Assembly: GCF_020991365.1 (NCBI RefSeq)
Contig: NZ_JAJLRA010000001.1
Coordinates: 300,142-364,141 of the forward strand
Reading direction: 5' to 3'
Length of the DNA: 64,000 bases
Source: Streptacidiphilus sp. ASG 303
Lineage (GTDB): Bacteria > Actinomycetota > Actinomycetes > Streptomycetales > Streptomycetaceae
Position 1 is the stretch's first letter. Each line of letters begins with the position of its first letter. This document shows positions 1-64,000 of this stretch, piece after piece. The position numbers and the translations under genes were made by a program. The notes under the pieces were generated by a model. The model was given only the letters and a program-made list of their open reading frames with translations, did no database searches and was not told where the DNA came from.

Positions 1-703
1 AGCAGGCCAGGACGGCGGGGCTGCCCCAGCCCCAGTCGGGGGCCTTGACCAGCCCGAGGGAGAGCGCGCCCACGGCGGCCAGGAGGAGGCCGGCGCCGGC
101 GAGGTCGGGCAGCGGGGCGACCCGGTCGTGCCGGGTGCCGGGGACGGTCAGGGCCGCGGCGGCGAGGGCGGCGAGGCCGATCGGCACGTTGACGAGGAAG
201 ACCCAGCGCCAGGACGCCTCGACCAGCAGGCCGCCGGCGACCGGTCCCGCGGCGGCGGCGAGGCCGCCGGCGGCCGCCCAGATGCGGACCGCGCGGCTGC
301 GGCGCTCGACCGGGACCGCGACGAGCAGCAGGCCCAGGCTGGTCGGGGTGAGCGCCGCGGCGCCCACGGCCTGCACCCCGCGGAAGGCGACCAGGGTCCA
401 CAGGCCGCCCGCGGCGGCGCAGGCCGCGCTGCCGAGGGTGAACAGCGCGAGCCCGGCGAGGAACCCGGCCTTCTGGCCGAAGCGGTCGGCGAGGCGGCCG
501 AGGGGCACCAGCAGGGCCGCGTAGAGGATCGCGTAGGCGTTGAGGACCCAGCTGAGGTCCGAGAGGGACCCGCTGCCGAACTCGCGGCCGATGTCGTCGA
601 AGGCGACGTTGACGATGAACAGGTCGAGGCCGGCCATGAAGGCGGCCGTGGAGAGCACCGGGAGGATCCAGCGGGTACGCCCTGCCTGGCTATGGATTCT
701 CAT
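1..703 (-). CDS. MFS drug-efflux transporter (DHA2 type), 3' end outside window
   Basis: Proton-driven membrane efflux pump, N-terminal 234 residues only; the gene continues past the window start. The reverse-strand translation begins MRIHSQAGRTRWILPVLSTA and shows the MFS motif A region (GRLADRFGQKAG) between the second and third membrane helices and the motif C-like stretch AAGPVAGGLLVEASWRWVF of 14-helix DHA2 exporters. The ATG lies inside the right arm of an inverted repeat and is preceded by TTGTGG-17-TAGCCT-7 nt, so the transcript is probably leaderless. The divergent HxlR-type gene is its likely repressor. The substrate cannot be told from sequence. Confidence 0.85.
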   Translation of the reverse strand, partial: MRIHSQAGRTRWILPVLSTAAFMAGLDLFIVNVAFDDIGREFGSGSLSDLSWVLNAYAILYAALLVPLGRLADRFGQKAGFLAGLALFTLGSAACAAAGGLWTLVAFRGVQAVGAAALTPTSLGLLLVAVPVERRSRAVRIWAAAGGLAAAAGPVAGGLLVEASWRWVFLVNVPIGLAALAAAALTVPGTRHDRVAPLPDLAGAGLLLAAVGALSLGLVKAPDWGWGSPAVLAC

Positions 704-708
704 AGCCA
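687..708. promoter_or_regulatory. Inverted-repeat operator between MFS and HxlR genes
   Basis: TGGCTATG-N6-CATAGCCA, a perfect 8-bp dyad. A second TGGCTATG half-site lies at 722-729, followed by CATGCCA. The right arm contains the start codon of the minus-strand MFS gene, so a bound regulator would sit on the translation and transcription start of the pump. HxlR-family proteins usually bind such dyads; assigning it to the adjacent regulator is inference. Confidence 0.7.
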
Positions 709-710
709 GA

Positions 711-739
711 AGGCTAGATGCTGGCTATGCATGCCACAA
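711..739 (-). promoter_or_regulatory. Leaderless promoter of the MFS gene
   Basis: On the minus strand TTGTGG (739-734), 17-bp spacer, TAGCCT (716-711), then 7 nt to the ATG at 703. The expected transcription start coincides with the start codon. Confidence 0.6.
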
Positions 740-769
740 GCCAGAAACGGCCGGAGATACCGTGGAGCC

Positions 770-1354
770 ATGGAGACCGATGCCATGCGCCTGGAGGGCG
801 CCCTCGCCGACCGGGACGCGTGGACCGCGGACCGCTGCTCCCTCGACCGGGCCGTCCAGGCGGTCGGGAGCCGCTCCGCCCTCCTGCTGATGCGTGAGGC
901 CTTCTACGGCACGCGCCGGTTCGACGACTTCGCCCGGCGCGTCGGCATCACCGAGGCCGTGACCGCGTCCCGCCTGCGGGAGCTGGTCGCCGCGGGCCTC
1001 CTCGAACGGCACCCGTACCGGGAGCCGGGGCGGCGCACCCGCCAGGAGTACGTCCTGACCGAGCGGGGCCGGGACCTCCTCCCGGTGGCGCTGGCCTTCA
1101 TGCGCTGGGGCGACCGCCACCTCTCGGGGCCCGAGGGGCCCCCGGTCCGCCTCACCCATCACGGCTGCGGGGCGCCCGTGCAGGTCCACGTGTGCTGCGA
1201 CGCGGGGCACGAGCTGGCCGTGGACGAGGTGGCCGCCGCCCCGGGCGGGCGCGACCGCCCCGAGGACGGGGACGACGGGGACGGCCGGGGCGCCGACACG
1301 GGCGGGAATGGCGGCGCGGGCGGGGACGGCGGCGGGGAGCGGCCGGCCCGGTGA
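770..1354 (+). CDS. HxlR-family winged-helix transcriptional regulator
   Basis: DNA-binding regulator of 194 residues. The N-terminal part carries the HxlR signature: a Cys in RCSLDRAVQAVGSRSALLLM, then FYGTRRFDDFARRVGITEAV as helix-turn-helix, and a wing ending RQEYVLTERGRDLLPV. The C-terminal 60 residues add a segment with His and Cys (HHGCGAPVQVHVCCDAGHEL), as in HxlR proteins with a small metal-binding-like tail, then a Gly/Asp-rich end. Start at the ATG reading METDAMRLEG; the frame is open far upstream but that part is antisense to the pump gene. Divergent from the MFS gene with 66 bp between starts, so probably its local repressor; the inducer is unknown. Confidence 0.85.
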   Translation: METDAMRLEGALADRDAWTADRCSLDRAVQAVGSRSALLLMREAFYGTRRFDDFARRVGITEAVTASRLRELVAAGLLERHPYREPGRRTRQEYVLTERGRDLLPVALAFMRWGDRHLSGPEGPPVRLTHHGCGAPVQVHVCCDAGHELAVDEVAAAPGGRDRPEDGDDGDGRGADTGGNGGAGGDGGGERPAR

Positions 1355-1525
1355 CGCGGGGCGGGCCCGGACCGGGGGCGCACATCGGCGGAGGAGCCGC
1401 CAGGCCCACCGGGCGGGGGCCGGTCCGCCGGACGCGGGCCGGCGGGCCGGACGCCGGAGACCGCCGGACCGCCGCCCCGCGCGGGTGGTCCGCCCGCCGG
1501 GGTGCGGCGGGCGGCCGGGGGCGGC

Positions 1526-2746
1526 CTACTGCTCGCGCATGCCCCACGGGGAGCCGTAGGCGGTGAGCAGGTCCAGGAAGGGCCGGGCCGGGAAGGACTC
1601 GGGGCCGAGCACGCCGGCGCCGCTCCACGCGCCGGTCGCCAGCAGCTCCAGGGCGACGACGGGGTTGACGGCGGTCTGCCACACCACGGCCTGGCAGCCG
1701 TACTCCTTCATCGACCACTGGTTGTCGACCACGTGGTAGAGGTACACCTCGCGCGGCCGGCCGTCGCGGGTGCCCTTCACCCAGGTCCCGGCGCAGGTCT
1801 TCCCGTGCATGCGCTCGCCGAGCGCCGCCGGGTCGGGCAGGCAGGCGGCGACCACGTCGCGCGGGGAGACGCGGACCGGGCCGTCCGGGCCGGGGACGGT
1901 GACGGGCTCGGTGCGGTCCAGGCCGAGGCGGTGGAGGACCTTGAGGGTGGCGATGAAGTCCTCGCCGAGCCCGTACTTGAAGGTGACCCGCCGCGCGTCG
2001 ACCGCGCGGGGCACGAGCAGCACCTCCTCGTGCTCGACGTTGACGCACTCGACCGGGCCGATGCCCTCGGGGAAGTCGAAGACCTCCGGCTCGCTGAAGG
2101 GCTCGGTGGTGAAGAAGCCCCGGCCGGCCTCGTAGACCACGGGCGGGTTGAGGCACTCCTCGATGGTGGTCCAGATGCTGAAGGACGGGGCGAAGTCGTG
2201 GCCCTCGACGGTGAGGTCCGCCCCGTCGCGGACGCCGACCTCCTCGATCTCGTCGAAGAGCTCGTCCGCGGCGTGGCGGGCGAAGACGTCGGACAGGCCG
2301 GGCTCCACGCCCATGCCGACCAGGGCGAGCCGGCCGGCCGCCTCCCACTCGGCGGCCCGCGCGAACTGGTCGTCGCCGAGCTTGACACCGCACTCCTCGT
2401 ACGGGCGCTCGGGGTGCGGGTGCGAGAGCGACATCGCCATGTCGAGGTAGTGCGCCCCGGTCTCCAGGGCGGCGTCGAAGAGCGGCATGACGAACCGGGG
2501 GTCGGCGGCGTTCAGCAGCACGTCGCAGCGGTGCTCCACGAGGAGGGCGGCGACCGCCGCCCGGTCCGAGGCGTCGACGGCCGCGGCGGTGAACCGCCTC
2601 CCCTCGTCGCCGAGGGCGGCGACGGCGGTCTCGGCGCGGGCGGGGTCGCGGTCGGCGACGACCATGTGGCCGAGGAAGGGGCGGCGGGCCGCGATCCGGG
2701 TGATCGCGGTCCCGACGCCCCCGGCTCCGACGAGCAGTACACGCAT
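1526..2746 (-). CDS. Saccharopine dehydrogenase-family oxidoreductase
   Basis: NAD(P)-dependent dehydrogenase of the saccharopine dehydrogenase/carboxynorspermidine synthase superfamily, 406 residues. The N-terminus has a Rossmann fold (VLLVGAGGVGTAITRIA), an acidic residue ending beta-2 (VVADRD) and the family motif region DVLLNAADPRFVMPLFDAAL. The C-terminal half matches the LYS9-like catalytic domain (FSIWTTIEECLNPPVVYE, YLYHVVDNQWSMKEYGCQAVVWQT). GGAG lies about 7 nt before the ATG. Divergent from a TetR gene. It could act in lysine or polyamine metabolism; no partner genes are nearby, so the substrate is not known. Confidence 0.88.
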   Translation of the reverse strand: MRVLLVGAGGVGTAITRIAARRPFLGHMVVADRDPARAETAVAALGDEGRRFTAAAVDASDRAAVAALLVEHRCDVLLNAADPRFVMPLFDAALETGAHYLDMAMSLSHPHPERPYEECGVKLGDDQFARAAEWEAAGRLALVGMGVEPGLSDVFARHAADELFDEIEEVGVRDGADLTVEGHDFAPSFSIWTTIEECLNPPVVYEAGRGFFTTEPFSEPEVFDFPEGIGPVECVNVEHEEVLLVPRAVDARRVTFKYGLGEDFIATLKVLHRLGLDRTEPVTVPGPDGPVRVSPRDVVAACLPDPAALGERMHGKTCAGTWVKGTRDGRPREVYLYHVVDNQWSMKEYGCQAVVWQTAVNPVVALELLATGAWSGAGVLGPESFPARPFLDLLTAYGSPWGMREQ

Positions 2747-2904
2747 GGGGCATCTCCGTTCCGGGGTCTTCCGACGAGGCGCGGCGGCCTCCGACGGAGA
2801 GGGAACGCCACACCGTCGGCGAACGTCAATGGGGTTGGCATAAGGTGGACGCGGGCCCGCCGCCGGTGCGGGCCGGTCCGGGGACCGGGAGCGGAGGGGC
2901 GGCC

Positions 2905-3729
2905 GTGGCCAAGCAGGTGGTGCCGGAGTCGGACCGGCGGCGGCGCCGCCCGACGAAGCAGGGCGGGGTGCTCTCGCACGCGCTCATCGTGGAGACGGCC
3001 CTGCGGATGCTGCGCGAGCACGGCAGCGGCGGCCTGACCGTGCGGCGGCTGGGCACGGCCCTGGGCGCAGACCCGAGCACGCTGTACCGGTACTTCCGCG
3101 GCATCGACGAGCTGACCCTGGCGATCGGCGACGAGCTGGTGGGGCGGGCGCTGCGGGGCTGGGAGCCCTCGGGCGCCTGGCGCGCCGACCTGCGGGAGCT
3201 GGGCCTGCGCATCCACTCCGCCTACCTGGCCCACCCGCAGGCGGCGGTGCTGACCGCGAGCCGCGTCACCGGCCGGAGCCACGAGGTCGCCGCGGACGAG
3301 GCGGTCCTCGGGCTGCTGCGCACGGCGGGCTTCCCGGACGCCTCCGCCGTGCGGATCTACCAGGCGTTCATCGACCAGAGCCTCGCCTTCGCGGCCCTGG
3401 ACGCGGCGTCGCTGGCACTGCCCGACGCCGCGCGGCGGGCCGACGAGGAGGTGTGGCGGGCGACGTACGCGCGGCTGCCCGCCGAGTCCCACCCGCACAT
3501 CGCCGCCACCGCCCACCTGCTGGTCGAGCGGATGAACCGCAGCGCCTACCCGACGGCGCTGGAGATGCTGCTGGACAGCGCCGAGGCGCAGCTCGCGGCG
3601 GTCCCCGGGCGCGCCCCGGGGGCGGGGGGCCGCACGCCGGGGCGGTCCGCGCCCCGGCGCGGCGGCGGGACCGCGCCGCAGGCCGGCCCGCGCGGCGGCC
3701 GGCCGGGCCGGCTCGGCGGGGACGGGTGA
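2905..3729 (+). CDS. TetR/AcrR-family transcriptional regulator
   Basis: One-component DNA-binding repressor, 274 residues from this GTG. The helix-turn-helix region lies near residues 30-75 (SHALIVETALRMLREHGSGG, then TVRRLGTALGADPSTLYRYF) with the usual Tyr-Arg-Tyr-Phe ending. The rest is a helical ligand domain, closing with a low-complexity Pro/Gly/Arg tail. An upstream GTG at 2845 is also in frame but overlaps a likely -10 (TAAGGT, 2841-2846); GGAGGGG before 2905 favours this start. Divergent from the saccharopine-dehydrogenase-like gene, which it may control. Confidence 0.82.
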   Translation: MAKQVVPESDRRRRRPTKQGGVLSHALIVETALRMLREHGSGGLTVRRLGTALGADPSTLYRYFRGIDELTLAIGDELVGRALRGWEPSGAWRADLRELGLRIHSAYLAHPQAAVLTASRVTGRSHEVAADEAVLGLLRTAGFPDASAVRIYQAFIDQSLAFAALDAASLALPDAARRADEEVWRATYARLPAESHPHIAATAHLLVERMNRSAYPTALEMLLDSAEAQLAAVPGRAPGAGGRTPGRSAPRRGGGTAPQAGPRGGRPGRLGGDG

Positions 3730-3827
3730 GCAGGGGTTCGGCGGCGCGGCCGCGGTGCGGGTCCCCCGGGAGGTGAGGGGAGGCGGAGGGGGCCGCCCGG
3801 GGGCCGCCGCCCGCCGCGGCGATTGGC

Positions 3828-3840
3828 TAGGGTCGAGGGC
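3828..3840 (+). promoter_or_regulatory. Leaderless -10 element for the S4 protein gene
   Basis: TAGGGT at 3828-3833 followed by 7 nt and then ATG at 3841. No Shine-Dalgarno sequence fits, so this places the transcription start at the start codon. Confidence 0.6.
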
Positions 3841-4218
3841 ATGGCTACGGACGAGGGGCCCGTGCGGGTCGACAGCTGGATCTGGTCCGTGCGGCTGGTC
3901 AAGACGCGCGCGCTGGCCGCCGCGGCGTGCCGGGCCGGGCACGTCCAGGTCAACGGCGACCGGGTCAAGCCGGCCCACGCGGTGCGGCCGGGGGACGTCG
4001 TGCGGCTGCGCCAGGAGGGCCGGGAGCGGGTCGTGGTGGTCTCGCGGCTGGTGCGCAAGCGGGTGGGGGCGCCGGTCGCCGCCGAGTGCTACGTCGACAA
4101 CAGCCCGCCGCCGCCCGCCCGCGAGGAGGCCGCGGCGGCCGGCGTCCGCGACCGCGGCGCGGGGCGGCCCACCAAGCGCGAGCGGCGCGACCTGGAGCGC
4201 CTGCGGGGCGGCCGCTGA
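3841..4218 (+). CDS. S4-domain RNA-binding protein (Hsp15/RlbA-like)
   Basis: Cytoplasmic RNA-binding protein of 125 residues. The S4 fold spans about residues 8-70: RVDSWIWSVRLVKTRALAAA, then CRAGHVQVNGDRVKPAHAVR and GDVVRLRQEGRERVVVVSRL. The tail ends in the basic GRPTKRERRDLERLRG typical of bacterial Hsp15 homologues, which in E. coli bind 50S subunits carrying stalled nascent chains. An ATG six codons upstream is in frame, but the TAGGGT element ends 7 nt before this ATG and makes it the likely leaderless start. A ribosome-rescue role is inferred from family. Confidence 0.88.
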   Translation: MATDEGPVRVDSWIWSVRLVKTRALAAAACRAGHVQVNGDRVKPAHAVRPGDVVRLRQEGRERVVVVSRLVRKRVGAPVAAECYVDNSPPPPAREEAAAAGVRDRGAGRPTKRERRDLERLRGGR

Positions 4219-4325
4219 GGCCGCGGCGCAGGGCGCGCCGGACGCGGGGGGCGGCCGGCGGAGCCGCAGGGCGGGCCGCACGGGGGGCCGGGGAGAGGGC
4301 TGCGGGCCGGGTCGGATCCGGCTGC

Positions 4326-4337
4326 TAGGGTCCGCGC
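4326..4337 (+). promoter_or_regulatory. Leaderless -10 element for the DinB-like gene
   Basis: TAGGGT at 4326-4331 followed by CCGCGC and then ATG at 4338: a 6-nt gap and no ribosome binding site. Confidence 0.6.
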
Positions 4338-4841
4338 ATGACGAAGGGGAGGCCGCTGACCGGCGGCGAGAAGGAGATCCTGCACCGGGCGCTCGACCGG
4401 CACCGCGACGCGGTGCTGTGGAAGATCGAGGGCCTGGACGACGAGCGGCTGCGGCGGCCGATGACCCCGTCGGGGACGAACCTGCTGGGCCTGGTCAAGC
4501 ACCTGGCGGGCGCCGAGCTCGGCTGGTTCTGCGAGGCCTTCGGCCGGGAGACCGGCCCGCTGCCCTTCGACCTGGACGCCGACGAGGAGTCCGACCTGCG
4601 CGTGGAGCCGCACGAGTCGACGGCGGACGTCGTGGCGTTCTACGCACGCGCCCGGGCCGCCGCGGACCGGACGATCGCGGAGCTGGACCTCGACGCCGTC
4701 GGCACGGCCTGGTTCGGCGACGCGGTGTCGCTGCGCTTCGTCCTCGTCCACATGGCGACGGAGACCGCGCGGCACGCGGGCCACATGGACGTCCTGCGCG
4801 AGCTGGCGGACGGCGCGACCGGCGACCACCGCCGGGGCTGA
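4338..4841 (+). CDS. DinB-family protein (DUF664 type)
   Basis: Four-helix DinB/DUF664 protein of 167 residues. Family hallmarks are the N-terminal helix ending in the LLGLVKHLAGAELGWF region, whose His is a metal ligand in this fold, and a C-terminal helix SLRFVLVHMATETARHAGHM supplying two more His residues. These positions suggest an intact three-His metal site. Actinomycete members are mostly uncharacterised; some act as thiol-dependent transferases or hydrolases with mycothiol or bacillithiol. The gene is monocistronic and leaderless. Family assignment is strong, the reaction is not known. Confidence 0.85.
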   Translation: MTKGRPLTGGEKEILHRALDRHRDAVLWKIEGLDDERLRRPMTPSGTNLLGLVKHLAGAELGWFCEAFGRETGPLPFDLDADEESDLRVEPHESTADVVAFYARARAAADRTIAELDLDAVGTAWFGDAVSLRFVLVHMATETARHAGHMDVLRELADGATGDHRRG

Positions 4842-4908
4842 GGCCGGCGCCGGGGTCCGGCCGCGGCGGCGGGCCCGCGGGCAGGGGGCTTCTCACCCCG
4901 GGCTATAT

Positions 4909-4937
4909 TTGCTTGTTCATTCCAGAACGGCTACGGT
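4909..4937 (+). promoter_or_regulatory. Promoter and probable autoregulatory operator of TetR gene
   Basis: TTGCTT (4909-4914), 17-bp spacer, TACGGT (4932-4937), then 6 nt to the ATG at 4944, so probably leaderless. The spacer contains a short dyad, GTTC-N6-GAAC, suited to repression by the encoded protein binding between -35 and -10. Confidence 0.6.
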
Positions 4938-4943
4938 GAAGCC

Positions 4944-5519
4944 ATGGCACGCACCCGGGAGTTCGACACCGACCAGGCGGTCGAGCGCGCGATGGACCTG
5001 TTCTGGCGCCGCGGCTACGCGGCGACCTCGATGCAGGACCTGATCGCGGAGCTGGGCATCGGCAGCGGCAGCCTGTACGCGGCGTTCGGCTCCAAGGAGA
5101 AGCTGTACGCGCTGGCGCTGGAGCGCTACTGCTCCCGCAACGCCGGCGCGCTCATCGCCCACCTGGAGTCGGCCGAGGAGGTCCGCCCCGCCCTGCGGGC
5201 GGCGCTCACCGCCATGGCCGAGGCCGACCTGTGCGACCCCGAACGCGGCTGCCTGATGGTCAACGCCGCCACCGAACGGGCCTCCGACCCGGCCACCGCC
5301 GACCGCGTCGCCGCCACCATGCGCCTGGTGGAGTCCACCCTCGCCGGCGCCCTGGAGCGCGCCCGCGCCCGCGGCGAACTCGCCCCGGACAAGGACCCCG
5401 TCGCCCTCGCCCGCTTCCTCACCACCTTCATCCAGGGCATGCGCGTCATGGGCAAGGCCCGCGCCGACCGCACCTTCCTCGAGGGAGCCGTCGAGGCCGC
5501 CCTGACCACCCTGGACTGA
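4944..5519 (+). CDS. TetR/AcrR-family regulator
   Basis: Repressor of 191 residues. Residues 1-60 form the HTH: FDTDQAVERAMDLFWRRGYA, then TSMQDLIAELGIGSGSLYAA and FGSKEKLYALALE. The ligand domain resembles the group with GCLMVNAATE near the middle and FLTTFIQGMRVMGKARADR near the end, often found beside short-chain dehydrogenases or reductases. It lies 119 bp upstream of the SDR gene on the same strand, which is the obvious target besides itself. The ligand is unknown. Confidence 0.88.
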   Translation: MARTREFDTDQAVERAMDLFWRRGYAATSMQDLIAELGIGSGSLYAAFGSKEKLYALALERYCSRNAGALIAHLESAEEVRPALRAALTAMAEADLCDPERGCLMVNAATERASDPATADRVAATMRLVESTLAGALERARARGELAPDKDPVALARFLTTFIQGMRVMGKARADRTFLEGAVEAALTTLD

Positions 5520-5638
5520 GCCGGCCCGCGGGTCCGGGACCCCGCCGGACCGGCCCGGGAACCCGGGTGCCCCGGTGGCCGTTCGGACCGACTGCGCCTG
5601 TCCTTATTTTGTATCAATCAATCCATAAAGAAGCGGCC

Positions 5639-6454
5639 ATGGACCTGCCCCCCACGGGCAAGACCGTCGTCGTCACGGGCGCAAGCCGCGGCATCGGCCT
5701 CGCCGTCGCCCGCGCCTTCGCCGCCGAGGGCGCCCACGTGGTCGCCGGCGCCCGCAACCCCGGCCCCGGACCCGGCCCCGGCCCCGGCCTGGAGGAGCTC
5801 GCCGCCTCCCACGGGCTGGTCCCGGTGGCGGGCGACCTGGCCACCGCCGAGGGCGTGGAGCGGCTCGTCGCCACCGCCGTCGGGCGCTTCGGCGGCGTCG
5901 ACGTCCTCGTCAACAACATGGGCGTCCTCCACCCCCGCCTGGGCGGCTTCCTCTCGGTCACCGACGAGGACTGGCTGACCACCCTCAACGCCAACCTGAT
6001 GAGCGCGGTGCGCGCCTGCCGTGCCGCGCTGCCCTCCCTGCCGGCCTCGCGCGGCTCGATCGTCACCGTCAGCTCGGTCAACGCCTTCCTGCCCGACCCG
6101 GGGATCATCGACCACACCGCGGCGTCCAAGGCCGCCCTGACCAACTTCTCCAAGGCCCTGTCCAAGGAGGTCGGGCCGCAGGGCGTCCGCGTCAACACCG
6201 TCGCCCCCGGCCCGGTCTCCACCGACATGCGGGTGGGCGAGGGCGGCCTCGCCCAGCAGGTCGCGGCCGCCACGGGCGTGGACCCCGACACCGCGCGGGA
6301 GCAGATCATCGAGGGCGCGGGCGGCTTCGCCACCGGCCGCTTCACCCGCCCCGACGAGGCCGCCGACCTCGTCCTCATGCTCTCCGGCGACCGCACCGCC
6401 AACATCACCGGAACCGACGTCACGATCGACGGCGGCCTCGTCAAGACCCTCTGA
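5639..6454 (+). CDS. SDR-family oxidoreductase lacking the catalytic Tyr
   Basis: Short-chain dehydrogenase/reductase of 271 residues. The cofactor motif TGASRGIG is at residues 13-20, NNMG at 92-95, catalytic-type Ser at 145-146 (VTVSS), and the C-terminal IDGGLVKTL is normal. At the active site the expected Tyr-x-x-x-Lys reads Thr160-Ala-Ala-Ser-Lys164 (DHTAASKAAL), so Tyr is missing while Lys is kept. A Gly-Pro run (PGPGPGPGPG) follows the NADP-binding region near residue 41. The ATG follows an AT-rich leader. Probably under control of the upstream TetR gene. It may be catalytically altered or inactive. Confidence 0.86.
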   Translation: MDLPPTGKTVVVTGASRGIGLAVARAFAAEGAHVVAGARNPGPGPGPGPGLEELAASHGLVPVAGDLATAEGVERLVATAVGRFGGVDVLVNNMGVLHPRLGGFLSVTDEDWLTTLNANLMSAVRACRAALPSLPASRGSIVTVSSVNAFLPDPGIIDHTAASKAALTNFSKALSKEVGPQGVRVNTVAPGPVSTDMRVGEGGLAQQVAAATGVDPDTAREQIIEGAGGFATGRFTRPDEAADLVLMLSGDRTANITGTDVTIDGGLVKTL

Positions 6455-6566
6455 GAGCCTCTCCGCGAGGCGCTCCGACCCCGTCGGCCGCCGGGCGGCC
6501 CGGCCGCGCCCGGCAGTCCGGCGTCCCTGAACCGCGGCCTGCCCGGCGCCCAGGGCGGGCCGCGGT

Positions 6567-7370
6567 TCAGCGACGCGTGACGAACAGGCTCTGCACGCTG
6601 CGCCCGATCGGGCCCCGCTCGTCGTGGAGCGCGGCCTCGGCCATGCCGAGCCCGGCGTCGTCGACGCCCGTGCGCGCGTCGAGGCAGACCCACTCGCCGA
6701 CCGGGTGGCGGTGCAGGTGGACCGTCAGATCGGGGTTGACGAAGACGTGGGAGGCGAAGTCCAGCACGTTGCTGACGCCGTTGCCGGAGTCCGCCGCCAC
6801 CAGCACCCGCTCCAGCGGGGAGGTCTTCTCCCCCGCGACCAGGGGCACCCTCATCCGCATCCAGCAGGTCGCGGGCCCGCGGCCGAGGAAGGAGCCCGCG
6901 GCGAACCGGCACTCCACGGCCGTGTGGTAGCCGGTCTCCCACGGCACCGGGTAGAAGGGCTCCGGCTCGGCCTCCCCGGGCCCGGGGAGGGCGGGGCCGG
7001 GCGCCACCGCCGGGTGGGCCCCCGGCTCGGTGCGGATGCGCAGGGCCGTCGCCCGCATCACCTCCGCCTCCCCGTCGGGACGCAGCGACGCCTCCACCAG
7101 TTCGGTGCCGCGGCCCTGGCGCAGCAGCCGGGTCTCCACCGTGAGGGGGCGGATCGGGACCGGGCGCAGGATGTCGAAGGTGACGCGCGCCAGCCGCATG
7201 TCCTCCCGGGCACCGGGGCGGTCCTGGACGGCGCGGCCGAGGAGCGCCGCGGGCGGTCCCGCGTGCTGGGTGTGCGGACTCCAGGGGCCCCGGGTGAGGA
7301 GGGTGGGCCGGAAGCGGTCCTCGGCCACCCGCTCGAAGAACGCCTCGGCGTCGCTGTCCGGTTCGCTCAC
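6567..7370 (-). CDS. Acyl-CoA thioesterase-like protein (double hotdog)
   Basis: Predicted cytoplasmic thioesterase of 267 residues with two hotdog halves, like TesB/3-HotDog proteins of actinomycetes. Recognisable parts are FRPTLLTRGPWSPHTQHAGP near the N-terminus, RVTFDILRPVPIRPLTVETR in the first half, and FLGRGPATCWMRMRVPLVAG then SNVLDFASHVFVNPDLTVHL in the second half. The GTG start is preceded by GGAGGAG at 7-8 nt; the open frame further upstream is not used. It would hydrolyse acyl-CoA; chain length is unknown. No operon partner. Confidence 0.82.
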   Translation of the reverse strand: MSEPDSDAEAFFERVAEDRFRPTLLTRGPWSPHTQHAGPPAALLGRAVQDRPGAREDMRLARVTFDILRPVPIRPLTVETRLLRQGRGTELVEASLRPDGEAEVMRATALRIRTEPGAHPAVAPGPALPGPGEAEPEPFYPVPWETGYHTAVECRFAAGSFLGRGPATCWMRMRVPLVAGEKTSPLERVLVAADSGNGVSNVLDFASHVFVNPDLTVHLHRHPVGEWVCLDARTGVDDAGLGMAEAALHDERGPIGRSVQSLFVTRR

Positions 7371-7562
7371 GGTTCGGCTCCTCCACGAGTCCGGCGGGGC
7401 ACCGCCGACCGTCGGCCGCCGGACGGCACGGGAGACGCTACCCGCCGGTAGCCGTTCTGTCACCGCCCCGCCGGGGCGGGGCCGCGGCAGGCCGCGAACC
7501 GATCCGGTCGAAGAGCGACACCGCAAGGTCGATACCCATCGGCAAGAGCCAGAAAATGCGCG

Positions 7563-7591
7563 CTGGAAAGGCTTTTCGTAATCTTTTCCAG
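7563..7591. promoter_or_regulatory. Dyad and promoter region upstream of the PAS-GAF gene
   Basis: CTGGAAA (7563-7569) and TTTCCAG (7585-7591) form a dyad around an AT-rich centre in a locally low-GC stretch. A -10-like TAGAAT lies further on at about 7646-7651, before the gene starting at 7709. Binding protein unknown. Confidence 0.4.
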
Positions 7592-7708
7592 GCAGGGCCG
7601 CCGTCTTTCACGGACAACGGATAAGAACCTCCGTCCCCCCCTAGAATCTGCGCGCAGGACGTGTGTGCACGGGGCGAGTGGATACGCGATGAGAAGGCAG
7701 TCGCACAG

Positions 7709-9280
7709 ATGACCGCAGGAATCCCGGTCCGCTCCGCGGGCGCAGCAGCCCTCGGCGGACTGCATCGGCTGCTGCTCCGGGCCGACGGGCCGCACGACGT
7801 ACCCGAGGCGCTGCTGGCGGTGTCCGGCCCCCTCGGGCGGGTCGGCTGGTCCCTGATGCTCCTCGACGAACCGGGCGGACGGCGGCTCCTGCCGGACGCG
7901 TCCGCGGGCCTGCCCCCGGAGTGGTCCCCGGAGCCCGGACCGCTGCCGGAGTCCCGGTGGCCGGCCTTCCGTGCCGCGGCGGAGGGAGCCGTGCTGTTCG
8001 GGTCCGGGCTGCGGCGGCCCTTCCCGCTGCCTGCCGCCTCCGGCCCCGCGGCCTGGGCGGCGCTCCCGGCGGGTGGCGGGGTGCTGGTCTGCCTGCGCCC
8101 CGGCCCCCACCGCTGGAACGGCCGCGAGCAGCGCTTCCTGGCCCGGGCGGCCGCCCTGGTGGGCACGTGCGGACGGCGGGCCGCCCGCACGCGGCACCTC
8201 GGGCCCAGCCGGAGCCGGGGTCCGGTCGCGGCCCCCGGCTCCGCACCGGTCCCGCGGTCCGCACCGGTCTCCCGGTCCTGGCCGGTGCCCCGGTCGTGGC
8301 GGGCGCCCGAGGGGTCGGACCCGCTGCGGCTGCGCGCCGTGGAGTGCGGGGAGTTCACCCTCGACCTCGCCACCGGGACCGTCCGCTGCGACGACGGCTT
8401 CGCCCGCCTGCACGGGCTGGACGGGCTGGACCGGCGGGCCCGCGTCCCCCTGGGACTGCTGCTGCGGCTGCTGCCGCCCGGGGAGGAGCGGCGGATGTCC
8501 CTGGCGCTCGACCGGGTACGGAGGAGGCCGGGCAGCTGGGAGCTGGTCTACCGCGTCCGGCGGGAGGGCGGTCCCGGCCACCTGCGGGCGGAGGCCTCCT
8601 GCGTCGCCGGGGCCGACGGCTCCCCCGGGGTGGTGCGCGGCCGCGTCACGGACGTGACCGCCGAGTTCGAGGCGGCCGGGCGGCAGGCGGCCCGGCTGCG
8701 GCAGCAGCTGCGGTGCCAGGAGCACATCCTCGCCCTGGCCGCCGAGGCGGCCTCGGCCGCGGGCACGGAGGAGCTGGCCGCGGCGGCGTGCCGGTCGCTC
8801 CAACTGCTGGGTGCGGACGCGATCGTCCTGGCCGAGGACGACGGCGGCAGCCTTCAGGTGATCACCTCGGTCGGCCACACCGCCGAGGACATGGCGGCCA
8901 CCGCGGGCCTGCCGCTGGAGTCGCGCCTCCCGCTGTGCGACGCGCTGCGCCTGCGGCTCCCCGTCTTCGTCCCGTCCCGGCAGGACCTGGCGGAGCGGTA
9001 CCCGCACCTCACGGCGGTCCTCCCGGGGCTCCGGCGCCGGTCGTGGGCCGCGCTTCCGCTGCCGGTGCCGGCGGCCAGCCGGGCGGCCGCCTGCCTGCTC
9101 TCGTTCGAGCGGCCGCACGCCTTCGGCCCGCAGGACGAGCCGCTGCTGGTCGCCACGGCCGAGCTGCTGGGGATCGCCCTGGACCGCTGCCGGGCCTACG
9201 ACACGGCACGGGCGCGCGCGGTGGACCTGCTCGGCCTCTTCCCGCCGGACCCCGGCCCGGGCCGCTCCCCCGCCCCGTGA
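7709..9280 (+). CDS. PAS-GAF sensor protein without an output domain
   Basis: Protein of 523 residues. A GAF-like N-terminal part is followed by a basic, low-complexity linker, then a PAS domain at about 205-325 (GEFTLDLATGTVRCDDGFAR through VVRGRVTDVTAEF), a short coiled coil (EFEAAGRQAARLRQQLRCQE) and a GAF domain at about 345-505 (ADAIVLAEDDGGSLQVITSV; SWAALPLPVPA). Streptomyces proteins of this layout usually end in a PP2C/SpoIIE phosphatase; here the protein stops just after GAF, where that domain would begin. The ATG follows AGAAGG; an upstream GTG at 7661 would leave almost no leader after the TAGAAT element. Likely a signalling protein, ligand unknown. Confidence 0.8.
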   Translation: MTAGIPVRSAGAAALGGLHRLLLRADGPHDVPEALLAVSGPLGRVGWSLMLLDEPGGRRLLPDASAGLPPEWSPEPGPLPESRWPAFRAAAEGAVLFGSGLRRPFPLPAASGPAAWAALPAGGGVLVCLRPGPHRWNGREQRFLARAAALVGTCGRRAARTRHLGPSRSRGPVAAPGSAPVPRSAPVSRSWPVPRSWRAPEGSDPLRLRAVECGEFTLDLATGTVRCDDGFARLHGLDGLDRRARVPLGLLLRLLPPGEERRMSLALDRVRRRPGSWELVYRVRREGGPGHLRAEASCVAGADGSPGVVRGRVTDVTAEFEAAGRQAARLRQQLRCQEHILALAAEAASAAGTEELAAAACRSLQLLGADAIVLAEDDGGSLQVITSVGHTAEDMAATAGLPLESRLPLCDALRLRLPVFVPSRQDLAERYPHLTAVLPGLRRRSWAALPLPVPAASRAAACLLSFERPHAFGPQDEPLLVATAELLGIALDRCRAYDTARARAVDLLGLFPPDPGPGRSPAP

Positions 9281-9446
9281 GCGGGGCGTCGGCGGCCCGC
9301 ACTCCCGGGTGCACCGACCGGCCTCCACGCCCGGCACCGGCATCGGCATCGGCATCGGCATCGGGCCCGGATGTCCGGGTGTCCGGCGGGTGCGCGGCGG
9401 GTGCAGGGCGCATGCACGGCGGGTGCGCGGCGGGGCCGGAACCGGC

Positions 9447-9638
9447 TCAGTGGTCGGGCACGTCCCGCAGCGCCCGGCCGAGCTGGCGGAGGAGCCGCGT
9501 GTCGGCGTACAGGGAGAGGCAGCGCAGGAGGTCCCTGATGTGCGGGTCGTCGCCCGCGCTCACGGCCGCGACGAGGGCGGCGACGCCGGGGTCGGCCTCT
9601 TCGGGCGCCCTCGGGCAAAGTGATTCAGTGTTCAACAT
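9447..9638 (-). CDS. Small helical protein, paralogue of the 88-aa protein at 17420
   Basis: Hypothetical protein of 63 residues from the ATG reading MLNTESLCPR. Its C-terminal helix HIRDLLRCLSLYADTRLLRQ, followed by LGRALRD, lines up with DLPRLLQWITLHADTAMLLR, followed by LREALRR, from the small protein ending the peptide cassette at 17.4-17.7 kb: Leu-Leu, Leu-x-Ala-Asp-Thr and Leu-x-Ala-Leu-Arg coincide. No known domain. Convergent with the PAS-GAF gene. Function unknown; the shared motif suggests a small family used at both sites. Confidence 0.65.
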   Translation of the reverse strand: MLNTESLCPRAPEEADPGVAALVAAVSAGDDPHIRDLLRCLSLYADTRLLRQLGRALRDVPDH

Positions 9639-9891
9639 GATTTCGGCAGAATAACGTCCGCCCCCGCGCGCGGCCTGTGCCGTGGCGCCCCGAAACCAGG
9701 GACCATCGGCCCTGGCTTTCCGGCGGACGTGCTCCGCCGGAAAGCCCCAGCCGGCGCCGCGGCGCGGTGTTGTCGGCACCGGCCGGACGGTTCGGACCGG
9801 CTCCCGCCGCACGACCGCGGCGGGGCGGGGCCCGGAGGACGACCTCCGGGCCCCGCACACCGGTCACTCAGGGTCCGGGCCGGTCATCCGG

Positions 9892-10344
9892 TCAGAGGAT
9901 GACGACCCCGCGGCCGTACCCGCCGCCGTACCCGCCGCCGTACCCGTAGTCGTCGCAGTCACGGTGGTGACGGCGGTGGCCCCAGCGGTCGCAGTCGCGG
10001 TGGTGGCGGTGGTGGCGGCGGCCCCAGCGGTCGCAGTCGCGGTCCCGGTCCCAGCGGCGGCCCCAGCGGTCGCAGTCGCGGTCCCGGTCCCAGCCGCGGT
10101 CGCAGCGGTCGTCGCAGTCGCGGCCCCAGCGGTCGCCGTAGCCGTGGCCGTAGTCGCCCCGGCCGTAGCCGTGGTCGCCGCCGCGGCCGTAGTCGCCGCC
10201 CCGGCCGTAGTCGCCGCCGTGGCCGTATCCACCGGTGACGACGGAGGCCGGCGCAGCGGCCGACGCGGTTCCCGCGAGCCCGCCGATGGAGGCGGCAGCC
10301 GCCAGTGACGCGACTGCAGCAGCCTTGGCAATACGTGCGTACAT
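9892..10344 (-). CDS. Secreted Gly/Asp/Arg/His-rich repeat protein
   Basis: Exported protein of 150 residues. The signal peptide is residues 1-29 (MYARIAKAAAVASLAAAASI, then GGLAGTASA). The mature part is low complexity: GGDYGRGG and HGYGRGDYGHGYGDR first, then repeated DRDCDRWGRR and HHRDCDRWGHR units holding about ten Cys and many His, then GYGGGYGGGYGRGVVIL. The RBS GAGGTGA precedes the ATG. Signal peptide and hydrophobic C-terminus resemble the secreted Gly-rich protein at 29.7 kb. It may be a cell-surface structural or metal-binding protein; no function can be assigned. Confidence 0.75.
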   Translation of the reverse strand: MYARIAKAAAVASLAAAASIGGLAGTASAAAPASVVTGGYGHGGDYGRGGDYGRGGDHGYGRGDYGHGYGDRWGRDCDDRCDRGWDRDRDCDRWGRRWDRDRDCDRWGRRHHRHHRDCDRWGHRRHHRDCDDYGYGGGYGGGYGRGVVIL

Positions 10345-10921
10345 CTCTGTTTCACCTCGGGTCGGTGTGTACCTCCCCTCGCCCGGCTCGATCGTACGGT
10401 CCGCGGGGCCGCCGGGCGGCCGAGCCGCAGCGCCGCAGCTGTCGCCCCGTGAGCCGAACGGACCATCAAGCAACAGCCACCGCAGGCACGTCGGCGCAGG
10501 TGGAGCGCTTCCGGTGCCGGGCCGGCCGAAGCACTCGTCCAGGTGAAGGCACCGGGGGTGTCGCACCGCGCCGGCCCCGCCCCGGCGGTCCGGGCGGCGC
10601 CCGGGGCGGGCGTGCGGCGCCCCCTCGGGAGGGCTCCGGGAGGGGCACCGGACGCCCCGCGGCGGACGTCCGGAGCCTCCTCCGTCCCCTCCGCCGGAGG
10701 CGGGCGGCTCTGGTACGTTCGCTGCAGCGCACCGACGGGCCGCCCCCAGCGGCGGCCGCAAGGACCGGGACCGCGCGGCGCACCTCCGCCGCGACCGCCC
10801 CGTGCCCCGTCGGGCGGCGCGCCACCGCGGCGCTCTCCTGACCTCTCCCAGGAGGCGTCCCGTCCTCGGCGCGGCCGCGGCCCCCGGGGCCGTCCTGCCG
10901 CCGTTCATTCCCAGGAGAGTC
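10345..10921. other. Intergenic region between divergent secreted-protein genes
   Basis: About 580 bp with no convincing coding frame. It must hold the promoters of the minus-strand repeat protein and the plus-strand thioester protein. CCCAGGAG occurs twice, at about 10850 and 10910; the second serves as the RBS of the gene at 10922. Confidence 0.5.
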
Positions 10922-12046
10922 ATGCCACGCCTTCGCCGTCCCCACGCCGTGCTCGCGGCCGCCGCCGTGCCGGCCGCCGTCCTGTCGGCGCTGCTCCCGT
11001 CGGCGCCCGCCGCCGCGGCGCCGCCGGAGCCGGCCTCCCGTCCCGCCGCCGACGCCCGCCTCGAGGAGCCCATGGCCGACGCGGGCCTCGTGACCGTCGA
11101 GGGCCACGAGGTCCCCGCCGGACTGCTGCTGCTCAGGACCCCCGGCGGGGAGGAGCTGCGCGCGTACTGCGTGGACGTGGACCACGACGCGCAGCCGGGC
11201 ACCCGCTACCGGGAGACGGCCTGGGGCGACCCGAGGGCCTCGGCCGTCCGCAACCTCGACCGCGTCGGGTGGGTCCTGCGCCACTCCTACCCCTTCCTGA
11301 CGCTTCGTCAGGCCGCTCGTGAGGCGGGAGTCCCCGAGGCGTCGCTGACCGCGGACGACGCGGCCGCCGGCACGCAGGCCGCCCTGTGGCACTTCTCCGA
11401 CGGGCTCGACGCGTCGCCCGTCGACGCGGACGCCCGCGGCCTGGCCGCCTGGCTCGTCCGCAACGCCGGGCGCGGGGCGGAGCCCGCCGCGGGCCTCTCG
11501 CTCCTGCCGCCGGGCGGGGCGGGCCGGGCCGGCGGGACGCTGGGCCCCTTCCGCGTCCAGGGCGCGTCGGGCGGACTGGAGACCGGGCTGGACCCGGCCG
11601 CACGCCGGGCCGGCGTGGTGCCCGTCGACCGCCGCGGCGCCCCCCTCCCCGCCCGGGTGCAGCCCGGAACCGGCCTCTACCTGCGGATCCCCGAGGGCGC
11701 GGGGGCGGGCAGCGCCGAGTTCACGGTCTCCGCCCGGCAGTCCCTGCCGGTGGGCCGCATCCTCACCAGCGAGCCCTGGGGCGCACGGGAGCACAGCCAG
11801 ACCATGGTCCTGGCGGCGTCCGAGCCGACCGTGGTCCGCGCCTCGGCCCGCGCCCGCTGGACCGGCGCCCCCGCCGCCCGCGCCGCCCGGTCGGCGAGGC
11901 ACCGCGCGGCTCCGGGGCGGGGCCCCGGCCTCGCCGCGACGGGCGGCCCGTCGCTGCCGGTCTCGGCCGGGTACGCGGCGGCCGGCGCCGTCCTGCTGCT
12001 CGTCGGCCTCGCGCTGCGGCGGCGCTCGGTGACGCGCCGTCGGTGA
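10922..12046 (+). CDS. Surface thioester-domain (TQXA) protein with sortase-type C-terminus
   Basis: Exported cell-wall protein of 374 residues. A signal peptide (about 1-33, ending APAAAA) is followed by a thioester domain: Cys83 in LRAYCVDVDHDA and Gln152 in AAGTQAALWHFSDGLD are the pair that forms the internal Cys-Gln thioester in this family, used to bind host or surface amines covalently. The C-terminus has LAATG followed by a hydrophobic helix (AGYAAAGAVLLLVGLALRRR) and Arg residues, the LAxTG signal of class E sortase in Streptomyces. CAGGAG precedes the ATG. No sortase is in the window. Streptomyces homologues are suspected in aerial-hyphae adhesion; that role is inferred. Confidence 0.85.
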   Translation: MPRLRRPHAVLAAAAVPAAVLSALLPSAPAAAAPPEPASRPAADARLEEPMADAGLVTVEGHEVPAGLLLLRTPGGEELRAYCVDVDHDAQPGTRYRETAWGDPRASAVRNLDRVGWVLRHSYPFLTLRQAAREAGVPEASLTADDAAAGTQAALWHFSDGLDASPVDADARGLAAWLVRNAGRGAEPAAGLSLLPPGGAGRAGGTLGPFRVQGASGGLETGLDPAARRAGVVPVDRRGAPLPARVQPGTGLYLRIPEGAGAGSAEFTVSARQSLPVGRILTSEPWGAREHSQTMVLAASEPTVVRASARARWTGAPAARAARSARHRAAPGRGPGLAATGGPSLPVSAGYAAAGAVLLLVGLALRRRSVTRRR

Positions 12047-12808
12047 CGCGCTGCCGGTGACAGGGCGCCCGCACCGCCGCGCGCAACCCTGAGGCCCCGC
12101 CGGGCGGCGGGCCGCAGCGGCGGTGCGGGCGGTGGCGGCGCGGGCGGCGGGGCCGGTGCGGGCGGGGCAGCCTCGTCCGCACCGGCCGGAAACGCGCCGC
12201 AGGGCCGGTCCCGTGGAGGGCAGGGCCACCTCGACGGTGGCCCGGCCCTTCCGCATGTCCGGCCCTTCCGCATGTCCGAGCCGCCCCTCCCCGACGGGCC
12301 TGCCGGGGCGGAACGTCCGCAGCAGGCCCGCGGGGCTCCCGTACCGGACGGCGACGGGGAGCGGCGGGGCCGGACGTCCCGGCGGCACGGTCCGGAGCCG
12401 TGTCCCGCCACCGCCTCCGGGCGTTCCGCAGGAGGGCGGCGGCAGCCGGGGAAACCATTTCCCCCGGGAATTCCCCGCCGGCGCCGCAGGCAAGGGGCCG
12501 AAGGTCCCTGATATTCGGACCCTGCGGCCCTCGCATCCACCACTCGGCGGAATTTTCTTGCTTCCGTCCGCAAGTTTTCCTGCGCGCGTCTGCAAGTCCT
12601 ACGCTTTCCGGGGGGTTCCGGTTCGGTGATCCTCTTCCACCCGATCTTCCGGGAAGCAGCAAGTTCTCCCTCACCCGGCCGGCGGAATGATCCCGTTCCG
12701 GATGCCATGGACACCGCAGTTCCCATTGCCCGTTGGCCCGAAGAGGACTTCCGGACGCCTTGGGTGCGGTTAAGGTCTCTGCTTGCCCGGACTCCGACGG
12801 GAGGTCTC
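12047..12808. other. Long non-coding stretch, AT-richer at its 3' end
   Basis: About 760 bp without a credible gene. A 17-bp unit is perfectly duplicated in tandem at 12244-12260 and 12261-12277. From about 12450 the GC content drops visibly, as in regulatory DNA. TAAGGT at 12771-12776 is a candidate -10 for the winged-helix gene at 12809. Confidence 0.45.
12244..12277. repeat. Tandem duplication of a 17-bp unit
   Basis: GGCCCTTCCGCATGTCC occurs twice head to tail in the non-coding region upstream of the winged-helix gene. Confidence 0.8.
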
Positions 12809-13375
12809 ATGCAGACACACACAGCCCCTCCTCCGCACCGCCGCCAGGCGGGGCGCCACCGCCGGGCCGGACCGGACGACGGTCCGGCCCCTCCCGGCAT
12901 GCTCGACCGGATCACCCCCCGCCCGGCCGGTACCGGCGGGGGGCGGCCCGACCCGGGGCCCGGGCGCGCCGTGGAGGTCACACCGGCCGGCGTGCTCGGT
13001 CTGATCCCCCGGCTGGGACTCACCCCCTCGGCCGTCGCCGTGCTGGGGATCATGTCGGACCTCCAGGCGCCGGGGGGCCGCGTCCACCGCACGCAGTACG
13101 AGATGGCCCGGGAGCTCGGCGTCCCGGAGTCGGCGGTCAGCCGGGGCATGAAAGTGCTGGTGGACCGCCATCTGGTGATCCGGGGCGGGGACGGCCGCGG
13201 CAACAGCTACCGGCTGCACCCGTTCGTCGCCAAGTACGCCTCGCAGGAGGAGATGGAGAGCGCCCTGCGGGCCGCGGCCGGCGAGGTCCGGGCGGGACGC
13301 CTGCCCGACATCTCGGCGCCGCCCCACCGGCGCAGGCAGGCGCGGCCGGGCGGCACGGACCTGGTGGCGGTCTGA
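12809..13375 (+). CDS. Winged-helix DNA-binding protein (MarR/RepL-like)
   Basis: Protein of 188 residues. The first 70 residues are His/Arg/Pro-rich and probably disordered. The domain at about 72-165 is a winged helix: VEVTPAGVLGLIPRLGLTPS, then VHRTQYEMARELGVPESAVS with RGMKVLVDRHLVIRGGDGRG as the recognition helix and wing, and NSYRLHPFVAKYAS. This resembles MarR-like and RepL-type domains of actinomycetes. GAGG lies close upstream of the ATG. It is followed by a strong terminator and then by the peptide cassette, for which it could be a regulator; that link rests on position only. Confidence 0.72.
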   Translation: MQTHTAPPPHRRQAGRHRRAGPDDGPAPPGMLDRITPRPAGTGGGRPDPGPGRAVEVTPAGVLGLIPRLGLTPSAVAVLGIMSDLQAPGGRVHRTQYEMARELGVPESAVSRGMKVLVDRHLVIRGGDGRGNSYRLHPFVAKYASQEEMESALRAAAGEVRAGRLPDISAPPHRRRQARPGGTDLVAV

Positions 13376-13393
13376 GCGGGGCCGAGGCGTGAT

Positions 13394-13448
13394 GCGCACG
13401 TGCGGAGGGGCCCCCGGCGGTCGGCCGGGGGCCCCTCCGCACGTGCGC
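13394..13448 (+). terminator. Strong hairpin after the winged-helix gene
   Basis: Perfect 25-bp arms (13394-13418 and 13424-13448) with a 5-nt loop, starting 18 bp after the stop codon. There is no T-run, as is usual in this genus. It isolates the peptide cassette from upstream transcription. Confidence 0.85.
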
Positions 13449-13923
13449 GCCCGGGGCTCCGCGGCACAGCACCGACATTTCTTGTCCGGTGCATTTCATT
13501 ACCTGGCGAAGAGAACCGGACCATCCCGGACCGGACGGGCGGAACGGGCAGGACCGGCCGGCCGCGCGGCCCCCGCGACGCCGCGCCCGTTTTCCGGTCC
13601 ACCCCGTCCGCCACGGGCGACAGAACCCGCAATGACAGGGCGGGAAGCACCCGAATAGCGCAGCGGAGAACCTTGCGGATTTCCGGGGGATCCATTCGAC
13701 ATGCCACGCAACAGGGCTGGGAATGAAAATCCTACTTTGTTGGGTACCGGACATCCCGACGCCCCTGTTACAAAGCGGTGACACAGATTCCCCGGTTTTC
13801 GCTTGCACCGGATGTTTGCGAGGCAATAACGTCCAATGTCATCGGACGGAGCGTCCGACGAGGAAGGACAACCGGCCCCGGCCGGCGGTCCCCTCTCCTT
13901 CCGCAACACGCAAGGAGACCATC
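13449..13923 (+). promoter_or_regulatory. Leader and promoter region of the peptide cassette
   Basis: AT-richer than its surroundings. TTGCAC (13803-13808) and TAACGT (13827-13832), 18 bp apart, form the best promoter match. A dyad TCGGACG-GAG-CGTCCGA lies at 13842-13858 just downstream, suited to an operator. AAGGAG about 7 nt before the ATG at 13924 is the RBS. Confidence 0.5.
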
Positions 13924-14139
13924 ATGATCGACGCCAACGAGCTGGAGAACGAGGCCGGCGAGCTGCTCCCCGGGCGCGAGGCCCTGGGCCGGTTCAGCCT
14001 CAACCTCACCAAGCTGACGAGTATCACCAAGCACGTGGCCAACGTCCACGCCGACAACAGCTCGTACGCGGTGAACAACTACTCGGACGACGCCGTCGCC
14101 CAGGCCAACTCCGGCCAGTGGATCAGCGTCCACCAGTGA
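13924..14139 (+). CDS. 71-aa precursor-like peptide of a RiPP-like cassette
   Basis: Small protein with the two-part look of a ribosomal peptide precursor. An acidic N-terminal part (MIDANELENEAGELLPGREA, then LGRF) contains LPGREAL, a motif I recall from small actinomycete peptides encoded next to M50 proteases. The C-terminal part is rich in Asn, Ser, Thr and Val, has no Cys, and ends GQWISVHQ. A good RBS (AAGGAG) precedes the ATG; the frame is open 67 codons further upstream but without an RBS. It is followed by two hairpins and the M50 protease gene. No modifying enzyme is visible, so the product may simply be cleaved and exported. Function is inferred. Confidence 0.75.
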   Translation: MIDANELENEAGELLPGREALGRFSLNLTKLTSITKHVANVHADNSSYAVNNYSDDAVAQANSGQWISVHQ

Positions 14140-14231
14140 CGCACTGATCCGGCGCGCAGGGCCGTCCCAGGTCCGGGCGCACCAGGAGAGGCACCTCCCC
14201 GAACCGCCCCACCAGGCCCGGATCTCTCGGG

Positions 14232-14255
14232 GTCCGCCGCCCGACAGCGGCGGAC
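14232..14255 (+). terminator. Hairpin downstream of the peptide gene
   Basis: GTCCGCCGC-N6-GCGGCGGAC, 9-bp perfect stem, 93 bp after the peptide stop codon. Could end or stabilise a short peptide transcript. Confidence 0.5.
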
Positions 14256-14386
14256 GCGCCGGGCCCGGTACACCGGGCGGATCCCGGAGGTGAGCGTGCC
14301 CCCCGGTCCAGCGGGACGGATCCGCAGGGCTGTCCGGCAACCAGTCGGACGGTGACCACGGAGCGCCTGTCGGACAGCACAACCTC

Positions 14387-14429
14387 GCGGCGTTCTCGGC
14401 GGCGCGGCACTCGCCGCCGAGAACGCCGC
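14387..14429 (+). terminator. 18-bp hairpin between peptide gene and M50 gene
   Basis: Perfect 18-bp arms (14387-14404, 14412-14429) with a 7-nt loop, ending 32 bp before the M50 start codon. Partial termination here would keep the peptide transcript in excess over the protease transcript, as in many peptide operons. It may also protect an mRNA end. Confidence 0.7.
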
Positions 14430-14461
14430 CCGGTCCAACGAACGAGGGATGACGAGGTAGC

Positions 14462-16456
14462 GTGGCCGGCCACCACTCCAGACACGCGGCGGACGCGGGA
14501 CGCGGCACCGCCGACGGGCCCCCGCCGGCACCGGCCTGGCATCAGCCCGGCCCCCCGGCTCCGATCGCGGTGCTCCCGGATGCGGCCCCACCGCCACCCC
14601 CGGACCCCGCGCCGGCGGCACACCCCGGACCGCCGGCGGACGACACCGCCGTCCGCACCCGGGTCCCGCTCCTCGCGCCCGGCACCGAGCTCCACGGCCA
14701 GTACGAGGGCTCCGGCTTCACCGAGGCCCGCTACCTGGCGAACCGGGGCGACGGGCAGCCGGTCATGCTCAGCAGGCTGCTGTACCTGGTCGCCTCCGCC
14801 CTGGACGGCGTCCGCGACTACGAGCGCGTCTCCCACCACGTCAGCGGCCGCTACGGCCGTGAGGTGAGCACCTCGAACATCGCCTTCCTCGTCGAGCGCA
14901 AGCTCGTCCCGCTCGGTGTCGCCTACCTGCCCGAGCACGGGGAGGCGCCGCCGCCGGTCCCCAAGACCGACCTGCTCCTGGCCCTCAAGGGCCACAAGGT
15001 GCTCCTCCCCCCGCGGGCGGTGCTCGCGGTCGCCGACGCCCTGTCCTGGCTCCACCGGCCGGCCGCCGTCACCGCCGCCCTGCTGAGCGTCGCCGTGCTC
15101 GACGCCTGGCTCTTCCTCGTCCACGGCGCGATGACCCCGGTGCTCCACACCATGGAGCAGCCGGTCCTCCTGCTCGCGGTCTTCGCGCTGACCGTCGGCT
15201 CGCTGCTCTTCCACGAGTTCGGCCACGCCTCCGCCTGCCGCTACGGGGGCGCGAGACCGGGCTGCATCGGCTGCGGCGTCTACCTGATCTGGCCGGCCCT
15301 GTACACGGACGTCACCGACATCTACCGGCGCGGCCGAGGCGCGCGGCTGCGCACCGACACCGGCGGCATCTACTTCAACGCCGTCTTCGTGCTGGGCCTG
15401 TTCGCCGGCTACTTCGCCACCGGCCAGGAGTTCCTGCTGGCCGCGGTCTACCTCGTCCACTTCGAGGCGCTGGAGCAGCTCATGCCCGCCGTCCGGCTCG
15501 ACGGCTACTACATCCTGGGCGACCTCGCCGGCATCCCCGACCTGTTCGGCAAGGTGCGGCCCATCCTCTCCAGCATGGTCCCCGGCCGCCCGCTGCCGCG
15601 CGAGGTCCGCGAGCTCAAGAAGTCAGCGCGGGTGATCGTGACGGCCTGGGTCGTGACGATGGTCCCCCTCATCGTCGCCGAGCTCTCCTACGCCCTGTGG
15701 AACCTGCCGCGCCTGGTCTCCACCGCCGTCCGCTCGCTCACCGAGCAGGTCCGGGGCACCGCCGAGGCCCTGCGGGAAGGCGCCCTCGCCCAGGCCGCAC
15801 TGGGCACGGTGGGCAGCCTGCTCCTCGTCCTGCCGATGGGCGGCGTCGTCTACCTCACGTTCCGCATCGGCGGCCGGCTGTACCGGGCCGGAGTCCAGGC
15901 CACGGCCGGGCGGCCCGCCGCGCGCCTCGCCGTCGTGGGCTGCGTCGCCGCCGTCGCCGCCGCCCTGGCCGGCGCGTGGACGTACGGCATGACCCCGAAG
16001 ACGCTGCCGCCCAAGCCGCCCCTCGCACCCGCACTGCAGCCGAACGTGCCCCGCCCCCAGGTCCACGCCACGGCCCCCGCCCGCCACCGGCACCGCCACC
16101 ACGGCCCGGCCGCCTCCCCGACGGCCGTCCCCGGCCCCCCCTCGGGCTCCCCCTCCGCGCGCGTGCCGCTGCCCGTCCCCTCCTCCCCCTCCCCCCGCGC
16201 GTCGACCGGCTCCCCCCGGCCCTCCGCCGACGCCTCCTCCGCGGTCCCCTCCGCCCGCACCTCGCCGTCGTCGACCCCCTCCTTCCCCGGCGGGTCGGCG
16301 ACCCCGAGTCCCAGCGCCTCCCCGAGCGAGCCCGTACCGACGACCTCTCCACGCCCCACACCCCCGAGCGGCACCCCGTCCCCGCCCACCCCCGGACCCT
16401 CGCCGACCGGACTCCCGACGGCGACGGCGACGGCACCGACGGCGGCCGGCGGCTGA
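14462..16456 (+). CDS. M50 membrane metalloprotease with PqqD-like N-terminal domain
   Basis: Integral membrane zinc protease of 664 residues. After a Pro-rich start, residues about 70-155 look like the PqqD/RRE-like winged helix of peptide-maturation M50 proteins (ELHGQYEGSGFTEARYLANR; VMLSRLLYLVASALDGVRDY; FLVERKLVPLG). Several membrane helices follow. HEFGH at 251-255 and the LDGYY motif at 346-350 are the zinc site of site-2 proteases. Residues about 511-664 form a His-containing, Pro/Ser/Thr-rich tail, probably outside the membrane. GAGG precedes the GTG start. It is 23 bp upstream of the secreted-protein gene. Likely cleaves or exports the peptide encoded upstream; this is inference. 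Confidence 0.85.
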   Translation: MAGHHSRHAADAGRGTADGPPPAPAWHQPGPPAPIAVLPDAAPPPPPDPAPAAHPGPPADDTAVRTRVPLLAPGTELHGQYEGSGFTEARYLANRGDGQPVMLSRLLYLVASALDGVRDYERVSHHVSGRYGREVSTSNIAFLVERKLVPLGVAYLPEHGEAPPPVPKTDLLLALKGHKVLLPPRAVLAVADALSWLHRPAAVTAALLSVAVLDAWLFLVHGAMTPVLHTMEQPVLLLAVFALTVGSLLFHEFGHASACRYGGARPGCIGCGVYLIWPALYTDVTDIYRRGRGARLRTDTGGIYFNAVFVLGLFAGYFATGQEFLLAAVYLVHFEALEQLMPAVRLDGYYILGDLAGIPDLFGKVRPILSSMVPGRPLPREVRELKKSARVIVTAWVVTMVPLIVAELSYALWNLPRLVSTAVRSLTEQVRGTAEALREGALAQAALGTVGSLLLVLPMGGVVYLTFRIGGRLYRAGVQATAGRPAARLAVVGCVAAVAAALAGAWTYGMTPKTLPPKPPLAPALQPNVPRPQVHATAPARHRHRHHGPAASPTAVPGPPSGSPSARVPLPVPSSPSPRASTGSPRPSADASSAVPSARTSPSSTPSFPGGSATPSPSASPSEPVPTTSPRPTPPSGTPSPPTPGPSPTGLPTATATAPTAAGG

Positions 16457-16479
16457 CCGCCCCACCCCTAAGGATTCCC

Positions 16480-17208
16480 ATGCAGCACACACGACACGGA
16501 CAGAAGCGCCCCCGCACACTGCTCAACCTGGGCGTCTACGCCACCGCGGGACTGGCCGCCATCGCCGTCGGCGTGCCCGCGATGGCCTCCACGGACGCGC
16601 CGTCCCCGGCCGGCCACATCGGGACCGAGGTCCACGTCGACACGGACCTGGCCATCAGCACCGCGAGCCCGCTGCGCACCCGCGACATCGCCACCAACCT
16701 GACGATCCGCGAGTACGGCGACACCGTGGGCGCCGGGGCCGTCAACAAGGCCCTGGCCTCCTCCCGGGCCTGCGTCGAGGACGAGCACTGCGCCTCCCTC
16801 GCCGTCTCCTTCCAGATCATCACCATGGGCGGCAGCCACCTGCACCTCCTGGCCCGCAACGTCAGCCGCGCCACCAACAGCCACTGCGACGGCTGCCAGT
16901 CCGCGGCGGGCGCCTACCAGTTCATCGTCGACACCCCCGACGTCTTCCGCATGGGGGCCGGCACCCGGCGTGAACTGGCCCGCATCCAGGACGCGCTGCG
17001 CCTCCTGGAGGACAGCGGCGCGAGCCCGGCCACCCTCCACCGCCGGGCCGACCAGCTGGCCGCCCGCGTGGTGGCGATCCTCCAGGACGCCGTGGCGCAC
17101 GTCCCGCAGCACCGGGCCCGCACCCGCCCCGGCTACGCGCCGGCCCCGCACAAGCCGTCGGTGACCCTGCACCGCCTCACCGACGGCTGGCAGCCCGCCG
17201 GCCGCTGA
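16480..17208 (+). CDS. Secreted four-cysteine protein of the peptide cassette
   Basis: Exported protein of 242 residues. Signal peptide: basic start RHGQKRPRTLLNLGVY, hydrophobic core, cleavage near VPAMAS. The central domain (about 70-155) contains Cys98, Cys104 and a Cys136-x-x-Cys139 pair within SRATNSHCDGCQSAAGAYQF; these could form disulfides or a redox pair. The C-terminal part is helical and His-rich (RIQDALRLLEDSG; VVAILQDAVAHVPQH). RBS-like AAGGAT lies before the ATG and the gap from the M50 stop is only 23 bp, so the two genes form an operon. I recall similar proteins beside M50 proteases in other Streptomyces, but know no assigned function. Confidence 0.75.
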   Translation: MQHTRHGQKRPRTLLNLGVYATAGLAAIAVGVPAMASTDAPSPAGHIGTEVHVDTDLAISTASPLRTRDIATNLTIREYGDTVGAGAVNKALASSRACVEDEHCASLAVSFQIITMGGSHLHLLARNVSRATNSHCDGCQSAAGAYQFIVDTPDVFRMGAGTRRELARIQDALRLLEDSGASPATLHRRADQLAARVVAILQDAVAHVPQHRARTRPGYAPAPHKPSVTLHRLTDGWQPAGR

Positions 17209-17224
17209 CCCGCGGCCCCACCCC

Positions 17225-17254
17225 GGCGGACGGCCCGTCAGGAGACCGTCCGCC
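17225..17254 (+). terminator. Hairpin after the secreted-protein gene
   Basis: GGCGGACGG-N12-CCGTCCGCC, 9-bp perfect stem, 16 bp after the stop codon. Probable end of the M50 transcript or partial read-through into the small gene at 17420. Confidence 0.55.
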
Positions 17255-17419
17255 CCACGACCCCCGGCCCGGCGCAGCACCCATCCCACCCTCGCCCCCT
17301 GCGCCGGGCCGGGCCTTCCCCTGCTCCGCCGCCCGCCGCGGCGGCCTCCGGAACCGCGTCGCCGCGGGGAGGCCCGGCCGGCGGGCGCGCGGCCCGGGGA
17401 GGACGACAAGGAGAGCCCC

Positions 17420-17686
17420 ATGCCGGCTCCTGGAGACGCACCGCGGGACGGCCGGCCGGCGCCGCCGGACCGTGCCCCCCGCGCGGCGGGCGCTCCCGGC
17501 GCCGCGGACGCCGGAGGGAGCGGGGACGCCGCAGCGGACCGTCCCGGCGCACCGGCCGCCGCCCTGCTGCCGGGCGGCGCGGCGGACCTCCCCCGGCTGC
17601 TGCAGTGGATCACCCTGCACGCCGACACCGCGATGCTGCTGCGGCTGCGCGAGGCGCTGCGCCGGATCGACGCCGAGTCCGATTGA
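17420..17686 (+). CDS. 88-aa small protein with paralogue at 9447
   Basis: Hypothetical protein of 88 residues. The first half is a disordered Ala/Pro/Gly stretch; the second half is one or two helices (DLPRLLQWITLHADTAMLLR, then LREALRRIDAESD). The helix matches the C-terminus of the 63-aa protein at 9447-9638. A clear RBS (AAGGAG) lies 6 nt before the ATG. Last member on the strand of the peptide, M50 and secreted-protein group. It might be an accessory or immunity-like partner; this is only suggested by position. Confidence 0.7.
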   Translation: MPAPGDAPRDGRPAPPDRAPRAAGAPGAADAGGSGDAAADRPGAPAAALLPGGAADLPRLLQWITLHADTAMLLRLREALRRIDAESD

Positions 17687-17780
17687 GCGGCCCGGCGGTC
17701 CGGCGGCCCGACATCCGGGCCGCCGGGCTGCCGGGCCGTCGGGCTGCTAGGCCGTCAGGCCGCCGGGCCGCTCGGCCCGG

Positions 17781-18329
17781 TCAGCGGCCCGCCGGGGGTC
17801 CGGCCGGGCCGTCGGCGAGCCGCTTGTAGAAGAAACTGCAGTCTCGCAGGACCCCGGCCGGGTCCGCCGCGTAGGCGGGGACCACCCCGTACCGCGTCCA
17901 GCCCGCGGCGAGGTAGAGGTGCTCCGCGGGACTGCCGGTCTCGGTGTCGAGCAGCAGCAGGCCGGCCCCGGCCCGGGCGGCGGCCCGCTCGGCGGTGGCG
18001 AGGAGGGCGCGGCCGAGGCCCAGGCCGCGGGCGTCGCTGCGGACCATGAGCTTGACGACCTCGGCCCGGTGGCGGCCGTTGGGCTTCTCCTCCAGCGCGA
18101 GGCCGACGGTGCCCAGGACGCCCCCGGTCCCCCGGGCGGCCCAGACGGCGAGGCTGCCGTCGGCGACGGCGTCCAGGCGGGTGCGCCACCAGGCCGCCGC
18201 GGCGTCGGGGCCGAAGGGGGCGAGGAACCCGAGGGAGGAGCCGGACGCCACGGCATCGGCCAGGAGGACGGCGAGGTCGGGAACGCTGCTGCGGAACCCG
18301 TCGGCGGACAGGCGGTCGATGGCGTGCAC
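17781..18329 (-). CDS. GNAT-family N-acetyltransferase
   Basis: Acetyl-CoA-dependent acyltransferase of 182 residues. Motif A is VVKLMVRSDARGLGLGRALL with the pyrophosphate-binding R-G-L-G-L-G; before it come the VWAARGTGGVLGTVGLALEE strands and after it LLLLDTETGSPAEHLYLAAG, as in this family. Start is the GTG of VHAIDRLSADG, with GGAGGAG about 8 nt upstream. Single gene; the substrate is not known. Confidence 0.85.
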   Translation of the reverse strand: MHAIDRLSADGFRSSVPDLAVLLADAVASGSSLGFLAPFGPDAAAAWWRTRLDAVADGSLAVWAARGTGGVLGTVGLALEEKPNGRHRAEVVKLMVRSDARGLGLGRALLATAERAAARAGAGLLLLDTETGSPAEHLYLAAGWTRYGVVPAYAADPAGVLRDCSFFYKRLADGPAGPPAGR

Positions 18330-18795
18330 GGTCGGGCTCCTCCGGCGGCGCGGCGGGACGGCAGGGGGCGCACGGGACGGCAGGGGCCGCGCGGCCGTCC
18401 CGGCGGGAGCGATTCTGCCGGTCCCCCGGAGGGCCGCTGCGCCCGGGCCTGTTATCGGCATGTTTCCTGTCCTTGGATCCGGACAGCCGGTGCACGCCGC
18501 GAACGGCCGGGCCCGCATGACGGGGCTGAGCACCCCCGCCGGCCTGCCGCGCTCCTCCAGGCCGGCAGCCCGGGACGGGTGGCCGGCCGGTGCGGACCAG
18601 GACGGGTCCGGGCCGCACCCGGCCCCCGGCACCGGGCTCGGCAGTCCCGGGGCGGCTCCCAGGGGGTCGGACGGCTGCGGCTGCCGGCGGACGCGGACGC
18701 GTCCCCGCCGGCCCCCGCCGGGCGCACCCCTCCGGGCGTACGGGCCCGGCCGGTCCCGGCTCAGGCCGGTGGCGGGGGGCCGGGGGGCGGTGCGG
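18330..18795. other. Non-coding stretch
   Basis: About 465 bp between two minus-strand genes. It holds the promoter of the GNAT gene; I see no further gene, clear hairpin or repeat. Confidence 0.4.
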
Positions 18796-20136
18796 TCACC
18801 ACCGGCCGGAGGAGAACACCGCTCGGGCCGCCCGGGCGCGCAGGGGTGCCAGCTCGGCCTCGACGGCGGCCGTCTCCGCCGCGTCGGCGGTGAGGGCGGC
18901 CTCCCGGGGCCCGCGGGCCTCGCAGAGCCGGATCCTCAGGTGGGTGGGCGGGTGGGTGCTGTCCACGGACCCCATCCGCAGGGCGGAGACGCGGATTCGG
19001 CGGGCGCGCTCGGTGCCGGGGACGGAGGCGATGTACTGCCGCAGCTCGTCCCAGAGCCCGGAGTCGTCCGCTGCGCCCGGCGGCGTCCGGGAGGCGGCGC
19101 CCGTGCGGCGCACCGCCGCCTGACGCCGGAAGAGGGCCTCGACGCTGTCGTGGAGCACCAGCGCCTCCAGCATCGACCGGGTCGCCGCCGACGAGCCGAC
19201 CCGTGCGGCCAGGTCGTCCGCCAGGTACTCGGCGTGCTGGCCGGTGCGCAGGGTCAGCCGGTCGAGCAGGCGGAGCAGCAGCCCGGCGAGGGTGTGCGGG
19301 ACCAGCATCAGGAGGCCCGCGATCCCCTCCGCGACCTGGAAGAGCGCGTCGGACCGGCCCGCCGGCGTGCGCACGGGACGGGTGGTCTCGTACCAGTGGT
19401 CGAGGGTCACCACGGCCGAGTGCAGCCAGAGGCCGCGGCGTGCGTCGCCGTTGACGGCGTGGCCGAACTCGTGGCCGAGCAGCGCGATGCGCTCCTGCGG
19501 GGTGAGCACCTCCCACAGGGCCAGGCCGATCGTGAGGACGCCGCGGCGGCGCAGCCCGACCCTGCCGTAGGAGGCGTTGAACTCCGGGGTGACGCGCACC
19601 AGATGGACCGGGGGCGCCTGCAGTGCGGCGGCGACCCGGTCCGCGAGGGCGTGGAGCCGTGGCGCGTCCGCACGGTTCAAGGACCACTCGTCCCGGCGGA
19701 GCCGGCCCAGGCGGGGGCGGAGCATGAAGGCGAGGAAGAACCCGGCCGCACCGAACGCGCGGGCGACGGTGTTCCCGGTGACCAGCAGCCACAGGGAGCC
19801 CCCGGCCAGGACGGCGGTCACCAGGTGCACCGCTCCGGCGAGGGCCGAGGCGGAGAGCAGCGCCCGGTCGCGGCCGGGACGCCGGTCCGGCTCGGCGGAC
19901 ACGTCCGCGTACAGGCGCTCGACCGCCAGGTGCCCGGCCCGGCGCCGCGCCTCCTCCCGGCGGGCGGAGCGGCCGGCCGGGACGTCCTGCACGGCGGCGG
20001 ATCCCCCGGGGTCGACGTTCCAGTCGCACGAGGGGCACCAGGCGACGAAGCGGGTGTCCGTCGGGAGCGGGGCGCCGCAGGACGGGCAGGACAGGTCGGC
20101 CCGTGCGGGGGGCGGCGTGATCATGGCGGAGATCAT
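18796..20136 (-). CDS. M48-family membrane metalloprotease with zinc ribbon
   Basis: Zinc protease of 446 residues related to HtpX/Ste24. A zinc ribbon at the N-terminus (CPSCGAP then WCPSCDWN) is followed by two membrane helices around 90-140. The catalytic HEFGH is in ALLGHEFGHAVNGDARRG, and the third ligand Glu is in HAEYLADDLA. Membrane helices also flank the middle region (IAGLLMLVPHTLAGLLLRLL). An in-frame ATG at 20124 (MITPPPARA) is an equally good start, with a -10-like CATGAT 7 nt before it. HtpX-like enzymes degrade damaged membrane proteins; the zinc ribbon is an actinomycete addition of unknown role. Confidence 0.85.
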   Translation of the reverse strand: MISAMITPPPARADLSCPSCGAPLPTDTRFVAWCPSCDWNVDPGGSAAVQDVPAGRSARREEARRRAGHLAVERLYADVSAEPDRRPGRDRALLSASALAGAVHLVTAVLAGGSLWLLVTGNTVARAFGAAGFFLAFMLRPRLGRLRRDEWSLNRADAPRLHALADRVAAALQAPPVHLVRVTPEFNASYGRVGLRRRGVLTIGLALWEVLTPQERIALLGHEFGHAVNGDARRGLWLHSAVVTLDHWYETTRPVRTPAGRSDALFQVAEGIAGLLMLVPHTLAGLLLRLLDRLTLRTGQHAEYLADDLAARVGSSAATRSMLEALVLHDSVEALFRRQAAVRRTGAASRTPPGAADDSGLWDELRQYIASVPGTERARRIRVSALRMGSVDSTHPPTHLRIRLCEARGPREAALTADAAETAAVEAELAPLRARAARAVFSSGRW

Positions 20137-20311
20137 GCCCTGGCGGGCGGCGGGAGTCGAGGGCGTTTCCGCCGCGGCGCGGACCGCCCCGGCCGGACCG
20201 TCCGCGGGAGGTGGCGGACGGTCGGGCGGGCGTGCACGGCGGCGCGCCCGCTCCCGCCGGACCGCACGGGGCGGCGGGCGTGGGCGGGCGCGCGGGGCGG
20301 TGCCGGGCGGG

Positions 20312-20722
20312 TCAGCGGGAGGAGAGCACCTGGGAGAAGCGCAGGTGGTTGCCCGAGGGGTCGCGGAAGGCGCAGTCCCGGACGCCGTAGGGCTGGTCCA
20401 CCGGCTCCTGGATCACCTCGGCGCCCGCGGCCCGGATCTTCCCGAAGGTGGCGTCGAGGTCGTCGGTGGTGAAGATGACCCCGCCGAGCGAGCCCTTGGC
20501 CAGCAGCTCCCGGAGGGTCTGCTCGTCGCCGGGACGGCCCATGCCGGGCACCTCGAGGACGATCTCGACACCGGGCTGGGAGGCGGGGCCGACGGTGAGC
20601 CAGCGGAACCCCTGGAAGTCGACGTCGGCACGGACCTCGAGGCCGAGGACGTCGCGGTAGAAGGCGAGCGCCTCGTCCTGGTCGTGCACCTGGAGGAACG
20701 TGTGGGAGAGCTTGAGATCCAT
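20312..20722 (-). CDS. VOC-superfamily (glyoxalase/bleomycin resistance-like) protein
   Basis: Small metal-dependent-type protein of 136 residues with two beta-alpha-beta-beta-beta modules: LSHTFLQVHDQDEALAFYRD with VLGLEVRADVDF in the first, and GVIFTTDDLDATFGKIRAAG then FRDPSGNHLRFSQ in the second. Candidate metal ligands are His7 and the Glu in GVEIVLE. It starts 10 bp after the stop of the AraC-type gene on the same strand, so they form a two-gene operon. The ligand or substrate is unknown. Confidence 0.85.
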   Translation of the reverse strand: MDLKLSHTFLQVHDQDEALAFYRDVLGLEVRADVDFQGFRWLTVGPASQPGVEIVLEVPGMGRPGDEQTLRELLAKGSLGGVIFTTDDLDATFGKIRAAGAEVIQEPVDQPYGVRDCAFRDPSGNHLRFSQVLSSR

Positions 20723-20732
20723 GGGGGGAACG

Positions 20733-21215
20733 CTACGCGGGGGACAGGGCGGATGCTTCTCGAATCCTGCTCGGCCCGCCCGTCCTGCTAGGTCCGCCCG
20801 TCCTGCTCGTCCCGCCCGCCCCGCCCGTCCTGCTCGGCCGCGTGGCGGCCCGGGCCCAGCAGGCGGGCACGGCCGCGGCGGCACCGTGGTCGCGGGCGCG
20901 GTACGCACTCGGCGACTCGCCGACGATCTCGGTGAACCGCGAGCTGAAGGAGCCCAGCGAGGTGCAGCCGACGGCCATGCAGACCTCGGTCACCGTCATG
21001 TCGCCGCGGCGCAGCAGGGCCATGGCCCGCTCGATCCGACGGGTCATCAGGTAGGTGTAGGGGGTCTCGCCGTAGGCGGCGCGGAACTGCCGGGAGAAGT
21101 GGGAGGGCGACATGAGCGCGGCGCGGGCGAGGGCGGGGACGTCGAGCGGCCGCGCGTACTCGCGGTCGATGAGGTCTCGGGCCCGGCGCAGGTGGGCGAG
21201 GTCGTCGAGGGTCAC
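20733..21215 (-). CDS. AraC-family regulator (DNA-binding domain only)
   Basis: Transcriptional activator-type protein of 160 residues with no ligand domain. Two helix-turn-helix motifs fill residues 10-108: LDVPALARAALMSPSHFSRQ in the first and MTVTEVCMAVGCTSLGSFSS with RFTEIVGESPSAYR in the second. The C-terminal tail is a repetitive Arg-Thr-Gly-Gly-Pro-Ser stretch from short tandem repeats in the DNA. It lies directly upstream of the VOC gene, a common AraC-VOC pair in actinomycetes, and probably regulates it. Confidence 0.86.
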   Translation of the reverse strand: MTLDDLAHLRRARDLIDREYARPLDVPALARAALMSPSHFSRQFRAAYGETPYTYLMTRRIERAMALLRRGDMTVTEVCMAVGCTSLGSFSSRFTEIVGESPSAYRARDHGAAAAVPACWARAATRPSRTGGAGGTSRTGGPSRTGGPSRIREASALSPA

Positions 21216-21437
21216 GTGCCGAGCGTCCCACGGGGCACCGACAGCGTCCGGGGACGGCGGGCCGGTCGGGCGGCGGGGCGCCCCGCCGGGCAGGGAGCGG
21301 ACGGCCCGGCGGGAGTCCGGGCGGGGGCGGGGCCCGGTGAGGGCGGGGCCCCTGCGGCGGGGACCGGCGGTACGGGCCCGCCGGGGCCGGGGCCGGGGCC
21401 GTACCGCGCGGGACCCGTACGGGGGGCGCGCCCGTCC

Positions 21438-21474
21438 TTGGCGCGGGGCCGGGTGCCCGGGCAGACTCGGCCGG
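21438..21474 (+). promoter_or_regulatory. Leaderless promoter of the nucleotidyltransferase gene
   Basis: TTGGCG (21438-21443), 18-bp spacer, CAGACT (21462-21467), then 7 nt to the ATG at 21475; no Shine-Dalgarno sequence. Confidence 0.55.
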
Positions 21475-22302
21475 ATGGAGCGTGAGGCGGGGACGGCGGA
21501 ACGGCTGGCGGGGATCGCGGAGCGGATCGCCCGCGTCGACGGGGTGGTCGGGGTCTGCCTGGGCGGCAGCCGGGCCCGGGGCGCGCACGGACCGGCGTCC
21601 GACTGGGACCTGGGCGTCTACTACCGGCCGCCGCTGGACACCGCCGCGCTGCGGCGGCTGGCCGCGGAGGTGGCGGACGGGCCGGCGGAGGTGACCGAGC
21701 CGGGCGGCTGGGGTCCCCGGGTCGACGGCGGCGGCTGGCTGACCGTGGACGGGACGGCCGTCGACTGGATCTACCGGGACCTGGACCGGGTGCGGCGGAT
21801 CCTCGGCGAGTGCCGGGAGGGCCGCTACGAGGTGGGCGTCCAGGCGGGCCATCCGCTGGGGGTGTACTCGCACAGCTACGTGGGCGAGCTGGCGCTGGGC
21901 AGGGTGCTGGCCGATCCGGGCGGCGAGCTGGGCGCCGTCCGGGACGGCATCGACGGCTACCCGCCGGCGCTGCGCCGCGCGCTGGTCGGCGGGGCCCGCT
22001 GGGAGGTGCCCTTCACGCTCTCGGTCGCCCGCAAGGGCGCGGCCCGCGGGGACGCCGCCCACGTCGCCGGGTGCCTGTTCCGGGCCGTCGGGATGCTGGT
22101 GCAGGCGATGCACGCCGAGGCGGGACGGTGGCTGCTCAACGAGAAGGGCGCGGTGCGCGAGGCCGCGGCGCTCCCGGGCGCCCCGGAGGACTTCGAGGGG
22201 CGGGCGCAGGGCCTCTTCGGCGGGCTCGGCGCGGACCCGGGATCCCTGTCCGCCGCGGTGGACCGGGCGGAGCGGCTGGCCGCGGAGGTGCCGGGGGCCT
22301 GA
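21475..22302 (+). CDS. Pol-beta-type nucleotidyltransferase domain protein
   Basis: Protein of 275 residues with the minimal nucleotidyltransferase motif: VCLGGSRARGAHGPASDWDL gives GS-x10-D-x-D, and a third acidic position is in TAVDWIYRDLDRV. The C-terminal helical part (RRALVGGARWEVPFTLSVAR; MLVQAMHAEAGRWLLNEKGA) resembles DUF4037-like or kanamycin-nucleotidyltransferase relatives. It could transfer a nucleotide to a small molecule or act as an antitoxin-type enzyme; no partner gene is next to it. Monocistronic, apparently leaderless. Confidence 0.8.
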   Translation: MEREAGTAERLAGIAERIARVDGVVGVCLGGSRARGAHGPASDWDLGVYYRPPLDTAALRRLAAEVADGPAEVTEPGGWGPRVDGGGWLTVDGTAVDWIYRDLDRVRRILGECREGRYEVGVQAGHPLGVYSHSYVGELALGRVLADPGGELGAVRDGIDGYPPALRRALVGGARWEVPFTLSVARKGAARGDAAHVAGCLFRAVGMLVQAMHAEAGRWLLNEKGAVREAAALPGAPEDFEGRAQGLFGGLGADPGSLSAAVDRAERLAAEVPGA

Positions 22303-22473
22303 CGGGCGGGCGGCGGGCCCCGCGCACCCGGTGGGAGGGGGGCGGCCGCTGCGGGGCCGCCGCTGCGGCGGGCCGGGTACTCCGCAGGGCCGTACGGCGG
22401 CGCGCCCGGATGCGGGGGCGGTCCGGCGGCGGGGAGACTGGGGGCATTCCGATCCCCATCCCCCGGAGGCACC

Positions 22474-22758
22474 GTGGACACCTGGGCGACCTGGACCACT
22501 CAGGGCATCATCGCCGGAGCCGGCGGCGCGATGACGGCCGAGGTCGGCGTCATCACCGGCGACCTGACCGTGCACACCATGTGGGCGGACGACGAGGCCC
22601 GGGTCACCGTGCAGTACACGGGCGCCAGCGAGTGGTACACCCTGCAGGGCAGCCCGGTGCCCGCCGCCGACGAGGCCACCGGGCGGGCCGTCCACCAGCG
22701 GGCGGTGCGGGCCGTGCAGGCCGGGGGCGGGGCGACCGTGGGGCCGGTTCCGGCCTGA
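22474..22758 (+). CDS. Small conserved-type hypothetical protein
   Basis: Protein of 94 residues from a GTG with GGAGG 5-6 nt upstream. It reads MDTWATWTTQGIIAGAGGAM then AEVGVITGDLTVHTMWADDE, with VTVQYTGASEWYTLQGSPVP in the middle; it looks like a small beta-rich cytoplasmic domain. No signal peptide or known motif. I recall similar short proteins in Streptomyces but no function. Confidence 0.65.
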   Translation: MDTWATWTTQGIIAGAGGAMTAEVGVITGDLTVHTMWADDEARVTVQYTGASEWYTLQGSPVPAADEATGRAVHQRAVRAVQAGGGATVGPVPA

Positions 22759-22843
22759 GGGCGCGCGGGCCGGGGCGGTCGCCCCGGCCCGCGCCCGGTG
22801 GACGGCCCCGGGCCCGGGGCTGGGGCCGGGGCCGGGGCGCGTC

Positions 22844-22891
22844 GGGGGTCAGGAGTTGCGGGGGTCAGGAGCTGCGGGGGTCAGGAGCTGC
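22844..22891. repeat. Three 16-bp tandem repeats at the 3' end of the DUF4232 gene
   Basis: Three head-to-tail copies of GGGGGTCAGGAGYTGC (22844-22859, 22860-22875, 22876-22891). The third copy contains the stop codon of the minus-strand gene ending at 22881, so the last residues (RSS) lie in the repeat. Confidence 0.8.
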
Positions 22892-23396
22892 GGGACGTCA
22901 CCGGGGAGACCTGGAAGACCCCGGAGCAGACCCTGTACCGCGTGGGGACGAGGACGGACCGGTAGGAGCCCGGCGGGTAGACCCGCAGGTAGGAGCCGGT
23001 GGGCCGGCAGGGACCGCCGATCGGCCCGTTGGTGGTGTGGAGGACGGCGGTCACGGTGCGGCCGGGCCGGACCGTCACGGTGCCGTAGCCGGCGCCGCTG
23101 CGGGTGGCGGGGGCGCCGATCGGCCGGCGGGCGGCGTCCAGCACGCTCACCCCGGGGTAGCCGCGCAGCGCGCAGCTGCGGGTACCGGTGTTGGTGAAGC
23201 GGACCGGCTGGTACAGCTGGCCCGCTCCCGGGTCCTGGCGGCCCATCGACAGGTGGAGGCTCCCCGTCGTGCACGTCGGCACGGCGGCGGGTGCGGCCTG
23301 GGCCGGTCCGGCCGCCGTGAGGAGGCCGGTGAGACCGAGGGCGGCCGCCGACGCCGCGGCGGCGAGGCGGCGGGGGGCGGAGAGGGTGTTGCGCAT
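22881..23396 (-). CDS. Secreted DUF4232-type protein
   Basis: Exported protein of 171 residues. Signal peptide 1-35 (MRNTLSAPRRLAAAASAAAL, then cleavage near GPAQA). The mature domain has four Cys: PTCTTGSLHLSM, GTRSCALRGYPGVSVLD, GPCRPTGSYLRVYP and YRVCSGVFQVSP, the usual pattern of the beta-sandwich DUF4232 family. Function is unknown. It neighbours the cellulase gene on the same strand, but 262 bp separate them. Confidence 0.8.
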   Translation of the reverse strand: MRNTLSAPRRLAAAASAAALGLTGLLTAAGPAQAAPAAVPTCTTGSLHLSMGRQDPGAGQLYQPVRFTNTGTRSCALRGYPGVSVLDAARRPIGAPATRSGAGYGTVTVRPGRTVTAVLHTTNGPIGGPCRPTGSYLRVYPPGSYRSVLVPTRYRVCSGVFQVSPVTSRSS

Positions 23397-23658
23397 GGCA
23401 CGCGCCTCCGTGGTCGGGGATGTACGGCGGGCACTCGGGAGGACGCGTACCCGCTCCGGTGCGGTTGCGCACGGTCGTGTGCGGTCCGCGGGGGCGGGGC
23501 GCCCGGCCCCGCCCCCGGGCGGGGGCGAGGGCGGGCCGGGTCGAGCGGCACGGGGCCGGTCCGGCGGGCCGCGGAGGCATGCGGCCCGCCGGGGTCTGCG
23601 GGAGGCGTCGGCCCGTGCGGGCCGCGGGGGTGCGGGAGCCGCGGGGTGCGGGAGCGGC

Positions 23659-24882
23659 TCAGCCGACCACGTGGGGGTTGGCGGTCAGCGCGGGGACGGC
23701 CCGTGCGGCGAGGCCGTGGGCCTGGTCCGGCCACCACACGCCGGCGGCGGGGTCGACGGCGCCGTACTCGGGGTCGGCCGGTCCGGCGGTGCCGCGGGTG
23801 CAGCTGCCGTCGGACTCCCCCGGCACCTTGATCCACAGGTAGGCGTCGAGCAGCGGGACGCCGGTGTCGGCGGTGGGCCGGGTCCCCAGGCCGCGCCCGG
23901 GAGGGTTGCACCAGGTCTGCGGGTCGGGGTAGGTCCCGGCCGGCGCCTCCCAGGGGCCCTGCCCGTTGCGGCTGGTGTCGACCACGAAGTGCGGCAGGTC
24001 GGCGCCGGCGGGGACGTGGGCGGCGTACCAGGCGTCGGCGTCGGCCGCGGGCCAGTACTGGTTCGCGCAGTCGTCCGCGGTGGCGCCGGGGGTGGTGCGC
24101 AGGTACCAGACGCACCCGGCGACCTGGGTGCCGTAGCGGACGAGCTCCGCGTCGGTGCGGTAGTTGGAGACGTCGAGGAAGAAGCCGCGGGCATGGGCGA
24201 TGCCGCCGTCGACGAGCAGCTGCGCCATGGTGCCGACGGCCTGCCAGCCGCTGTGGCCCGCGTCCAGGTAGACGACGGCGCCGGGCCGCTGCTCCAGGCG
24301 CTGCGCGGCGCCGCGGATCTCGGCGAGCCGGTCGGCCTGCTGGGCGGCGGTGCCGCCGCAGTAGACGGGGCTGAGGGCGAGGCCGTCGGGCTCCAGGACG
24401 ACGACGGTGCGGCGGGTGCCGATGCCGCGCGCGAGGGCGTCGACCCAGGCGGCGTACTGGCCGGAGTCGGCGGCGCCGCCCGCCGAGTACTGGGAGCAGT
24501 CGCGGCCCGGCACGTTGTAGGCGACGGCGACGGGGGTCTGGTGCTGCAGGGCCGCCCTCCGCTGCAGGCGGGCCATCGCGGCGGTGGTGTCGGCGGGGTC
24601 GTCGGTGCCGTTGAACCACTGGGCGACGGGCCAGGAGGCGAGCCGGGCCATGGCGGCGGCGTTCCTCGGGTCGCCGGCCCTGGCGTCGGCGACGGCCTGC
24701 GCCGCGGCCTTGCTGCCGAGGTCGACGTAGAAGTGGCTGCCGGAGGGCAGGGCGCGGTCGGGGGCGGGGACCGGGGCCGCGGGAGCCGCCGGGGCGGCCG
24801 CCGCGGGGACGGACGGGGCGAGGCAGAGGGCGGCCGCGGCAGCGGCTGCGGCCAGGCCTCGGGTGACACGGGTGCTGCGCAC
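23659..24882 (-). CDS. Secreted family 6 glycoside hydrolase (cellulase)
   Basis: Extracellular beta-1,4-glucan hydrolase of GH6, 407 residues, no carbohydrate-binding module. Signal peptide 1-35 (RSTRVTRGLAAAAAAAALCL to AAAAP). Family motifs: VAVAYNVPGRDCSQYSAGG and VVVLEPDGLAL, which hold active-site Asp residues, VVYLDAGHSGW, RGFFLDVSNYRT, HFVVDTSRNGQGPW and WCNPPGRGLG near the end. Start is the GTG of VRSTRV with GAGGAG upstream; the frame is open further but crosses the operator. A CebR-type box lies 29 bp upstream, so it is probably induced by cello-oligosaccharides. Confidence 0.92.
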   Translation of the reverse strand: MRSTRVTRGLAAAAAAAALCLAPSVPAAAAPAAPAAPVPAPDRALPSGSHFYVDLGSKAAAQAVADARAGDPRNAAAMARLASWPVAQWFNGTDDPADTTAAMARLQRRAALQHQTPVAVAYNVPGRDCSQYSAGGAADSGQYAAWVDALARGIGTRRTVVVLEPDGLALSPVYCGGTAAQQADRLAEIRGAAQRLEQRPGAVVYLDAGHSGWQAVGTMAQLLVDGGIAHARGFFLDVSNYRTDAELVRYGTQVAGCVWYLRTTPGATADDCANQYWPAADADAWYAAHVPAGADLPHFVVDTSRNGQGPWEAPAGTYPDPQTWCNPPGRGLGTRPTADTGVPLLDAYLWIKVPGESDGSCTRGTAGPADPEYGAVDPAAGVWWPDQAHGLAARAVPALTANPHVVG

Positions 24883-24910
24883 GGCGGGCGACTCCTCGGT
24901 CGGGTGGGCG

Positions 24911-24924
24911 TGGGAGCGCTTCCA
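24911..24924. promoter_or_regulatory. CebR-type operator upstream of the cellulase gene
   Basis: TGGGAGCGCTTCCA, 13 of 14 bases matching the cello-oligosaccharide repressor site TGGGAGCGCTCCCA known from Streptomyces. It lies 29 bp from the GH6 start codon. Confidence 0.85.
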
Positions 24925-25077
24925 CAAAGGGGGGCGGGCACCGGCGTTCCGGGGTTCGGGGGATGCGGGTCGGAGGACCGCGCGATGCCGGTTCACCATG
25001 AAGCCAGCGGGATGTGGACGCGTCAAGAGCGGGCGCAGGATTCCCTTCGGGAAAGGGCGGAGAGAGGGGGTTCTCCA

Positions 25078-25091
25078 TGGGAGCGCTCCCG
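25078..25091. promoter_or_regulatory. Second CebR-type operator, upstream of the MFS gene
   Basis: TGGGAGCGCTCCCG, 13 of 14 matches to the consensus. It overlaps the expected -35 position of the -10 element TACCCT (25108-25113). Confidence 0.8.
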
Positions 25092-25146
25092 CAGCGGGGG
25101 GAGGCCCTACCCTCGGGTCATGAAGCGACGACATTGACCCTCACCG

Positions 25147-26343
25147 GTGCGGCGGCTCGCCCGCCGTCTCTACGCCCACGCGTTCGCCGAGGACTTCGTC
25201 CCGCTGTACCCCCTGTACGCGCTCCTCTTCACCGGGCACGGCCTCTCGGACGCGCAGGTCTCCTCCCTCTTCGCCCTCTGGTCGGCCACCTCGGTCCTCC
25301 TGGAGGTGCCGACCGGCCTGTGGGCGGACTCCTCCTCCCGCAGGCGGCTGCTGACGGTCGCCCCGCTGCCGGTCGCGGCGGCCTGGGCGCTGTGGACCTT
25401 CGCCCCCTGCTACGCCTCCTTCGCCGCGGGGTTCGTGCTGTGGGGCGTCGGCGGCGCGCTGCGCTCCGGTGCGCTGCAGGCGCTCGTGTACGAGGAACTG
25501 GTGCGGCTCGGCGAGGCGGGCGCGTACGCCCGCCTGACCGGCCGCTCCCAGGCCGTGGGCACCACCGCCGTGGTCGCCGCGACGGCACTGGCGGGGCCCC
25601 TCCTGTCGGTCGGCGGCTACCCGGCGGTGGGGGCGGTGAGCATCGCCGCGACCCTGCTGGCGGTACCGGTGGCCCGGTCGCTGCCCGAGTCGCGCGACCG
25701 GCCCGGACCGGGCGGCGGCGCGGAACCGGACGGCCGGGCCGGGCCGGGGGACGGCGCGGAACCGGACGGCCGGGCCGCGGAGGCGGGGCGGGCGTCCGGG
25801 GTGCTGCGGGCCGGGCTCGCGGAGGTGCGGCGCGCCCCCGTCGTGAGACGGCGGCTGCTCCTGCTGGCGGGACTGCTCGGGCTGGGCGCGCTGGACGAGT
25901 ACGTCCCGCTGGTCGCCGGCGCCACCGGCGCCGGACCGTCCACCGTGCCGCTGCTGGTGCTGCTGGTCACCGCCGGCACGGCGGCGGGCGGGTGGCTCGC
26001 GGACCGGGGCGGCGGCCGGGCCGCGGGCGTCCTGGCGGTGGCGGCGGTCTGCCTGGCCGAGGGCGCGGCGAGCGGCCGGCCGGCCGGCACGGCCCTGGTC
26101 GCGGTGGCGTTCGGCGCCCTGCAGTGGGCGCAGGCCGCCGCCGAGGCGCGGCTGCAGGACGCCGTCGGGGACGGCGCCCGGGCCACGGTCTCCTCCCTGG
26201 CGGGGGTGGGCTCGGAGGCGGCGTCGGTACTGCTGTACGGCGCCTGGGCGCTGGGCTCGGCCTGGGCGCCGCCCGGGGTGCTGCTGGCGCTGGCCGCGGG
26301 CCCCTTCCTGGCGGCGGCCCTGTCCCTGCGGCGGAGCCGGTGA
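25147..26343 (+). CDS. MFS transporter beside the cellulase
   Basis: Twelve-helix MFS permease of 398 residues. Early helices read DFVPLYPLYALLFTGHGLSD and VSSLFALWSATSVLLEVPTG, followed by motif A-like LWADSSSRRRLLTV; the central loop repeats GAEPDGRAGPGDGAEPDGRA; the C-terminal half has VPLLVLLVTAGTAAGGWLAD. There is no RBS before this GTG. A leaderless-type ATG at 25120 (TACCCT, 6 nt, ATG) is in frame but meets TGA at 25135, so the true start is uncertain. The CebR box suggests co-regulation with the cellulase; direction and substrate are unknown. Confidence 0.8.
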   Translation: MRRLARRLYAHAFAEDFVPLYPLYALLFTGHGLSDAQVSSLFALWSATSVLLEVPTGLWADSSSRRRLLTVAPLPVAAAWALWTFAPCYASFAAGFVLWGVGGALRSGALQALVYEELVRLGEAGAYARLTGRSQAVGTTAVVAATALAGPLLSVGGYPAVGAVSIAATLLAVPVARSLPESRDRPGPGGGAEPDGRAGPGDGAEPDGRAAEAGRASGVLRAGLAEVRRAPVVRRRLLLLAGLLGLGALDEYVPLVAGATGAGPSTVPLLVLLVTAGTAAGGWLADRGGGRAAGVLAVAAVCLAEGAASGRPAGTALVAVAFGALQWAQAAAEARLQDAVGDGARATVSSLAGVGSEAASVLLYGAWALGSAWAPPGVLLALAAGPFLAAALSLRRSR

Positions 26344-26440
26344 CGCCCGGGTCCGCCGGGCCGCCGGGCCGCGGGGCGGCCGCCGGCCGGTCCGCCCCGG
26401 AGCGGCGGGCGCCCGCGCCCGGCGGCCCCTCGACGGGACG

Positions 26441-26671
26441 TCAGCGGCCGGGGCGGTTGGCCGTGCGGACCCAGCGCAGCACGGCGGCGCAGGTCTCCTC
26501 GTCGAGTTTGGCGACGGCGCGCATCGCGGCGGCGTCGCCGGGCGCGGTGGGGACGCTCGCGTCGGAGAGGGCCAGCAGGAGCTGCCCCCAGCGGTCGGCG
26601 GCCGTCGGGATCGCCAGGGTGTCGGCGGGGCGCAGGAGGACCGTTCCGGTGTCGGGGCGCGGCTGGCTCAT
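26441..26671 (-). CDS. Small hypothetical protein
   Basis: Protein of 76 residues beginning MSQPRPDTGTVLLRPADTLA and ending in a helix LDEETCAAVLRWVRTANRPG with one Cys. No signal peptide or membrane segment. An ATG 17 codons upstream is an alternative start; neither has a good RBS. It resembles small Streptomyces proteins of unknown role. Confidence 0.55.
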   Translation of the reverse strand: MSQPRPDTGTVLLRPADTLAIPTAADRWGQLLLALSDASVPTAPGDAAAMRAVAKLDEETCAAVLRWVRTANRPGR

Positions 26672-27005
26672 GTGCGGACCAACGAGCAGGACGGCCCGCG
26701 GGGTGTGCGCCGAACGGGTCATGACGGCGGGCCGGGACGCCCGGCGGCGCGGCGGACGGGGCCGGGCGGGGCGGGGCTGGGCGGGGCCGGGCGGGGCCGG
26801 GCGGGGCCGGGCGGGGCCGGGCCGGGCCGGGCCGGGCGGGGGTCGTACCGTCCGCGGGCGCGGCCGTGCGCGGGACCGGGCCCGGCGGCGGCCGTGCCGC
26901 GCCTCAGGGGCCCCGGGTCACGCGCCCCTCCCGGGAAGCGGCCGCCGCGGGAGGGGACGCCGCGGGAGGGTGTGCCGCGGGAGGGGGTGTGCGTCCGACG
27001 GGGCC
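26672..27005. repeat. Intergenic GC-rich tandem repeats
   Basis: No gene. Four exact copies of GCGGGGCCGG lie at 26781-26820, flanked by degenerate copies, and near-repeats of GCGGGAGGG follow at about 26940-26990, before the end of the LysM-M23 gene. Confidence 0.6.
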
Positions 27006-28196
27006 TCAGAGGTGCAGGCCGTGGCGGTGCAGCCAGGCGACGGGGTCGATGTCGGAGCCGTAGCCGGGGGCGTTGCGGACCTCGAAGTGCAGATGGGGGC
27101 CGGTGACGTTGCCGGTCGCGCCCGAACGGCCGAGGAGCTGGCCCGCGGCGACGGCCTGGCCGCGGTGGACGGCGACGGAGGAGAGGTGCCCGTACAGGGT
27201 GTAGGTGCCGTCGCGGTGGCGCAGGACGACCTCGTTGCCGTAGGCGCCGCCCCATCCGGCGGTCACGACGGTGCCCGCGAGGGCCGCGCCCACCCGGGTG
27301 CCGGTCGGCACGGCGAAGTCCTGCCCGGTGTGCCGGTGGGCCCAGTGGCTGCCGGACGCCCGGTACCCGGCGGTGAGGGTGTAGCCCCGGACCGGGAGGG
27401 CGGCGCGGACGGCGGGCGCGTGGTGCGACGGCGCGTGGTGCGACGGCGTGGAGTGCGACGGCGCGTGCCGTGCGGGCGCGTGGTGGGCGGGTTCGTGGTG
27501 GGCGGGCGCCGGGCGAGAGGGGGCCGGGCGGGAGGGGGCCGGACGGGCGGGTTCGTGGTGGGCGGGCGCGGAACGGCCGGGGGCCGCGGCGGGGAGGGTG
27601 AGGCGCTGGCCGGGCAGGATGAGGTCCGGGTCGCCGCCGACGACACGGCGGTTCTCGCGGTAGACGCTCTGCCAGCCGCCGTCGACGTCCTCCTCGTCCG
27701 CGATCGAGGCGAGTGTCTCGCCGCGGCGCACGACGTGCGCGGCGTGTCCCGCGTGCCGGGGCGCCGGGGGCGCGGTGGACGGCCGGTCGAGGCGGAGCCG
27801 CTGGCCGGGGAGGATGCGGTCGGGGTCGGGGCCCACGCGTTCGCGGTTCTCCAGGTAGACGCTGCGCCACCCGCCGGGTACGCGGTGGCTGCGGGCGATG
27901 CCGGAGAGGGTCTCGCCGGGCGCGACGACGTGGACGTCCGGCCCGGCGGCGGCGCCGCCGGCCTTGGGCGCCGAGGCCGGGGCGGGCAGCCGCACGGTGC
28001 CGGTGAAGGCGGTGTTCTGGAGCAGGTCGCCGTTGACGGCCGTGGCGTCCGGGTCGGCGTGGGCGGGCGCCACGCCGTGCGCGCCGGCCGCGGCGAGGGG
28101 GAGGCCCAGCCCCGCCCCGGTGGCGCCGGCGGCGAGCGCGAGGCGATGGGCGGACGTGCTGCTGCGCGGACGGCGGTGGCGTCCCTCTGATGCCAT
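27006..28196 (-). CDS. Secreted LysM-M23 peptidoglycan hydrolase
   Basis: Exported cell-wall hydrolase of 396 residues. After an N-terminal signal region (LALAAGATGAGLGLPLAAAG), two LysM modules follow (VHVVAPGETLSGIARSHRVP and AHVVRRGETLASIADEEDVD, each ending ILPGQRL), then a His/Pro/Ser-rich linker with repeated APSHHAPSHHAP units, then an M23 endopeptidase domain: zinc ligands in HTGQDFAVPTGTRVG and GPHLHFEV are present. GGAGGGG lies 6 nt before the ATG. It probably cleaves peptide cross-links. The His-rich linker (about 15 His) is notable. Confidence 0.9.
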   Translation of the reverse strand: MASEGRHRRPRSSTSAHRLALAAGATGAGLGLPLAAAGAHGVAPAHADPDATAVNGDLLQNTAFTGTVRLPAPASAPKAGGAAAGPDVHVVAPGETLSGIARSHRVPGGWRSVYLENRERVGPDPDRILPGQRLRLDRPSTAPPAPRHAGHAAHVVRRGETLASIADEEDVDGGWQSVYRENRRVVGGDPDLILPGQRLTLPAAAPGRSAPAHHEPARPAPSRPAPSRPAPAHHEPAHHAPARHAPSHSTPSHHAPSHHAPAVRAALPVRGYTLTAGYRASGSHWAHRHTGQDFAVPTGTRVGAALAGTVVTAGWGGAYGNEVVLRHRDGTYTLYGHLSSVAVHRGQAVAAGQLLGRSGATGNVTGPHLHFEVRNAPGYGSDIDPVAWLHRHGLHL

Positions 28197-28401
28197 CGTG
28201 CCCCTCCATCGGGTCGCGGCGGGCGGACGGTGGGTGAGCACATGACACAGTACGCATCCGCTGACCGGCCGTCACCGGTATGGGTGAATCCCCTGCGGTG
28301 ACCCGCCCGGCCGCTCTCCGGAGGGGCGGGGGGAGGGGCCCCGCCGGCCGCGGGACGGGGCGGCCGGCGGGGGTGGGGGCCGCCTGTCGGGGCCCGGGCC
28401 G

Positions 28402-29256
28402 TCAGGGCCTGGGCAGGCGGCAGTCGGGGAGGGTGAGGTCGAGGGCGGTGCCGGGGGCGAAGCACCGGGTGAGGAGGTAGGTCTCCTCGGCGTAGTTGAT
28501 GCCCTTGCGGACCGTCACGCCGCCGTTCTCGTCGACCTCGCACGGGTTGTCCACCGTGCAGCTCCCGCCGTCCTCGTTGCCGGTGTTGTTGACTGCGACC
28601 AGCAGGCCGGTCGAGGTGTCGACCACCGGGGAGCCGGAGGTGCCGCCGATGGTGTTGCAGGCGGGGGTGTAGCGGACGGAGTCCTTCCAGACCCAGCCGC
28701 CCTCGTGCAGCTCGTGGACGAAGCCGTCGACCGCGCAGGTGTAGGTGCGCTTCCAGTACCCGGAGACGACCTTGACCGGCTCGCCCTGGACCGGGTGGTC
28801 GGCGGAGACGGTCAGCGGGTCGACGCCGTACCGGCTGCGGATGGCGGCGTAGGTGGTGGTGAGCTCGTACAGGGAGACGTCGGTGTCCGTCATGGTCGCG
28901 TAGACGAGCTTGGCGGCACGGAGCGTGCCGAGTCTTCCGGCGGAGGCGTCGAGGAGGGTGAAGGACCGGCTGGAGGGCCGGTCGACGAGGACCTCGCCGG
29001 GGTCGGGCATGCCGCCGGAGAGGCAGTGGCCGTTGGAGAGGACGAGGGCGCGGTCCTGGGGCGCGGAGTCCGGCATGCGAACCAGCGAGCCGGAGCAGTT
29101 GCTGAGGGCGACGGTCCCGGCGTAGGTGACGGTCACGGCGGGGGCGGCGGCGGAGGCCGGGGCCGCTCCGGACAGGGCGGTGGCCCCGGTGAGCGCCGCG
29201 GCCGCCAGCGCACCGGCGAAGGATCTCTTCAGGGGGGTGCCAGGCAAGGTGGGCAT
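28402..29256 (-). CDS. Secreted trypsin-like (S1) serine protease
   Basis: Exported protease-fold protein of 284 residues. Signal peptide 1-37 (KRSFAGALAAAALTGATALS to ASAAA). The catalytic triad is visible: His in LVLSNGHCLSGG, Asp in TDTDVSLYELTT, Ser in IGGTSGSPVVDTS. Cys residues in NCSGSLV/NGHC, YTCAVDGF/ACNTIGG and SCTVDNPCEV suggest several disulfides. The start codon lies 6 nt after a -10-like CAACTT with a perfect TTGACA 17 bp upstream, so the transcript is leaderless. No pro-domain. Substrate unknown. Confidence 0.88.
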   Translation of the reverse strand: MPTLPGTPLKRSFAGALAAAALTGATALSGAAPASAAAPAVTVTYAGTVALSNCSGSLVRMPDSAPQDRALVLSNGHCLSGGMPDPGEVLVDRPSSRSFTLLDASAGRLGTLRAAKLVYATMTDTDVSLYELTTTYAAIRSRYGVDPLTVSADHPVQGEPVKVVSGYWKRTYTCAVDGFVHELHEGGWVWKDSVRYTPACNTIGGTSGSPVVDTSTGLLVAVNNTGNEDGGSCTVDNPCEVDENGGVTVRKGINYAEETYLLTRCFAPGTALDLTLPDCRLPRP

Positions 29257-29291
29257 GGCTCAAAGTTGTCGTGAGCATGACTTGATGTCAA
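29257..29291 (-). promoter_or_regulatory. Leaderless consensus promoter of the S1 protease gene
   Basis: On the minus strand TTGACA (29291-29286), 17-bp spacer, CAACTT (29268-29263), TGAGCC, then ATG at 29256. The -35 is a perfect consensus. Confidence 0.7.
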
Positions 29292-29731
29292 GAGCGCCGT
29301 CCGGCCGGGCACGGCGGCGCGGACCGGACAGGCCCCGCACCGCGCGGCGGCACGGCGGGTCACGGCGGGTCACGGCGCCCGCACGCTCCCCGGTCGGCCG
29401 GCGGGCCGCCTGCGGGGCGTCGGCCGGCGCCGCCGTGTACCGCCGAGGGCGGGCGGCGCAGCCGCCGGCGCCGGACCCCCGGGTGCACGGCGAGGACGCG
29501 CCGGACACACCGACGGAGGCGGGAGGCGGGGTTCACTCGTTCGAGGAGCGCCCGGCAGCCTCCGTCCCCGCACCGTCGCGGCCGCGCGGATTCTGAGGCT
29601 CCGTCCGCCGTCGTCCGGTTGGACTCGCGGCCGCTACCCGGACGGCCGTCTGCGGATGCGGCCCGCCGAGGGCCCGGCCTAGCGTCATGGGTGTCGGGGG
29701 AAATTCCGAACAACACATGAGGTGACTTGAA
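29292..29731. other. Non-coding stretch before the Gly-rich gene
   Basis: About 440 bp with no credible gene. TAGCGT near 29680 is a candidate -10 for the Gly-rich gene, and ATGAGGTGA just before 29732 supplies its RBS. Confidence 0.4.
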
Positions 29732-30082
29732 GTGTCCAAGCGCATCGCGCGGGCTGCCGCAATCGTGACCCTGGCCGCCGCTTCGTCCATCGTCCCGCTC
29801 GCGAGCTCGGCGTCGGCCGCCACCGACTCCGCCTACTCCTACCGTGGCGGCGGCGGCCACGGCGACGACTGCGGCCGCGGCGGGCACGGCCGTGGCGGGT
29901 ACGGCGGCGAGCACGGCCGCGGTGGGTACGGCGGCGAGCACGGCCGCGGCGGCTACGGCCGCGGCGGGTACGGCGGCTACGGCGAGTTCGGCCGCGGCTT
30001 CGGCTACGGCAACGGCTTCGGCTACGGCTTCGGCGGCTGGGGCTTCGGCGGCTTCGGCAACAACGTCGTGATCGTCTTCTGA
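29732..30082 (+). CDS. Secreted Gly/Tyr/Phe-rich protein with VVIVF C-terminus
   Basis: Exported low-complexity protein of 116 residues. Signal peptide 1-30 (MSKRIARAAAIVTLAAASSI to SASAA). The mature part is built of GRGGYGGEH repeats, then FGRGFGYGNGFGYGFGGWGF, and ends GGFGNNVVIVF. One Cys (GDDCGRGG). The start is GTG after GAGGTGA. Its signal peptide and hydrophobic end match the Gly/Asp-rich protein at 9892-10344. It could be a hyphal-surface structural protein; no experiment-based family is known to me. Confidence 0.75.
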   Translation: MSKRIARAAAIVTLAAASSIVPLASSASAATDSAYSYRGGGGHGDDCGRGGHGRGGYGGEHGRGGYGGEHGRGGYGRGGYGGYGEFGRGFGYGNGFGYGFGGWGFGGFGNNVVIVF

Positions 30083-30512
30083 CGTTCCGCCCGTACGGGA
30101 GCCCGGAGGCCTGCGCCTCCGGGCTTCCGGCTGTCCGGGGCCGGGCGGGGCCTGACGGGCCCGGGAGGCACGGCCGAGGGTGGGCGGGCGGCAACCGGGG
30201 ACGGGCCGGGCCCCGCGGACCGGCGGCCGGCCCGCCGGAGACCCGCCCTCCCGGCGCACCGACTCACCGGCACGTCGGTATGGCGGTACGTCGGCGCACC
30301 GTTCACGCCGCCTCGCGCACGGAACCGCAGGAGCGGCCGCACCAGGCCCTCCCTCCGGGGGGCGCGCCGTTCGCCCTCCGCGCCCCGGACCTGCGTCACG
30401 CGAACGGGTGACCCCGGGCCCGAACAGAGCCGGCCGGTACGACCGCGTGTGCCAGCCTGGGTCCTTCTCCCGGCCTCTCCCGGGCCGGCAGCTCCCGTCG
30501 AGGTGGGCCGCC
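30083..30512. other. Non-coding stretch with a terminator
   Basis: Besides the hairpin at 30100-30125, the remaining 390 bp hold no credible gene; they lead to the hoxX start, where GAGGTG precedes the ATG. Confidence 0.4.
30100..30125 (+). terminator. Terminator of the Gly-rich gene
   Basis: AGCCCGGAGGC-CTGC-GCCTCCGGGCT, 11-bp perfect stem with a 4-nt loop that extends by further G-U and G-C pairs, 18 bp after the stop codon. Confidence 0.8.
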
Positions 30513-32228
30513 ATGCAGATCCTGCTCGTCGCCAGCGCGTTCAACAGCCTCACCCAGCGCGTCTTCGCCGAACTGCGCGACCACGGACACCGGGTGGCCG
30601 TGGAGCTCGTCCGGGAGGACGACGGCTTCCGCCGCGCCCTGGCGCACCACTCCCCCGACCTGGTGGTGGCGCCCATGCTCACCACCGCCATCCCCAAGGA
30701 CGTCTGGTCCGCCGTCACCTGCCTGGTCGTCCACCCGGGCCCGGTGGGCGACCGCGGGCCCTCCTCCCTGGACTGGGCGGTCGCCGAGGGCGCGGAGCGC
30801 TGGGGCGTCACCGTCCTGCAGGCCGAGGAGGTGATGGACGCCGGCGACGTGTGGGCGGCGGCGGGCTGCGCGGTGCCGCCGGTGGGCAAGAGCGACCTGT
30901 ACCGGGGGGAGGTGGCGGACGCCGCGACGGCCGCCGTGCTGCGGGCGGTGGAGCGGTTCGCCTCCGGCACCCACACCCCGCAGCGGCAGACGGCGGACGA
31001 CCAGGTCCGCACCCGGCCGTGGTTCACCCAGGACCTCCGCCGGATCGACTGGTCGTCGGACCCGACCGGCCTGGTGCTGCGCAAGCTGCGGGCGGCCGAC
31101 TCCCAGCCGGGCGTGCGGGACGTGCTGCTCGGCGCCGAGTGGTTCCTGCACGGCGGCCATCCGGAGGACGTCCTGCGGGGCGAGCCCGGCCGGATCGTCG
31201 CCACCCGCGACGGCGCGGTCTGCCGGGCCACGGTCGACGGCGCGGTGTGGATCCCGCAGCTGCGGCGGCCGCGCACCCCCGGCGGTCCGGCCGGCTTCAA
31301 GCTGCCCGCGGTGACCGCGCTCGGCGGCAGCCTCCCGGACGTGCCGGAGGTGCCCGCCCCGCTGACGCCTCCCCCGGGCCGGCGCACCTGGACGGAGATC
31401 GAGTACCACGAGCACGGGCCGGTGGGCCTGCTCCGCTTCTCCTTCCCCGGCGGCGCCATGAGCACCGGGCAGTGCCGCCGCCTGCTGGCCGCGTACCGGC
31501 ACGCGCTCACCCGGCCGACCTCCGTGCTGGTCCTGGGCGGCGCTCGGGACTTCTTCTCCAACGGCATCCACCTGAACGTCATCGAGGCCGCCCCCGACCC
31601 CGCCGCGGAGTCCTGGGAGAACATCAACGCCATGGACGACCTGGTGGAGGCGGTCCTCACCACCGGCGACCGGCTGACCGTGGCGGCCGTGGGCGGCAAC
31701 GCCTCGGCGGGCGGGGTGATGCTGGCGCTGGCCGCCGACGAGGTGTGGTGCAGGGCGGGCTCCGTCCTCAACCCGCACTACCGGCTGATGGGCCTGTACG
31801 GGTCGGAGTACTGGACGGACTCGCTGCCGCGCCGGGTCGGCCCGGTCCGGGCGGACCGGCTGATGCGCCAGGCGCTGCCGGTGAGCTCCGCCGCCGCCCA
31901 CCGCATCGGCCTGGTCGACCGGGTGGTGTGCGCCTCCCCGGAGGGGTTCGGGGCGGAGGCGGTCCGGCTGGCGGCGGAGCTGGCCGCCTCCCCCGACCTG
32001 CCGCTGCGCACCGCGGCGAAGGCGGCGGCGCTGGGGCCGGAGCGGCTGGCGGAGCTGGCGGAGTGCCGACGGGCGGAGCTGGAGCGGATGCGGCACGACT
32101 TCTGGGGGCCCGGCGGGGACTACCACCGGCTGCGGTCCGCGTTCGTCCGCAAGGAGCGCACGACGGGCACCCCGGAGCACCTGGCGGCCGTCGCGGACAC
32201 GGCCCCGCCGCGTCCGGAGCGCAACTGA
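30513..32228 (+). CDS. hoxX: HoxX-like hydrogenase maturation protein (formyltransferase-crotonase fusion)
   Basis: Cytoplasmic two-domain enzyme of 571 residues. The N-terminal half resembles formyltransferases (MQILLVASAFNSLTQRVFAE; VWSAVTCLVVHPGPVGDRGP with SSLDWAV), the C-terminal half enoyl-CoA hydratase folds (VLVLGGARDFFSNGIHLNVI; NASAGGVMLALAADEVWCRA). HoxX makes CO for the NiFe(CN)2CO centre of hydrogenases under aerobic conditions, by moving a formyl group from N10-formyl-tetrahydrofolate to CoA and releasing CO. GAGGTG lies about 7 nt before the ATG. No hydrogenase or hyp gene is in the window, so it is an orphan here. Confidence 0.88.
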   Translation: MQILLVASAFNSLTQRVFAELRDHGHRVAVELVREDDGFRRALAHHSPDLVVAPMLTTAIPKDVWSAVTCLVVHPGPVGDRGPSSLDWAVAEGAERWGVTVLQAEEVMDAGDVWAAAGCAVPPVGKSDLYRGEVADAATAAVLRAVERFASGTHTPQRQTADDQVRTRPWFTQDLRRIDWSSDPTGLVLRKLRAADSQPGVRDVLLGAEWFLHGGHPEDVLRGEPGRIVATRDGAVCRATVDGAVWIPQLRRPRTPGGPAGFKLPAVTALGGSLPDVPEVPAPLTPPPGRRTWTEIEYHEHGPVGLLRFSFPGGAMSTGQCRRLLAAYRHALTRPTSVLVLGGARDFFSNGIHLNVIEAAPDPAAESWENINAMDDLVEAVLTTGDRLTVAAVGGNASAGGVMLALAADEVWCRAGSVLNPHYRLMGLYGSEYWTDSLPRRVGPVRADRLMRQALPVSSAAAHRIGLVDRVVCASPEGFGAEAVRLAAELAASPDLPLRTAAKAAALGPERLAELAECRRAELERMRHDFWGPGGDYHRLRSAFVRKERTTGTPEHLAAVADTAPPRPERN

Positions 32229-32340
32229 GCGCCGCCGGGCGCCGCGCGGGACCGCCCCGTGCCGCCCGGCACCGCGCGGTGCCGCCCTCTGCGGCGGGTG
32301 CGCCTCCGCCGCCCCTGTCGCGGCCCGGCCTGCGGGACTA

Positions 32341-32364
32341 TCGTTAGTTGCCATCAGCTAACGA
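32341..32364. promoter_or_regulatory. MarR-type operator before the MFS-MarR operon
   Basis: TCGTTAGTTG-CCAT-CAGCTAACGA: 10-bp arms with one mismatch. It overlaps a -10-like TATCGT (32339-32344) and ends 17 bp before the ATG at 32382. It is the obvious target of the MarR protein encoded downstream. Confidence 0.75.
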
Positions 32365-32381
32365 CCCGAGGGGGACGGCCG

Positions 32382-34199
32382 ATGGCGGCCCAGGGCGAGC
32401 AGCACGGGACAGGCGGGCCGGCGGGTGCGAACGGGCCGGCGGACACGGGCGGCCCGGGCGGCCCGGGCGGCCCGGGCGTGGTCCGTGCCCCGGGGGAGCC
32501 GGGCGGCCGGTACGGGTGGACGGCGCTGTCCAACACGACCCTCGGCACGCTGATCGCCACGATCAACAGCTCGATCGTGCTGATCTCACTGCCGGCGATC
32601 TTCAACGGGATCGGGCTCGACCCGCTGCTGCCCGGCAACGTCGGCTACCTGCTGTGGATGCTCATGGGCTACCTGCTGGTGACCGCCGTGCTGGTGGTGA
32701 CCCTGGGACGGCTGGGCGACATCCACGGCCGGGTGCGGATCTACAACGCCGGGTTCCTGGTCTTCACCGTGACGTCGGTGGCGCTCTCCCTGGACCCGTT
32801 CCGCGGCGGAGCGGGCGCGCTGTGGCTGATCGGCTGGCGGGTCGCCCAGGCGGTGGGCGGGTCGATGCTGATGGCCAACTCGGCGGCGATCATCACCGAC
32901 GCGTTCCCCGTCTCGCGCCGCGGGATGGCGCTGGGCGTGAACATCGTCGCCGGCATCGCGGGCTCGTTCGTCGGGCTGGTGCTGGGCGGCCTGCTGGCCG
33001 AGTGGTACTGGCGGTCGATCTTCTGGGTCAACGTGCCGATCGGCGTGGTCGGCACCGTGTGGGCGTACCGGTCGCTGCGCGACACCGGCGTGCGGCGGCC
33101 GGCCCGGATCGACCGGTGGGGCAACGTCACCTTCGCCGTCGGCCTGACCGCGCTGCTGGCGGCCATCACGTACGGCATCCAGCCCTACGGCGGGCACACC
33201 ATGGGCTGGACCAACCCGTGGGTGCTGGCCGGGCTGGTGGGCGGGACGGCCGTCCTGGCCCTGTTCTGCCTGGTCGAGACGCGGGTGGCGGAGCCGATGT
33301 TCCCGCTGGCGCTCTTCCGCGACGCGGTGTTCGCGGGCGGCAACGCGGCGACGCTGCTCGGGTCGGTGGCCCGCGGCGGCCTGCAGTTCATGCTGATCAT
33401 CTGGCTGCAGGGCATCTGGCTGCCGCTGCACGGCTACGACTACGCGGACACCCCCCTGTGGGCGGGCATCTACCTGGTGCCGCTGACCGTCGGCTTCCTG
33501 GCGGCCGGGCCGGTCGCGGGACACCTGTCGGACCGGTTCGGGGCGCGGCTCTTCGCGGCGGGCGGCCTGGTGGTGATGGCGGCCTCCTTCGCGGGGCTCC
33601 TGCTGCTGCCGACGGACTTCGGCTACCCCGCCTTCGCCTTCCTGGTCTTCCTCAACGGCCTGGGCGGCGGGCTCTTCGCGGCGCCCAACACCTCGCTGAT
33701 CATGTCCGCGGTGCCGCCGGAGGCGCGGGGCGCGGCCTCGGGGATGCGGGCCACGTTCCAGAACGCCGGGATGGTGCTCTCCATCGGCCTGTTCTTCTCC
33801 CTGATGGTGGCGGGCCTGTCCGGGTCGCTGCCGGGCGCACTGGACTCGGGGCTCACCGCCCAGGGCGTGCCCGCACCGGCCGCGCACGCCATCGCCGGGC
33901 TGCCGCCCGTGGGCACCCTGTTCGCCGCGTTCCTCGGCTACAACCCGGTGGGGCGGCTGCTGGGACCGGACGTGCTGGGACACCTGCCGGCCGGGAACGC
34001 GCACACGCTCACCGGCCGCGAGTTCTTCCCGCACCTGATCTCCGGGCCGTTCCACGACGGCCTGGTGGTGGTCTTCTGGCTGGCGATCGCCATGTCGCTG
34101 GTGGCGGCCGCGGCCTCGCTGGTGCACGACGGGGGCCGGGGCGGGCGGAGGGCCGGTACGGTGGACGCCCCGGACGCCGCCGGGGCGGCCGTCCGCTGA
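32382..34199 (+). CDS. MFS multidrug exporter (DHA2/EmrB type)
   Basis: Fourteen-helix efflux permease of 605 residues. After a Gly/Pro-rich cytoplasmic start, helix 1 carries LIATINSSIVLISLPAIFNG, motif A is TLGRLGDIHGRVRIYNAG, and motif C-like SFVGLVLGGLLAEWYWRSIF follows. Two extra helices and a long C-terminal loop (LPPVGTLFAAFLGYNPVGRL with LLGPDVLGHLPAGNA) are typical of this actinomycete subgroup. GAGGGGG precedes the ATG. It is 85 bp upstream of a MarR gene on the same strand; together they form a self-regulated efflux operon. Substrate unknown. Confidence 0.9.
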   Translation: MAAQGEQHGTGGPAGANGPADTGGPGGPGGPGVVRAPGEPGGRYGWTALSNTTLGTLIATINSSIVLISLPAIFNGIGLDPLLPGNVGYLLWMLMGYLLVTAVLVVTLGRLGDIHGRVRIYNAGFLVFTVTSVALSLDPFRGGAGALWLIGWRVAQAVGGSMLMANSAAIITDAFPVSRRGMALGVNIVAGIAGSFVGLVLGGLLAEWYWRSIFWVNVPIGVVGTVWAYRSLRDTGVRRPARIDRWGNVTFAVGLTALLAAITYGIQPYGGHTMGWTNPWVLAGLVGGTAVLALFCLVETRVAEPMFPLALFRDAVFAGGNAATLLGSVARGGLQFMLIIWLQGIWLPLHGYDYADTPLWAGIYLVPLTVGFLAAGPVAGHLSDRFGARLFAAGGLVVMAASFAGLLLLPTDFGYPAFAFLVFLNGLGGGLFAAPNTSLIMSAVPPEARGAASGMRATFQNAGMVLSIGLFFSLMVAGLSGSLPGALDSGLTAQGVPAPAAHAIAGLPPVGTLFAAFLGYNPVGRLLGPDVLGHLPAGNAHTLTGREFFPHLISGPFHDGLVVVFWLAIAMSLVAAAASLVHDGGRGGRRAGTVDAPDAAGAAVR

Positions 34200-34284
34200 C
34201 GCCGTCCGGCGCGGGACGCCCCGCCCCGGGCGGCGGGGCCGGGCGTCCGGGGCGCCGGACCGCTGCGAGGAGGCCCCGCCGACC

Positions 34285-34893
34285 ATGACCGAGCCGAGCA
34301 CCGTGCCGCCGCGGGAGCCCGCCCCCGCGGCGGCACCGGCCGCCCCCGATCCGGCCGCCCTCGATCCGGCCGGGCTCACCCGGCTGCGGCTGGCGGTCGC
34401 CCGGCTCAACCGGCAGCTGACGCAGGCCGCCGGCGGCCAGGACCTGACGTCGGCCCAGCTGTCCGCCCTGGCCAGGATCGAGCAGCACGGGCCGCTCCGG
34501 CTCGTCGAACTGGCGGGGCGGGAGGGGGTGGCGGCGCCGTCGATGGTGCGCACGCTGGCGCAGCTGACGGCGGGCGGGCTGGTGGACCGGGAGCCGGACC
34601 CGCAGGACCGGCGGTCGTGGCTGATCACCCTGACCGCGGCGGGCACGGAGATGATCACGCGGCTGCGGCGGGAGCGGTCGGCGCTGCTGTCGCGGCGGGT
34701 GGCGCTGCTGAGTGCGGAGGAGGGCGCGGCCCTGGCCGCGGCGATCCCGGTGCTGGAGCGGCTGGCCGGCGGGTCGGGCGGGTCCGGCGGGTCGGGCGGG
34801 TCGGGCGGGTCCGGCGGGTCGGGCGGGTCGGGCGGGTCCGGCGGGTCCGGCGGGTCCGGCGGCGAGGACCGTCCGCAGAGGCCGGGGGCCTGA
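34285..34893 (+). CDS. MarR-family regulator with (Gly-Gly-Ser)10 tail
   Basis: Winged-helix repressor of 202 residues. The domain covers about residues 30-150: LTSAQLSALARIEQHGPLRL, VELAGREGVAAPSMVRTLAQ as the recognition region, and the wing LVDREPDPQDRRSWLITLT. The C-terminus is ten exact Gly-Gly-Ser units followed by EDRPQRPGA, encoded by 9-bp tandem repeats. The Ala/Pro-rich first 25 residues are probably disordered. It should bind the dyad at 32341-32364 and respond to a substrate of the pump. Confidence 0.88.
   Translation: MTEPSTVPPREPAPAAAPAAPDPAALDPAGLTRLRLAVARLNRQLTQAAGGQDLTSAQLSALARIEQHGPLRLVELAGREGVAAPSMVRTLAQLTAGGLVDREPDPQDRRSWLITLTAAGTEMITRLRRERSALLSRRVALLSAEEGAALAAAIPVLERLAGGSGGSGGSGGSGGSGGSGGSGGSGGSGGSGGEDRPQRPGA
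34768..34857 (+). repeat. 9-bp in-frame tandem repeat, ten copies
   Basis: Ten GGCGGGTC(G/C) units encode (Gly-Gly-Ser)10 at the end of the MarR protein. Such a tract can change length by slippage without shifting the frame. Confidence 0.85.
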
Positions 34894-34927
34894 CGCGGGC
34901 CGGCCCCCGGCCCGGCGGCGGTGCCGG

Positions 34928-35763
34928 TCACCCGGCGCTGGTCGGGACGGCCCGGTCCGGTCGGTCCGGTCGGCGCCGTCCAGGCGGACCGGGCGGACCG
35001 GCCCGAAGGGTCCGGAGGCCGTGCTCGGCGAGCGGCCCGAGACGCCAGCCGCGGCCACGGCAGTGCGCGGCGAGCAGCGGCAGGGCGCCCAGGGCGGACC
35101 GCCAGCAGCCCGGCGCGGCGGCCCGGTCGGAGTCGTGGAGCAGGACCGTGCCGCCGCCGCGCAGGTCGCGGACGAGGGAGGCCAGGACGGATGCGGGGGT
35201 GGCGTCGGCGGTCCAGTCGCGGCCCCAGGCCGACCAGAGGACCGGCTGCAGCCCCGCGTGCCGGGCGGCCGCCCAGCGGCCGCCGGTGAGGATCCCGTAC
35301 GGCGGCCGGTACCAGCGGCACCGGACGCCGGCCGCCTCCCGGACGGCGCGGACGGCGCGCGCGGTCTCGCGGCGGTCCCGCAGCGGGTCGGGCAGCCAGG
35401 GGCGGGTGTGGGTCCAGCCGTGGACGGCCAGTTCGTGGCCCTGCCGGGCGACGGCGGCGCACAGGCCGGGGTGGCGGCGCACGGCCTCGCCGAGGACGAA
35501 GAAGGTGGCCCGCAGGCCCAGGCGGTCCAGTTCGGCGAGGACGTGCGGGGTGGAGGCGGGGTCCGGCCCGTCGTCGAAGGTGAGCGCGACGTGGTCGGGG
35601 CGGCCCCGGCCGTCCAGGGCCGGGAGGAGCAGGCGGCGCACGGGGGGCAGCCAGGTGGCGGCGGGCCCGACGTGGGCGGCGGCCGGCAGCAGGAGGGCGG
35701 CGGGGGCCAGGAGGCGGCCGGCCGGCCGTGCGGCGGGGCGGCCGGCGGCGGGAGGGCCGGGGG

Positions 35764-35767
<4 letters not shown>
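34928..35767 (-). CDS. Polysaccharide deacetylase (NodB domain)
   Basis: Membrane-associated or secreted CE4 deacetylase of 279 residues. A hydrophobic N-terminal segment ([17 protein letters not shown]) is followed by NodB motifs: [14 protein letters not shown] (catalytic base Asp and metal Asp), [10 protein letters not shown] (His-x3-His metal ligands), [12 protein letters not shown], and [14 protein letters not shown] with the late catalytic His. All key residues are present. The GTG overlaps the stop of the upstream SDR gene (GTGA), so the two are translationally coupled. The substrate is probably a cell-wall or exported N-acetylated polymer. Confidence 0.9.
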
Positions 35768-36624
<857 letters not shown>

Positions 36625-36848
36625 TGCGGACTCCTCGGGTGAGCGGTGTGCCGTGCTCTGTCCGGGTATCCGGCACAGAATGCCTTAAACCCGAAAAGCG
36701 GCGATATCGTCACCGGCAGGTGGTGTCTCGCTGCGCAGGGTCACCAGCGGGGTCCCGCGCAGGGCCGCGCACGGGGTCGTATGCGGGATCGCGTGCGGGA
36801 TCACATGCGGGCGGCGGCGCGGGCCGTTCCGGAAGGAGGGCGCATCCG

Positions 36849-38027
36849 GTGGTGCGGCGGTTCCTGGTCCTGAGCGCCCGGATGGGCGCCGGTCACGACG
36901 CGGTCGCGGCGGAGCTCGGCCGCCGGCTGTCGGCGGCGGGCCACCACGTGGCGCGGGCCGACGTGCTCGACCTGCTGCCCGCCGGCCTCGGCCCCGCCGT
37001 GCACGCCGGGTACCGGGGCGCGGTGCGGCACCTGCCGTGGGCCTACGGGGCGGTGTACGCGGCGTTCTTCCGGCCGGGCGCCGGCCCGCGGCCCGGCAGC
37101 GCGCCCCTGGCCCGGCTCGCGGAGCGGCGGCTGCTCTCCCTGGTGCGGGCGGAGCGGCCGGACGCGGTGGTGCCGGTCTTCCACCTGGCCGCCCAGCTGA
37201 CCGGCGGCCTGCGCGCGCAGGGGCGGCTCGCCGTGCCCGCCGTGGTGGTGGTGACGGACTTCGCGGTCCACCGGCAGTGGCTGCACCCGGGGAACGACCT
37301 CCACCTGTGCGTCTCCCCCGGGGCCGCGGAGGAGGTGCGGCGGTCCGGGGCCGGCGCGGCGTCGGCGCCGGGGCCGGTGGTGCCGCCGCGGTTCGGGGCC
37401 CCTTGGCCGGGCGCGGCGGACTGGCGGCGGCTCCTGTCCCGTGCCGGGGGCGGACGGGAGCCCGTCCTGGTGTCGGCCGGGGCCTGGGGGGCGGGCTCGG
37501 GTCTGGACGCCACGGCCGGCCTGGTGGCGGGGTCGGGCCGCCTGGCGGTGGTGCTGTGCGGTCGCGACGAGCGGCTGCGGCGGCGGCTGGGGCGGCTGCC
37601 GGGGGTCCTGGCGCTCGGCTGGGTGGCGGATCTGGCCGGGCTGATGGGCGCCTGCGGGGCGCTGGTGGACAACGCGGCGGGGCAGACGGCGGTCCAGGCC
37701 CTGGCGGCGGGCCTGCCCGTGGTCGGCCACCGCCCGATCCCGGGGCACGGCGCGGCGGGGGTGCGCCGGATGGCGGAGCTGGGGGTCTCGGCGTACGCGC
37801 GGACGCCCGGGGAGCTGCTCGGTGCCCTCGACGCCCTGTCCTCCGGTGCGGAGCCCCTCGGCGGGGGCGTGCGCGAGCGGCAGGTCGCGGCGGGGCGGGC
37901 GCTGTTCGCCGGCGACGCGGCAGCCCTGGTGGCGGCCGCGGTGCGGGAGCGGCGCACCGGGCCGGGGCGCGCTCCGGCCGGGAGGGCGCCGGACGGGAGG
38001 GCGCCGGACGGGGCGGAGCGGGGGTGA
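36849..38027 (+). CDS. Glycosyltransferase of the MGDG-synthase/MurG-like type
   Basis: GT-B glycosyltransferase of 392 residues. The N-terminal domain begins FLVLSARMGAGHDAVAAELG, the hallmark of monogalactosyldiacylglycerol-synthase-like enzymes, followed by RADVLDLLPAGLGPAVHAGY. The C-terminal nucleotide-sugar domain has LVSAGAWGAGSGLDATAGLV, VLALGWVADLAGLMGACGAL and the donor-binding VDNAAGQTAVQALAAGLPVV. GGAAGGAGGG precedes two consecutive GTG codons; the first is used here. Divergent from the SDR/deacetylase operon, so the three may make or modify a glycolipid or surface glycan; acceptor unknown. Confidence 0.85.
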   Translation: MVRRFLVLSARMGAGHDAVAAELGRRLSAAGHHVARADVLDLLPAGLGPAVHAGYRGAVRHLPWAYGAVYAAFFRPGAGPRPGSAPLARLAERRLLSLVRAERPDAVVPVFHLAAQLTGGLRAQGRLAVPAVVVVTDFAVHRQWLHPGNDLHLCVSPGAAEEVRRSGAGAASAPGPVVPPRFGAPWPGAADWRRLLSRAGGGREPVLVSAGAWGAGSGLDATAGLVAGSGRLAVVLCGRDERLRRRLGRLPGVLALGWVADLAGLMGACGALVDNAAGQTAVQALAAGLPVVGHRPIPGHGAAGVRRMAELGVSAYARTPGELLGALDALSSGAEPLGGGVRERQVAAGRALFAGDAAALVAAAVRERRTGPGRAPAGRAPDGRAPDGAERG

Positions 38028-38071
38028 CGGCGTCCCGGGCGGGCGTGCGGCGGCCGGGGTCCCGGGGCCGG

Positions 38072-38509
38072 TCAGGTCGGCGCGGTGCCGTGGGGCGCGG
38101 TGCCGTGGGGCGCGGTGCCGTGGGGCGCGGTGCCGTGGGGCGCGATGCCGTGGGGCGCGATGCCGTGGGGCGCGGTGCCGTGGGGCGCGGTGCGGACGAG
38201 CCGGCCGACGATCTGCAGCAGGGCGCCCCGCTGGTCGTCCCGCAGGTCGCGGACCTGCTGGTCCTCGCGGATGCGGGCGACGCCGAGCAGGTCGTGGGCG
38301 GTGAGGGGGCCCACGCCCGGCAGGGCGCGGAGCAGTGCCGCGACCGGCATGCGGGCCGCGGTGTCGTCGCCGAGGTCGGCGCGGCGGAGCACGGCGGTCA
38401 GGGCGAGCGGGCCGCCGGTGGAGACCTCGCTGAGCAGTCCGGCGCGGCTGCGGGGGCGGCCGGGTGCGGCGTCGCCCGCCGGGGGCCGCGGGGGGTCGGG
38501 TGGGACCAT
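38072..38509 (-). CDS. sIHF-like DNA-binding protein with (APHGT)n tail
   Basis: Protein of 145 residues similar to the actinobacterial integration host factor: a helix-two-turn-helix/HhH core MPVAALLRALPGVGPLTAHD and LLGVARIREDQQVRDLRDDQ with RGALLQIVGRL corresponds to the conserved LLESLPGVGKxRA region of sIHF. It differs from the housekeeping form by a longer, poorly conserved N-terminus and by a tail of seven APHGT/APHGI units encoded by 15-bp tandem repeats. GAGGAGG precedes the ATG. Probably a paralogue that binds DNA non-specifically and shapes the nucleoid. Confidence 0.8.
   Translation of the reverse strand: MVPPDPPRPPAGDAAPGRPRSRAGLLSEVSTGGPLALTAVLRRADLGDDTAARMPVAALLRALPGVGPLTAHDLLGVARIREDQQVRDLRDDQRGALLQIVGRLVRTAPHGTAPHGIAPHGIAPHGTAPHGTAPHGTAPHGTAPT
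38085..38189. repeat. Seven 15-bp tandem repeats in the sIHF-like gene
   Basis: Seven near-identical copies of (G/A)TGCCGTGGGGCGCG, in frame, encode the APHGT/APHGI tail on the minus strand. Confidence 0.88.
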
Positions 38510-38631
38510 GGTCCGCCTCCTCGCCGTCCGCCTCCATGCTACGCGCGCCCGGCGGGGTGCCGGGGGGCAGGCAAGGGCGGACGGCCGAGGACGGCGGTCC
38601 GACGACGGGAAGGGGGGACGGGGGGACGGGG

Positions 38632-39315
38632 TCAGGCGGCCCCGGCGTCCGTCCCCGGGTGGGACGCGGCGGGGACGGCGCCCGCCAGGACGTCCTCCTC
38701 CAGCCCCCGGGCGGCGACCAGCCGGGCGCTGCCGTCGGCGAGGCGGTAGGAGAGGCCGACGACGGCGGCGCGGCCCGCCGCCACCTCGTCGGCGAGCACC
38801 CGGGAGCGGTCGAGCAGGAGGTCGACGGTGTTGCGGATGTGCTCGTCCACGATGCCGTCGGGGTCGTCGATGCCGGCGGCGCGGGCGGCCAGCACGCTCG
38901 GGGTGACGCGCTCGACGACGTCGCGCACGTACCCGGGCGCCGGGGGTCCGTCCTCCAGGGCGGCGCGGGCGGCCGCGACGGCCCCGCACGAGTCGTGGCC
39001 GAGGACCACGACGAGGCGGCAGTCGAGCACGCTGACGCCGTACTCGATGCTGCCGAGCACCTCCGGGCCGGCCACGTGGCCTGCGGTGCGGACCACGAAG
39101 AGGTCGCCGAGGCCGCGGTCGAAGATGATCTCCGCCGCGAGTCTGGAGTCGGAGCACCCGAAGAGCACAGCGAAGGGGTGCTGGACCGGGGCCAGGGCGG
39201 CGCGGCGCTCGGCATCCTGGTTGGGGTGCTCGGGCACGCCGGAGACAAAGCGCTGGTTGCCCGCCAGCAGCGTCCGCAGTGCGTCTCGGGGCACGGGCGT
39301 TCGAGAATTCGCCAT
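38632..39315 (-). CDS. Beta-class carbonic anhydrase
   Basis: Zinc enzyme interconverting CO2 and bicarbonate, 227 residues, cytoplasmic. Metal and active-site residues are intact: Cys and the Asp-Arg dyad in VLFGCSDSRLAAE, His and Cys in VVVLGHDSCGAVAAAR; NQRFVSG and FVVRTAGHVAGPEVLGSIEY are family signatures. Start is the ATG of MANSRTPVPRDAL. Single gene beside the sIHF-like gene on the same strand. Confidence 0.92.
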   Translation of the reverse strand: MANSRTPVPRDALRTLLAGNQRFVSGVPEHPNQDAERRAALAPVQHPFAVLFGCSDSRLAAEIIFDRGLGDLFVVRTAGHVAGPEVLGSIEYGVSVLDCRLVVVLGHDSCGAVAAARAALEDGPPAPGYVRDVVERVTPSVLAARAAGIDDPDGIVDEHIRNTVDLLLDRSRVLADEVAAGRAAVVGLSYRLADGSARLVAARGLEEDVLAGAVPAASHPGTDAGAA

Positions 39316-39742
39316 GGCGGAAGGATAAGGGGGCGGGCTGTGCGACGCACGCGGCGTCCACCCTGTGTCCCCGGTCACCGGGGGCGGAAGGGGGGGCGGG
39401 ACGCGCGCTGCGCGCTCCGGGGAGGGGCTCCGGCCGGCGGCCCTCCGGACGGCGGCCCTCCGGATCCGCGGCACCTCTGCGGGACCGGGGTGTCGGCGGC
39501 GCGGGGTGCGGCCTCCGGCGCGGCGGAGGCCCTGGCCGCGGGGGCCGGGACGGTGCGGGCGGCGGCGGTCCGCCGGTCGTGCGGCGGGGCGCGGGGCGCC
39601 CGTCGTGCGGCGGTACCGGTCATACGGCGGTACCGGTCATACGGCGGTACCGGTCATACGGCGGTACCGGTCGTGCGGCAGTGCGGGGCGAAGCGCGGAC
39701 GCGGCCGGGGGTGGACGGCCGGTCGGCGCGGCGGGGCCCGGG
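39316..39742. other. Intergenic region with a 17-bp tandem repeat
   Basis: Apart from the repeat at 39607-39674, no gene or clear hairpin is seen in this 427-bp stretch between the carbonic anhydrase promoter and the end of the inhibitor gene. Confidence 0.45.
39607..39674. repeat. Four 17-bp tandem repeats containing ACCGGT
   Basis: Four head-to-tail copies of (A/G)CGGCGGTACCGGTC(A/G)T, 39607-39623, 39624-39640, 39641-39657 and 39658-39674, differing at only a few positions. Each holds the palindrome GGTACC-GGT. They lie 68 bp downstream of the inhibitor gene and outside any coding frame I trust. Confidence 0.85.
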
Positions 39743-40168
39743 TCAGAAGTCGAAGACCGTGCCCCGGGAGGTGAGCACCGCGCAGTAGTTGCCGAACGTC
39801 TCGCGGTAGGAGACGCGCTTGCCCCGCCACACGCCGTCGGCGGTCACCGTCACCGGAGTGGCGATGGCCGGGCAGGGCCGGCCGTAGCCGCGCAGCCCGG
39901 CGAAGGACCCGTCGCTCGCCGCGAGGCCCGCGCAGGCGTCCGCCGCGGCGGGGTGGGTGCCGCTCGGCGCGGGGGCGCAGCCGAGGGTCACGGCGCGGGC
40001 CACGGAGGCGTCGGGGTCGGTGCCGTCGCCGGGGGCCATGGTCAGCACCAGGGCGCTCGGCGCGTAGAGGCCGGTCGGGGCGGCGGACGCCCGGCCGGCG
40101 CCGGTGAGGGCCGCGGTGGCGGCCAGCAGGGCGGCGGCGGCAGCGGCGGTACGCGTACGGTTGCGCAT
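39743..40168 (-). CDS. Subtilisin inhibitor-like (SSI) protease inhibitor
   Basis: Exported serine-protease inhibitor of 141 residues of the Streptomyces SSI family. Signal peptide 1-29 (AAAAALLAATAALTGAGRAS), then the mature start APTGLYAPSALVLTMAPGDG, AVTLGCAPAPSGTHPAAADA with the first disulfide to ACAGL, and TPVTVTADGVWRGKRVSYRE near the end. GAGGAGTGA precedes the ATG. The reactive loop reads CPAIATPV where SSI has CPMVYDPV, which puts Ala at P1 and Ile at P1'. That would favour proteases that like small residues over subtilisin. Confidence 0.9.
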   Translation of the reverse strand: MRNRTRTAAAAAALLAATAALTGAGRASAAPTGLYAPSALVLTMAPGDGTDPDASVARAVTLGCAPAPSGTHPAAADACAGLAASDGSFAGLRGYGRPCPAIATPVTVTADGVWRGKRVSYRETFGNYCAVLTSRGTVFDF

Positions 40169-40541
40169 ATCGGTCACTCCTCGGGAATGTCGTGCCGGAT
40201 TTCGGACGGCGCCAGTGTTTCCGTTCCGTGTCGCGAGGGACAGTCGGGCGTACCGGAACCGGCCGCGGCGGCAGGGCGCCGATGTGGCCGACAATCGCCG
40301 GAAACGTCCATCCGGCGACTCTCGGTGACCGGATGTGCGCGCAGGATGACCGCGTGCGGGTCGGGCCGGTGGGCGACCTGGCCTTCCCGGGGGCCGGATC
40401 GCGCCACCTCGCTTCGTCCGGATGGCCCCGCCCCCGGCCCACCCGTCCGCGGCTCACCCGCCCCGGCTCACCCGTCCGCGGCGCGGACCGCCGGCTCCGG
40501 AGCCGGCCGGTCCCGGGGGCGCGCGACGGGCGGCGGGGCGC

Positions 40542-42062
40542 TCAGTGGCACTCCCGCGCCGGCGGCTGCAGCGGCGGGGCGCCGACCGCGCAGTGGCACC
40601 GGCACGGCGGGGGTTCGGCCGGGGCCTGCGGGCCGCGCAGCACGTCCGAACGGATGGTGCACCAGGCCAGCACCGCACCGGCCGCCAGCAGGCCGGCGCA
40701 GACCAGCAGGGCGGCGTCGAAGGCCGTGCCGAAGGCGGCCGGGTCGTGGTAGTCGTCCCCGGAGAGGCCCACGACCAGGGGCAGGGCCGCCACCGCGATG
40801 AGGCCGGCCGCCCGGGCCACCGCGTTGTTCACCCCGGAGGCGATGCCCGCGTACCGCTCCTCGGCCGCCCCGAGCACGGTCGCGGTCAGCGGCGCCACCG
40901 TGGCGGCGAGGCCGAGGCCGAAGACGCAGACGGCGGGGACGACGTCGGTGAGGTAGTCGGCGGCGGGGTCGATCCGGGTCATCAGCAGCAGGCCGGCCGC
41001 ACAGACGGCGGGCCCGACGGTCATCGGGATGCGCGGTCCGATGCGCTCCGCCAGCCGCCCCGACCGCTCGGAGAGCAGCAGCATGATCACGGTCACCGGC
41101 AGCAGGGCGGCGCCCGCCGCGAGCGCCGAGAACCCCGCCTCGACCTGGAGGTCGACCACGAGGAGGAAGAAGACGCCGCCGAGCGCCGCGTAGACGGCGA
41201 AGGTGACCGCGTTGGCGGCGGTGAACTGCCGCTCGGCGAAGATCGAGGGCGGCAGCATGGGGGTGCGGCTGCGCCGCTCGACCACGACGAAGGCCGCCAG
41301 CGCGGCGGCGCCCGCCACGCCGGTGACGGTGAGCGCCGCGGGGTCCGCGCCCGGCTCCGCGGCGCCGATGAGGGCGTAGGTGATCCCGGCGAGCCCGGCG
41401 GCGGCGCAGAGCGCACCGGGCCAGTCGAAGCGGCCGGAGGCGGTCTCGTCCCGGCTCTCCGGGACGTGGCGCAGGGCGACCGCGACGACGGCGGCGGCGG
41501 GCACGATGTTGATGAGGAAGACCCAGCGCCAGCTGGCCGCGTCGACCAGCCAGCCGCCGAGCAGCGGCCCCAGCGCGCCGGCCACGCCGCCCATGCCGGA
41601 CCAGACGCCGATCGCCCGGGCCCGGTCCTCCCGGGCGAAGGACGCCTGGATGAGGGCGAGCGACCCCGGGGTGAGCAGCGCCCCGCCGACGCCCTGGAGG
41701 GCGCGGGCCGCGACCAGCAGTCCGGTGCTCGGGGCCAGTCCGCACAGCAGGGAGGCGAGCGCGAACCAGACGGTGCCCGCGACGAAGACCCGGCGGCGGC
41801 CGAACCGGTCGCCGAGCGACCCGCCGAGGAGGATCAGCGCGGCGAGGGTGAGGGTGTAGCCGTTGACGGTCCACTGGAGTCCGGCGAGGGAGGCGTGCAG
41901 GTCGTCGCCGAGGGCGGGCAGCGCGACGTTGACGACCGTGGAGTCGAGGAGCGTCATACCCGAGCCGAGGACGGCGGCGGCGAGCACCCACCGCCCGTCG
42001 GCCCGCCCCATGCGGACGCTGCCGGCAGGGGGCCGGGCCGGGGAACGCGTGGGAACCGTCAT
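40542..42062 (-). CDS. MFS multidrug exporter (EmrB/QacA type)
   Basis: Fourteen-helix proton antiporter of 506 residues. WVLAAAVLGSGMTLLDSTVV then NVALPALGDDLHASLAGLQW is the family start; motif A GSLGDRFGRRRVFVAG, motif B LLVAARALQGVGGALLTPGS and motif C VAGALGPLLGGWLVDAASWR are all clear. GGAGG precedes the ATG. The C-terminus ends in an unusual Cys/His tail, PPPCRCHCAVGAPPLQPPAR then ECH, with four Cys and two His that might bind metal. No neighbouring regulator. Substrate unknown. Confidence 0.9.
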   Translation of the reverse strand: MTVPTRSPARPPAGSVRMGRADGRWVLAAAVLGSGMTLLDSTVVNVALPALGDDLHASLAGLQWTVNGYTLTLAALILLGGSLGDRFGRRRVFVAGTVWFALASLLCGLAPSTGLLVAARALQGVGGALLTPGSLALIQASFAREDRARAIGVWSGMGGVAGALGPLLGGWLVDAASWRWVFLINIVPAAAVVAVALRHVPESRDETASGRFDWPGALCAAAGLAGITYALIGAAEPGADPAALTVTGVAGAAALAAFVVVERRSRTPMLPPSIFAERQFTAANAVTFAVYAALGGVFFLLVVDLQVEAGFSALAAGAALLPVTVIMLLLSERSGRLAERIGPRIPMTVGPAVCAAGLLLMTRIDPAADYLTDVVPAVCVFGLGLAATVAPLTATVLGAAEERYAGIASGVNNAVARAAGLIAVAALPLVVGLSGDDYHDPAAFGTAFDAALLVCAGLLAAGAVLAWCTIRSDVLRGPQAPAEPPPCRCHCAVGAPPLQPPARECH

Positions 42063-42272
42063 GGCAGCCTCCGCCCCGCGCGTCGGGCGCCTCCGCGGCG
42101 GGGGCGCCTCGTGGCGGGCGGCGGGGCTCCGCCCGCGTACGGGTGGCGTACCCGCCACGGCGGCGGGGATGCGGGACGGCGCCGAACGGACGGCGGGGCC
42201 GGGCGGCGGCGCCGGACGGGCGGCGGGCGCGGCCGGGTCGGGCGGAGGGGCTGGACGGCGGGCGCGGCCGGG

Positions 42273-42800
42273 TCAGGCGGCGCCGAGGGGGACGGTGGTG
42301 CGGGTGTCGGTGTCGTAGCTGCGGCCCGCGTCCAGGTCGCCCGGGTGGTCGGGGAGCCGGCCGAGCACCTCCAGGGCGGTGACCAACTGCTCGGGCTCCA
42401 GGCGGCGGGTGAGGCTCATGTGGGGCATCCAGCGGCCGGGGGTGTACAGGGGGTGCGGCTCGTCCGCGCCGTCCAGCGCCGCCCACACCGCGCCGTGGAC
42501 CGCCAGCAGCTCCGGCGTGGGCACGATGCCCCAGGCCAGGACGCGGCGGCGGCTGCGGGCGCTGAAGGAGAGCAGGCCGGCGAGCCGCACGCGGAGCGGC
42601 AGGGCGGGGGCGAGGAGGTCGTCGATCCGCTCGAGGGCCCCCGGGGGGAAGGCGCCGGCCGCCGCGAGGGTGAGGTGGGGGCGGTGCGTGGGGTGGGTGT
42701 TGCGGGTGAGGCTCGGCAGTCCGGCGGCGTCGAGCCGGCCCCAGACCGCGCGCACGGCGTCGTCGAAGTCGGGGTCGCAGGTCAGCTCCACGGTGCGCAC
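42273..42800 (-). CDS. 2H phosphoesterase (2'-5' RNA ligase-like)
   Basis: Protein of 175 residues with the two HxT/S motifs of the 2H superfamily: HPTHRPHLTLAAAG and GRWMPHMSLTRRLEP. Between them is a beta-rich body (LPLRVRLAGLLSFSARSRRR; LLAVHGAVWAALDG). Such enzymes open 2',3'-cyclic phosphates on RNA or nucleotides. Start is GTG preceded 6 nt by TACCGT, so it is probably leaderless. Single gene between the MFS exporter and the pigment locus; substrate unknown. Confidence 0.85.
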   Translation of the reverse strand: MRTVELTCDPDFDDAVRAVWGRLDAAGLPSLTRNTHPTHRPHLTLAAAGAFPPGALERIDDLLAPALPLRVRLAGLLSFSARSRRRVLAWGIVPTPELLAVHGAVWAALDGADEPHPLYTPGRWMPHMSLTRRLEPEQLVTALEVLGRLPDHPGDLDAGRSYDTDTRTTVPLGAA

Positions 42801-42812
42801 CGTTCCACGGTA
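42801..42812 (-). promoter_or_regulatory. Leaderless -10 element of the 2H phosphoesterase gene
   Basis: On the minus strand TACCGT (42812-42807), GGAACG, then GTG at 42800. Confidence 0.55.
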
Positions 42813-43218
42813 TCGGGCGGACCGGCGGGACCGGCGGCGGGCCGGGCCGCCCGGCCCGCCGTGCCCGCGTCCGGCCGCGACGGGCGGGCCGTGCCGTCCG
42901 GCTTGCCCTTCCAGCCCTGCCCGACACCACCGCCCGGACCCACCCCCGGGCGCCCCTTCGTGACATCACCCACAGAACAGAACCGGACGTACCCCACGTT
43001 CGCGACGACCGTCCGGGAACTTCCCCGGCGCGCCGCCCGCGGGCCTGCGCCGCACCCCCCGCGGGCGCCCGGGGCTCGGCCGCCGGGGCGACCGCCATTC
43101 GGGTCGTCCCCGCCGCGGCCCGGCCGCGCCGCCCGGGCCGCCCCGCCCCCGTCGGCGACCGTGGGAGGCGGCGGTCACCCGCCTTCCTCCGCCGTCCCAC
43201 CTGCAGAAAGGGGTTCCC
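42813..43218. other. Non-coding stretch before the O-methyltransferase gene
   Basis: About 400 bp with no credible gene; it carries the promoter of the methyltransferase. AGAAAGGGG lies directly before its ATG at 43219. Confidence 0.4.
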
Positions 43219-44259
43219 ATGGAGAGCACCGCCGCCGTGGCGCCCGCAGCTCCGAGCGCGGCCATGCGCCTGCGCGAACTCGCCTTCAGCGCCGCCTCCG
43301 CGGCCGCCGTCCGCGCCGCCGTCCGGCTCGGCCTGCCCGACGCCCTCGGCGACAACCCCGTCACGGCCGGCGAGCTGGCCGCCGCGGTGGACGCGGACCC
43401 CCAGGCGCTGCGCCGCCTGATGCGGGCGCTGACCTGCCAGGGCGTCTTCGCCGAGGACGGCGAGGGCCGCTTCGTCCACACCGCGATGTCGCGGATGCTG
43501 CGCGAGGACACCCCCCGCTCCATGCGGTACGTCTCGCTGTGGACCACCGAGCCGTGGACCTGGGACGCCTGGCAGCACCTGGACGAGGCGGTCCGGCGCG
43601 GCGGCCACGTCTTCCACGAGCTGTACGGCAAGGAGTTCTTCACGTACCTGCACGAGGACGCGCCCGAGTCGGCGGAGGTCTTCAACAAGGCGATGACGCA
43701 CTCCAGCCGCCAGTCCGCACAGGACATCGCGGAGATGCTGGACCTGCGGGGCGTCTCCCTGGTCGCCGACATCGGCGGCGGCCAGGGCCACGTGCTGGCC
43801 GGCCTGCTGGAGCGCAACCCCGACCTGCGCGGCGCCCTGCTCGACCTGCCGGGCGTGGTGGCGAACGCGGACCCGCGGCTGCGGGACGGCGGCGCGCTGG
43901 CGGACCGGGTGGAGCTCGTGGCGGGCGACTGCCGGGAGGCGATCCCCGTGCAGGCGGACCTCTACATCATCAAGAACATCCTGGAGTGGGACGATCGGAG
44001 CACCCGCGCGACCCTGCGCAACACGGTCGCCGCGGCCCGGCCGGGCGCGCGGGTCCTGGTGATCGAGAACCTGGTGGACGAGACGGCCTCCATGCCGTTC
44101 ACGGCCGCCATGGACCTGCTGCTGCTCCTCAACGTCGGCGGGCGCAAGCACACCCAGGACGGCCTGGTCGCGCTGATGGAGGAGGCGGGGCTGAAGGTCG
44201 GCGACGTCCGGCCCGTCAACCCCTACCTGCACGCCTTCGACGCCGTGGTGCCCGAGTAG
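43219..44259 (+). CDS. SAM-dependent O-methyltransferase of the pigment locus
   Basis: Small-molecule methyltransferase of 346 residues of the hydroxyindole-O-methyltransferase/TcmN-TcmO type. An N-terminal dimerisation winged helix (ELAAAVDADPQALRRLMRAL) is followed by the SAM motif VADIGGGQGHVLAGLLERNP, then LLDLPGVV, GDCREAIPVQADLYIIKNIL with EWDD, and the late KHTQDGLVALMEEAGL. AAAGGGG precedes the ATG. It is convergent with the pigment operon, 50 bp from its last gene, and probably methylates a phenolic oxygen of the spore pigment; this tailoring step is inferred from position and family. Confidence 0.87.
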   Translation: MESTAAVAPAAPSAAMRLRELAFSAASAAAVRAAVRLGLPDALGDNPVTAGELAAAVDADPQALRRLMRALTCQGVFAEDGEGRFVHTAMSRMLREDTPRSMRYVSLWTTEPWTWDAWQHLDEAVRRGGHVFHELYGKEFFTYLHEDAPESAEVFNKAMTHSSRQSAQDIAEMLDLRGVSLVADIGGGQGHVLAGLLERNPDLRGALLDLPGVVANADPRLRDGGALADRVELVAGDCREAIPVQADLYIIKNILEWDDRSTRATLRNTVAAARPGARVLVIENLVDETASMPFTAAMDLLLLLNVGGRKHTQDGLVALMEEAGLKVGDVRPVNPYLHAFDAVVPE

Positions 44260-44308
44260 GGGCACCCGGCGGGCGGCGCCGGGCACCCGGCGCCCGCCCG
44301 CCGCCCGG

Positions 44309-44635
44309 TCAGGCGTCCCGCTCCCAGCGGTAGAACTCGTACGCCATGGCGTCCTTGGGCTCCCGCCAGGTCGCGGGGTCGTACGCGGAGACGAACGGCA
44401 GCAGCCGCTCGCTGACCTCCCGGAACTCGGGGTGGCGGACCTGCTTCGCCACCTCGGGGCCCGGGGGCCGGTCGGCCTCGATGAGGTGCATGTAGAGCTC
44501 GCCGAACTGGAAGAGGCTGCGGCCGCGCACCCCGATCAGGTGCGGCAGCTCGCCCCGGTCGGAGGCGGCGAAGACCTCGGCGATGTCGGGGGCGGAGTCG
44601 GGCTTCATGCGGGCGACGATGAGGGAGCGGTACAC
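44309..44635 (-). CDS. whiE-ORFVII: TcmI-type polyketide cyclase, WhiE ORFVII-like
   Basis: Small cyclase of 108 residues with a ferredoxin-like fold (MYRSLIVARMKPDSAPDIAE; LPHLIGVRGRSLFQFGELYM, then HLIEAD; WREPKDAMAYEFYRWERDA), the TcmI family that closes late rings of aromatic polyketides. Last gene of the minus-strand pigment operon, separated from the aromatase gene by 127 bp that hold an 18-bp hairpin, so its level may be set separately. Confidence 0.9.
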   Translation of the reverse strand: MYRSLIVARMKPDSAPDIAEVFAASDRGELPHLIGVRGRSLFQFGELYMHLIEADRPPGPEVAKQVRHPEFREVSERLLPFVSAYDPATWREPKDAMAYEFYRWERDA

Positions 44636-44670
44636 GGAGGGTTCCTCCTCGGGGGCGGAGCGTGCCGGGA

Positions 44671-44714
44671 CGGGCCCGGCCGACGGCGCGGTGGTCCGCC
44701 GTCGGCCGGGCCCG
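44671..44714 (-). terminator. 18-bp hairpin inside the pigment operon
   Basis: Perfect 18-bp arms (44671-44688, 44697-44714) with an 8-nt loop between the genes of the aromatase and the last cyclase. It may act as an attenuator or mRNA-processing structure, or be a genuine operon end. Confidence 0.65.
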
Positions 44715-44762
44715 GCGCGTGGTGCGGGGCTGCGGCGGGGGCGCCGCAGGGTTCAGCGGGGC

Positions 44763-45698
<936 letters not shown>

Positions 45699-46940
45699 TC
45701 ACGGCCGGTCGGTGCCGCTGCCGCGGCGCAGGACGAGCGCGGCGTTGCAGCCCATCAGTCCCCGCGCGAGCACGAGCGCGGTGCGCAGCTCGGCGGGACG
45801 GGCGGTGCGGGTCACCAGGTCGAGGTCGTGGGCGACGTCCACGACGTTCGGCGTGGGGGGCACCACCCCGCTCTCCATGGCCAGCACGGCGGCGGCCGTG
45901 TCGAGCACCGGTCCGCCGCAGTAGGCGCGGCCGGTGCCGGTCTTGGGCGCGGTGACCGGGACCCGGGAGGCCCGCGGGCCGAGGACGTCGGCCAGGGCCA
46001 GGGCCTCGGCGCGGTCGGCCTCCGGGACGCCGAGGGCGTCGGCGAAGACCACGTCGACCTCCTCCGGCGCGCAGCCCGCCTCCGCCAGGGCGGCGCGGGC
46101 GGCGTGCGCGAGCCCCTCGCGGGAGCGCTGCCAGCCGTCGGTGCCGGTGAAGGTGGCGGCGTGCCCGGCGACGACGGCGCGGACGGCCGCGCCGCGCCCG
46201 CGGGCGGCCCCCTCCTCCTCCAGGACGAGCATCGCGCCGCCCTCCGCGGGGGCGAACCCGCAGGCGTCGCCGGTGAACGGCAGGTAGGCGCGGGCCGGGT
46301 CCCCGGAGCGGCTCAGCTCCTCGTAGCCGAGCTGGCAGACCGCCGAGTACGGGGCCAGCGGCGCCTCGGCGGAGCCGACGACGACCGCCCGGGCGCCGCG
46401 CCGGATGCCGCGGCGGGCGTGGGCGAGGGCGTCCAGGCCGCCGGCCTCGTCGTTCGTGAGCACCCCGCAGGGGCCCTTGAAGCCGCCGCGGATGGAGATC
46501 TGGCCGGTGCTGGCCGCGTAGAACCAGGCGATCGACTGGTAGGGGCCGACGAACCGGGGCCCCTTGCCCCACAGCTGCTGGAGCTCCCGCTGGCCGAACT
46601 CGCCGCCGCCGGAGCCGGCCGCGGTGACCACCCCGACGTCGAACGGCGAGCCGCCGCCGGTCTCCAGCCGGGCGTCGGCCAGCGCGAGGTCGGCCGCCGC
46701 CATCGCGAAGTGGGTGAACCGGTCGGTCTGCACGGTGAAGCGGGACTCCACCGCCTCCTGCGGGTCGAAGCCGCGGACCTCGCCGGCGACCCGCAGCGGC
46801 AGCTCCTCGCAGCCCTCGCGGGAGACCCGGTCCAGGACGCAGACGCCCTCCCGGGTCGCCTTCCAGAAGGCGTCGGCGCCGATGCCGTTGGGGGCGACCA
46901 CGCCGATGCCGGTCACCACCGCCCGCCGCTCGCTGCTCAT
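45699..46940 (-). CDS. whiE-ORFIV: Chain-length factor (KS-beta), WhiE ORFIV-like
   Basis: Partner of KS-alpha, 413 residues, that sets chain length. It has the ketosynthase fold but no active Cys: the position equivalent to Cys169 of KS-alpha falls in [18 protein letters not shown], where Glu165 stands in place of the Gln found in most chain-length factors. Other family parts are [40 protein letters not shown] and [14 protein letters not shown] at the end. The start overlaps the KS-alpha stop by 4 bp (ATGA), so they are translationally coupled. Confidence 0.93.
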
Positions 46941-48235
46941 GCCGTCCTCCCGTCGGCCCGCACGGCGCTGCGCCGCCGGCCCTCGTCGCGCTGCAGGACC
47001 ACCGCGGACTGGAACCCGCCGAACCCGCTGCCGACCGAGAGGACCGTGCGCAGCGGCGCCTCGCGGGCCGTGCGGGGCACGTAGTCCAGGTCGCACTCGG
47101 GGTCGGGGGTCTCGTAGTTGGCGGTGGGGGGCACCACGCCCCGGGAGAGCGCCAGGGTGCAGGCGGCGAGCTCGATCGCGCCGATCGCGCCCAGCGAGTG
47201 GCCCACCATGGACTTGATGGAGCTCATGGGGGTCTCGTAGGCGTGCGCGCCGAGCGACCGCTTGACCGCGGCGGTCTCGTGGCGGTCGTTCTGCTGGGTG
47301 CCCGAGCCGTGGGCGTTGACGTAGTCGACCTCGCCGGGGTCGATCCGCGCGTGGTCGAGCGCGGTGTCGATGGCGTGCGACATCTCCAGGCCCTCCCGGG
47401 TGAGCCCGGTCATGTGGTACGCGTTGCCGAAGGTGGCGAAGCCGCGGATCTCGCACAGGACGCGGGCGCCGCGGCGCCGCGCGTGCTCCAGCTCCTCCAG
47501 CACCAGCACCGCCGCTCCCTCGCCGAGCACGAAGCCGTCCCGGTCCGCGTCGAACGGGCGCGAGGCGTGCGCCGGGTCGTCGTTGCGGGTGGAGGTGGCC
47601 TTGATGGCGTCGAAGCACGCCACCGTGATCGGCGAGATGGGCGAGTCGGAGGCGCCGGCCACCACCACGTCGGCCTTGCCCTCCTCGATGGCGTGGAAGG
47701 CGTAGCCGACGGCGTCCAGACCGGAGGTGCAGCCGGTGGAGACGGTCTGGACCGGCCCGTGGGCGCCGACGTCCTCGGCGACCTCGGAGGCCAGCGCGCT
47801 GGGCGAGAACGCCCGGTGCAGGTGGGGGCCGGCCCGCAGGTGGTCCACCGCCCAGCGCTGGCCCGACCCGGAGACGGCGACGTAGTCGTGCTCCAGGCGG
47901 GTGGTGCCGCCGACGGCCGTGCCCAGCGAGACGCCGATCCGCCAGGGGTCCTCGCGGGAGGTGTCCAGGCCGGAGTCGCGCAGGGCCTCGCCCGCGGCGG
48001 CCAGCGCGAACTGCACGTACCGGTCGGCGCGCCCGGCCCGGCGCGGGTCCACCCCGCACGCCGCCGCGTCGAAGTCGCACTCGGCGGCGATGCGGGAGCG
48101 GAACCCCTCCGGGTCGAAGAGCGTGATACCGCGGGTCGCGGTACGGCCGGCGGTGAGCAGGTCCCAGAACGCCGGCACCCCCACGCCCCCGGGTGCGACG
48201 ACGCCCAATCCGGTGACCGCAACCCGCCGGTTCAC
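46937..48235 (-). CDS. whiE-ORFIII: Ketosynthase KS-alpha, WhiE ORFIII-like
   Basis: Condensing enzyme of the minimal type II PKS, 432 residues. The catalytic set is complete: Cys169 in [13 protein letters not shown], His309 in [11 protein letters not shown], Lys341 and His346 in [18 protein letters not shown]. Start is GTG overlapping the cupin-gene stop (GTGA), so three genes in a row are coupled. With the chain-length factor and ACP it would build the spore-pigment polyketide backbone. Confidence 0.95.
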
Positions 48236-48672
48236 GCGCGGGCCTCGACGGACTGCGCCCGGTCGGCCTGCTGCCGGTCCTGCCCGGCCTCGTCCTCGGT
48301 GTCGACGTGCCCGAGCTCGGGGCGCGGCGCCAGCGGGCCGAGGTGGAAGACCATGCGGGCCTCCACGCGGCCGACGTTGCGGAACCGGTGGCGCATGTTG
48401 CGGGGGATCATCAGGCCCTGGTCCGGGGCGAGGGCGTAGGTGACGCCGTCCAGGTCGACCTCCAGGGCGCCGCAGACGACGTGGACGAACTCCTCGGAGT
48501 AGGGGTGGTAGTGCTCGCCGATGCGGTCACCGGGCTGCACCAGGGCGACGCCCATGAAGCCGCTGGTCGCTCCGACGGTGGTGGGGGTGAGCATGGCGCG
48601 CAGGTCGCCGCCGCGCCGGGTGTTGGGCTCGATCTCGTGCAGGTCGACGATCCGAGGGGGGGTGGCGGTCAT
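48232..48672 (-). CDS. whiE-ORFII: Cupin protein, WhiE ORFII-like
   Basis: Single-domain cupin of 146 residues. Metal-type motif 1 is [20 protein letters not shown], motif 2 [13 protein letters not shown], giving the usual His/His/Glu/His set. Spore-pigment loci encode such a cupin directly before KS-alpha; its exact role, cyclase-like or mono-oxygenase-like, is not settled. The ATG reads [17 protein letters not shown]. The C-terminal tail is charged ([18 protein letters not shown]). Confidence 0.9.
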
Positions 48673-48763
48673 GGCCGTTGCCTCCGTGAGGGGATCCGCA
48701 GCGGGATCCGTGGGGGGAAGGAAGAGGAGGGGGAAGGGAGGGGGGAGGGGCGCCCGCACGGGG

Positions 48764-50035
48764 TCAGGAGCCCTGCGAGGCGCGGTCGGTGACGAGGGCG
48801 AGGTCGTAGGCGGCGAGGAAGCGTCGCAGGCCCTCGGCGGTGGACAGCAGCAGGTCCTCGCCGGGCTCCAGCAGGTGGGTGAGCTCGGCGGCGGCCGGGC
48901 CGCGGCCCACGCCGGCGACGGCGGCCGGGTCCTCGGGGGCGTTCGCCCGGACGTCGACCACCCGGACGACGAGGTCGTCGCGCTGGAAGACCGTGGAGCG
49001 GACCAGCGGCCCGTCCGGGTTCCGCACGGCCTGCTCGTCGTGGCCGGCCAGCAGCTTCGCCGCGACCTGAGCGCAGCCGCGGCGCACCGGGTAGAGCAGG
49101 GCGCGGCGGCGGACCTCGGCGCGGTCGGCGTCGGGGGCCTCGGCGTGGTGGGCGGCGGGCAGGGCGGCGCGGGCGAAGAAGGACCGGACGGACGCCGGGT
49201 CGGCGAAGTCGCGGGGCTGCTCCAGGTGGGGGTTGATCGCCTCCTCGACGGCGCGCACCTCGGGCTGCTGGGAGACGTGGCGCAGCGCGGCGGCGAGGTC
49301 GCCCTCGACCTCGACGGCGCGCACGACCCGGTTGCCGTGCATGAAGAGGGAGGTGCGCAGCAGGCGGGTGTCCTCGTCGACGCGGGCCTGCGGCGAGCGG
49401 TAGCCGGCGAGGATGCCCGCGACGGCCTGCTCGGTGCCGGGCTTCACGGTGAAGGTCAGCGCGTGGCGCACCACACCGCCGTGGCGGGCCGCTCCGCCGT
49501 GCTGGGCCGCTCCGCCGTGCTGGGGGCCGCCGCGCTGGGGGCCGCCCTGCGGCCGGCCGGCGCCGGCGGGGCGCTCCTGCAGGCCGGTGCCCGCACCCGC
49601 GGCGCCCCCGGCCTGCCCGCCCCGGTCGGAGAGGGCCGCCGCCGCCCGGCCGCCGAGCCGGCAGCCGGACTCCGCGGTGCAGGGCGAGCCGGTCTGGTGG
49701 GCGACGGTGAAGCGCAGCGACCGGGTGTCGCGGACGCAGCCGTGCAGCGGCTTGACCATCTCGATGTGGTCGGGGCTGTCGACCCAGTCGAGGAAGCTGG
49801 CGGCGTTCTCCCACTCGCTGGTGATGAGCCACTTGGTGGGCTCGTCGATCGACTGGCAGAGCTGGTCGCTGATGTGGCCGGGGACGGCGGCGACCTCGTG
49901 GCGCATGTGCTCGTACGCGTCGAGGAAGCGCTGCTGCTGACCCTCGTTGATGTCGCAGAAGAGGACGACCCGCAGCCGGGCGGAGTCGCGGTCCGCGGGT
50001 GCGGGCGGGGCGGAGGATTCGGACAGGGCGGTCAT
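48764..50035 (-). CDS. whiE-ORFI: SchA/CurD-like spore-pigment protein, WhiE ORFI-like
   Basis: First gene of the pigment operon, 423 residues. The N-terminal domain is a ferredoxin-like ABM fold ([40 protein letters not shown]). A Gly/Gln/His-rich insert of about 60 residues ([20 protein letters not shown]) follows, then the SchA/CurD domain ([60 protein letters not shown]). WhiE ORFI and its relatives SchA and CurD are needed for, or associated with, pigment localisation or formation; the reaction is unknown. Confidence 0.9.
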
Positions 50036-50264
50036 GTGGGCATTCCCTTCGGGGAGGCCGGTCGCGCAGCGGTTCGTGGCGCGGCCCGAGTTCGATGGTC
50101 ACCCCGCGTCGCGGATGCGGCACGTCCACGGTCCATATGGGCGAACACCGTGACCGACCGTCGGGAAACGGGCATGGAGAAGGCCAGGCGCCGCCGACGG
50201 CGGCGGTGCGTTCCGGGCCCGGCGGCGCCGCGGTTCCCCGGACATCCGCACGCGCGCTGGAGAG
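50036..50264. promoter_or_regulatory. Divergent promoter region of the spore-pigment locus
   Basis: 229 bp between the divergent first gene and the FAD hydroxylase gene. In S. coelicolor the matching region holds the sporulation promoters whiEP1 and whiEP2, the latter dependent on sigma-F. Here a palindrome CCATATGG stands at 50133-50140; I could not identify a clear sigma-F promoter by eye. Confidence 0.6.
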
Positions 50265-51899
50265 ATGATGAAGGCAAAGGTCGACGAAGAGGTTCCCGTC
50301 CTGGTCGTGGGGGGCTCCCTGGTGGGGCTGTCCGCGTCCCTCTTCCTGGGGCGGCTGGGGGTGCGGCACCTGTTGGTGGAGCGGCACGCCGGCACCTCGG
50401 TGCACCCCCGCGGACGCGGCAACAACGTCCGCACGATGGAGCTGCTCCGCACGGCGGGCGTCGAGCCGGCGGTCCGCGAGGCGGCTTCCGTCCTGGAGGA
50501 GAACCACGGCATCCTCCAGGCGGGCACGCTGACCGGCGGTCCGGAGGAGTGGCTGTTCCGGGAGATCGACCCGGGCGGCGGCCTGGCCCGCTTCTCCCCC
50601 AGCCGCTGGTGCCTGTGCAGCCAGAACGACGTGGAGCCGGTGCTGCTGCGCCGCGCCCGCGAGCTCGGCGGCGACCTGCGCTTCTCCACCGAGCTGACCG
50701 GCTTCGAGCAGGACCCCGAAGGGGTGACGGCGGAGCTGCTCGACCGGGCGACCGGGGAGCGCCGCACGGTGCGGGCCCGGTACCTGGTGGCGGCGGACGG
50801 CCCGCGCAGCCCCGTGCGCGAGCGGCTCGGCATCGGGCACGAGGGGCCCGGCGACCTCTTCCACAACGTGTCGGTGACCTTCCGCGCCAAGCGGATGGCG
50901 GACGCGGTCGCCGGACGGCACTTCATCGTCTGCTACCTGACGGACCCGGAGGGCGAGGGGGCGCTGCTGCCGGTCGACAACGAGGCCGAGTGGGTGTTCC
51001 ACCTCCCCTGGCACCCGGAGCGGGGCGAGACGCTGGAGGCCTTCACCGACGAGCGGGTCGTGCGGCACATCCGGGCGGCGGCGGGCATCCCCGACATGGA
51101 GGTGGAGATCACCGGCCGGGCGCCCTGGCACGCGGCCGAGCGGGTGGCCGAGCGGTACTCCGAGGGGCGGGTCTTCCTGGCCGGCGACTCGGCCCACGAG
51201 ATGTCACCGACGGGCGCGTTCGGCTCCAACACGGGCATCCAGGACGCCCACAACCTGGCGTGGAAGCTGGCCGCCGTGCTGGACGGCTGGGCCGGTCCGG
51301 GACTGCTGGACAGCTACGGGGCCGAGCGGCGGCCGGTGGCGCGGGCCACCGCCGCCCGGGCCTCGGCGCGGTCGGCCGAGCACCAGCACCCCGGGTACGA
51401 CGTGAACCCGAGCGCCGGGGGCCGGCGCGCCAACGTGCTGAGCGTGGTGCTGGGCTACCGGTACACCGAGGGCGCGCTCGCGGGCGCGGACCCGGCGGCG
51501 CCGGTGCTGCCGGAGCGGTTCGCGCCGACCGGCGAGCCGGGCACCCGGGCGCCGCACCTGTGGTGCCACCGGTACGGGACCCGGGTGTCCCTGCTGGACC
51601 TGTTCGAGCGGTCGATGGTGCTGCTCAGCGGGCCGCAGGGGCAGGCGTGGCACGAGGCCGGGGAGCGGGCGGCCGAGGCCGCCGGGGTGCCGCTGGACCG
51701 GTACCGGGTGGGCGGCGGCGCCGAGCACGACCTGGCGCCGGAGCCGGGCGCGGACTGGGCGGAGCTGTACGGGACGGGGCCGGACGGCGCGGTGCTGGTG
51801 CGGCCGGACGGGTTCGTGGCCTGGCGGGCGCCGTCGGCGGCGGCCGACCCCGGGCGGGAGCTGGGGGCGGCGCTCCGCTCGGTGCTCGCGCTGGGCTGA
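50265..51899 (+). CDS. whiE-ORFVIII: FAD-dependent polyketide hydroxylase, WhiE ORFVIII-like
   Basis: Aromatic hydroxylase of 544 residues acting late on the pigment. FAD motif PVLVVGGSLVGLSASLFLGR, DG motif RYLVAADGPRSPVRERLGIG, and the second FAD motif RVFLAGDSAHEMSPTGAFGS with NTGIQDAHNLAWKLAAVLDG are intact. The C-terminal thioredoxin-like domain ends ADGAVLVRPDGFVAWRAPSA-like. GGAGAG precedes the ATG. It is divergent from the pigment operon, exactly as in whiE of S. coelicolor. Confidence 0.92.
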   Translation: MMKAKVDEEVPVLVVGGSLVGLSASLFLGRLGVRHLLVERHAGTSVHPRGRGNNVRTMELLRTAGVEPAVREAASVLEENHGILQAGTLTGGPEEWLFREIDPGGGLARFSPSRWCLCSQNDVEPVLLRRARELGGDLRFSTELTGFEQDPEGVTAELLDRATGERRTVRARYLVAADGPRSPVRERLGIGHEGPGDLFHNVSVTFRAKRMADAVAGRHFIVCYLTDPEGEGALLPVDNEAEWVFHLPWHPERGETLEAFTDERVVRHIRAAAGIPDMEVEITGRAPWHAAERVAERYSEGRVFLAGDSAHEMSPTGAFGSNTGIQDAHNLAWKLAAVLDGWAGPGLLDSYGAERRPVARATAARASARSAEHQHPGYDVNPSAGGRRANVLSVVLGYRYTEGALAGADPAAPVLPERFAPTGEPGTRAPHLWCHRYGTRVSLLDLFERSMVLLSGPQGQAWHEAGERAAEAAGVPLDRYRVGGGAEHDLAPEPGADWAELYGTGPDGAVLVRPDGFVAWRAPSAAADPGRELGAALRSVLALG

Positions 51900-52053
51900 G
51901 CGGGTGGCGGCGGGCCGCCGTCCGGGCCGGGGGTCCGGGCGGCGGCCCGCCGCACGTGCGGGCGGGGCCGGACGCGTCCGGGCGGACGGGCGGGCGCGGG
52001 TGCGGACGGCGGCGGCGGGGGCGGAGCGGCGGGAGACGGGGGGTGAGGGTCCG

Positions 52054-52683
52054 TCAGGCCTCCAGCCAGTGGCGGCGGCCGAGGCTGATCAGCCGCAGGC
52101 GGCGGCGGGCGGTGTCGGCGACGAGCTCCTCGGCGGCGCGGTCGCCCGGCGGGACCTCCAGCAGGGCGGCGGCGGTGGCCACCATGAGGTCGACGAAGAG
52201 GTCGGCGAGCATCCGGACGTCGGCCTCGGCCCAGCCGGCGGACTCCGGCTGGGCGGCGAGGTCGGCGGCGAGCTCGTCGGAGAAGAGGCGGAAGCCGACG
52301 GCGACGGCCTCCCGGACGGCCCGCACCCCGCCGTACCGCTCCCGCGCCAGGAAGCGGAAGTGGGCGCGGTGCAGGCCCACGTAGCGGACGGTGACCTCCA
52401 CGGACCGCCGGATGACCTCGTCCGTCCCCGCCTGCTCGGCGCGGGTGGCGCGCAGCATGGCGTGGAGGCTGCCGAACGCCTCCTCCACCAGGGCGGCGCC
52501 GAGCTCCTCGACGCTGGGGAAGTGCCGGTAGAAGGCGGCCGGCGACATGCCCGCCTCGCGGGTGACCTCGCGCAGGCCGAGGCCGCTGAGGCCCTGGTGC
52601 TCCAGCAGCCGCAGCGCGGCGCCCATCAGGGCGCGGCGGGTCTGCTCCTTGCGGGCCTGTCTGACCCCCGGGGTGTGGCCCAT
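52054..52683 (-). CDS. TetR-family regulator, DesT/FabR-like
   Basis: Repressor of 209 residues. HTH at 12-60: QTRRALMGAALRLLEHQGLS, then GLREVTREAGMSPAAFYRHF and PSVEELGAALVEEAFG, which resembles the FabR/DesT subgroup (SPAAFYRHFxSxEEL). The ligand domain has FRFLARERYGGVRAVREAVA and MLADLFVDLMVATAAALLEV. Two operators of the DesT type lie within 70 bp upstream. DesT senses the saturation state of acyl-CoA to control a desaturase; a similar lipid-sensing role is inferred, with no desaturase in the window. Confidence 0.86.
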   Translation of the reverse strand: MGHTPGVRQARKEQTRRALMGAALRLLEHQGLSGLGLREVTREAGMSPAAFYRHFPSVEELGAALVEEAFGSLHAMLRATRAEQAGTDEVIRRSVEVTVRYVGLHRAHFRFLARERYGGVRAVREAVAVGFRLFSDELAADLAAQPESAGWAEADVRMLADLFVDLMVATAAALLEVPPGDRAAEELVADTARRRLRLISLGRRHWLEA

Positions 52684-52691
52684 CTCATGCG

Positions 52692-52705
52692 GTGAACGAC
52701 TGTTT
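52692..52705. promoter_or_regulatory. DesT-like operator 1
   Basis: GTGAAC-GAC-TGTTT, same half-sites and spacing as the Pseudomonas DesT site GTGAAC-N3-TGTTG except for the last base. It starts 9 bp from the start of the minus-strand TetR gene. Confidence 0.65.
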
Positions 52706-52737
52706 GCCCATGGGGCCGAGTGTACGCTGGAAACTCG

Positions 52738-52751
52738 GTGAACAAGTGTTG
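52738..52751. promoter_or_regulatory. DesT-like operator 2
   Basis: GTGAAC-AAG-TGTTG, an exact half-site and spacing match to the DesT consensus. Located between the TetR gene and the small membrane-protein genes on the plus strand. Confidence 0.7.
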
Positions 52752-52800
52752 TCCGAATTCCCCACCGGACCGTCAGGCCGTCTCACGGGAAAGGCCTCCC

Positions 52801-52959
52801 ATGACCCTCCTCGCCGTCCTCGTCGTCCTCACCGGCCTGCTGATCGGCGCCGCCGGCTACGCCACCACCCCCGTCGTCCTGATCGCGGGGGCCCTGATCG
52901 GGGTGTGGCTCGCCGTCTTCGCGGCACGGGAGCGCGCCGCCCGCAGGCGCCACCGGTGA
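52801..52959 (+). CDS. Small membrane protein
   Basis: Protein of 52 residues: two hydrophobic helices (LLAVLVVLTGLLIGAAG and VVLIAGALIGVWLAVFA) and a basic tail ARERAARRRHR, so the tail is probably cytoplasmic. GAAAGG lies 7 nt before the ATG. It is followed after 29 bp by a DUF4190-type gene and is downstream of a DesT-like operator, so it may be under the lipid-sensing TetR. No known family. Confidence 0.68.
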   Translation: MTLLAVLVVLTGLLIGAAGYATTPVVLIAGALIGVWLAVFAARERAARRRHR

Positions 52960-52988
52960 ACCGCCTCCAGATCCAGGAAGGCCGAACG

Positions 52989-53315
52989 ATGGAAGACCTC
53001 GCCCACCGCCCCGCCCCCTCCCCCGCGGACGCCCCGCCTGCGGCCCCCTCCCCGGCGGCCCCCTCCCCCGGCGCCCGGCGCCGCGACGCGGACGGCGCCG
53101 CCGTCGCCTCCTTCGTCCTGGGACTGCTCGGACTCTTCTTCTTCAACCTGGTGCTCGGCCCCTTCGCCGTGGCCCTGGCGGCCGCGGCCCTGCTGCGCGG
53201 AACCGCCCGGCGCGGCCGGGCCCTGCTCGGCCTGGCGCTCGGCGTGGCCGACCTGGCGGTCCTGGCCGTCCTGGTGGCCGCGCACGGCGGCGTCTCCTGG
53301 GGTTTCGGCGCCTGA
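52989..53315 (+). CDS. DUF4190-type membrane protein
   Basis: Protein of 108 residues. A Pro/Ala-rich soluble start of about 35 residues leads into AVASFVLGLLGLFFFNLVLG and AVALAAAALLRGTARRGRAL then LGLALGVADLAVLAVLVAAH, the double-helix layout of DUF4190. AGGAAGG lies 7 nt before the ATG; an alternative GTG at 52956 overlaps the stop of the preceding gene. Function of the family is unknown. Confidence 0.75.
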   Translation: MEDLAHRPAPSPADAPPAAPSPAAPSPGARRRDADGAAVASFVLGLLGLFFFNLVLGPFAVALAAAALLRGTARRGRALLGLALGVADLAVLAVLVAAHGGVSWGFGA

Positions 53316-53431
53316 GCCCCCTCCGGGGGAGCCGGATCCCGGCCCGCGGAAAGCGGTGCGGGTCCGCGGCGCGATGCAGGGTATGAGCACTTCGTCCGAT
53401 TCTGTCCCGACAGTCCCGAGGAGGAGGCGCC

Positions 53432-53671
53432 GTGGAGACCGAACGCTATGAGTTGATCTTCCAGCACGCCGGACCGGGCGAGGACCCGTCGGAGGACGAC
53501 ATCGTGGTGGTCCACCGCACGAGCTCCACCGGACCGGGCGGCCATCCGGTGTACTCCGACGACACGGGGATCGTCCTGGCCGAGATCAGCGGCGGCGGCG
53601 AGGTGCGGATGCTCGCGTCCGGCGGCCACCAGGCGCTGCGGCGGCCCACGGCGACCCGCCAGCTGAGCTGA
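53432..53671 (+). CDS. DUF6296-like small protein
   Basis: Soluble protein of 79 residues from a GTG with GAGGAGG upstream. It reads METERYELIFQHAGPGEDPS, then DDIVVVHRTSSTGPGGHPVY, SDDTGIVLAEISGGGEVRML; a compact beta-rich domain. I recall this pattern from a Streptomyces family called DUF6296; the name is from memory. Role unknown. Confidence 0.68.
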   Translation: METERYELIFQHAGPGEDPSEDDIVVVHRTSSTGPGGHPVYSDDTGIVLAEISGGGEVRMLASGGHQALRRPTATRQLS

Positions 53672-54143
53672 CCGCCCCGGGCCGGGCCCCTCGGCGGGGC
53701 CCGGCCCGACGCGCGCCGGGCCACGCCCGACCGGGCGCGTCGGTCAGGCGCGCACGGGCCCCTTTTCGCCCGTCGGCGGGCGGGGAGGGGACCCGGCGCG
53801 GTCCACCGCGGGGCGGAGGACCGGCCTCGTCCCGGGCCGCAGCCGGCCGCCTGCGGCGCGGCGCCGCGACCGGGGGCGCCTCCCGGACGGGGTCCGGGGG
53901 CGCGCCGTGCGCCGGGCGGGGACGGCAAGGCCCGGCCCGGGGCCCGCGGGGCCGCGCATACGCCCCCTCGCGCGAACAGGCGGGCGGCACGGTCGAACCG
54001 CAGGGGCGCACGAACCGTCTACCCGTGCACACCGAACTTCGGCACCGCCGTCCCCCCGGCCCCCACCGGCCGACGGGACGGCGGCCGCTTCCCCACCGAA
54101 GGAGGGAGGCGCCGCCCGGACCGGGGGCGGCGCCGTGCACCCG
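53672..54143. other. Non-coding stretch
   Basis: About 470 bp. Open frames exist on both strands but have no family signal and unusual composition; I annotate no gene. GAAGGAGGGAGG at 54100-54112 is the nearest RBS-like run before the zinc-ribbon gene. Confidence 0.4.
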
Positions 54144-54323
54144 ATGACCTGCCCCAACTGCGGTTCGATGATGCGCCAGGGCCCCACGGGCGGATGGGCC
54201 TGCGGCAACTGCGGGACCGTCCGCCTCTGCCCCGCGGACCCGCCCGCCGCGACCCCGGCCGCCGCCCCGTCGCGGCGGCCCCCGCCCTGGAGCGGGGGCG
54301 CCGCCGCCCACCCGGCGCACTGA
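54144..54323 (+). CDS. Small zinc-ribbon protein
   Basis: Protein of 59 residues. MTCPNCGSMMRQGPTGGWAC with GNCGTVRLC gives two Cys-x2-Cys knuckles, a typical zinc ribbon, followed by a Pro/Ala-rich tail. A GTG three codons upstream is another possible start. No operon partner is certain; it precedes the phenylacetate-CoA ligase gene on the same strand by 154 bp. Confidence 0.6.
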   Translation: MTCPNCGSMMRQGPTGGWACGNCGTVRLCPADPPAATPAAAPSRRPPPWSGGAAAHPAH

Positions 54324-54359
54324 CGCGCCCGGCCTCCCCGGCCGGGGACGCGGCACCCC

Positions 54360-54388
54360 TTGACAGGGGCCGCCGATGCTGGATTACT
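54360..54388 (+). promoter_or_regulatory. Promoter of the phenylacetate-CoA ligase gene
   Basis: TTGACA (54360-54365), 17-bp spacer, ATTACT (54383-54388); perfect -35. The transcription start would be about 54395, leaving an 80-nt leader. Confidence 0.6.
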
Positions 54389-54399
54389 CGACCGCATCA

Positions 54400-54421
54400 A
54401 CCGACCTACCATTCGGTCGGT
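54400..54421. promoter_or_regulatory. TetR-type operator in the paaK leader
   Basis: ACCGAC-N10-GTCGGT, a dyad just downstream of the expected transcription start, of the kind bound by PaaR-like TetR repressors. The matching regulator is not adjacent; it may be elsewhere on the chromosome. Confidence 0.6.
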
Positions 54422-54477
54422 GCGGAATCCGGCCCGGCGGACGGCGGCGGAGCCGCCCGGACCGGGAAGGACCCACG

Positions 54478-55815
54478 GTGAGCGGTGCCCCCACGGCCGC
54501 GTCCCCCCGCCGGCTCGGCCGGGCCCCCGAACGGGCGCTGCTGGACGCGGGCGAACGGCTGTCCCCGGAGGAGCTGGCCGCCCTCCAGCTGGACCGCCTC
54601 CGATGGACGCTGCGGCACGCCTACACGAACGTGCCGCACTACCGGCGCGCCTTCGACGCGGCGGGCGTGCACCCCGAGGACTGCCGCAGTCCGGCCGACC
54701 TCGCCCGCTTCCCCTTCACCACCAAGGCCGACCTGCGCGACTCGTACCCCTTCGGCATGTTCGCCGTGCCGATGGCCGACGTGCGCCGCGTCCACGCCTC
54801 CAGCGGCACCACCGGCCGCCCCACCGTCGTCGGCTACACCGAGCGCGACCTCTCCACCTGGGCCGACGTCGTCGCCCGCTCGCTGCGGGCGGCCGGCGTC
54901 CGCCCGGGGCACAAGGTGCACGTCGCCTACGGGTACGGCCTGTTCACCGGCGGCCTGGGCGCCCACTACGGCGCCGAGCGCCTGGGCTGCACCGTCATCC
55001 CCGCCTCCGGCGGGATGACCGCCCGCCAGGTGCAGATCATCCGGGACTTCGAGCCCGAGGTCGTCATGGTGACCCCCTCGTACATGCTGACCCTGCTCGA
55101 CGAGTTCGAGCGGCAGGGCGTGGACCCCCGCTCCACCTCGCTGCGGATCGGCGTCTTCGGGGCGGAGCCGTGGACCGAGGAGATGCGCCGCGAGATCGAG
55201 GAGCGCATGGACCTCCACGCCGTCGACATCTACGGCCTCTCCGAGGTCATGGGGCCGGGCGTGGCGAGCGAGTGCGTGGAGACCAAGGACGGGCTCCACG
55301 TCTGGGAGGACCACTTCTACCCGGAGGTCGTGGACCCCGTCACCGACGAGGTGCTGCCCGAGGGGAGCAGCGGCGAGCTGGTGTTCACCTCCCTCACCAA
55401 GGAGGCGATGCCGGTCGTCCGGTACCGCACCCGCGACCTCACCCGGCTGCTGCCCGGCACCGCCCGCGCCTTCCGCCGGATCGAGCGGGTGACCGGCCGC
55501 TGCGACGACATGGTCATCCTGCGCGGGGTGAACCTCTTCCCCACCCAGATCGAGGAGATCGTGCTGCGCACCCCGGGCGTGGCGCCGCACTTCCAGCTCC
55601 ACCTGACCCGCGAGGGCAGGATGGACCGGCTGACCGTGCGGGCCGAGGCCCGGCCCGGCACCGGGCCGGAGCAGCGCGCGGCCGCCGCCGCGGCCATCGC
55701 CCGGCAGGTCAAGGACGGGGTGGGGGTGACCGTGGAGGTGGCCGTGGTGGAGCCGGAGTCGCTGGAGCGGTCGGTCGGCAAGATCCGCCGGATCGTCGAC
55801 GACCGCGGCCGCTGA
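54478..55815 (+). CDS. paaK: Phenylacetate-CoA ligase
   Basis: ATP-dependent adenylate-forming enzyme of 445 residues that activates phenylacetate to phenylacetyl-CoA. The phosphate loop is VHASSGTTGRPTVVGY, followed by VHVAYGYGLFTGGLGAHYGA, IGVFGAEPWTEEMRREIEER, VDIYGLSEVMGPGVA, the ATP/ribose site VRYRTRDLTRLL and the C-terminal hinge and Lys (GVNLFPTQIEEIVL; SVGKIRRIVD). GGAAGGA precedes the GTG. No other paa catabolic gene is here, so it may feed a dispersed pathway or antibiotic-type synthesis. Confidence 0.93.
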   Translation: MSGAPTAASPRRLGRAPERALLDAGERLSPEELAALQLDRLRWTLRHAYTNVPHYRRAFDAAGVHPEDCRSPADLARFPFTTKADLRDSYPFGMFAVPMADVRRVHASSGTTGRPTVVGYTERDLSTWADVVARSLRAAGVRPGHKVHVAYGYGLFTGGLGAHYGAERLGCTVIPASGGMTARQVQIIRDFEPEVVMVTPSYMLTLLDEFERQGVDPRSTSLRIGVFGAEPWTEEMRREIEERMDLHAVDIYGLSEVMGPGVASECVETKDGLHVWEDHFYPEVVDPVTDEVLPEGSSGELVFTSLTKEAMPVVRYRTRDLTRLLPGTARAFRRIERVTGRCDDMVILRGVNLFPTQIEEIVLRTPGVAPHFQLHLTREGRMDRLTVRAEARPGTGPEQRAAAAAAIARQVKDGVGVTVEVAVVEPESLERSVGKIRRIVDDRGR

Positions 55816-56125
55816 CCCGGCGGGCGGCCGGTGCGGGACGGGCGGGCAGGCGGGCCGCCGTTCCGCACGGGCGGCGGCCGGGCCCGGAAGGCGGCCGGCA
55901 GGTGCGGGACGGGCGGGTGGGCGCGGGGCGGACACCGGACCGGGACCTATGGCCCACCCGGTCGGACCGATCGCCGCCCAATCGAGACCAAAGCCTTATT
56001 CATCCGCAAAACAGACAGGCATACGCTTTCAGCATGACGGGGGCGCAGCCGTGCGGCTCCGGGGGCTCCCGGGACGGCGGCACGCCCGCACGACCCTTTG
56101 TCTTCCCCCTCAGGAGGTGGTCGTG
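55816..56125. other. Non-coding stretch
   Basis: 310 bp between the ligase and SPW genes. The second half is AT-richer (about 55970-56035) and contains CATACG as a candidate -10; AGGAGG at 56112-56117 is the RBS of the next gene. Confidence 0.4.
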
Positions 56126-56602
56126 GTGTCCTCCCCGTCGAGCATGGAGCACCACCCGGACATCATGGAGATGCGCGCCCGGTACGAGCAGGCGGCGAGC
56201 ACGCCGCGCGCCCAGGGGATCGAGGCCCTCGGCCTGGTCACAGGCCTGTACCTGGCGCTCTCGCCGTGGATCACGGGCTTCAACGGCCTCACCACGCTGA
56301 CCGTCTGCAACCTGGTCGCCGGCATCGCCTACGCCCTGCTGATGTGCGGCTTCGGGCCCGCCTTCGAGCGCACCCACGGCATGGCGTGGGGCGCCGCGCT
56401 GATCGGCGTCTGGACGATCATCTCCCCGTGGGTGGTGTCGGGCAACGTCGACACCACCAAGACGATCGTGAACAACGTCGTCACGGGCGCGGTGGCCCTG
56501 CTGCTCGCCCTGGCCTCGGGCGTCCTGGCCGGCGGGCGCCGGGGCTCCGGCCGCGCCGGGTCGATGCGCCACCGGCCCGCCCACCCGGAGACCCGGGTCT
56601 GA
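56126..56602 (+). CDS. SPW-repeat membrane protein
   Basis: Membrane protein of 158 residues with two SPW motifs: YLALSPWITGFNGLTTLTVC and WTIISPWVVSGNVDTTKTIV, each in a helix-Ser-Pro-Trp-helix unit, typical of this small actinobacterial and proteobacterial family. AGGAGG lies 8 nt before this GTG; another GTG sits one codon upstream. The cytoplasmic start carries acidic and basic residues (MEHHPDIMEMRARYEQAAST). Function is unknown; the family may act in envelope homeostasis. Confidence 0.85.
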   Translation: MSSPSSMEHHPDIMEMRARYEQAASTPRAQGIEALGLVTGLYLALSPWITGFNGLTTLTVCNLVAGIAYALLMCGFGPAFERTHGMAWGAALIGVWTIISPWVVSGNVDTTKTIVNNVVTGAVALLLALASGVLAGGRRGSGRAGSMRHRPAHPETRV

Positions 56603-56796
56603 GAGAGGGGGCGCATGCGCACCGGGTGCCCCGGCCGCGGAAGCGGCGGCCGGGGCACCGGGCTGCCGGAGGGCCGGCCGTCCGGGGGCGTGCGGCCGTT
56701 CCCGGGGGGCGCGCCCGCAGGCCGGGCGCGCCCTGCGGCCGGGCCGCGCGGGGTGCGCCCGGCCGCGGCGGTTCGCCCGGGCCGTCCCGCGCCGGA

Positions 56797-56808
56797 TAGC
56801 CTGCGGCG
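56797..56808 (+). promoter_or_regulatory. Leaderless -10 element of the exonuclease III gene
   Basis: TAGCCT (56797-56802), GCGGCG, then GTG at 56809; no RBS. Confidence 0.6.
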
Positions 56809-57606
56809 GTGACCGTCGTCTCCACCGTCAACGTCAACGGCCTGCGCGCCGCCGCGGGCAAGGGTTTCACCGAGTGGCTGGCCGCCACCGAGGCGGACGT
56901 CGTCTGCCTCCAGGAGGTCCGCGCCGAACCCGGCCAGCTGCCGGCCGCCGTCCGCGAGCCCGAGGGCTGGCACACGCTGTGGGCGCCCTCCTCCGCCAAG
57001 GGGCGGGCTGGCGTCGCGCTGCTCTCCCGGCAGGAGCCGGAGCGGCGGCGGACCGGCTTCGGCTCCGCCGAGTTCGACGCCTCGGGCCGCTACGCCGAGA
57101 TCGACCTGCCCGGGCTGACCGTCGCCAGCCTCTACCTGCCCTCGGGCGAGGTCGGCACCGAGCGCCAGGAGGAGAAGGAGCGCTTCATGGCGGAGTTCCT
57201 GGTCCACCTGGTCGACCTGCGGGCGAAGGCGGAGGCGGACGGCCGCGAGGTCCTGGTGGCCGGCGACTGGAACATCGCCCACCGGGAGGCCGACCTGAAG
57301 AACTGGCGGGCCAACCAGAAGTCCTCCGGCTTCCTCCCCGAGGAGCGCGCCTGGCTGACCCGGGTGTTCGACGAGGCCGGGTACGTGGACACGGTCCGCC
57401 GCCTGCACCCCGACACGCCCGGGCCGTACTCGTGGTGGTCCTACCGGGGCAGGGCCTTCGACAACGACGCGGGCTGGCGCATCGACTACCAGGTCGCCAC
57501 CCCGGGACTGGCGGCGCGGGCGCTCTCCGCACGGGTCGAGCGCGCCGCCGTGCACGGCGAGCGCTGGTCGGACCACGCCCCGGTGACCGTCGTCTACGCG
57601 GACTGA
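56809..57606 (+). CDS. xthA: Exodeoxyribonuclease III (AP endonuclease)
   Basis: DNA-repair nuclease of the exonuclease III/APE1 family, 265 residues, acting on abasic sites and 3' ends. Active-site residues are in place: Asn in STVNVNGLRAAAGKG, Glu in VVCLQEVRAEPG, Tyr in SLYLPSGEV, Asp-Asn in VAGDWNIAHREADLKNW, Trp/Asp region YSWWSYRGRAFDNDAGWRID, and the final Asp-His in ERWSDHAPVTVVYAD. Start is GTG six nt after a -10 element, so it is leaderless. Not in an operon. Confidence 0.94.
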   Translation: MTVVSTVNVNGLRAAAGKGFTEWLAATEADVVCLQEVRAEPGQLPAAVREPEGWHTLWAPSSAKGRAGVALLSRQEPERRRTGFGSAEFDASGRYAEIDLPGLTVASLYLPSGEVGTERQEEKERFMAEFLVHLVDLRAKAEADGREVLVAGDWNIAHREADLKNWRANQKSSGFLPEERAWLTRVFDEAGYVDTVRRLHPDTPGPYSWWSYRGRAFDNDAGWRIDYQVATPGLAARALSARVERAAVHGERWSDHAPVTVVYAD

Positions 57607-57766
57607 CCTGCTGCGGGGATGCGCCCGTGCACCCCTGCGCCCGTGCACCGGCGGGCGTGCAGCGGGGCGCGGGGCGTGTACCGGGGGGCGCGGCGGGAAT
57701 GAGTACCGCCGACGCCGGCAGGCCGCGTCCCCCCGAACCCCCCGGAACCGACGGAGACAGGTCCAG

Positions 57767-58969
57767 GTGCCCGAAGTCCCCGAGCGCATGACGCACGTCC
57801 TGCGGCGGCGCAACGACCCGGTGGTCGTGCAGACCTTCCGCTCCACGGTGGCGGCGGTGCTGGCCTACGTGGCGGCGCTGCGCCTGACCAGCGACCCGGC
57901 CCCGCTGCTGGCCCCGCTCACCGCCCTGCTGGTCGTCCAGGTCACCCTGTACGCGACGCTGACCAACGGCATGCGCCGGGTGGTCAGCGTGGTCGCGGGC
58001 GTGCTGATCGCGGTGGCGTTCAGCGAGCTGGTGGGCCTGACCTGGTGGAGCCTGGGGCTGCTGATCCTGGCGTCGCTGGTGCTGGGCCGGGTGCTGCGGG
58101 TCGAGGAGTACGTCCCCGAGGTCGCGATCAGCGGCATGCTCGTGCTGGGCGTGACGCACGTGACCGAGACCGCCTACGTCCGGGTGGCGGAGACCGTGAT
58201 CGGCGCGGTGGTCGGCACCGTGCTGAACCTCGTCCTCGCGCCGCCCGTCTTCGTGCAGCCCGCGAGCGCCGCCATCGAGGACCTGGCCGGGCGCATGCAC
58301 AGGCTCCTCACCGACATCAGCTGCCGGACCGCGCAGGTGAACCGGCAGGAGGCGGTGGGGTGGCTGCACGAGGCCCGGCGGCTGGACCAGGACATCGTCC
58401 GGATCGACGGGGAGCTGTCCCGGGCCGAGGAGAGCACCCGCCTCAACCCGCGGGTCCGGCAGGGCGAACTGGCCCGGCTGGTCCTGCGCAGCGGGCTGGA
58501 CACCCTGGAGATCTGCGCGGTGGTGCTGCGGACCCTGTGCCGGTCGCTGGCCGACCTGGCGATCGAGAGGGAGGGCGAGGAGGGCGGCGTCTACCCGGAC
58601 GAGGTGGCCGCCCCGCTCTGCGAGCTGCTGAACGACGTGGCACGGGCCGTCGACGGCTTCGGGCGGCTCATCACGGCCCAGGTGTCGGCCAGCGCCGAGC
58701 GGGCCGAGGAGGAGCTGGCGCAGGCCCTGCTGGACGGGCGGGCGGCCCGGGAGCGGATCGCCCGGCTGCTGGTGGAGGAGATGCGGCGGCGGCCGGACCG
58801 GTGGCAGCTGCAGGGCGCGCTGCTGGCCAACATCGACCGGCTGCTGGACGAGCTGGACGTCGAGCGGCGGTCGCAGATGCTGGCGGAGTCGCTCGACCGG
58901 TACCAGGAGCGGCGCCGGGAGCGGCGGCAGCAGCCGCAGGCGCTCTGGCACCGCATCCGCGGGGCCTGA
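57767..58969 (+). CDS. FUSC/aromatic-acid-exporter-like membrane protein
   Basis: Membrane protein of 400 residues of the FUSC/ArAE (DUF939-type) family. Six N-terminal helices (TFRSTVAAVLAYVAALRLTS; PLLAPLTALLVVQVTLYATL with TNGMRRVVSVVAGVLIAVAF; LGLLILASLVLGRVLRVEEY) are followed by a cytoplasmic helical domain with long coiled segments (RLDQDIVRIDGELSRAEEST; SASAERAEEELAQALLDGRA). GTG start, RBS GGAG about 10 nt upstream; ATG at 57788 is an alternative. Possibly an exporter of weak acids; substrate unknown. Confidence 0.85.
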   Translation: MPEVPERMTHVLRRRNDPVVVQTFRSTVAAVLAYVAALRLTSDPAPLLAPLTALLVVQVTLYATLTNGMRRVVSVVAGVLIAVAFSELVGLTWWSLGLLILASLVLGRVLRVEEYVPEVAISGMLVLGVTHVTETAYVRVAETVIGAVVGTVLNLVLAPPVFVQPASAAIEDLAGRMHRLLTDISCRTAQVNRQEAVGWLHEARRLDQDIVRIDGELSRAEESTRLNPRVRQGELARLVLRSGLDTLEICAVVLRTLCRSLADLAIEREGEEGGVYPDEVAAPLCELLNDVARAVDGFGRLITAQVSASAERAEEELAQALLDGRAARERIARLLVEEMRRRPDRWQLQGALLANIDRLLDELDVERRSQMLAESLDRYQERRRERRQQPQALWHRIRGA

Positions 58970-59130
58970 CCCGGGCGGCCCGGGGTTCCCGGCCCGGGGA
59001 GCCCGGGGCGGAGGCACGGTGGTCCCCCGGACCGGCGGCGGCCGGGGCCCGGGGTCCGCGCCCGCCCGGGGGCTCCGGCCTCTGCGGCGCGGGTGCGGAG
59101 GCCGCCCGGGCGGCCTCCGCACCCCCCGCG

Positions 59131-59682
59131 TCACTCCGCGCGGCGGAGGGCCTCCGTGGCACGGGTGCCGGAGTCGGCCGCCGCGCCGGACCACCGCGCG
59201 CCGATCGCCGAGGATCCGGTCGTGGAGGAGCCGATCGTGGAGGAGCCACCCGCCGACCCGGCCGGCAGTCCGGCCGAAGCCCCGCTCGGGGAACCGGACG
59301 GCGCACCGATCGCCGTGGCGGCGGAGGAGGCGTGCCGGGCCGTGGAGGAGGCGGCCTGCGCCGCCGCACCGGACGCCGCCGGGTCGGGGGCCGCCGCACC
59401 GGCCTGCTCGATGGCCTGGCGGGCCTGCTCCACGGGCGAGCGCACGGGGAGCGCGGCGGGGGCGGACGCCATGCGCTCCTTCGGGGAGGGCGGGCCGGGG
59501 CGGGCGCTCAGGAGGCGGCCGGCAGCCTCGTCCAGGGTGACCGGGCGCTGGAGCTGGACGGCGAGCCGCCCCGCCTCCTCGCCCAGGGCGGCGACGTCCT
59601 CCCAGCGGAGGTGGACCACGAGCCTGACTTCGGCGCCGCCCTCGGGGAGGGCCAGCAGGGACGCGCTGCTCTGGTCGGTCAT
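59131..59682 (-). CDS. Hypothetical protein with disordered C-terminus
   Basis: Protein of 183 residues. The first 65 residues form a small alpha/beta domain (EGGAEVRLVVHLRWEDVAAL; AGRLAVQLQRPVTLDEAAGR); the rest is Ala/Ser/Gly low complexity (GAPSGSPSGASAGLPAGSAG). GAGGA lies 6 nt before the ATG. I recognise no family. It is convergent with the FUSC gene. Confidence 0.6.
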   Translation of the reverse strand: MTDQSSASLLALPEGGAEVRLVVHLRWEDVAALGEEAGRLAVQLQRPVTLDEAAGRLLSARPGPPSPKERMASAPAALPVRSPVEQARQAIEQAGAAAPDPAASGAAAQAASSTARHASSAATAIGAPSGSPSGASAGLPAGSAGGSSTIGSSTTGSSAIGARWSGAAADSGTRATEALRRAE

Positions 59683-59908
59683 GGGCGGTCCTCACGGTCG
59701 TGGGGGCACACCGCCTCCGGCGGGGAGGCGGTGCCGGGCACGACGGGTCATACGGACGGCGGCCCCGGGCGGTTCACCCCGGAACGGCGTACGGCCCACG
59801 GCCCGCGGGCGGCGGGCCGCGGGCCGCGGGCCGCGCACATCGGGCCCGGCCCGGCCCGGCCTGGCCTGCGGCCTGCGGGCGGCGGGCGGCGGGCGGCGGG
59901 CGGCGGCC

Positions 59909-60799
59909 TCAGCCGACCGGGACGACCGCCACCGGGCAGTGCGCGTGGTGCAGGACGGCGTGGACCACGCTGCCCAGGTGCTGCCCCAGGCGGCCGACGC
60001 GCGCCCGGCGGGGGGCTCCGACGACGAGCAGGGAGGCGTGGGCGGACGCCTCGACGAGGGCGGCGGCGGCCGTCCCGCTCACCACGTCGGCGGCGACCCT
60101 GCCTCCCGGGAGATCCTCCGGGAGCCCCTCACGGGCGGCCGCGACGGTGCGGTGCAGCAGCCGGGCGTGCTCCCGCTCCTCCTCGTCGAGGCTGTCGACC
60201 ATGGGCACCATGTGACCGGCGTCGGACACCGCCGACCAGGCGTGCAGCGCGCGGACGGGCGCACCGCGGCGCACCGCGGCCTCCAGGGCGAACCGGACGA
60301 CGGGCACGTCCTCCTCGCCCAGCACGCCCACCAGGACGCCCAGCCCCTCACCGGGCTGCGACGGGGCGTGCACCACGACGACCGGGCACTCGGCGTGGGC
60401 GGCCACCCGCAGGCTGACCGAGCCGAGCAGCAGCGAGGCGAAGCCGCCCCGGCCGCGGGAGCCGACCACGGCCAGGGTGTGCGGGCCGGACGCGTCCAGG
60501 ATCGCTGCGGCGGGGTCGGCGGCGGTGACGGCGGCGGCGGCGTCGAGCCCCGGGTGGGCGGAGGCCACCTGCGCCGCCGCCTCGGCCAGCAGGTCGCGGC
60601 CGGCCTGCATGATCAGCTCGGTGGCGCCGGCCGAGGCCCGGCAGGAGAGGGTGGCCGTCCCGGTGTCGACGGCGTGCACCATGCGCAGCGGGCAGCCGAG
60701 GCGCTCCGCCTCGGTCGCGGCCCACTCCAGGGCCGGACCCGACTCCGGCAGTGCGTCGACGCCGACCACGACCTCGTGGATCTGCTGGCTGCTGTCCAT
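59909..60799 (-). CDS. Tandem universal stress protein
   Basis: Cytoplasmic protein of 296 residues with two Usp domains. Each ends in a nucleotide-binding loop: VVGSRGRGGFASLLLGSVSL in the first keeps G-x2-G-x9-G-S; VVGAPRRARVGRLGQHLGSV in the second is more diverged and lacks the second Gly. Both are followed by CPVVVVH or CPVAVVP strands. GAGGAG precedes the ATG. Streptomyces Usps respond to redox or dormancy signals; the exact role is unknown. Confidence 0.9.
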   Translation of the reverse strand: MDSSQQIHEVVVGVDALPESGPALEWAATEAERLGCPLRMVHAVDTGTATLSCRASAGATELIMQAGRDLLAEAAAQVASAHPGLDAAAAVTAADPAAAILDASGPHTLAVVGSRGRGGFASLLLGSVSLRVAAHAECPVVVVHAPSQPGEGLGVLVGVLGEEDVPVVRFALEAAVRRGAPVRALHAWSAVSDAGHMVPMVDSLDEEEREHARLLHRTVAAAREGLPEDLPGGRVAADVVSGTAAAALVEASAHASLLVVGAPRRARVGRLGQHLGSVVHAVLHHAHCPVAVVPVG

Positions 60800-61006
60800 C
60801 TCGGACTCCTCGCCGGTGGCGGCCGCCCTTCGGCGCCCCGGCCTCCAGGATGGCCCGGCCGGGGCGGGCCTGCGGCCGGGCCCGGCCGCCCGGGTGACGC
60901 GTGACCGGCGCGCCGGGCCCGCGCCGGGCGCGGTCGGACGGCGCGCGGGCGGGGCGGGGCCCGGGTCGGGCAGGGCAGGACGGGCCCGGGTCGGACGGGG
61001 CGCGGG

Positions 61007-61552
61007 TCAGACCGGGCTGGCGTCCCGTTCCCCCGGCCGCGGCGCGGCGGCCGGTCCGGGGACGGCGGCGGGGCCGGCCGGGTCCAGGTGCTTGCCCATG
61101 CAGATGCTGCTCGGCTCGTCGCGGTACAGGCCGAACTTGGTGATCGGCGCGTAGCCCTCGGCGGTGTAGAGGGCGACCGCCTCGGGCTGCTCGGTGCCCG
61201 TCTCCAGGACCATCCGGGAGCGGCCCGCCGCGACGGCGGCCGCCTCCAGGTGGCGCAGCAGGGCCCGGGCCAGCCCGCGGCCGCGGGCGCCGGGGACGAC
61301 GTACATGCGCTTGAGCTCCGCGTCGCCGTCGCACAGGCCGTACGGGTCGGCGTCCCTGGCCCGCCAGCCTCCGCAGGCCACGGGGGCGCCGCCGAGGTAG
61401 GCGACGGCGAAGAGGCCGCCCGGCAGGTCGAACTGGCGGGGGTCGACGGGTGTGTCGTCCGCGCCGCCGTACCGGGCGACGTACTCCTGCTGGACCTCGG
61501 CGACCAGCCGGACGGCGTCCGGGTGGTCGTAGCCCACCGTGCGTATCTCCAC
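61007..61552 (-). CDS. GNAT-family N-acetyltransferase
   Basis: Acetyltransferase of 181 residues. Motif A KRMYVVPGARGRGLARALLR contains the R-G-R-G-L-A loop; SRMVLETGTEQPEAVALYTA and EGYAPITKFG are motif B, and FAVAYLGGAPVACGGWRARD is the preceding strand. The GTG of VEIRTVGYDHPD is chosen because TAGGCT stands 8 nt before it; a TTG three codons upstream lies within that element. Leaderless. Probably acetylates a small amine; the Pro/Ala tail is disordered. Confidence 0.85.
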   Translation of the reverse strand: MEIRTVGYDHPDAVRLVAEVQQEYVARYGGADDTPVDPRQFDLPGGLFAVAYLGGAPVACGGWRARDADPYGLCDGDAELKRMYVVPGARGRGLARALLRHLEAAAVAAGRSRMVLETGTEQPEAVALYTAEGYAPITKFGLYRDEPSSICMGKHLDPAGPAAVPGPAAAPRPGERDASPV

Positions 61553-61566
61553 GGCGGGCAAGCCTA
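61553..61566 (-). promoter_or_regulatory. Leaderless -10 element of the GNAT gene
   Basis: On the minus strand TAGGCT (61566-61561), 8 nt, then GTG at 61552. Confidence 0.55.
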
Positions 61567-61585
61567 CCCGGCGGCCGGACGGGCC

Positions 61586-62059
61586 TCAGGGGCGGTCGAG
61601 CAGCGCCACCAGGGCGTCCTTGCCGAACATGCGGGCGGCGTCCAGGGCGGAGGGCCGCCCGGCGCGGGGGTCGGCGCCCGCACCGACCAGGGCGCGGACG
61701 ACCTCGTCCTCGCCCTTGAAGACCGCGCCGGCGAGGGGGGTCTGGCCGCGGTCGTTGGGGCGGTCGGGGTCGGCGCCGCGCTCCAGGAGGGCGCGGACGG
61801 CGGGGGCGTGGCCGTGGTAGGCGGCGAGCATCAGCAGGGTGTCGCCGCGGTCGTTGCAGAGGTCGGCGGGCACGCCGGCGTCGACGTAGGCGGCGAGGGC
61901 CGCGGCGTCGCCGGTCCTGGCCATCATGAAGATCCTCCCGGCCAGGGCGACGACCTCCGGGTCGGGCTCCGGGTCGGGTTCCGGGTCGGGTTCCGGGTCG
62001 GGCTCCCGGGCGGGATCCGGTTCGGGGGCGGGTCCGGGCGGGGTGGTCGGCTCGGTCAT
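61586..62059 (-). CDS. Ankyrin-repeat protein
   Basis: Cytoplasmic protein of 157 residues. An acidic N-terminus with repeated PDPE units (PDPEPDPEPDPEPDPEV) precedes three to four ankyrin repeats: GDAAALAAYVDAGVPADLCN, RGDTLLMLAAYHGHAPAVRA with LLERGADPDRPN, RGQTPLAGAVFKGEDEVVRA with LVGAGADPRAG. GAAGGG lies before the ATG. Ankyrin stacks mediate protein-protein contact; partner unknown. It ends 34 bp upstream of the GNAT start region on the same strand. Confidence 0.85.
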   Translation of the reverse strand: MTEPTTPPGPAPEPDPAREPDPEPDPEPDPEPDPEVVALAGRIFMMARTGDAAALAAYVDAGVPADLCNDRGDTLLMLAAYHGHAPAVRALLERGADPDRPNDRGQTPLAGAVFKGEDEVVRALVGAGADPRAGRPSALDAARMFGKDALVALLDRP

Positions 62060-62243
62060 CGGGGTCCCTTCCGGCGGCGGGGCGGTACGGGCGGGGGTCC
62101 GGGACACGGTTCCCGTGCGGCGGCGGTCACTCTCCGCACAACCACCCGTTTGCCGCTTTCCTCATCTATTACTTTTTGTCACGATGAGGGCACATTCCGT
62201 AGCTCCCTCGCGGAATGCTGTCCCCCTCTCGAGGAGCACCCCC
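62060..62243. promoter_or_regulatory. Divergent AT-rich promoter region
   Basis: 184 bp between the ankyrin gene and the small membrane-protein gene. It is unusually AT-rich at about 62155-62185 (ATCTATTACTTTTTGTCACG), as expected for a promoter of the plus-strand gene. GAGGAGC is its RBS. Confidence 0.5.
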
Positions 62244-62438
62244 ATGATCCTCTCGTTTTCCGGCGTCGTCTTCCTCGGCGTGATCGTCTTCCTCCTCTCC
62301 CGGAAATGCGGACTGAAGCTCGCCCACGCCCTGGTCTGCGCCCTGTTCGGGTTCTACCTGGCGAGTACAGCCATCGCGCCCAGCATCCACGCCGGAAGCC
62401 AGAGCGTGGCCGGCCTGCTCGGCGGCCTCAAGTTCTGA
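62244..62438 (+). CDS. Small membrane protein upstream of the FtsK-like gene
   Basis: Protein of 64 residues with two hydrophobic helices (SFSGVVFLGVIVFLLSRKC and ALVCALFGFYLASTAIAP) and a short C-terminal part ending SQSVAGLLGGLKF. GAGGAGC precedes the ATG. I recall this kind of small protein next to the FtsK/SpoIIIE-like gene in other Streptomyces, so the pair probably works together; no function known. Confidence 0.75.
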   Translation: MILSFSGVVFLGVIVFLLSRKCGLKLAHALVCALFGFYLASTAIAPSIHAGSQSVAGLLGGLKF

Positions 62439-62631
62439 CCCGGAGCTCCGGCTCCACCCTTCGAGAAGGCCCGGGCGCGGCCCCCACCGCCCCGGGCCTC
62501 CTTCCGTCCGCCGCCCGCCGCACGCCCCCGCCCCGCCCGTCCCCCGATCTCCGCGTCCGCACCTCCGCCCTCCGCCCTCCGCCCCTCCGCCTTCCGTCCG
62601 CAACCGCCGCTGCACCGCTCGGGGAGAGCCG

Positions 62632-64000
62632 ATGTCCCTCAACCGCACCCTCGTCCGCGGCCGCGACCTGGCGCGCACCGCCGGGGACCACGCCGCCGAC
62701 GTGCTCGGACCGCTGATGCTGGTCGTCCGCGGGCTCCGCCACCACGCCGCCTGGGCGCGCGCCTGGTGGCAGCGCACCCCCGGCGACCGCCGCGGCCCCG
62801 CGCTGCTGCTCGTCGCCGCGGTGGCCGCGTCCCTGGCCGTCCTCCCCTACGGGCTGGTGCTGGCCGGGGCCTGCCTCCTCGCGAGCGCCGCGTGGGCGGG
62901 CCGCGACCGGGCCCCGGCCGCGGCTCCGGCGCCCGACCCGGTCCAGCTCAAGCTGCAGGCCGTGTACGCGGCGCTCACGCCCTACCTGGCGCGGCCCGAG
63001 GACCCCAAGCCGCTCTACGTGCACGACGGCGACCACCGGGCCGCCTTCCCCGCGTGGGAGTTCGACGCCGACGGGCGCCTCGCCCTCCTGGACCTCGTCT
63101 ACCCGGCGTACTTCCCGGACAGCGAGGCCGCCGCGCGGGCGCGCGTCGAGCAGGTGCTGCAGGGGAAGGCGGGCCGCACCCGCGAGTACCGCTTCCACTG
63201 GGACGAGGAGGGCAACCGGCTGCGCATGGAGGCGCTCCCGGCGCTGCCCGACGACATCGCGGTGCAGCGCTTCGTGGCCGGGCCGGGCGAGCTCGTCCTC
63301 GGCGTCACCGACCCCGGGGACAGCGACCGCACCATCCCCCTGGACCGCAGCGGCGGCCGGGACCACCAGCCCCCCGTGGTGTGGCGCACCGCGGCGCGGT
63401 CGGCCGACGCGCACCTGCTGGCCCTCGGCACCCCCCGCTCCGGCACCTCCACGCTGCTCCGCGGCCTCGCCCTCCAGGCGCTGCCGCACGGCGACGTCGT
63501 GCTCGTCGACGGTGCGGGCACCGGCGAGTACGGCTGCCTGGCGGGACGGCCCGGGGTGCGGCGCGTGGAGACCGGCGTGCAGGGCGCGGTCGCCGCGCTC
63601 CAGTGGGCGGCGGGCGAGACCACCCGGCGGCTCGCGGCGCTCGACCGCGCGCGGCTGGTCGGCTCGGCCCCGCCGCGGCACGCCACCCGGCCGCTCTGGA
63701 TCCTGGTGGACCACCCCGTCGAGCTGAGCGAACTGGCGCACGCCGAGGGCCGTCCCGACCCGCAGGACCTGCTGGAGGTGCCGCTGCGGCAGGGCCGCGC
63801 GGCGCGGGTGTCCGTGGTGGTGGCCGAGCACCTCGCCTCGCTGGAGCGGATCCGGCCCGTGGTCCGGGCCTCCGCGCGGGCGCGGGTGGTGCTGGGCGCC
63901 CCGACGCCGGAGCAGGCGGAGGCCGCCCTGGGCGCGCCGCTGGACATCGCCCCGGCGGCCCGGATGCCCGCCGGGCGCGGCTACGCGCGGCTCGGCGGCG
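62632..64000 (+). CDS. FtsK/SpoIIIE-like ATPase-domain protein, 3' end outside window
   Basis: First 456 residues of a membrane-anchored protein. Two close helices lie at about 60-90 (GPALLLVAAVAASLAVLPYG; LVLAGACLLASAAWAG). The nucleotide-binding region begins near 260: LLALGTPRSGTSTLLRGLAL is a Walker-A-like loop with Thr where Lys is expected, DVVLVDGAGTGEYG follows, and PLWILVDHPVELSELAHAEG looks like Walker B. GGGGAGAG lies before the ATG. The open frame has no stop to the window end. FtsK-like proteins move DNA; with a degenerate Walker A this one may not hydrolyse ATP. Confidence 0.82.
   Translation, partial: MSLNRTLVRGRDLARTAGDHAADVLGPLMLVVRGLRHHAAWARAWWQRTPGDRRGPALLLVAAVAASLAVLPYGLVLAGACLLASAAWAGRDRAPAAAPAPDPVQLKLQAVYAALTPYLARPEDPKPLYVHDGDHRAAFPAWEFDADGRLALLDLVYPAYFPDSEAAARARVEQVLQGKAGRTREYRFHWDEEGNRLRMEALPALPDDIAVQRFVAGPGELVLGVTDPGDSDRTIPLDRSGGRDHQPPVVWRTAARSADAHLLALGTPRSGTSTLLRGLALQALPHGDVVLVDGAGTGEYGCLAGRPGVRRVETGVQGAVAALQWAAGETTRRLAALDRARLVGSAPPRHATRPLWILVDHPVELSELAHAEGRPDPQDLLEVPLRQGRAARVSVVVAEHLASLERIRPVVRASARARVVLGAPTPEQAEAALGAPLDIAPAARMPAGRGYARLGG

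Follow-up and report, generated by a model that had tools for sequence, protein, structure and literature searches.

What is made by a gene set that joins a short leader-bearing peptide to an intramembrane metalloprotease and a putatively exported cysteine protein, with no modifying enzyme conserved beside it? This question is raised by a locus of Streptacidiphilus sp. ASG 303 lying within a stretch of 64,000 nucleotides, termed here the window. Its features are as follows.

13394-13418/13424-13448, no strand: perfect 25-bp inverted repeat with a 5-nt loop; possible terminator that separates the cassette from a MarR-like gene
13924..14139, + strand: precursor peptide, 71 aa; leader approximately residues 1-22, core approximately residues 23-71
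14382..14434, no strand: stem in the peptide-protease spacer, with 23-nt arms that are 91% complementary and 7 nt apart; possible attenuator
14462..16456, + strand: RRE-M50 intramembrane metalloprotease, 664 aa, GTG start
14654..14944, + strand: predicted RRE-like domain; protease residues ~65-161, equal to model residues 5-101
16007..16453, + strand: C-terminal tail of the protease, 149 residues, rich in Pro, Ser and Thr
16480..17208, + strand: P3, the cysteine protein, 242 aa; hydrophobic N terminus, predicted beta-domain, Cys98/104/136/139, core-like motif N127-Q147, two helices
17420..17686, + strand: P4, an 88-aa ORF without conservation; excluded from the cassette

Layout and distribution of the cassette

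A preliminary description of this DNA had proposed four genes running in one direction behind a 25-bp terminator. All four ORFs do lie on the + strand, and peptide, M50 protease and P3 recur together in Actinomycetota, whereas P4 was matched only in the window. The paralogue of P4 that had been placed 8 kb away does not exist, P4 having no similarity to the ORF at 26441-26722. Apart from P4 itself, its own genome gave three matches, all at E 0.03-0.07; at E 1e-3, none of the other context loci contained a match to its C-terminal 43 residues. Lacking both relatives outside the window and a paralogue, P4 was rejected as a cassette member; we also rejected the idea that it is a form of the ~90-aa gene found upstream in relatives (negative bit score). 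The three remaining products have the features ascribed to them, namely LLPGREAL in the 71-aa peptide, HEFGH and LDGYY in the 664-aa M50 protein, and, in the 242-aa cysteine protein, a hydrophobic N-terminal stretch and Cys98, Cys104, Cys136 and Cys139.

The inverted repeat of the proposed terminator is a perfect 25 bp, but it has no T run, and a terminator scan gave no + strand site in 13300-18000. An RBS-like AAGGAGA lies upstream of the peptide gene, and promoter and Rfam scans found nothing. A second strong stem, absent from the preliminary description, occupies 14382-14434 between peptide and protease (z -4.25 versus shuffles). Of 72 loci compared, 35 have a best spacer stem that exceeds in length those of all 20 shuffles, and the other 37 do not; in those 35 it would fit partial termination that yields more peptide than protease.

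Peptide relatives were detected in 45 of the 297 Streptomycetaceae genomes, spread over 7 of 17 genera, so the cassette is more than a chance arrangement. In the neighborhoods of these peptides, typically one to three of them are followed by an M50 protein (52-67% identical) and then by a P3 homologue (36-57%), unless the contig ends; tandem peptide pairs are frequent in the loci compared. Environmental strains with a peptide pair, protease and P3 at one locus include Streptomyces lilacinus NRRL B-1968 (L044), S. cinnamoneus JCM 4633 (L045) and Streptacidiphilus neutrinimicus NBRC 100921 (L046). The pairing of peptide and protease holds in other genomes, with the protease present in all 33 of the 33 peptide-positive genomes compared by both searches (a compared set assumed to equal 121 genomes); three more genomes carry only a divergent protease. 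Within the class, 394 genomes were searched at E 1e-10 and 64 gave the protease, six by distant matches alone (27-30% identity). A sample of 396 genomes drawn from the whole phylum yielded its clade in 25 at E 1e-30, and 19 of those 25 belong to classes other than that of the window. In the record of Streptomyces sp. NBC_00557, peptide, protease and P3 are each annotated "hypothetical protein". Copy number varies between genomes, and one cassette is plasmid-borne. The window genome has a second complete cassette, with a peptide pair, on contig C167, and exactly two P3 genes.

Besides these three genes, the only recurrent neighbors were a divergent helix-turn-helix gene and the ~90-aa gene (39 and 40 locus hits), a pair essentially of Streptomycetaceae that does not stand beside the window cassette. 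With 12 of the 92 loci as queries, no other plausible neighbor gene matched more than 11 loci. By Pfam, the 12 neighboring window ORFs comprise MarR, M48 peptidase, thioester domain, GNAT, glyoxalase, AraC, nucleotidyltransferase, DUF4232, glycosyl hydrolase 6, MFS and M23/LysM proteins and one without a family. No known RiPP-modifying enzyme is among them or is conserved near the 92 loci (12 as queries), as the preliminary description had held, and its notion of a peptide that is cleaved, exported and perhaps unmodified fits this gene content. Nor is any transporter or membrane immunity gene conserved with the cassette among the loci compared.

The helix-turn-helix and ~90-aa genes upstream in many Streptomycetaceae loci could indicate signaling, in which a regulator would sense the released core, or the act of cleavage, as a report on the envelope or on development. 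M50 proteases frequently act in regulated proteolysis. Against this explanation, the gene pair is conserved essentially in one family and absent beside the window cassette, and both the precursors with several units and the assembly-like core pattern described below would be unusual for a pheromone. We regard signaling as highly improbable.

The protease and its named relatives

The structure model of the window protease (pLDDT 89, pTM 0.84) starts with three strands and three helices. Its residues 16-88 are predicted to run E E E H H H, the order of a winged-helix RRE, and this beta3-alpha3 domain agrees with the PqqD/RRE-like N terminus proposed earlier from the sequence. VIA-align superposed the domain on several RREs, namely 5v1v, a leader-bound lasso B1 protein (Z 7.9, rmsd 3.1, 85 residues), and 8vpo, 4bs9, 4v1v, 6ec8 and 3g2b. 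These RREs belong to lasso, cyanobactin, thiopeptide, sactipeptide and PQQ pathways and align at Z 7.9 to 5.7, values below the 8 under which a match with this aligner may reflect a common arrangement. The top-ranking match is a methyltransferase winged helix (8hkr, Z 9.3), winged helices of other kinds are interspersed with the RREs, and the Z values are moderate, so that the predicted RRE-like fold is better supported than a leader-binding function; a Fur repressor was matched too (Z 5.1). PqqD profiles gave weak matches to 4 of 59 and 6 of 59 protease members. The RRE-like fold and the beta-domain of P3 are both products of structure prediction; Foldseek searches with the protease and P3 models returned nothing at E 0.001, and PDB sequence searches with the two alignments nothing below E 0.1.

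The protease part aligns to RseP (7w6y, Z 8.6), SpoIVFB (8vjl, 7.5) and MjS2P (3b4r, 7.3). It carries the HExxH and the second zinc-ligand motif with Asp that characterize M50/site-2 proteases, H-E-x-G-H and D-G-Y being invariant in 59 aligned members. Pfam PF02163 scored 9.8 bits on the window protease, below its cut-off of 27.2, and 32 of the 59 members match it at E <=1. All 59 also match two NCBIfam models, that of the daptide protease MpaP (NF041824) and, weakly, NF058609. In the tree, a very long branch splits the protease clade from four outgroup proteases, among which L191 and L192 have upstream peptides with a daptide-like LQELE[AT]LEAPG leader.

Fusion of an RRE-like domain to a site-2-type protease, with short leader-bearing peptides adjoining, is already known from daptides, as described in excerpts of PMC10036551. 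The window protease reaches only 64.9 bits against the NF041824 cut-off of 300, its peptide has an ...ELLPGREAL leader in place of ELExMEAP and a core that ends in Gln instead of Thr, and the cassette has a P3 partner. No daptide decarboxylase, aminotransferase or methyltransferase gene was found among the conserved neighbors or the 12 window ORFs. M50 proteases are likewise known from epipeptides and pearlins and, in epipeptides (YydH/LiaK, EpeP), are thought to perform both cleavage and export, according to excerpts of PMC10885120. The cassette differs from epipeptides in its score (30.4 bits versus the NF058609 cut-off of 225), its RRE-like domain and its P3 protein, and no radical SAM gene was seen among its conserved neighbors.

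One leader, varied cores and the P3 protein

The leader of the window peptide, whose boundary with the core was set by conservation at approximately residue 22, has a net charge of -5. Most relatives of the protease, in other families and classes too, are preceded by 1-4 peptides with an acidic leader of the form E-L-x-x-E...L-P-x-[RK]-E-x-[LM]. Searched in six frames of 92 loci, this pattern gave 123 matches, 121 of them upstream on the strand of the protease; the remaining two are an adjacent cassette in L064, met from each side. Of the 85 clade loci that have 1.5 kb or more of upstream sequence, 73 contain the pattern, as against 0 of 4 outgroup loci, and the 12 clade loci without a match have looser leader forms. 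In a second set of 21 loci, 14 have the leader, and the regular expression found none in 7, several of which have ample upstream DNA (e.g. L217, L220).

The leader is the better conserved part: pairwise identity over 74 Streptomycetaceae peptides averages 0.79 there and 0.58 in the core. Behind the common leader stand one-unit beta-arch peptides, which are commonest, NANLAAPVNAAVAANVLSDGSTAYANAEQ-like peptides, long precursors (about 200-490 aa) that each contain several such units, His/Asp/Gly repeats (L064, L118), a Gly-rich type (L204) and Ser-Pro-Asn-rich pairs (L173-L189). Several of these core types are unrelated to each other, and the cores share no modifiable residue; one leader serving unrelated cores is leader/core logic. 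By sequence and gene order, the cassette has two hallmarks of a RiPP, a leader-bearing ribosomal precursor and a dedicated processing protein. The peptide has no signal peptide and no membrane segment (best 19-residue hydropathy 0.28; at most 0.77 in 75 relatives). Pfam gave a single unrelated listing for the window peptide (E 0.17), and Pfam and NCBIfam searches with peptides and P3 gave unrelated weak matches alone, the best to a gasdermin model (E 0.006).

Could the product nonetheless be a conventional RiPP, its core modified by an enzyme encoded elsewhere at the conserved Ala, Ser and Asn? RRE domains reside mostly in modifying pathways, and the nearest named family is the daptide protease. 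The gene content near the 92 loci and in the window speaks against such an enzyme, however, as does a leader that precedes cores without a common site to modify; we consider this explanation distinctly unlikely.

The Streptomycetaceae cores point elsewhere. In their alignment, alternate positions show little or no variation (A, V, A, N, S, A, N; S; A/S, A, S, A, Q, I, I/V, Q) and the intervening ones are unconstrained. The two kinds of position differ in entropy by ~2 bits in each strand (permutation p 0.001 and 0.0004; P values for alternation, and for the P3-core association below, ignore relatedness), and alternation in the segment preceding the core strands is not significant (p 0.07). The commonest core thus looks like a single strand-arc-strand (beta-arch) unit of self-assembling appearance. 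A 21-residue motif, N-x3-[AS]-x-N-x2-[SC]-x10-Q, is carried by 91 of the 121 cores and by 34 of the 39 P3 proteins, against shuffle means of 0.06 and 0.005; leader and motif patterns were written after viewing the sequences and the loci are related, and the shuffles speak for the patterns being real, not for their having been predicted. By core class, all 73 Streptomycetaceae cores and all 16 of a second class have the motif, and 1 of 11 long precursors does. Cores without it fall in about four places of the tree (L064/L118; L120; L121-L123, L162 and L166; L173-L189 with L185), some of modest support.

P3 bears the same motif. Invariant in its 39 aligned members are N89, A93, C98, C104, A108, N127, C136, C139, A145 and Q147, which include all four cysteines of the preliminary description, and the stretch N127-Q147 has the same residue spacing as the peptide core. 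Profile comparison of P3 with Streptomycetaceae cores gave the same register, at low probability (20 and 36; pairwise E 1e-3 and 4e-4); the remaining pairings had probabilities of 15, 2.5 and 0.6. The P3 model (pLDDT 84, pTM 0.75) is predicted to contain six strands of 13-14 residues and then two helices. Alternation is significant in strands 84-97 and 122-135 (p 0.003 and 0.0016) and not in 105-117 and 140-152 (p 0.13 and 0.09). Structure comparison of P3 also listed a CsgA fibril, a weak match (Z 3.4, rmsd 8.0) that we did not count as evidence.

The presence of P3 tracks the type of core. In 67 classified loci of the 88 in the clade (21 were left out for short flanks or because the regular expression caught no peptide), 49 have a motif core and P3, 16 have neither, two have P3 without the motif and none has a motif core without P3 (Fisher 1.4e-13). 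The two discordant loci, L167 and L175, have cores that look like relaxed forms. P3 presence was taken from the core-type classification; the fusion survey described next undercounts separate P3 genes, some of its stop-to-stop frames beginning upstream. In the second set, classified by eye, six loci combine a motif-like core with P3 (L203, L219, L225, L226, L228, L229), and three with another core and full flanks have no P3 (L204, L223, L227). Four more have a motif-like core and a contig end ~1.6 kb or less behind the protease (L215, L216, L218, L224), and L220-L222 have P3 without a recognized leader. P3 is therefore a core component of the cassette that follows the type of core rather than the protease. 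In 12 loci, and in 4 of the second set, P3 is fused to the C terminus of the protease (13 cases less L132, where the frame crossed 9 unread residues; the other 12 and the 4 contain none). These fusions indicate that both proteins belong to one machine, and by order P3 would lie beyond the last membrane segment.

The tandem peptides could alternatively be a two-peptide bacteriocin, cut and exported by the RRE-M50 protein to hit competitors, with P3 as an extracellular immunity or chaperone protein. Frequent peptide pairs, copies that differ between genomes and the plasmid-borne example would suit such a weapon, and protease relatives serve antimicrobial epipeptides and daptides (excerpts of PMC10885120 and PMC10036551, respectively). 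Yet the cassette keeps no conserved transporter or membrane immunity gene, and its cores are neither hydrophobic nor cationic (net charge of the window peptide, 0). Constraint on the inward residues and freedom of the outward ones fit assembly better, the core motif recurs in P3, and some precursors hold several units in 200-490 aa. We therefore consider a bacteriocin unlikely.

A candidate assembly pathway

On balance, the sequences favor, with modest confidence, an RRE-guided intramembrane protease that would release unmodified, probably amyloid-like peptides assembling with P3. The computed observations behind this reading are three-gene conservation, a common leader before different cores, core alternation, the motif shared by P3, the P3-core association and the fusions. 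In the cytoplasm, the N-terminal RRE-like domain of the M50 protein would capture the acidic leader, and the intramembrane zinc site of the same protein would then cut the leader off the core. As the cassette has no conserved transporter or modifying enzyme, the core probably stays unmodified, and its way out of the cell may be the protease itself. Outside, cores with inward Ala, Asn, Ser, Gln and Ile could stack to form a beta-solenoid or an amyloid-like structure. P3, which would be exported by means of its N terminus or carried on the far end of the protease, might serve as nucleator, cap or anchor, presenting the same motif as the core with cysteines in the arc.

This proposed assembly calls curli to mind. 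As described in excerpts of PMC10192328, CsgA and CsgB consist of strand-arc-strand units with fixed inward residues ending in Gln/Asn, and a subunit is joined by a second protein with the same kind of repeat. In contrast, the minimal curli repeat X6QXGX2NX10 was found in none of the 100 classified cores (0/73, 0/16 and 0/11 by class) and in 3 of 39 P3 proteins, Pfam gave no curlin match in ten precursors, and each short peptide of the cassette holds one unit. Curli are exported by a signal peptide and CsgG, whereas the cassette would use a leader and an intramembrane protease. Membership in daptides, epipeptides or curli was accordingly rejected, the tested defining features being absent. Chaplins and rodlins, which share the organisms, are small assembling surface proteins of streptomycetes; they are exported by signal peptides, unlike the peptide of the cassette. 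We found no description of the cassette in the open-licence literature, and its motif letters appear in no relevant paper there (one chance match). Nor did we find there a partner protein tied to the core, the lack of a conserved modifying enzyme, an LPxRE leader with interchangeable cores or the beta-arch core.

More tentatively, and with rather less assurance than we give the pathway itself, the cassette could be an actinobacterial counterpart of curli built on RiPP logic. The RRE-M50 protein would be a modular export gate, and beta-arch subunits would polymerize on a Cys-clamped P3, or on the protease where P3 is fused to it. The same gate would be re-used for His/Asp-repeat, Gly-rich and Ser-Pro-Asn cores without P3. 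If the pathway is correct, the cassette represents a class of leader-directed peptides whose conserved genes comprise only a recognizing protease and an assembly partner, and ties RiPP leader recognition to extracellular fibers. Should assembly be demonstrated, this would be a new kind of secreted fiber system. Two questions become testable, whether an RRE steers an intramembrane protease to export a soluble peptide and whether the products build a surface layer.

Peptide genes also occur apart from the protease. The window genome has two lone peptides among unrelated genes, on contigs C137 (89% identical) and C44 (62%), away from any protease, and in L073 a second peptide lies 8 kb from its protease. 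Since their leaders are alike, the window protease may serve both orphan peptides of its genome as well.

Solitary peptide copies in the genome of the window

Two further copies of the peptide gene are found on other contigs of the genome from which the window derives, each solitary, with neither a protease nor P3, the 242-aa Cys partner protein, nearby. Together they make up the L048/L049 pair of fetched loci:
C137:11595-11807, solitary peptide copy, 89% identical
C44:39241-39447, solitary peptide copy, 62% identical
Both solitary peptides are possible substrates in trans.

Variation in cores, leaders and upstream genes

At locus L064 (14000-19300), two divergent cassettes adjoin each other. 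One encodes a beta-arch peptide and its own protease; the other combines the same leader with a DRGHDRGG-repeat core and a different protease. At L191 and L192, which served as outgroup, peptides with a daptide-like LQELE[AT]LEAPG leader are encoded roughly 2 kb upstream of distant M50 genes.

Two genes lie upstream of the canonical cassette at L065:6497-7463: one is a divergent helix-turn-helix gene, the other codes for ~90 aa. A like gene pair occurs in other Streptomycetaceae loci. This pair does not adjoin the window cassette, where a MarR-like gene takes its place.

Genes and repeats flanking the window cassette

Features flanking the cassette are as follows:
9892-11202, - strand, ORF that contains a signal-like start (MYARIAKAAA...), then GYGRGGDYGHGG and DRDCDRWGRR repeats
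10802-12046, + strand, thioester-domain protein of surface-adhesin type (PF08341, E 7e-14)
17685-17773, imperfect inverted repeat (44 nt, 75%), directly 3' of P4, the 88-aa ORF
18796-20136, - strand, M48 peptidase with a zinc-ribbon-like stretch at its N-terminus
Repeats of the first ORF recall the His/Asp/Gly cores seen at L064 and L118. The thioester-domain ORF overlaps it on the opposite strand.
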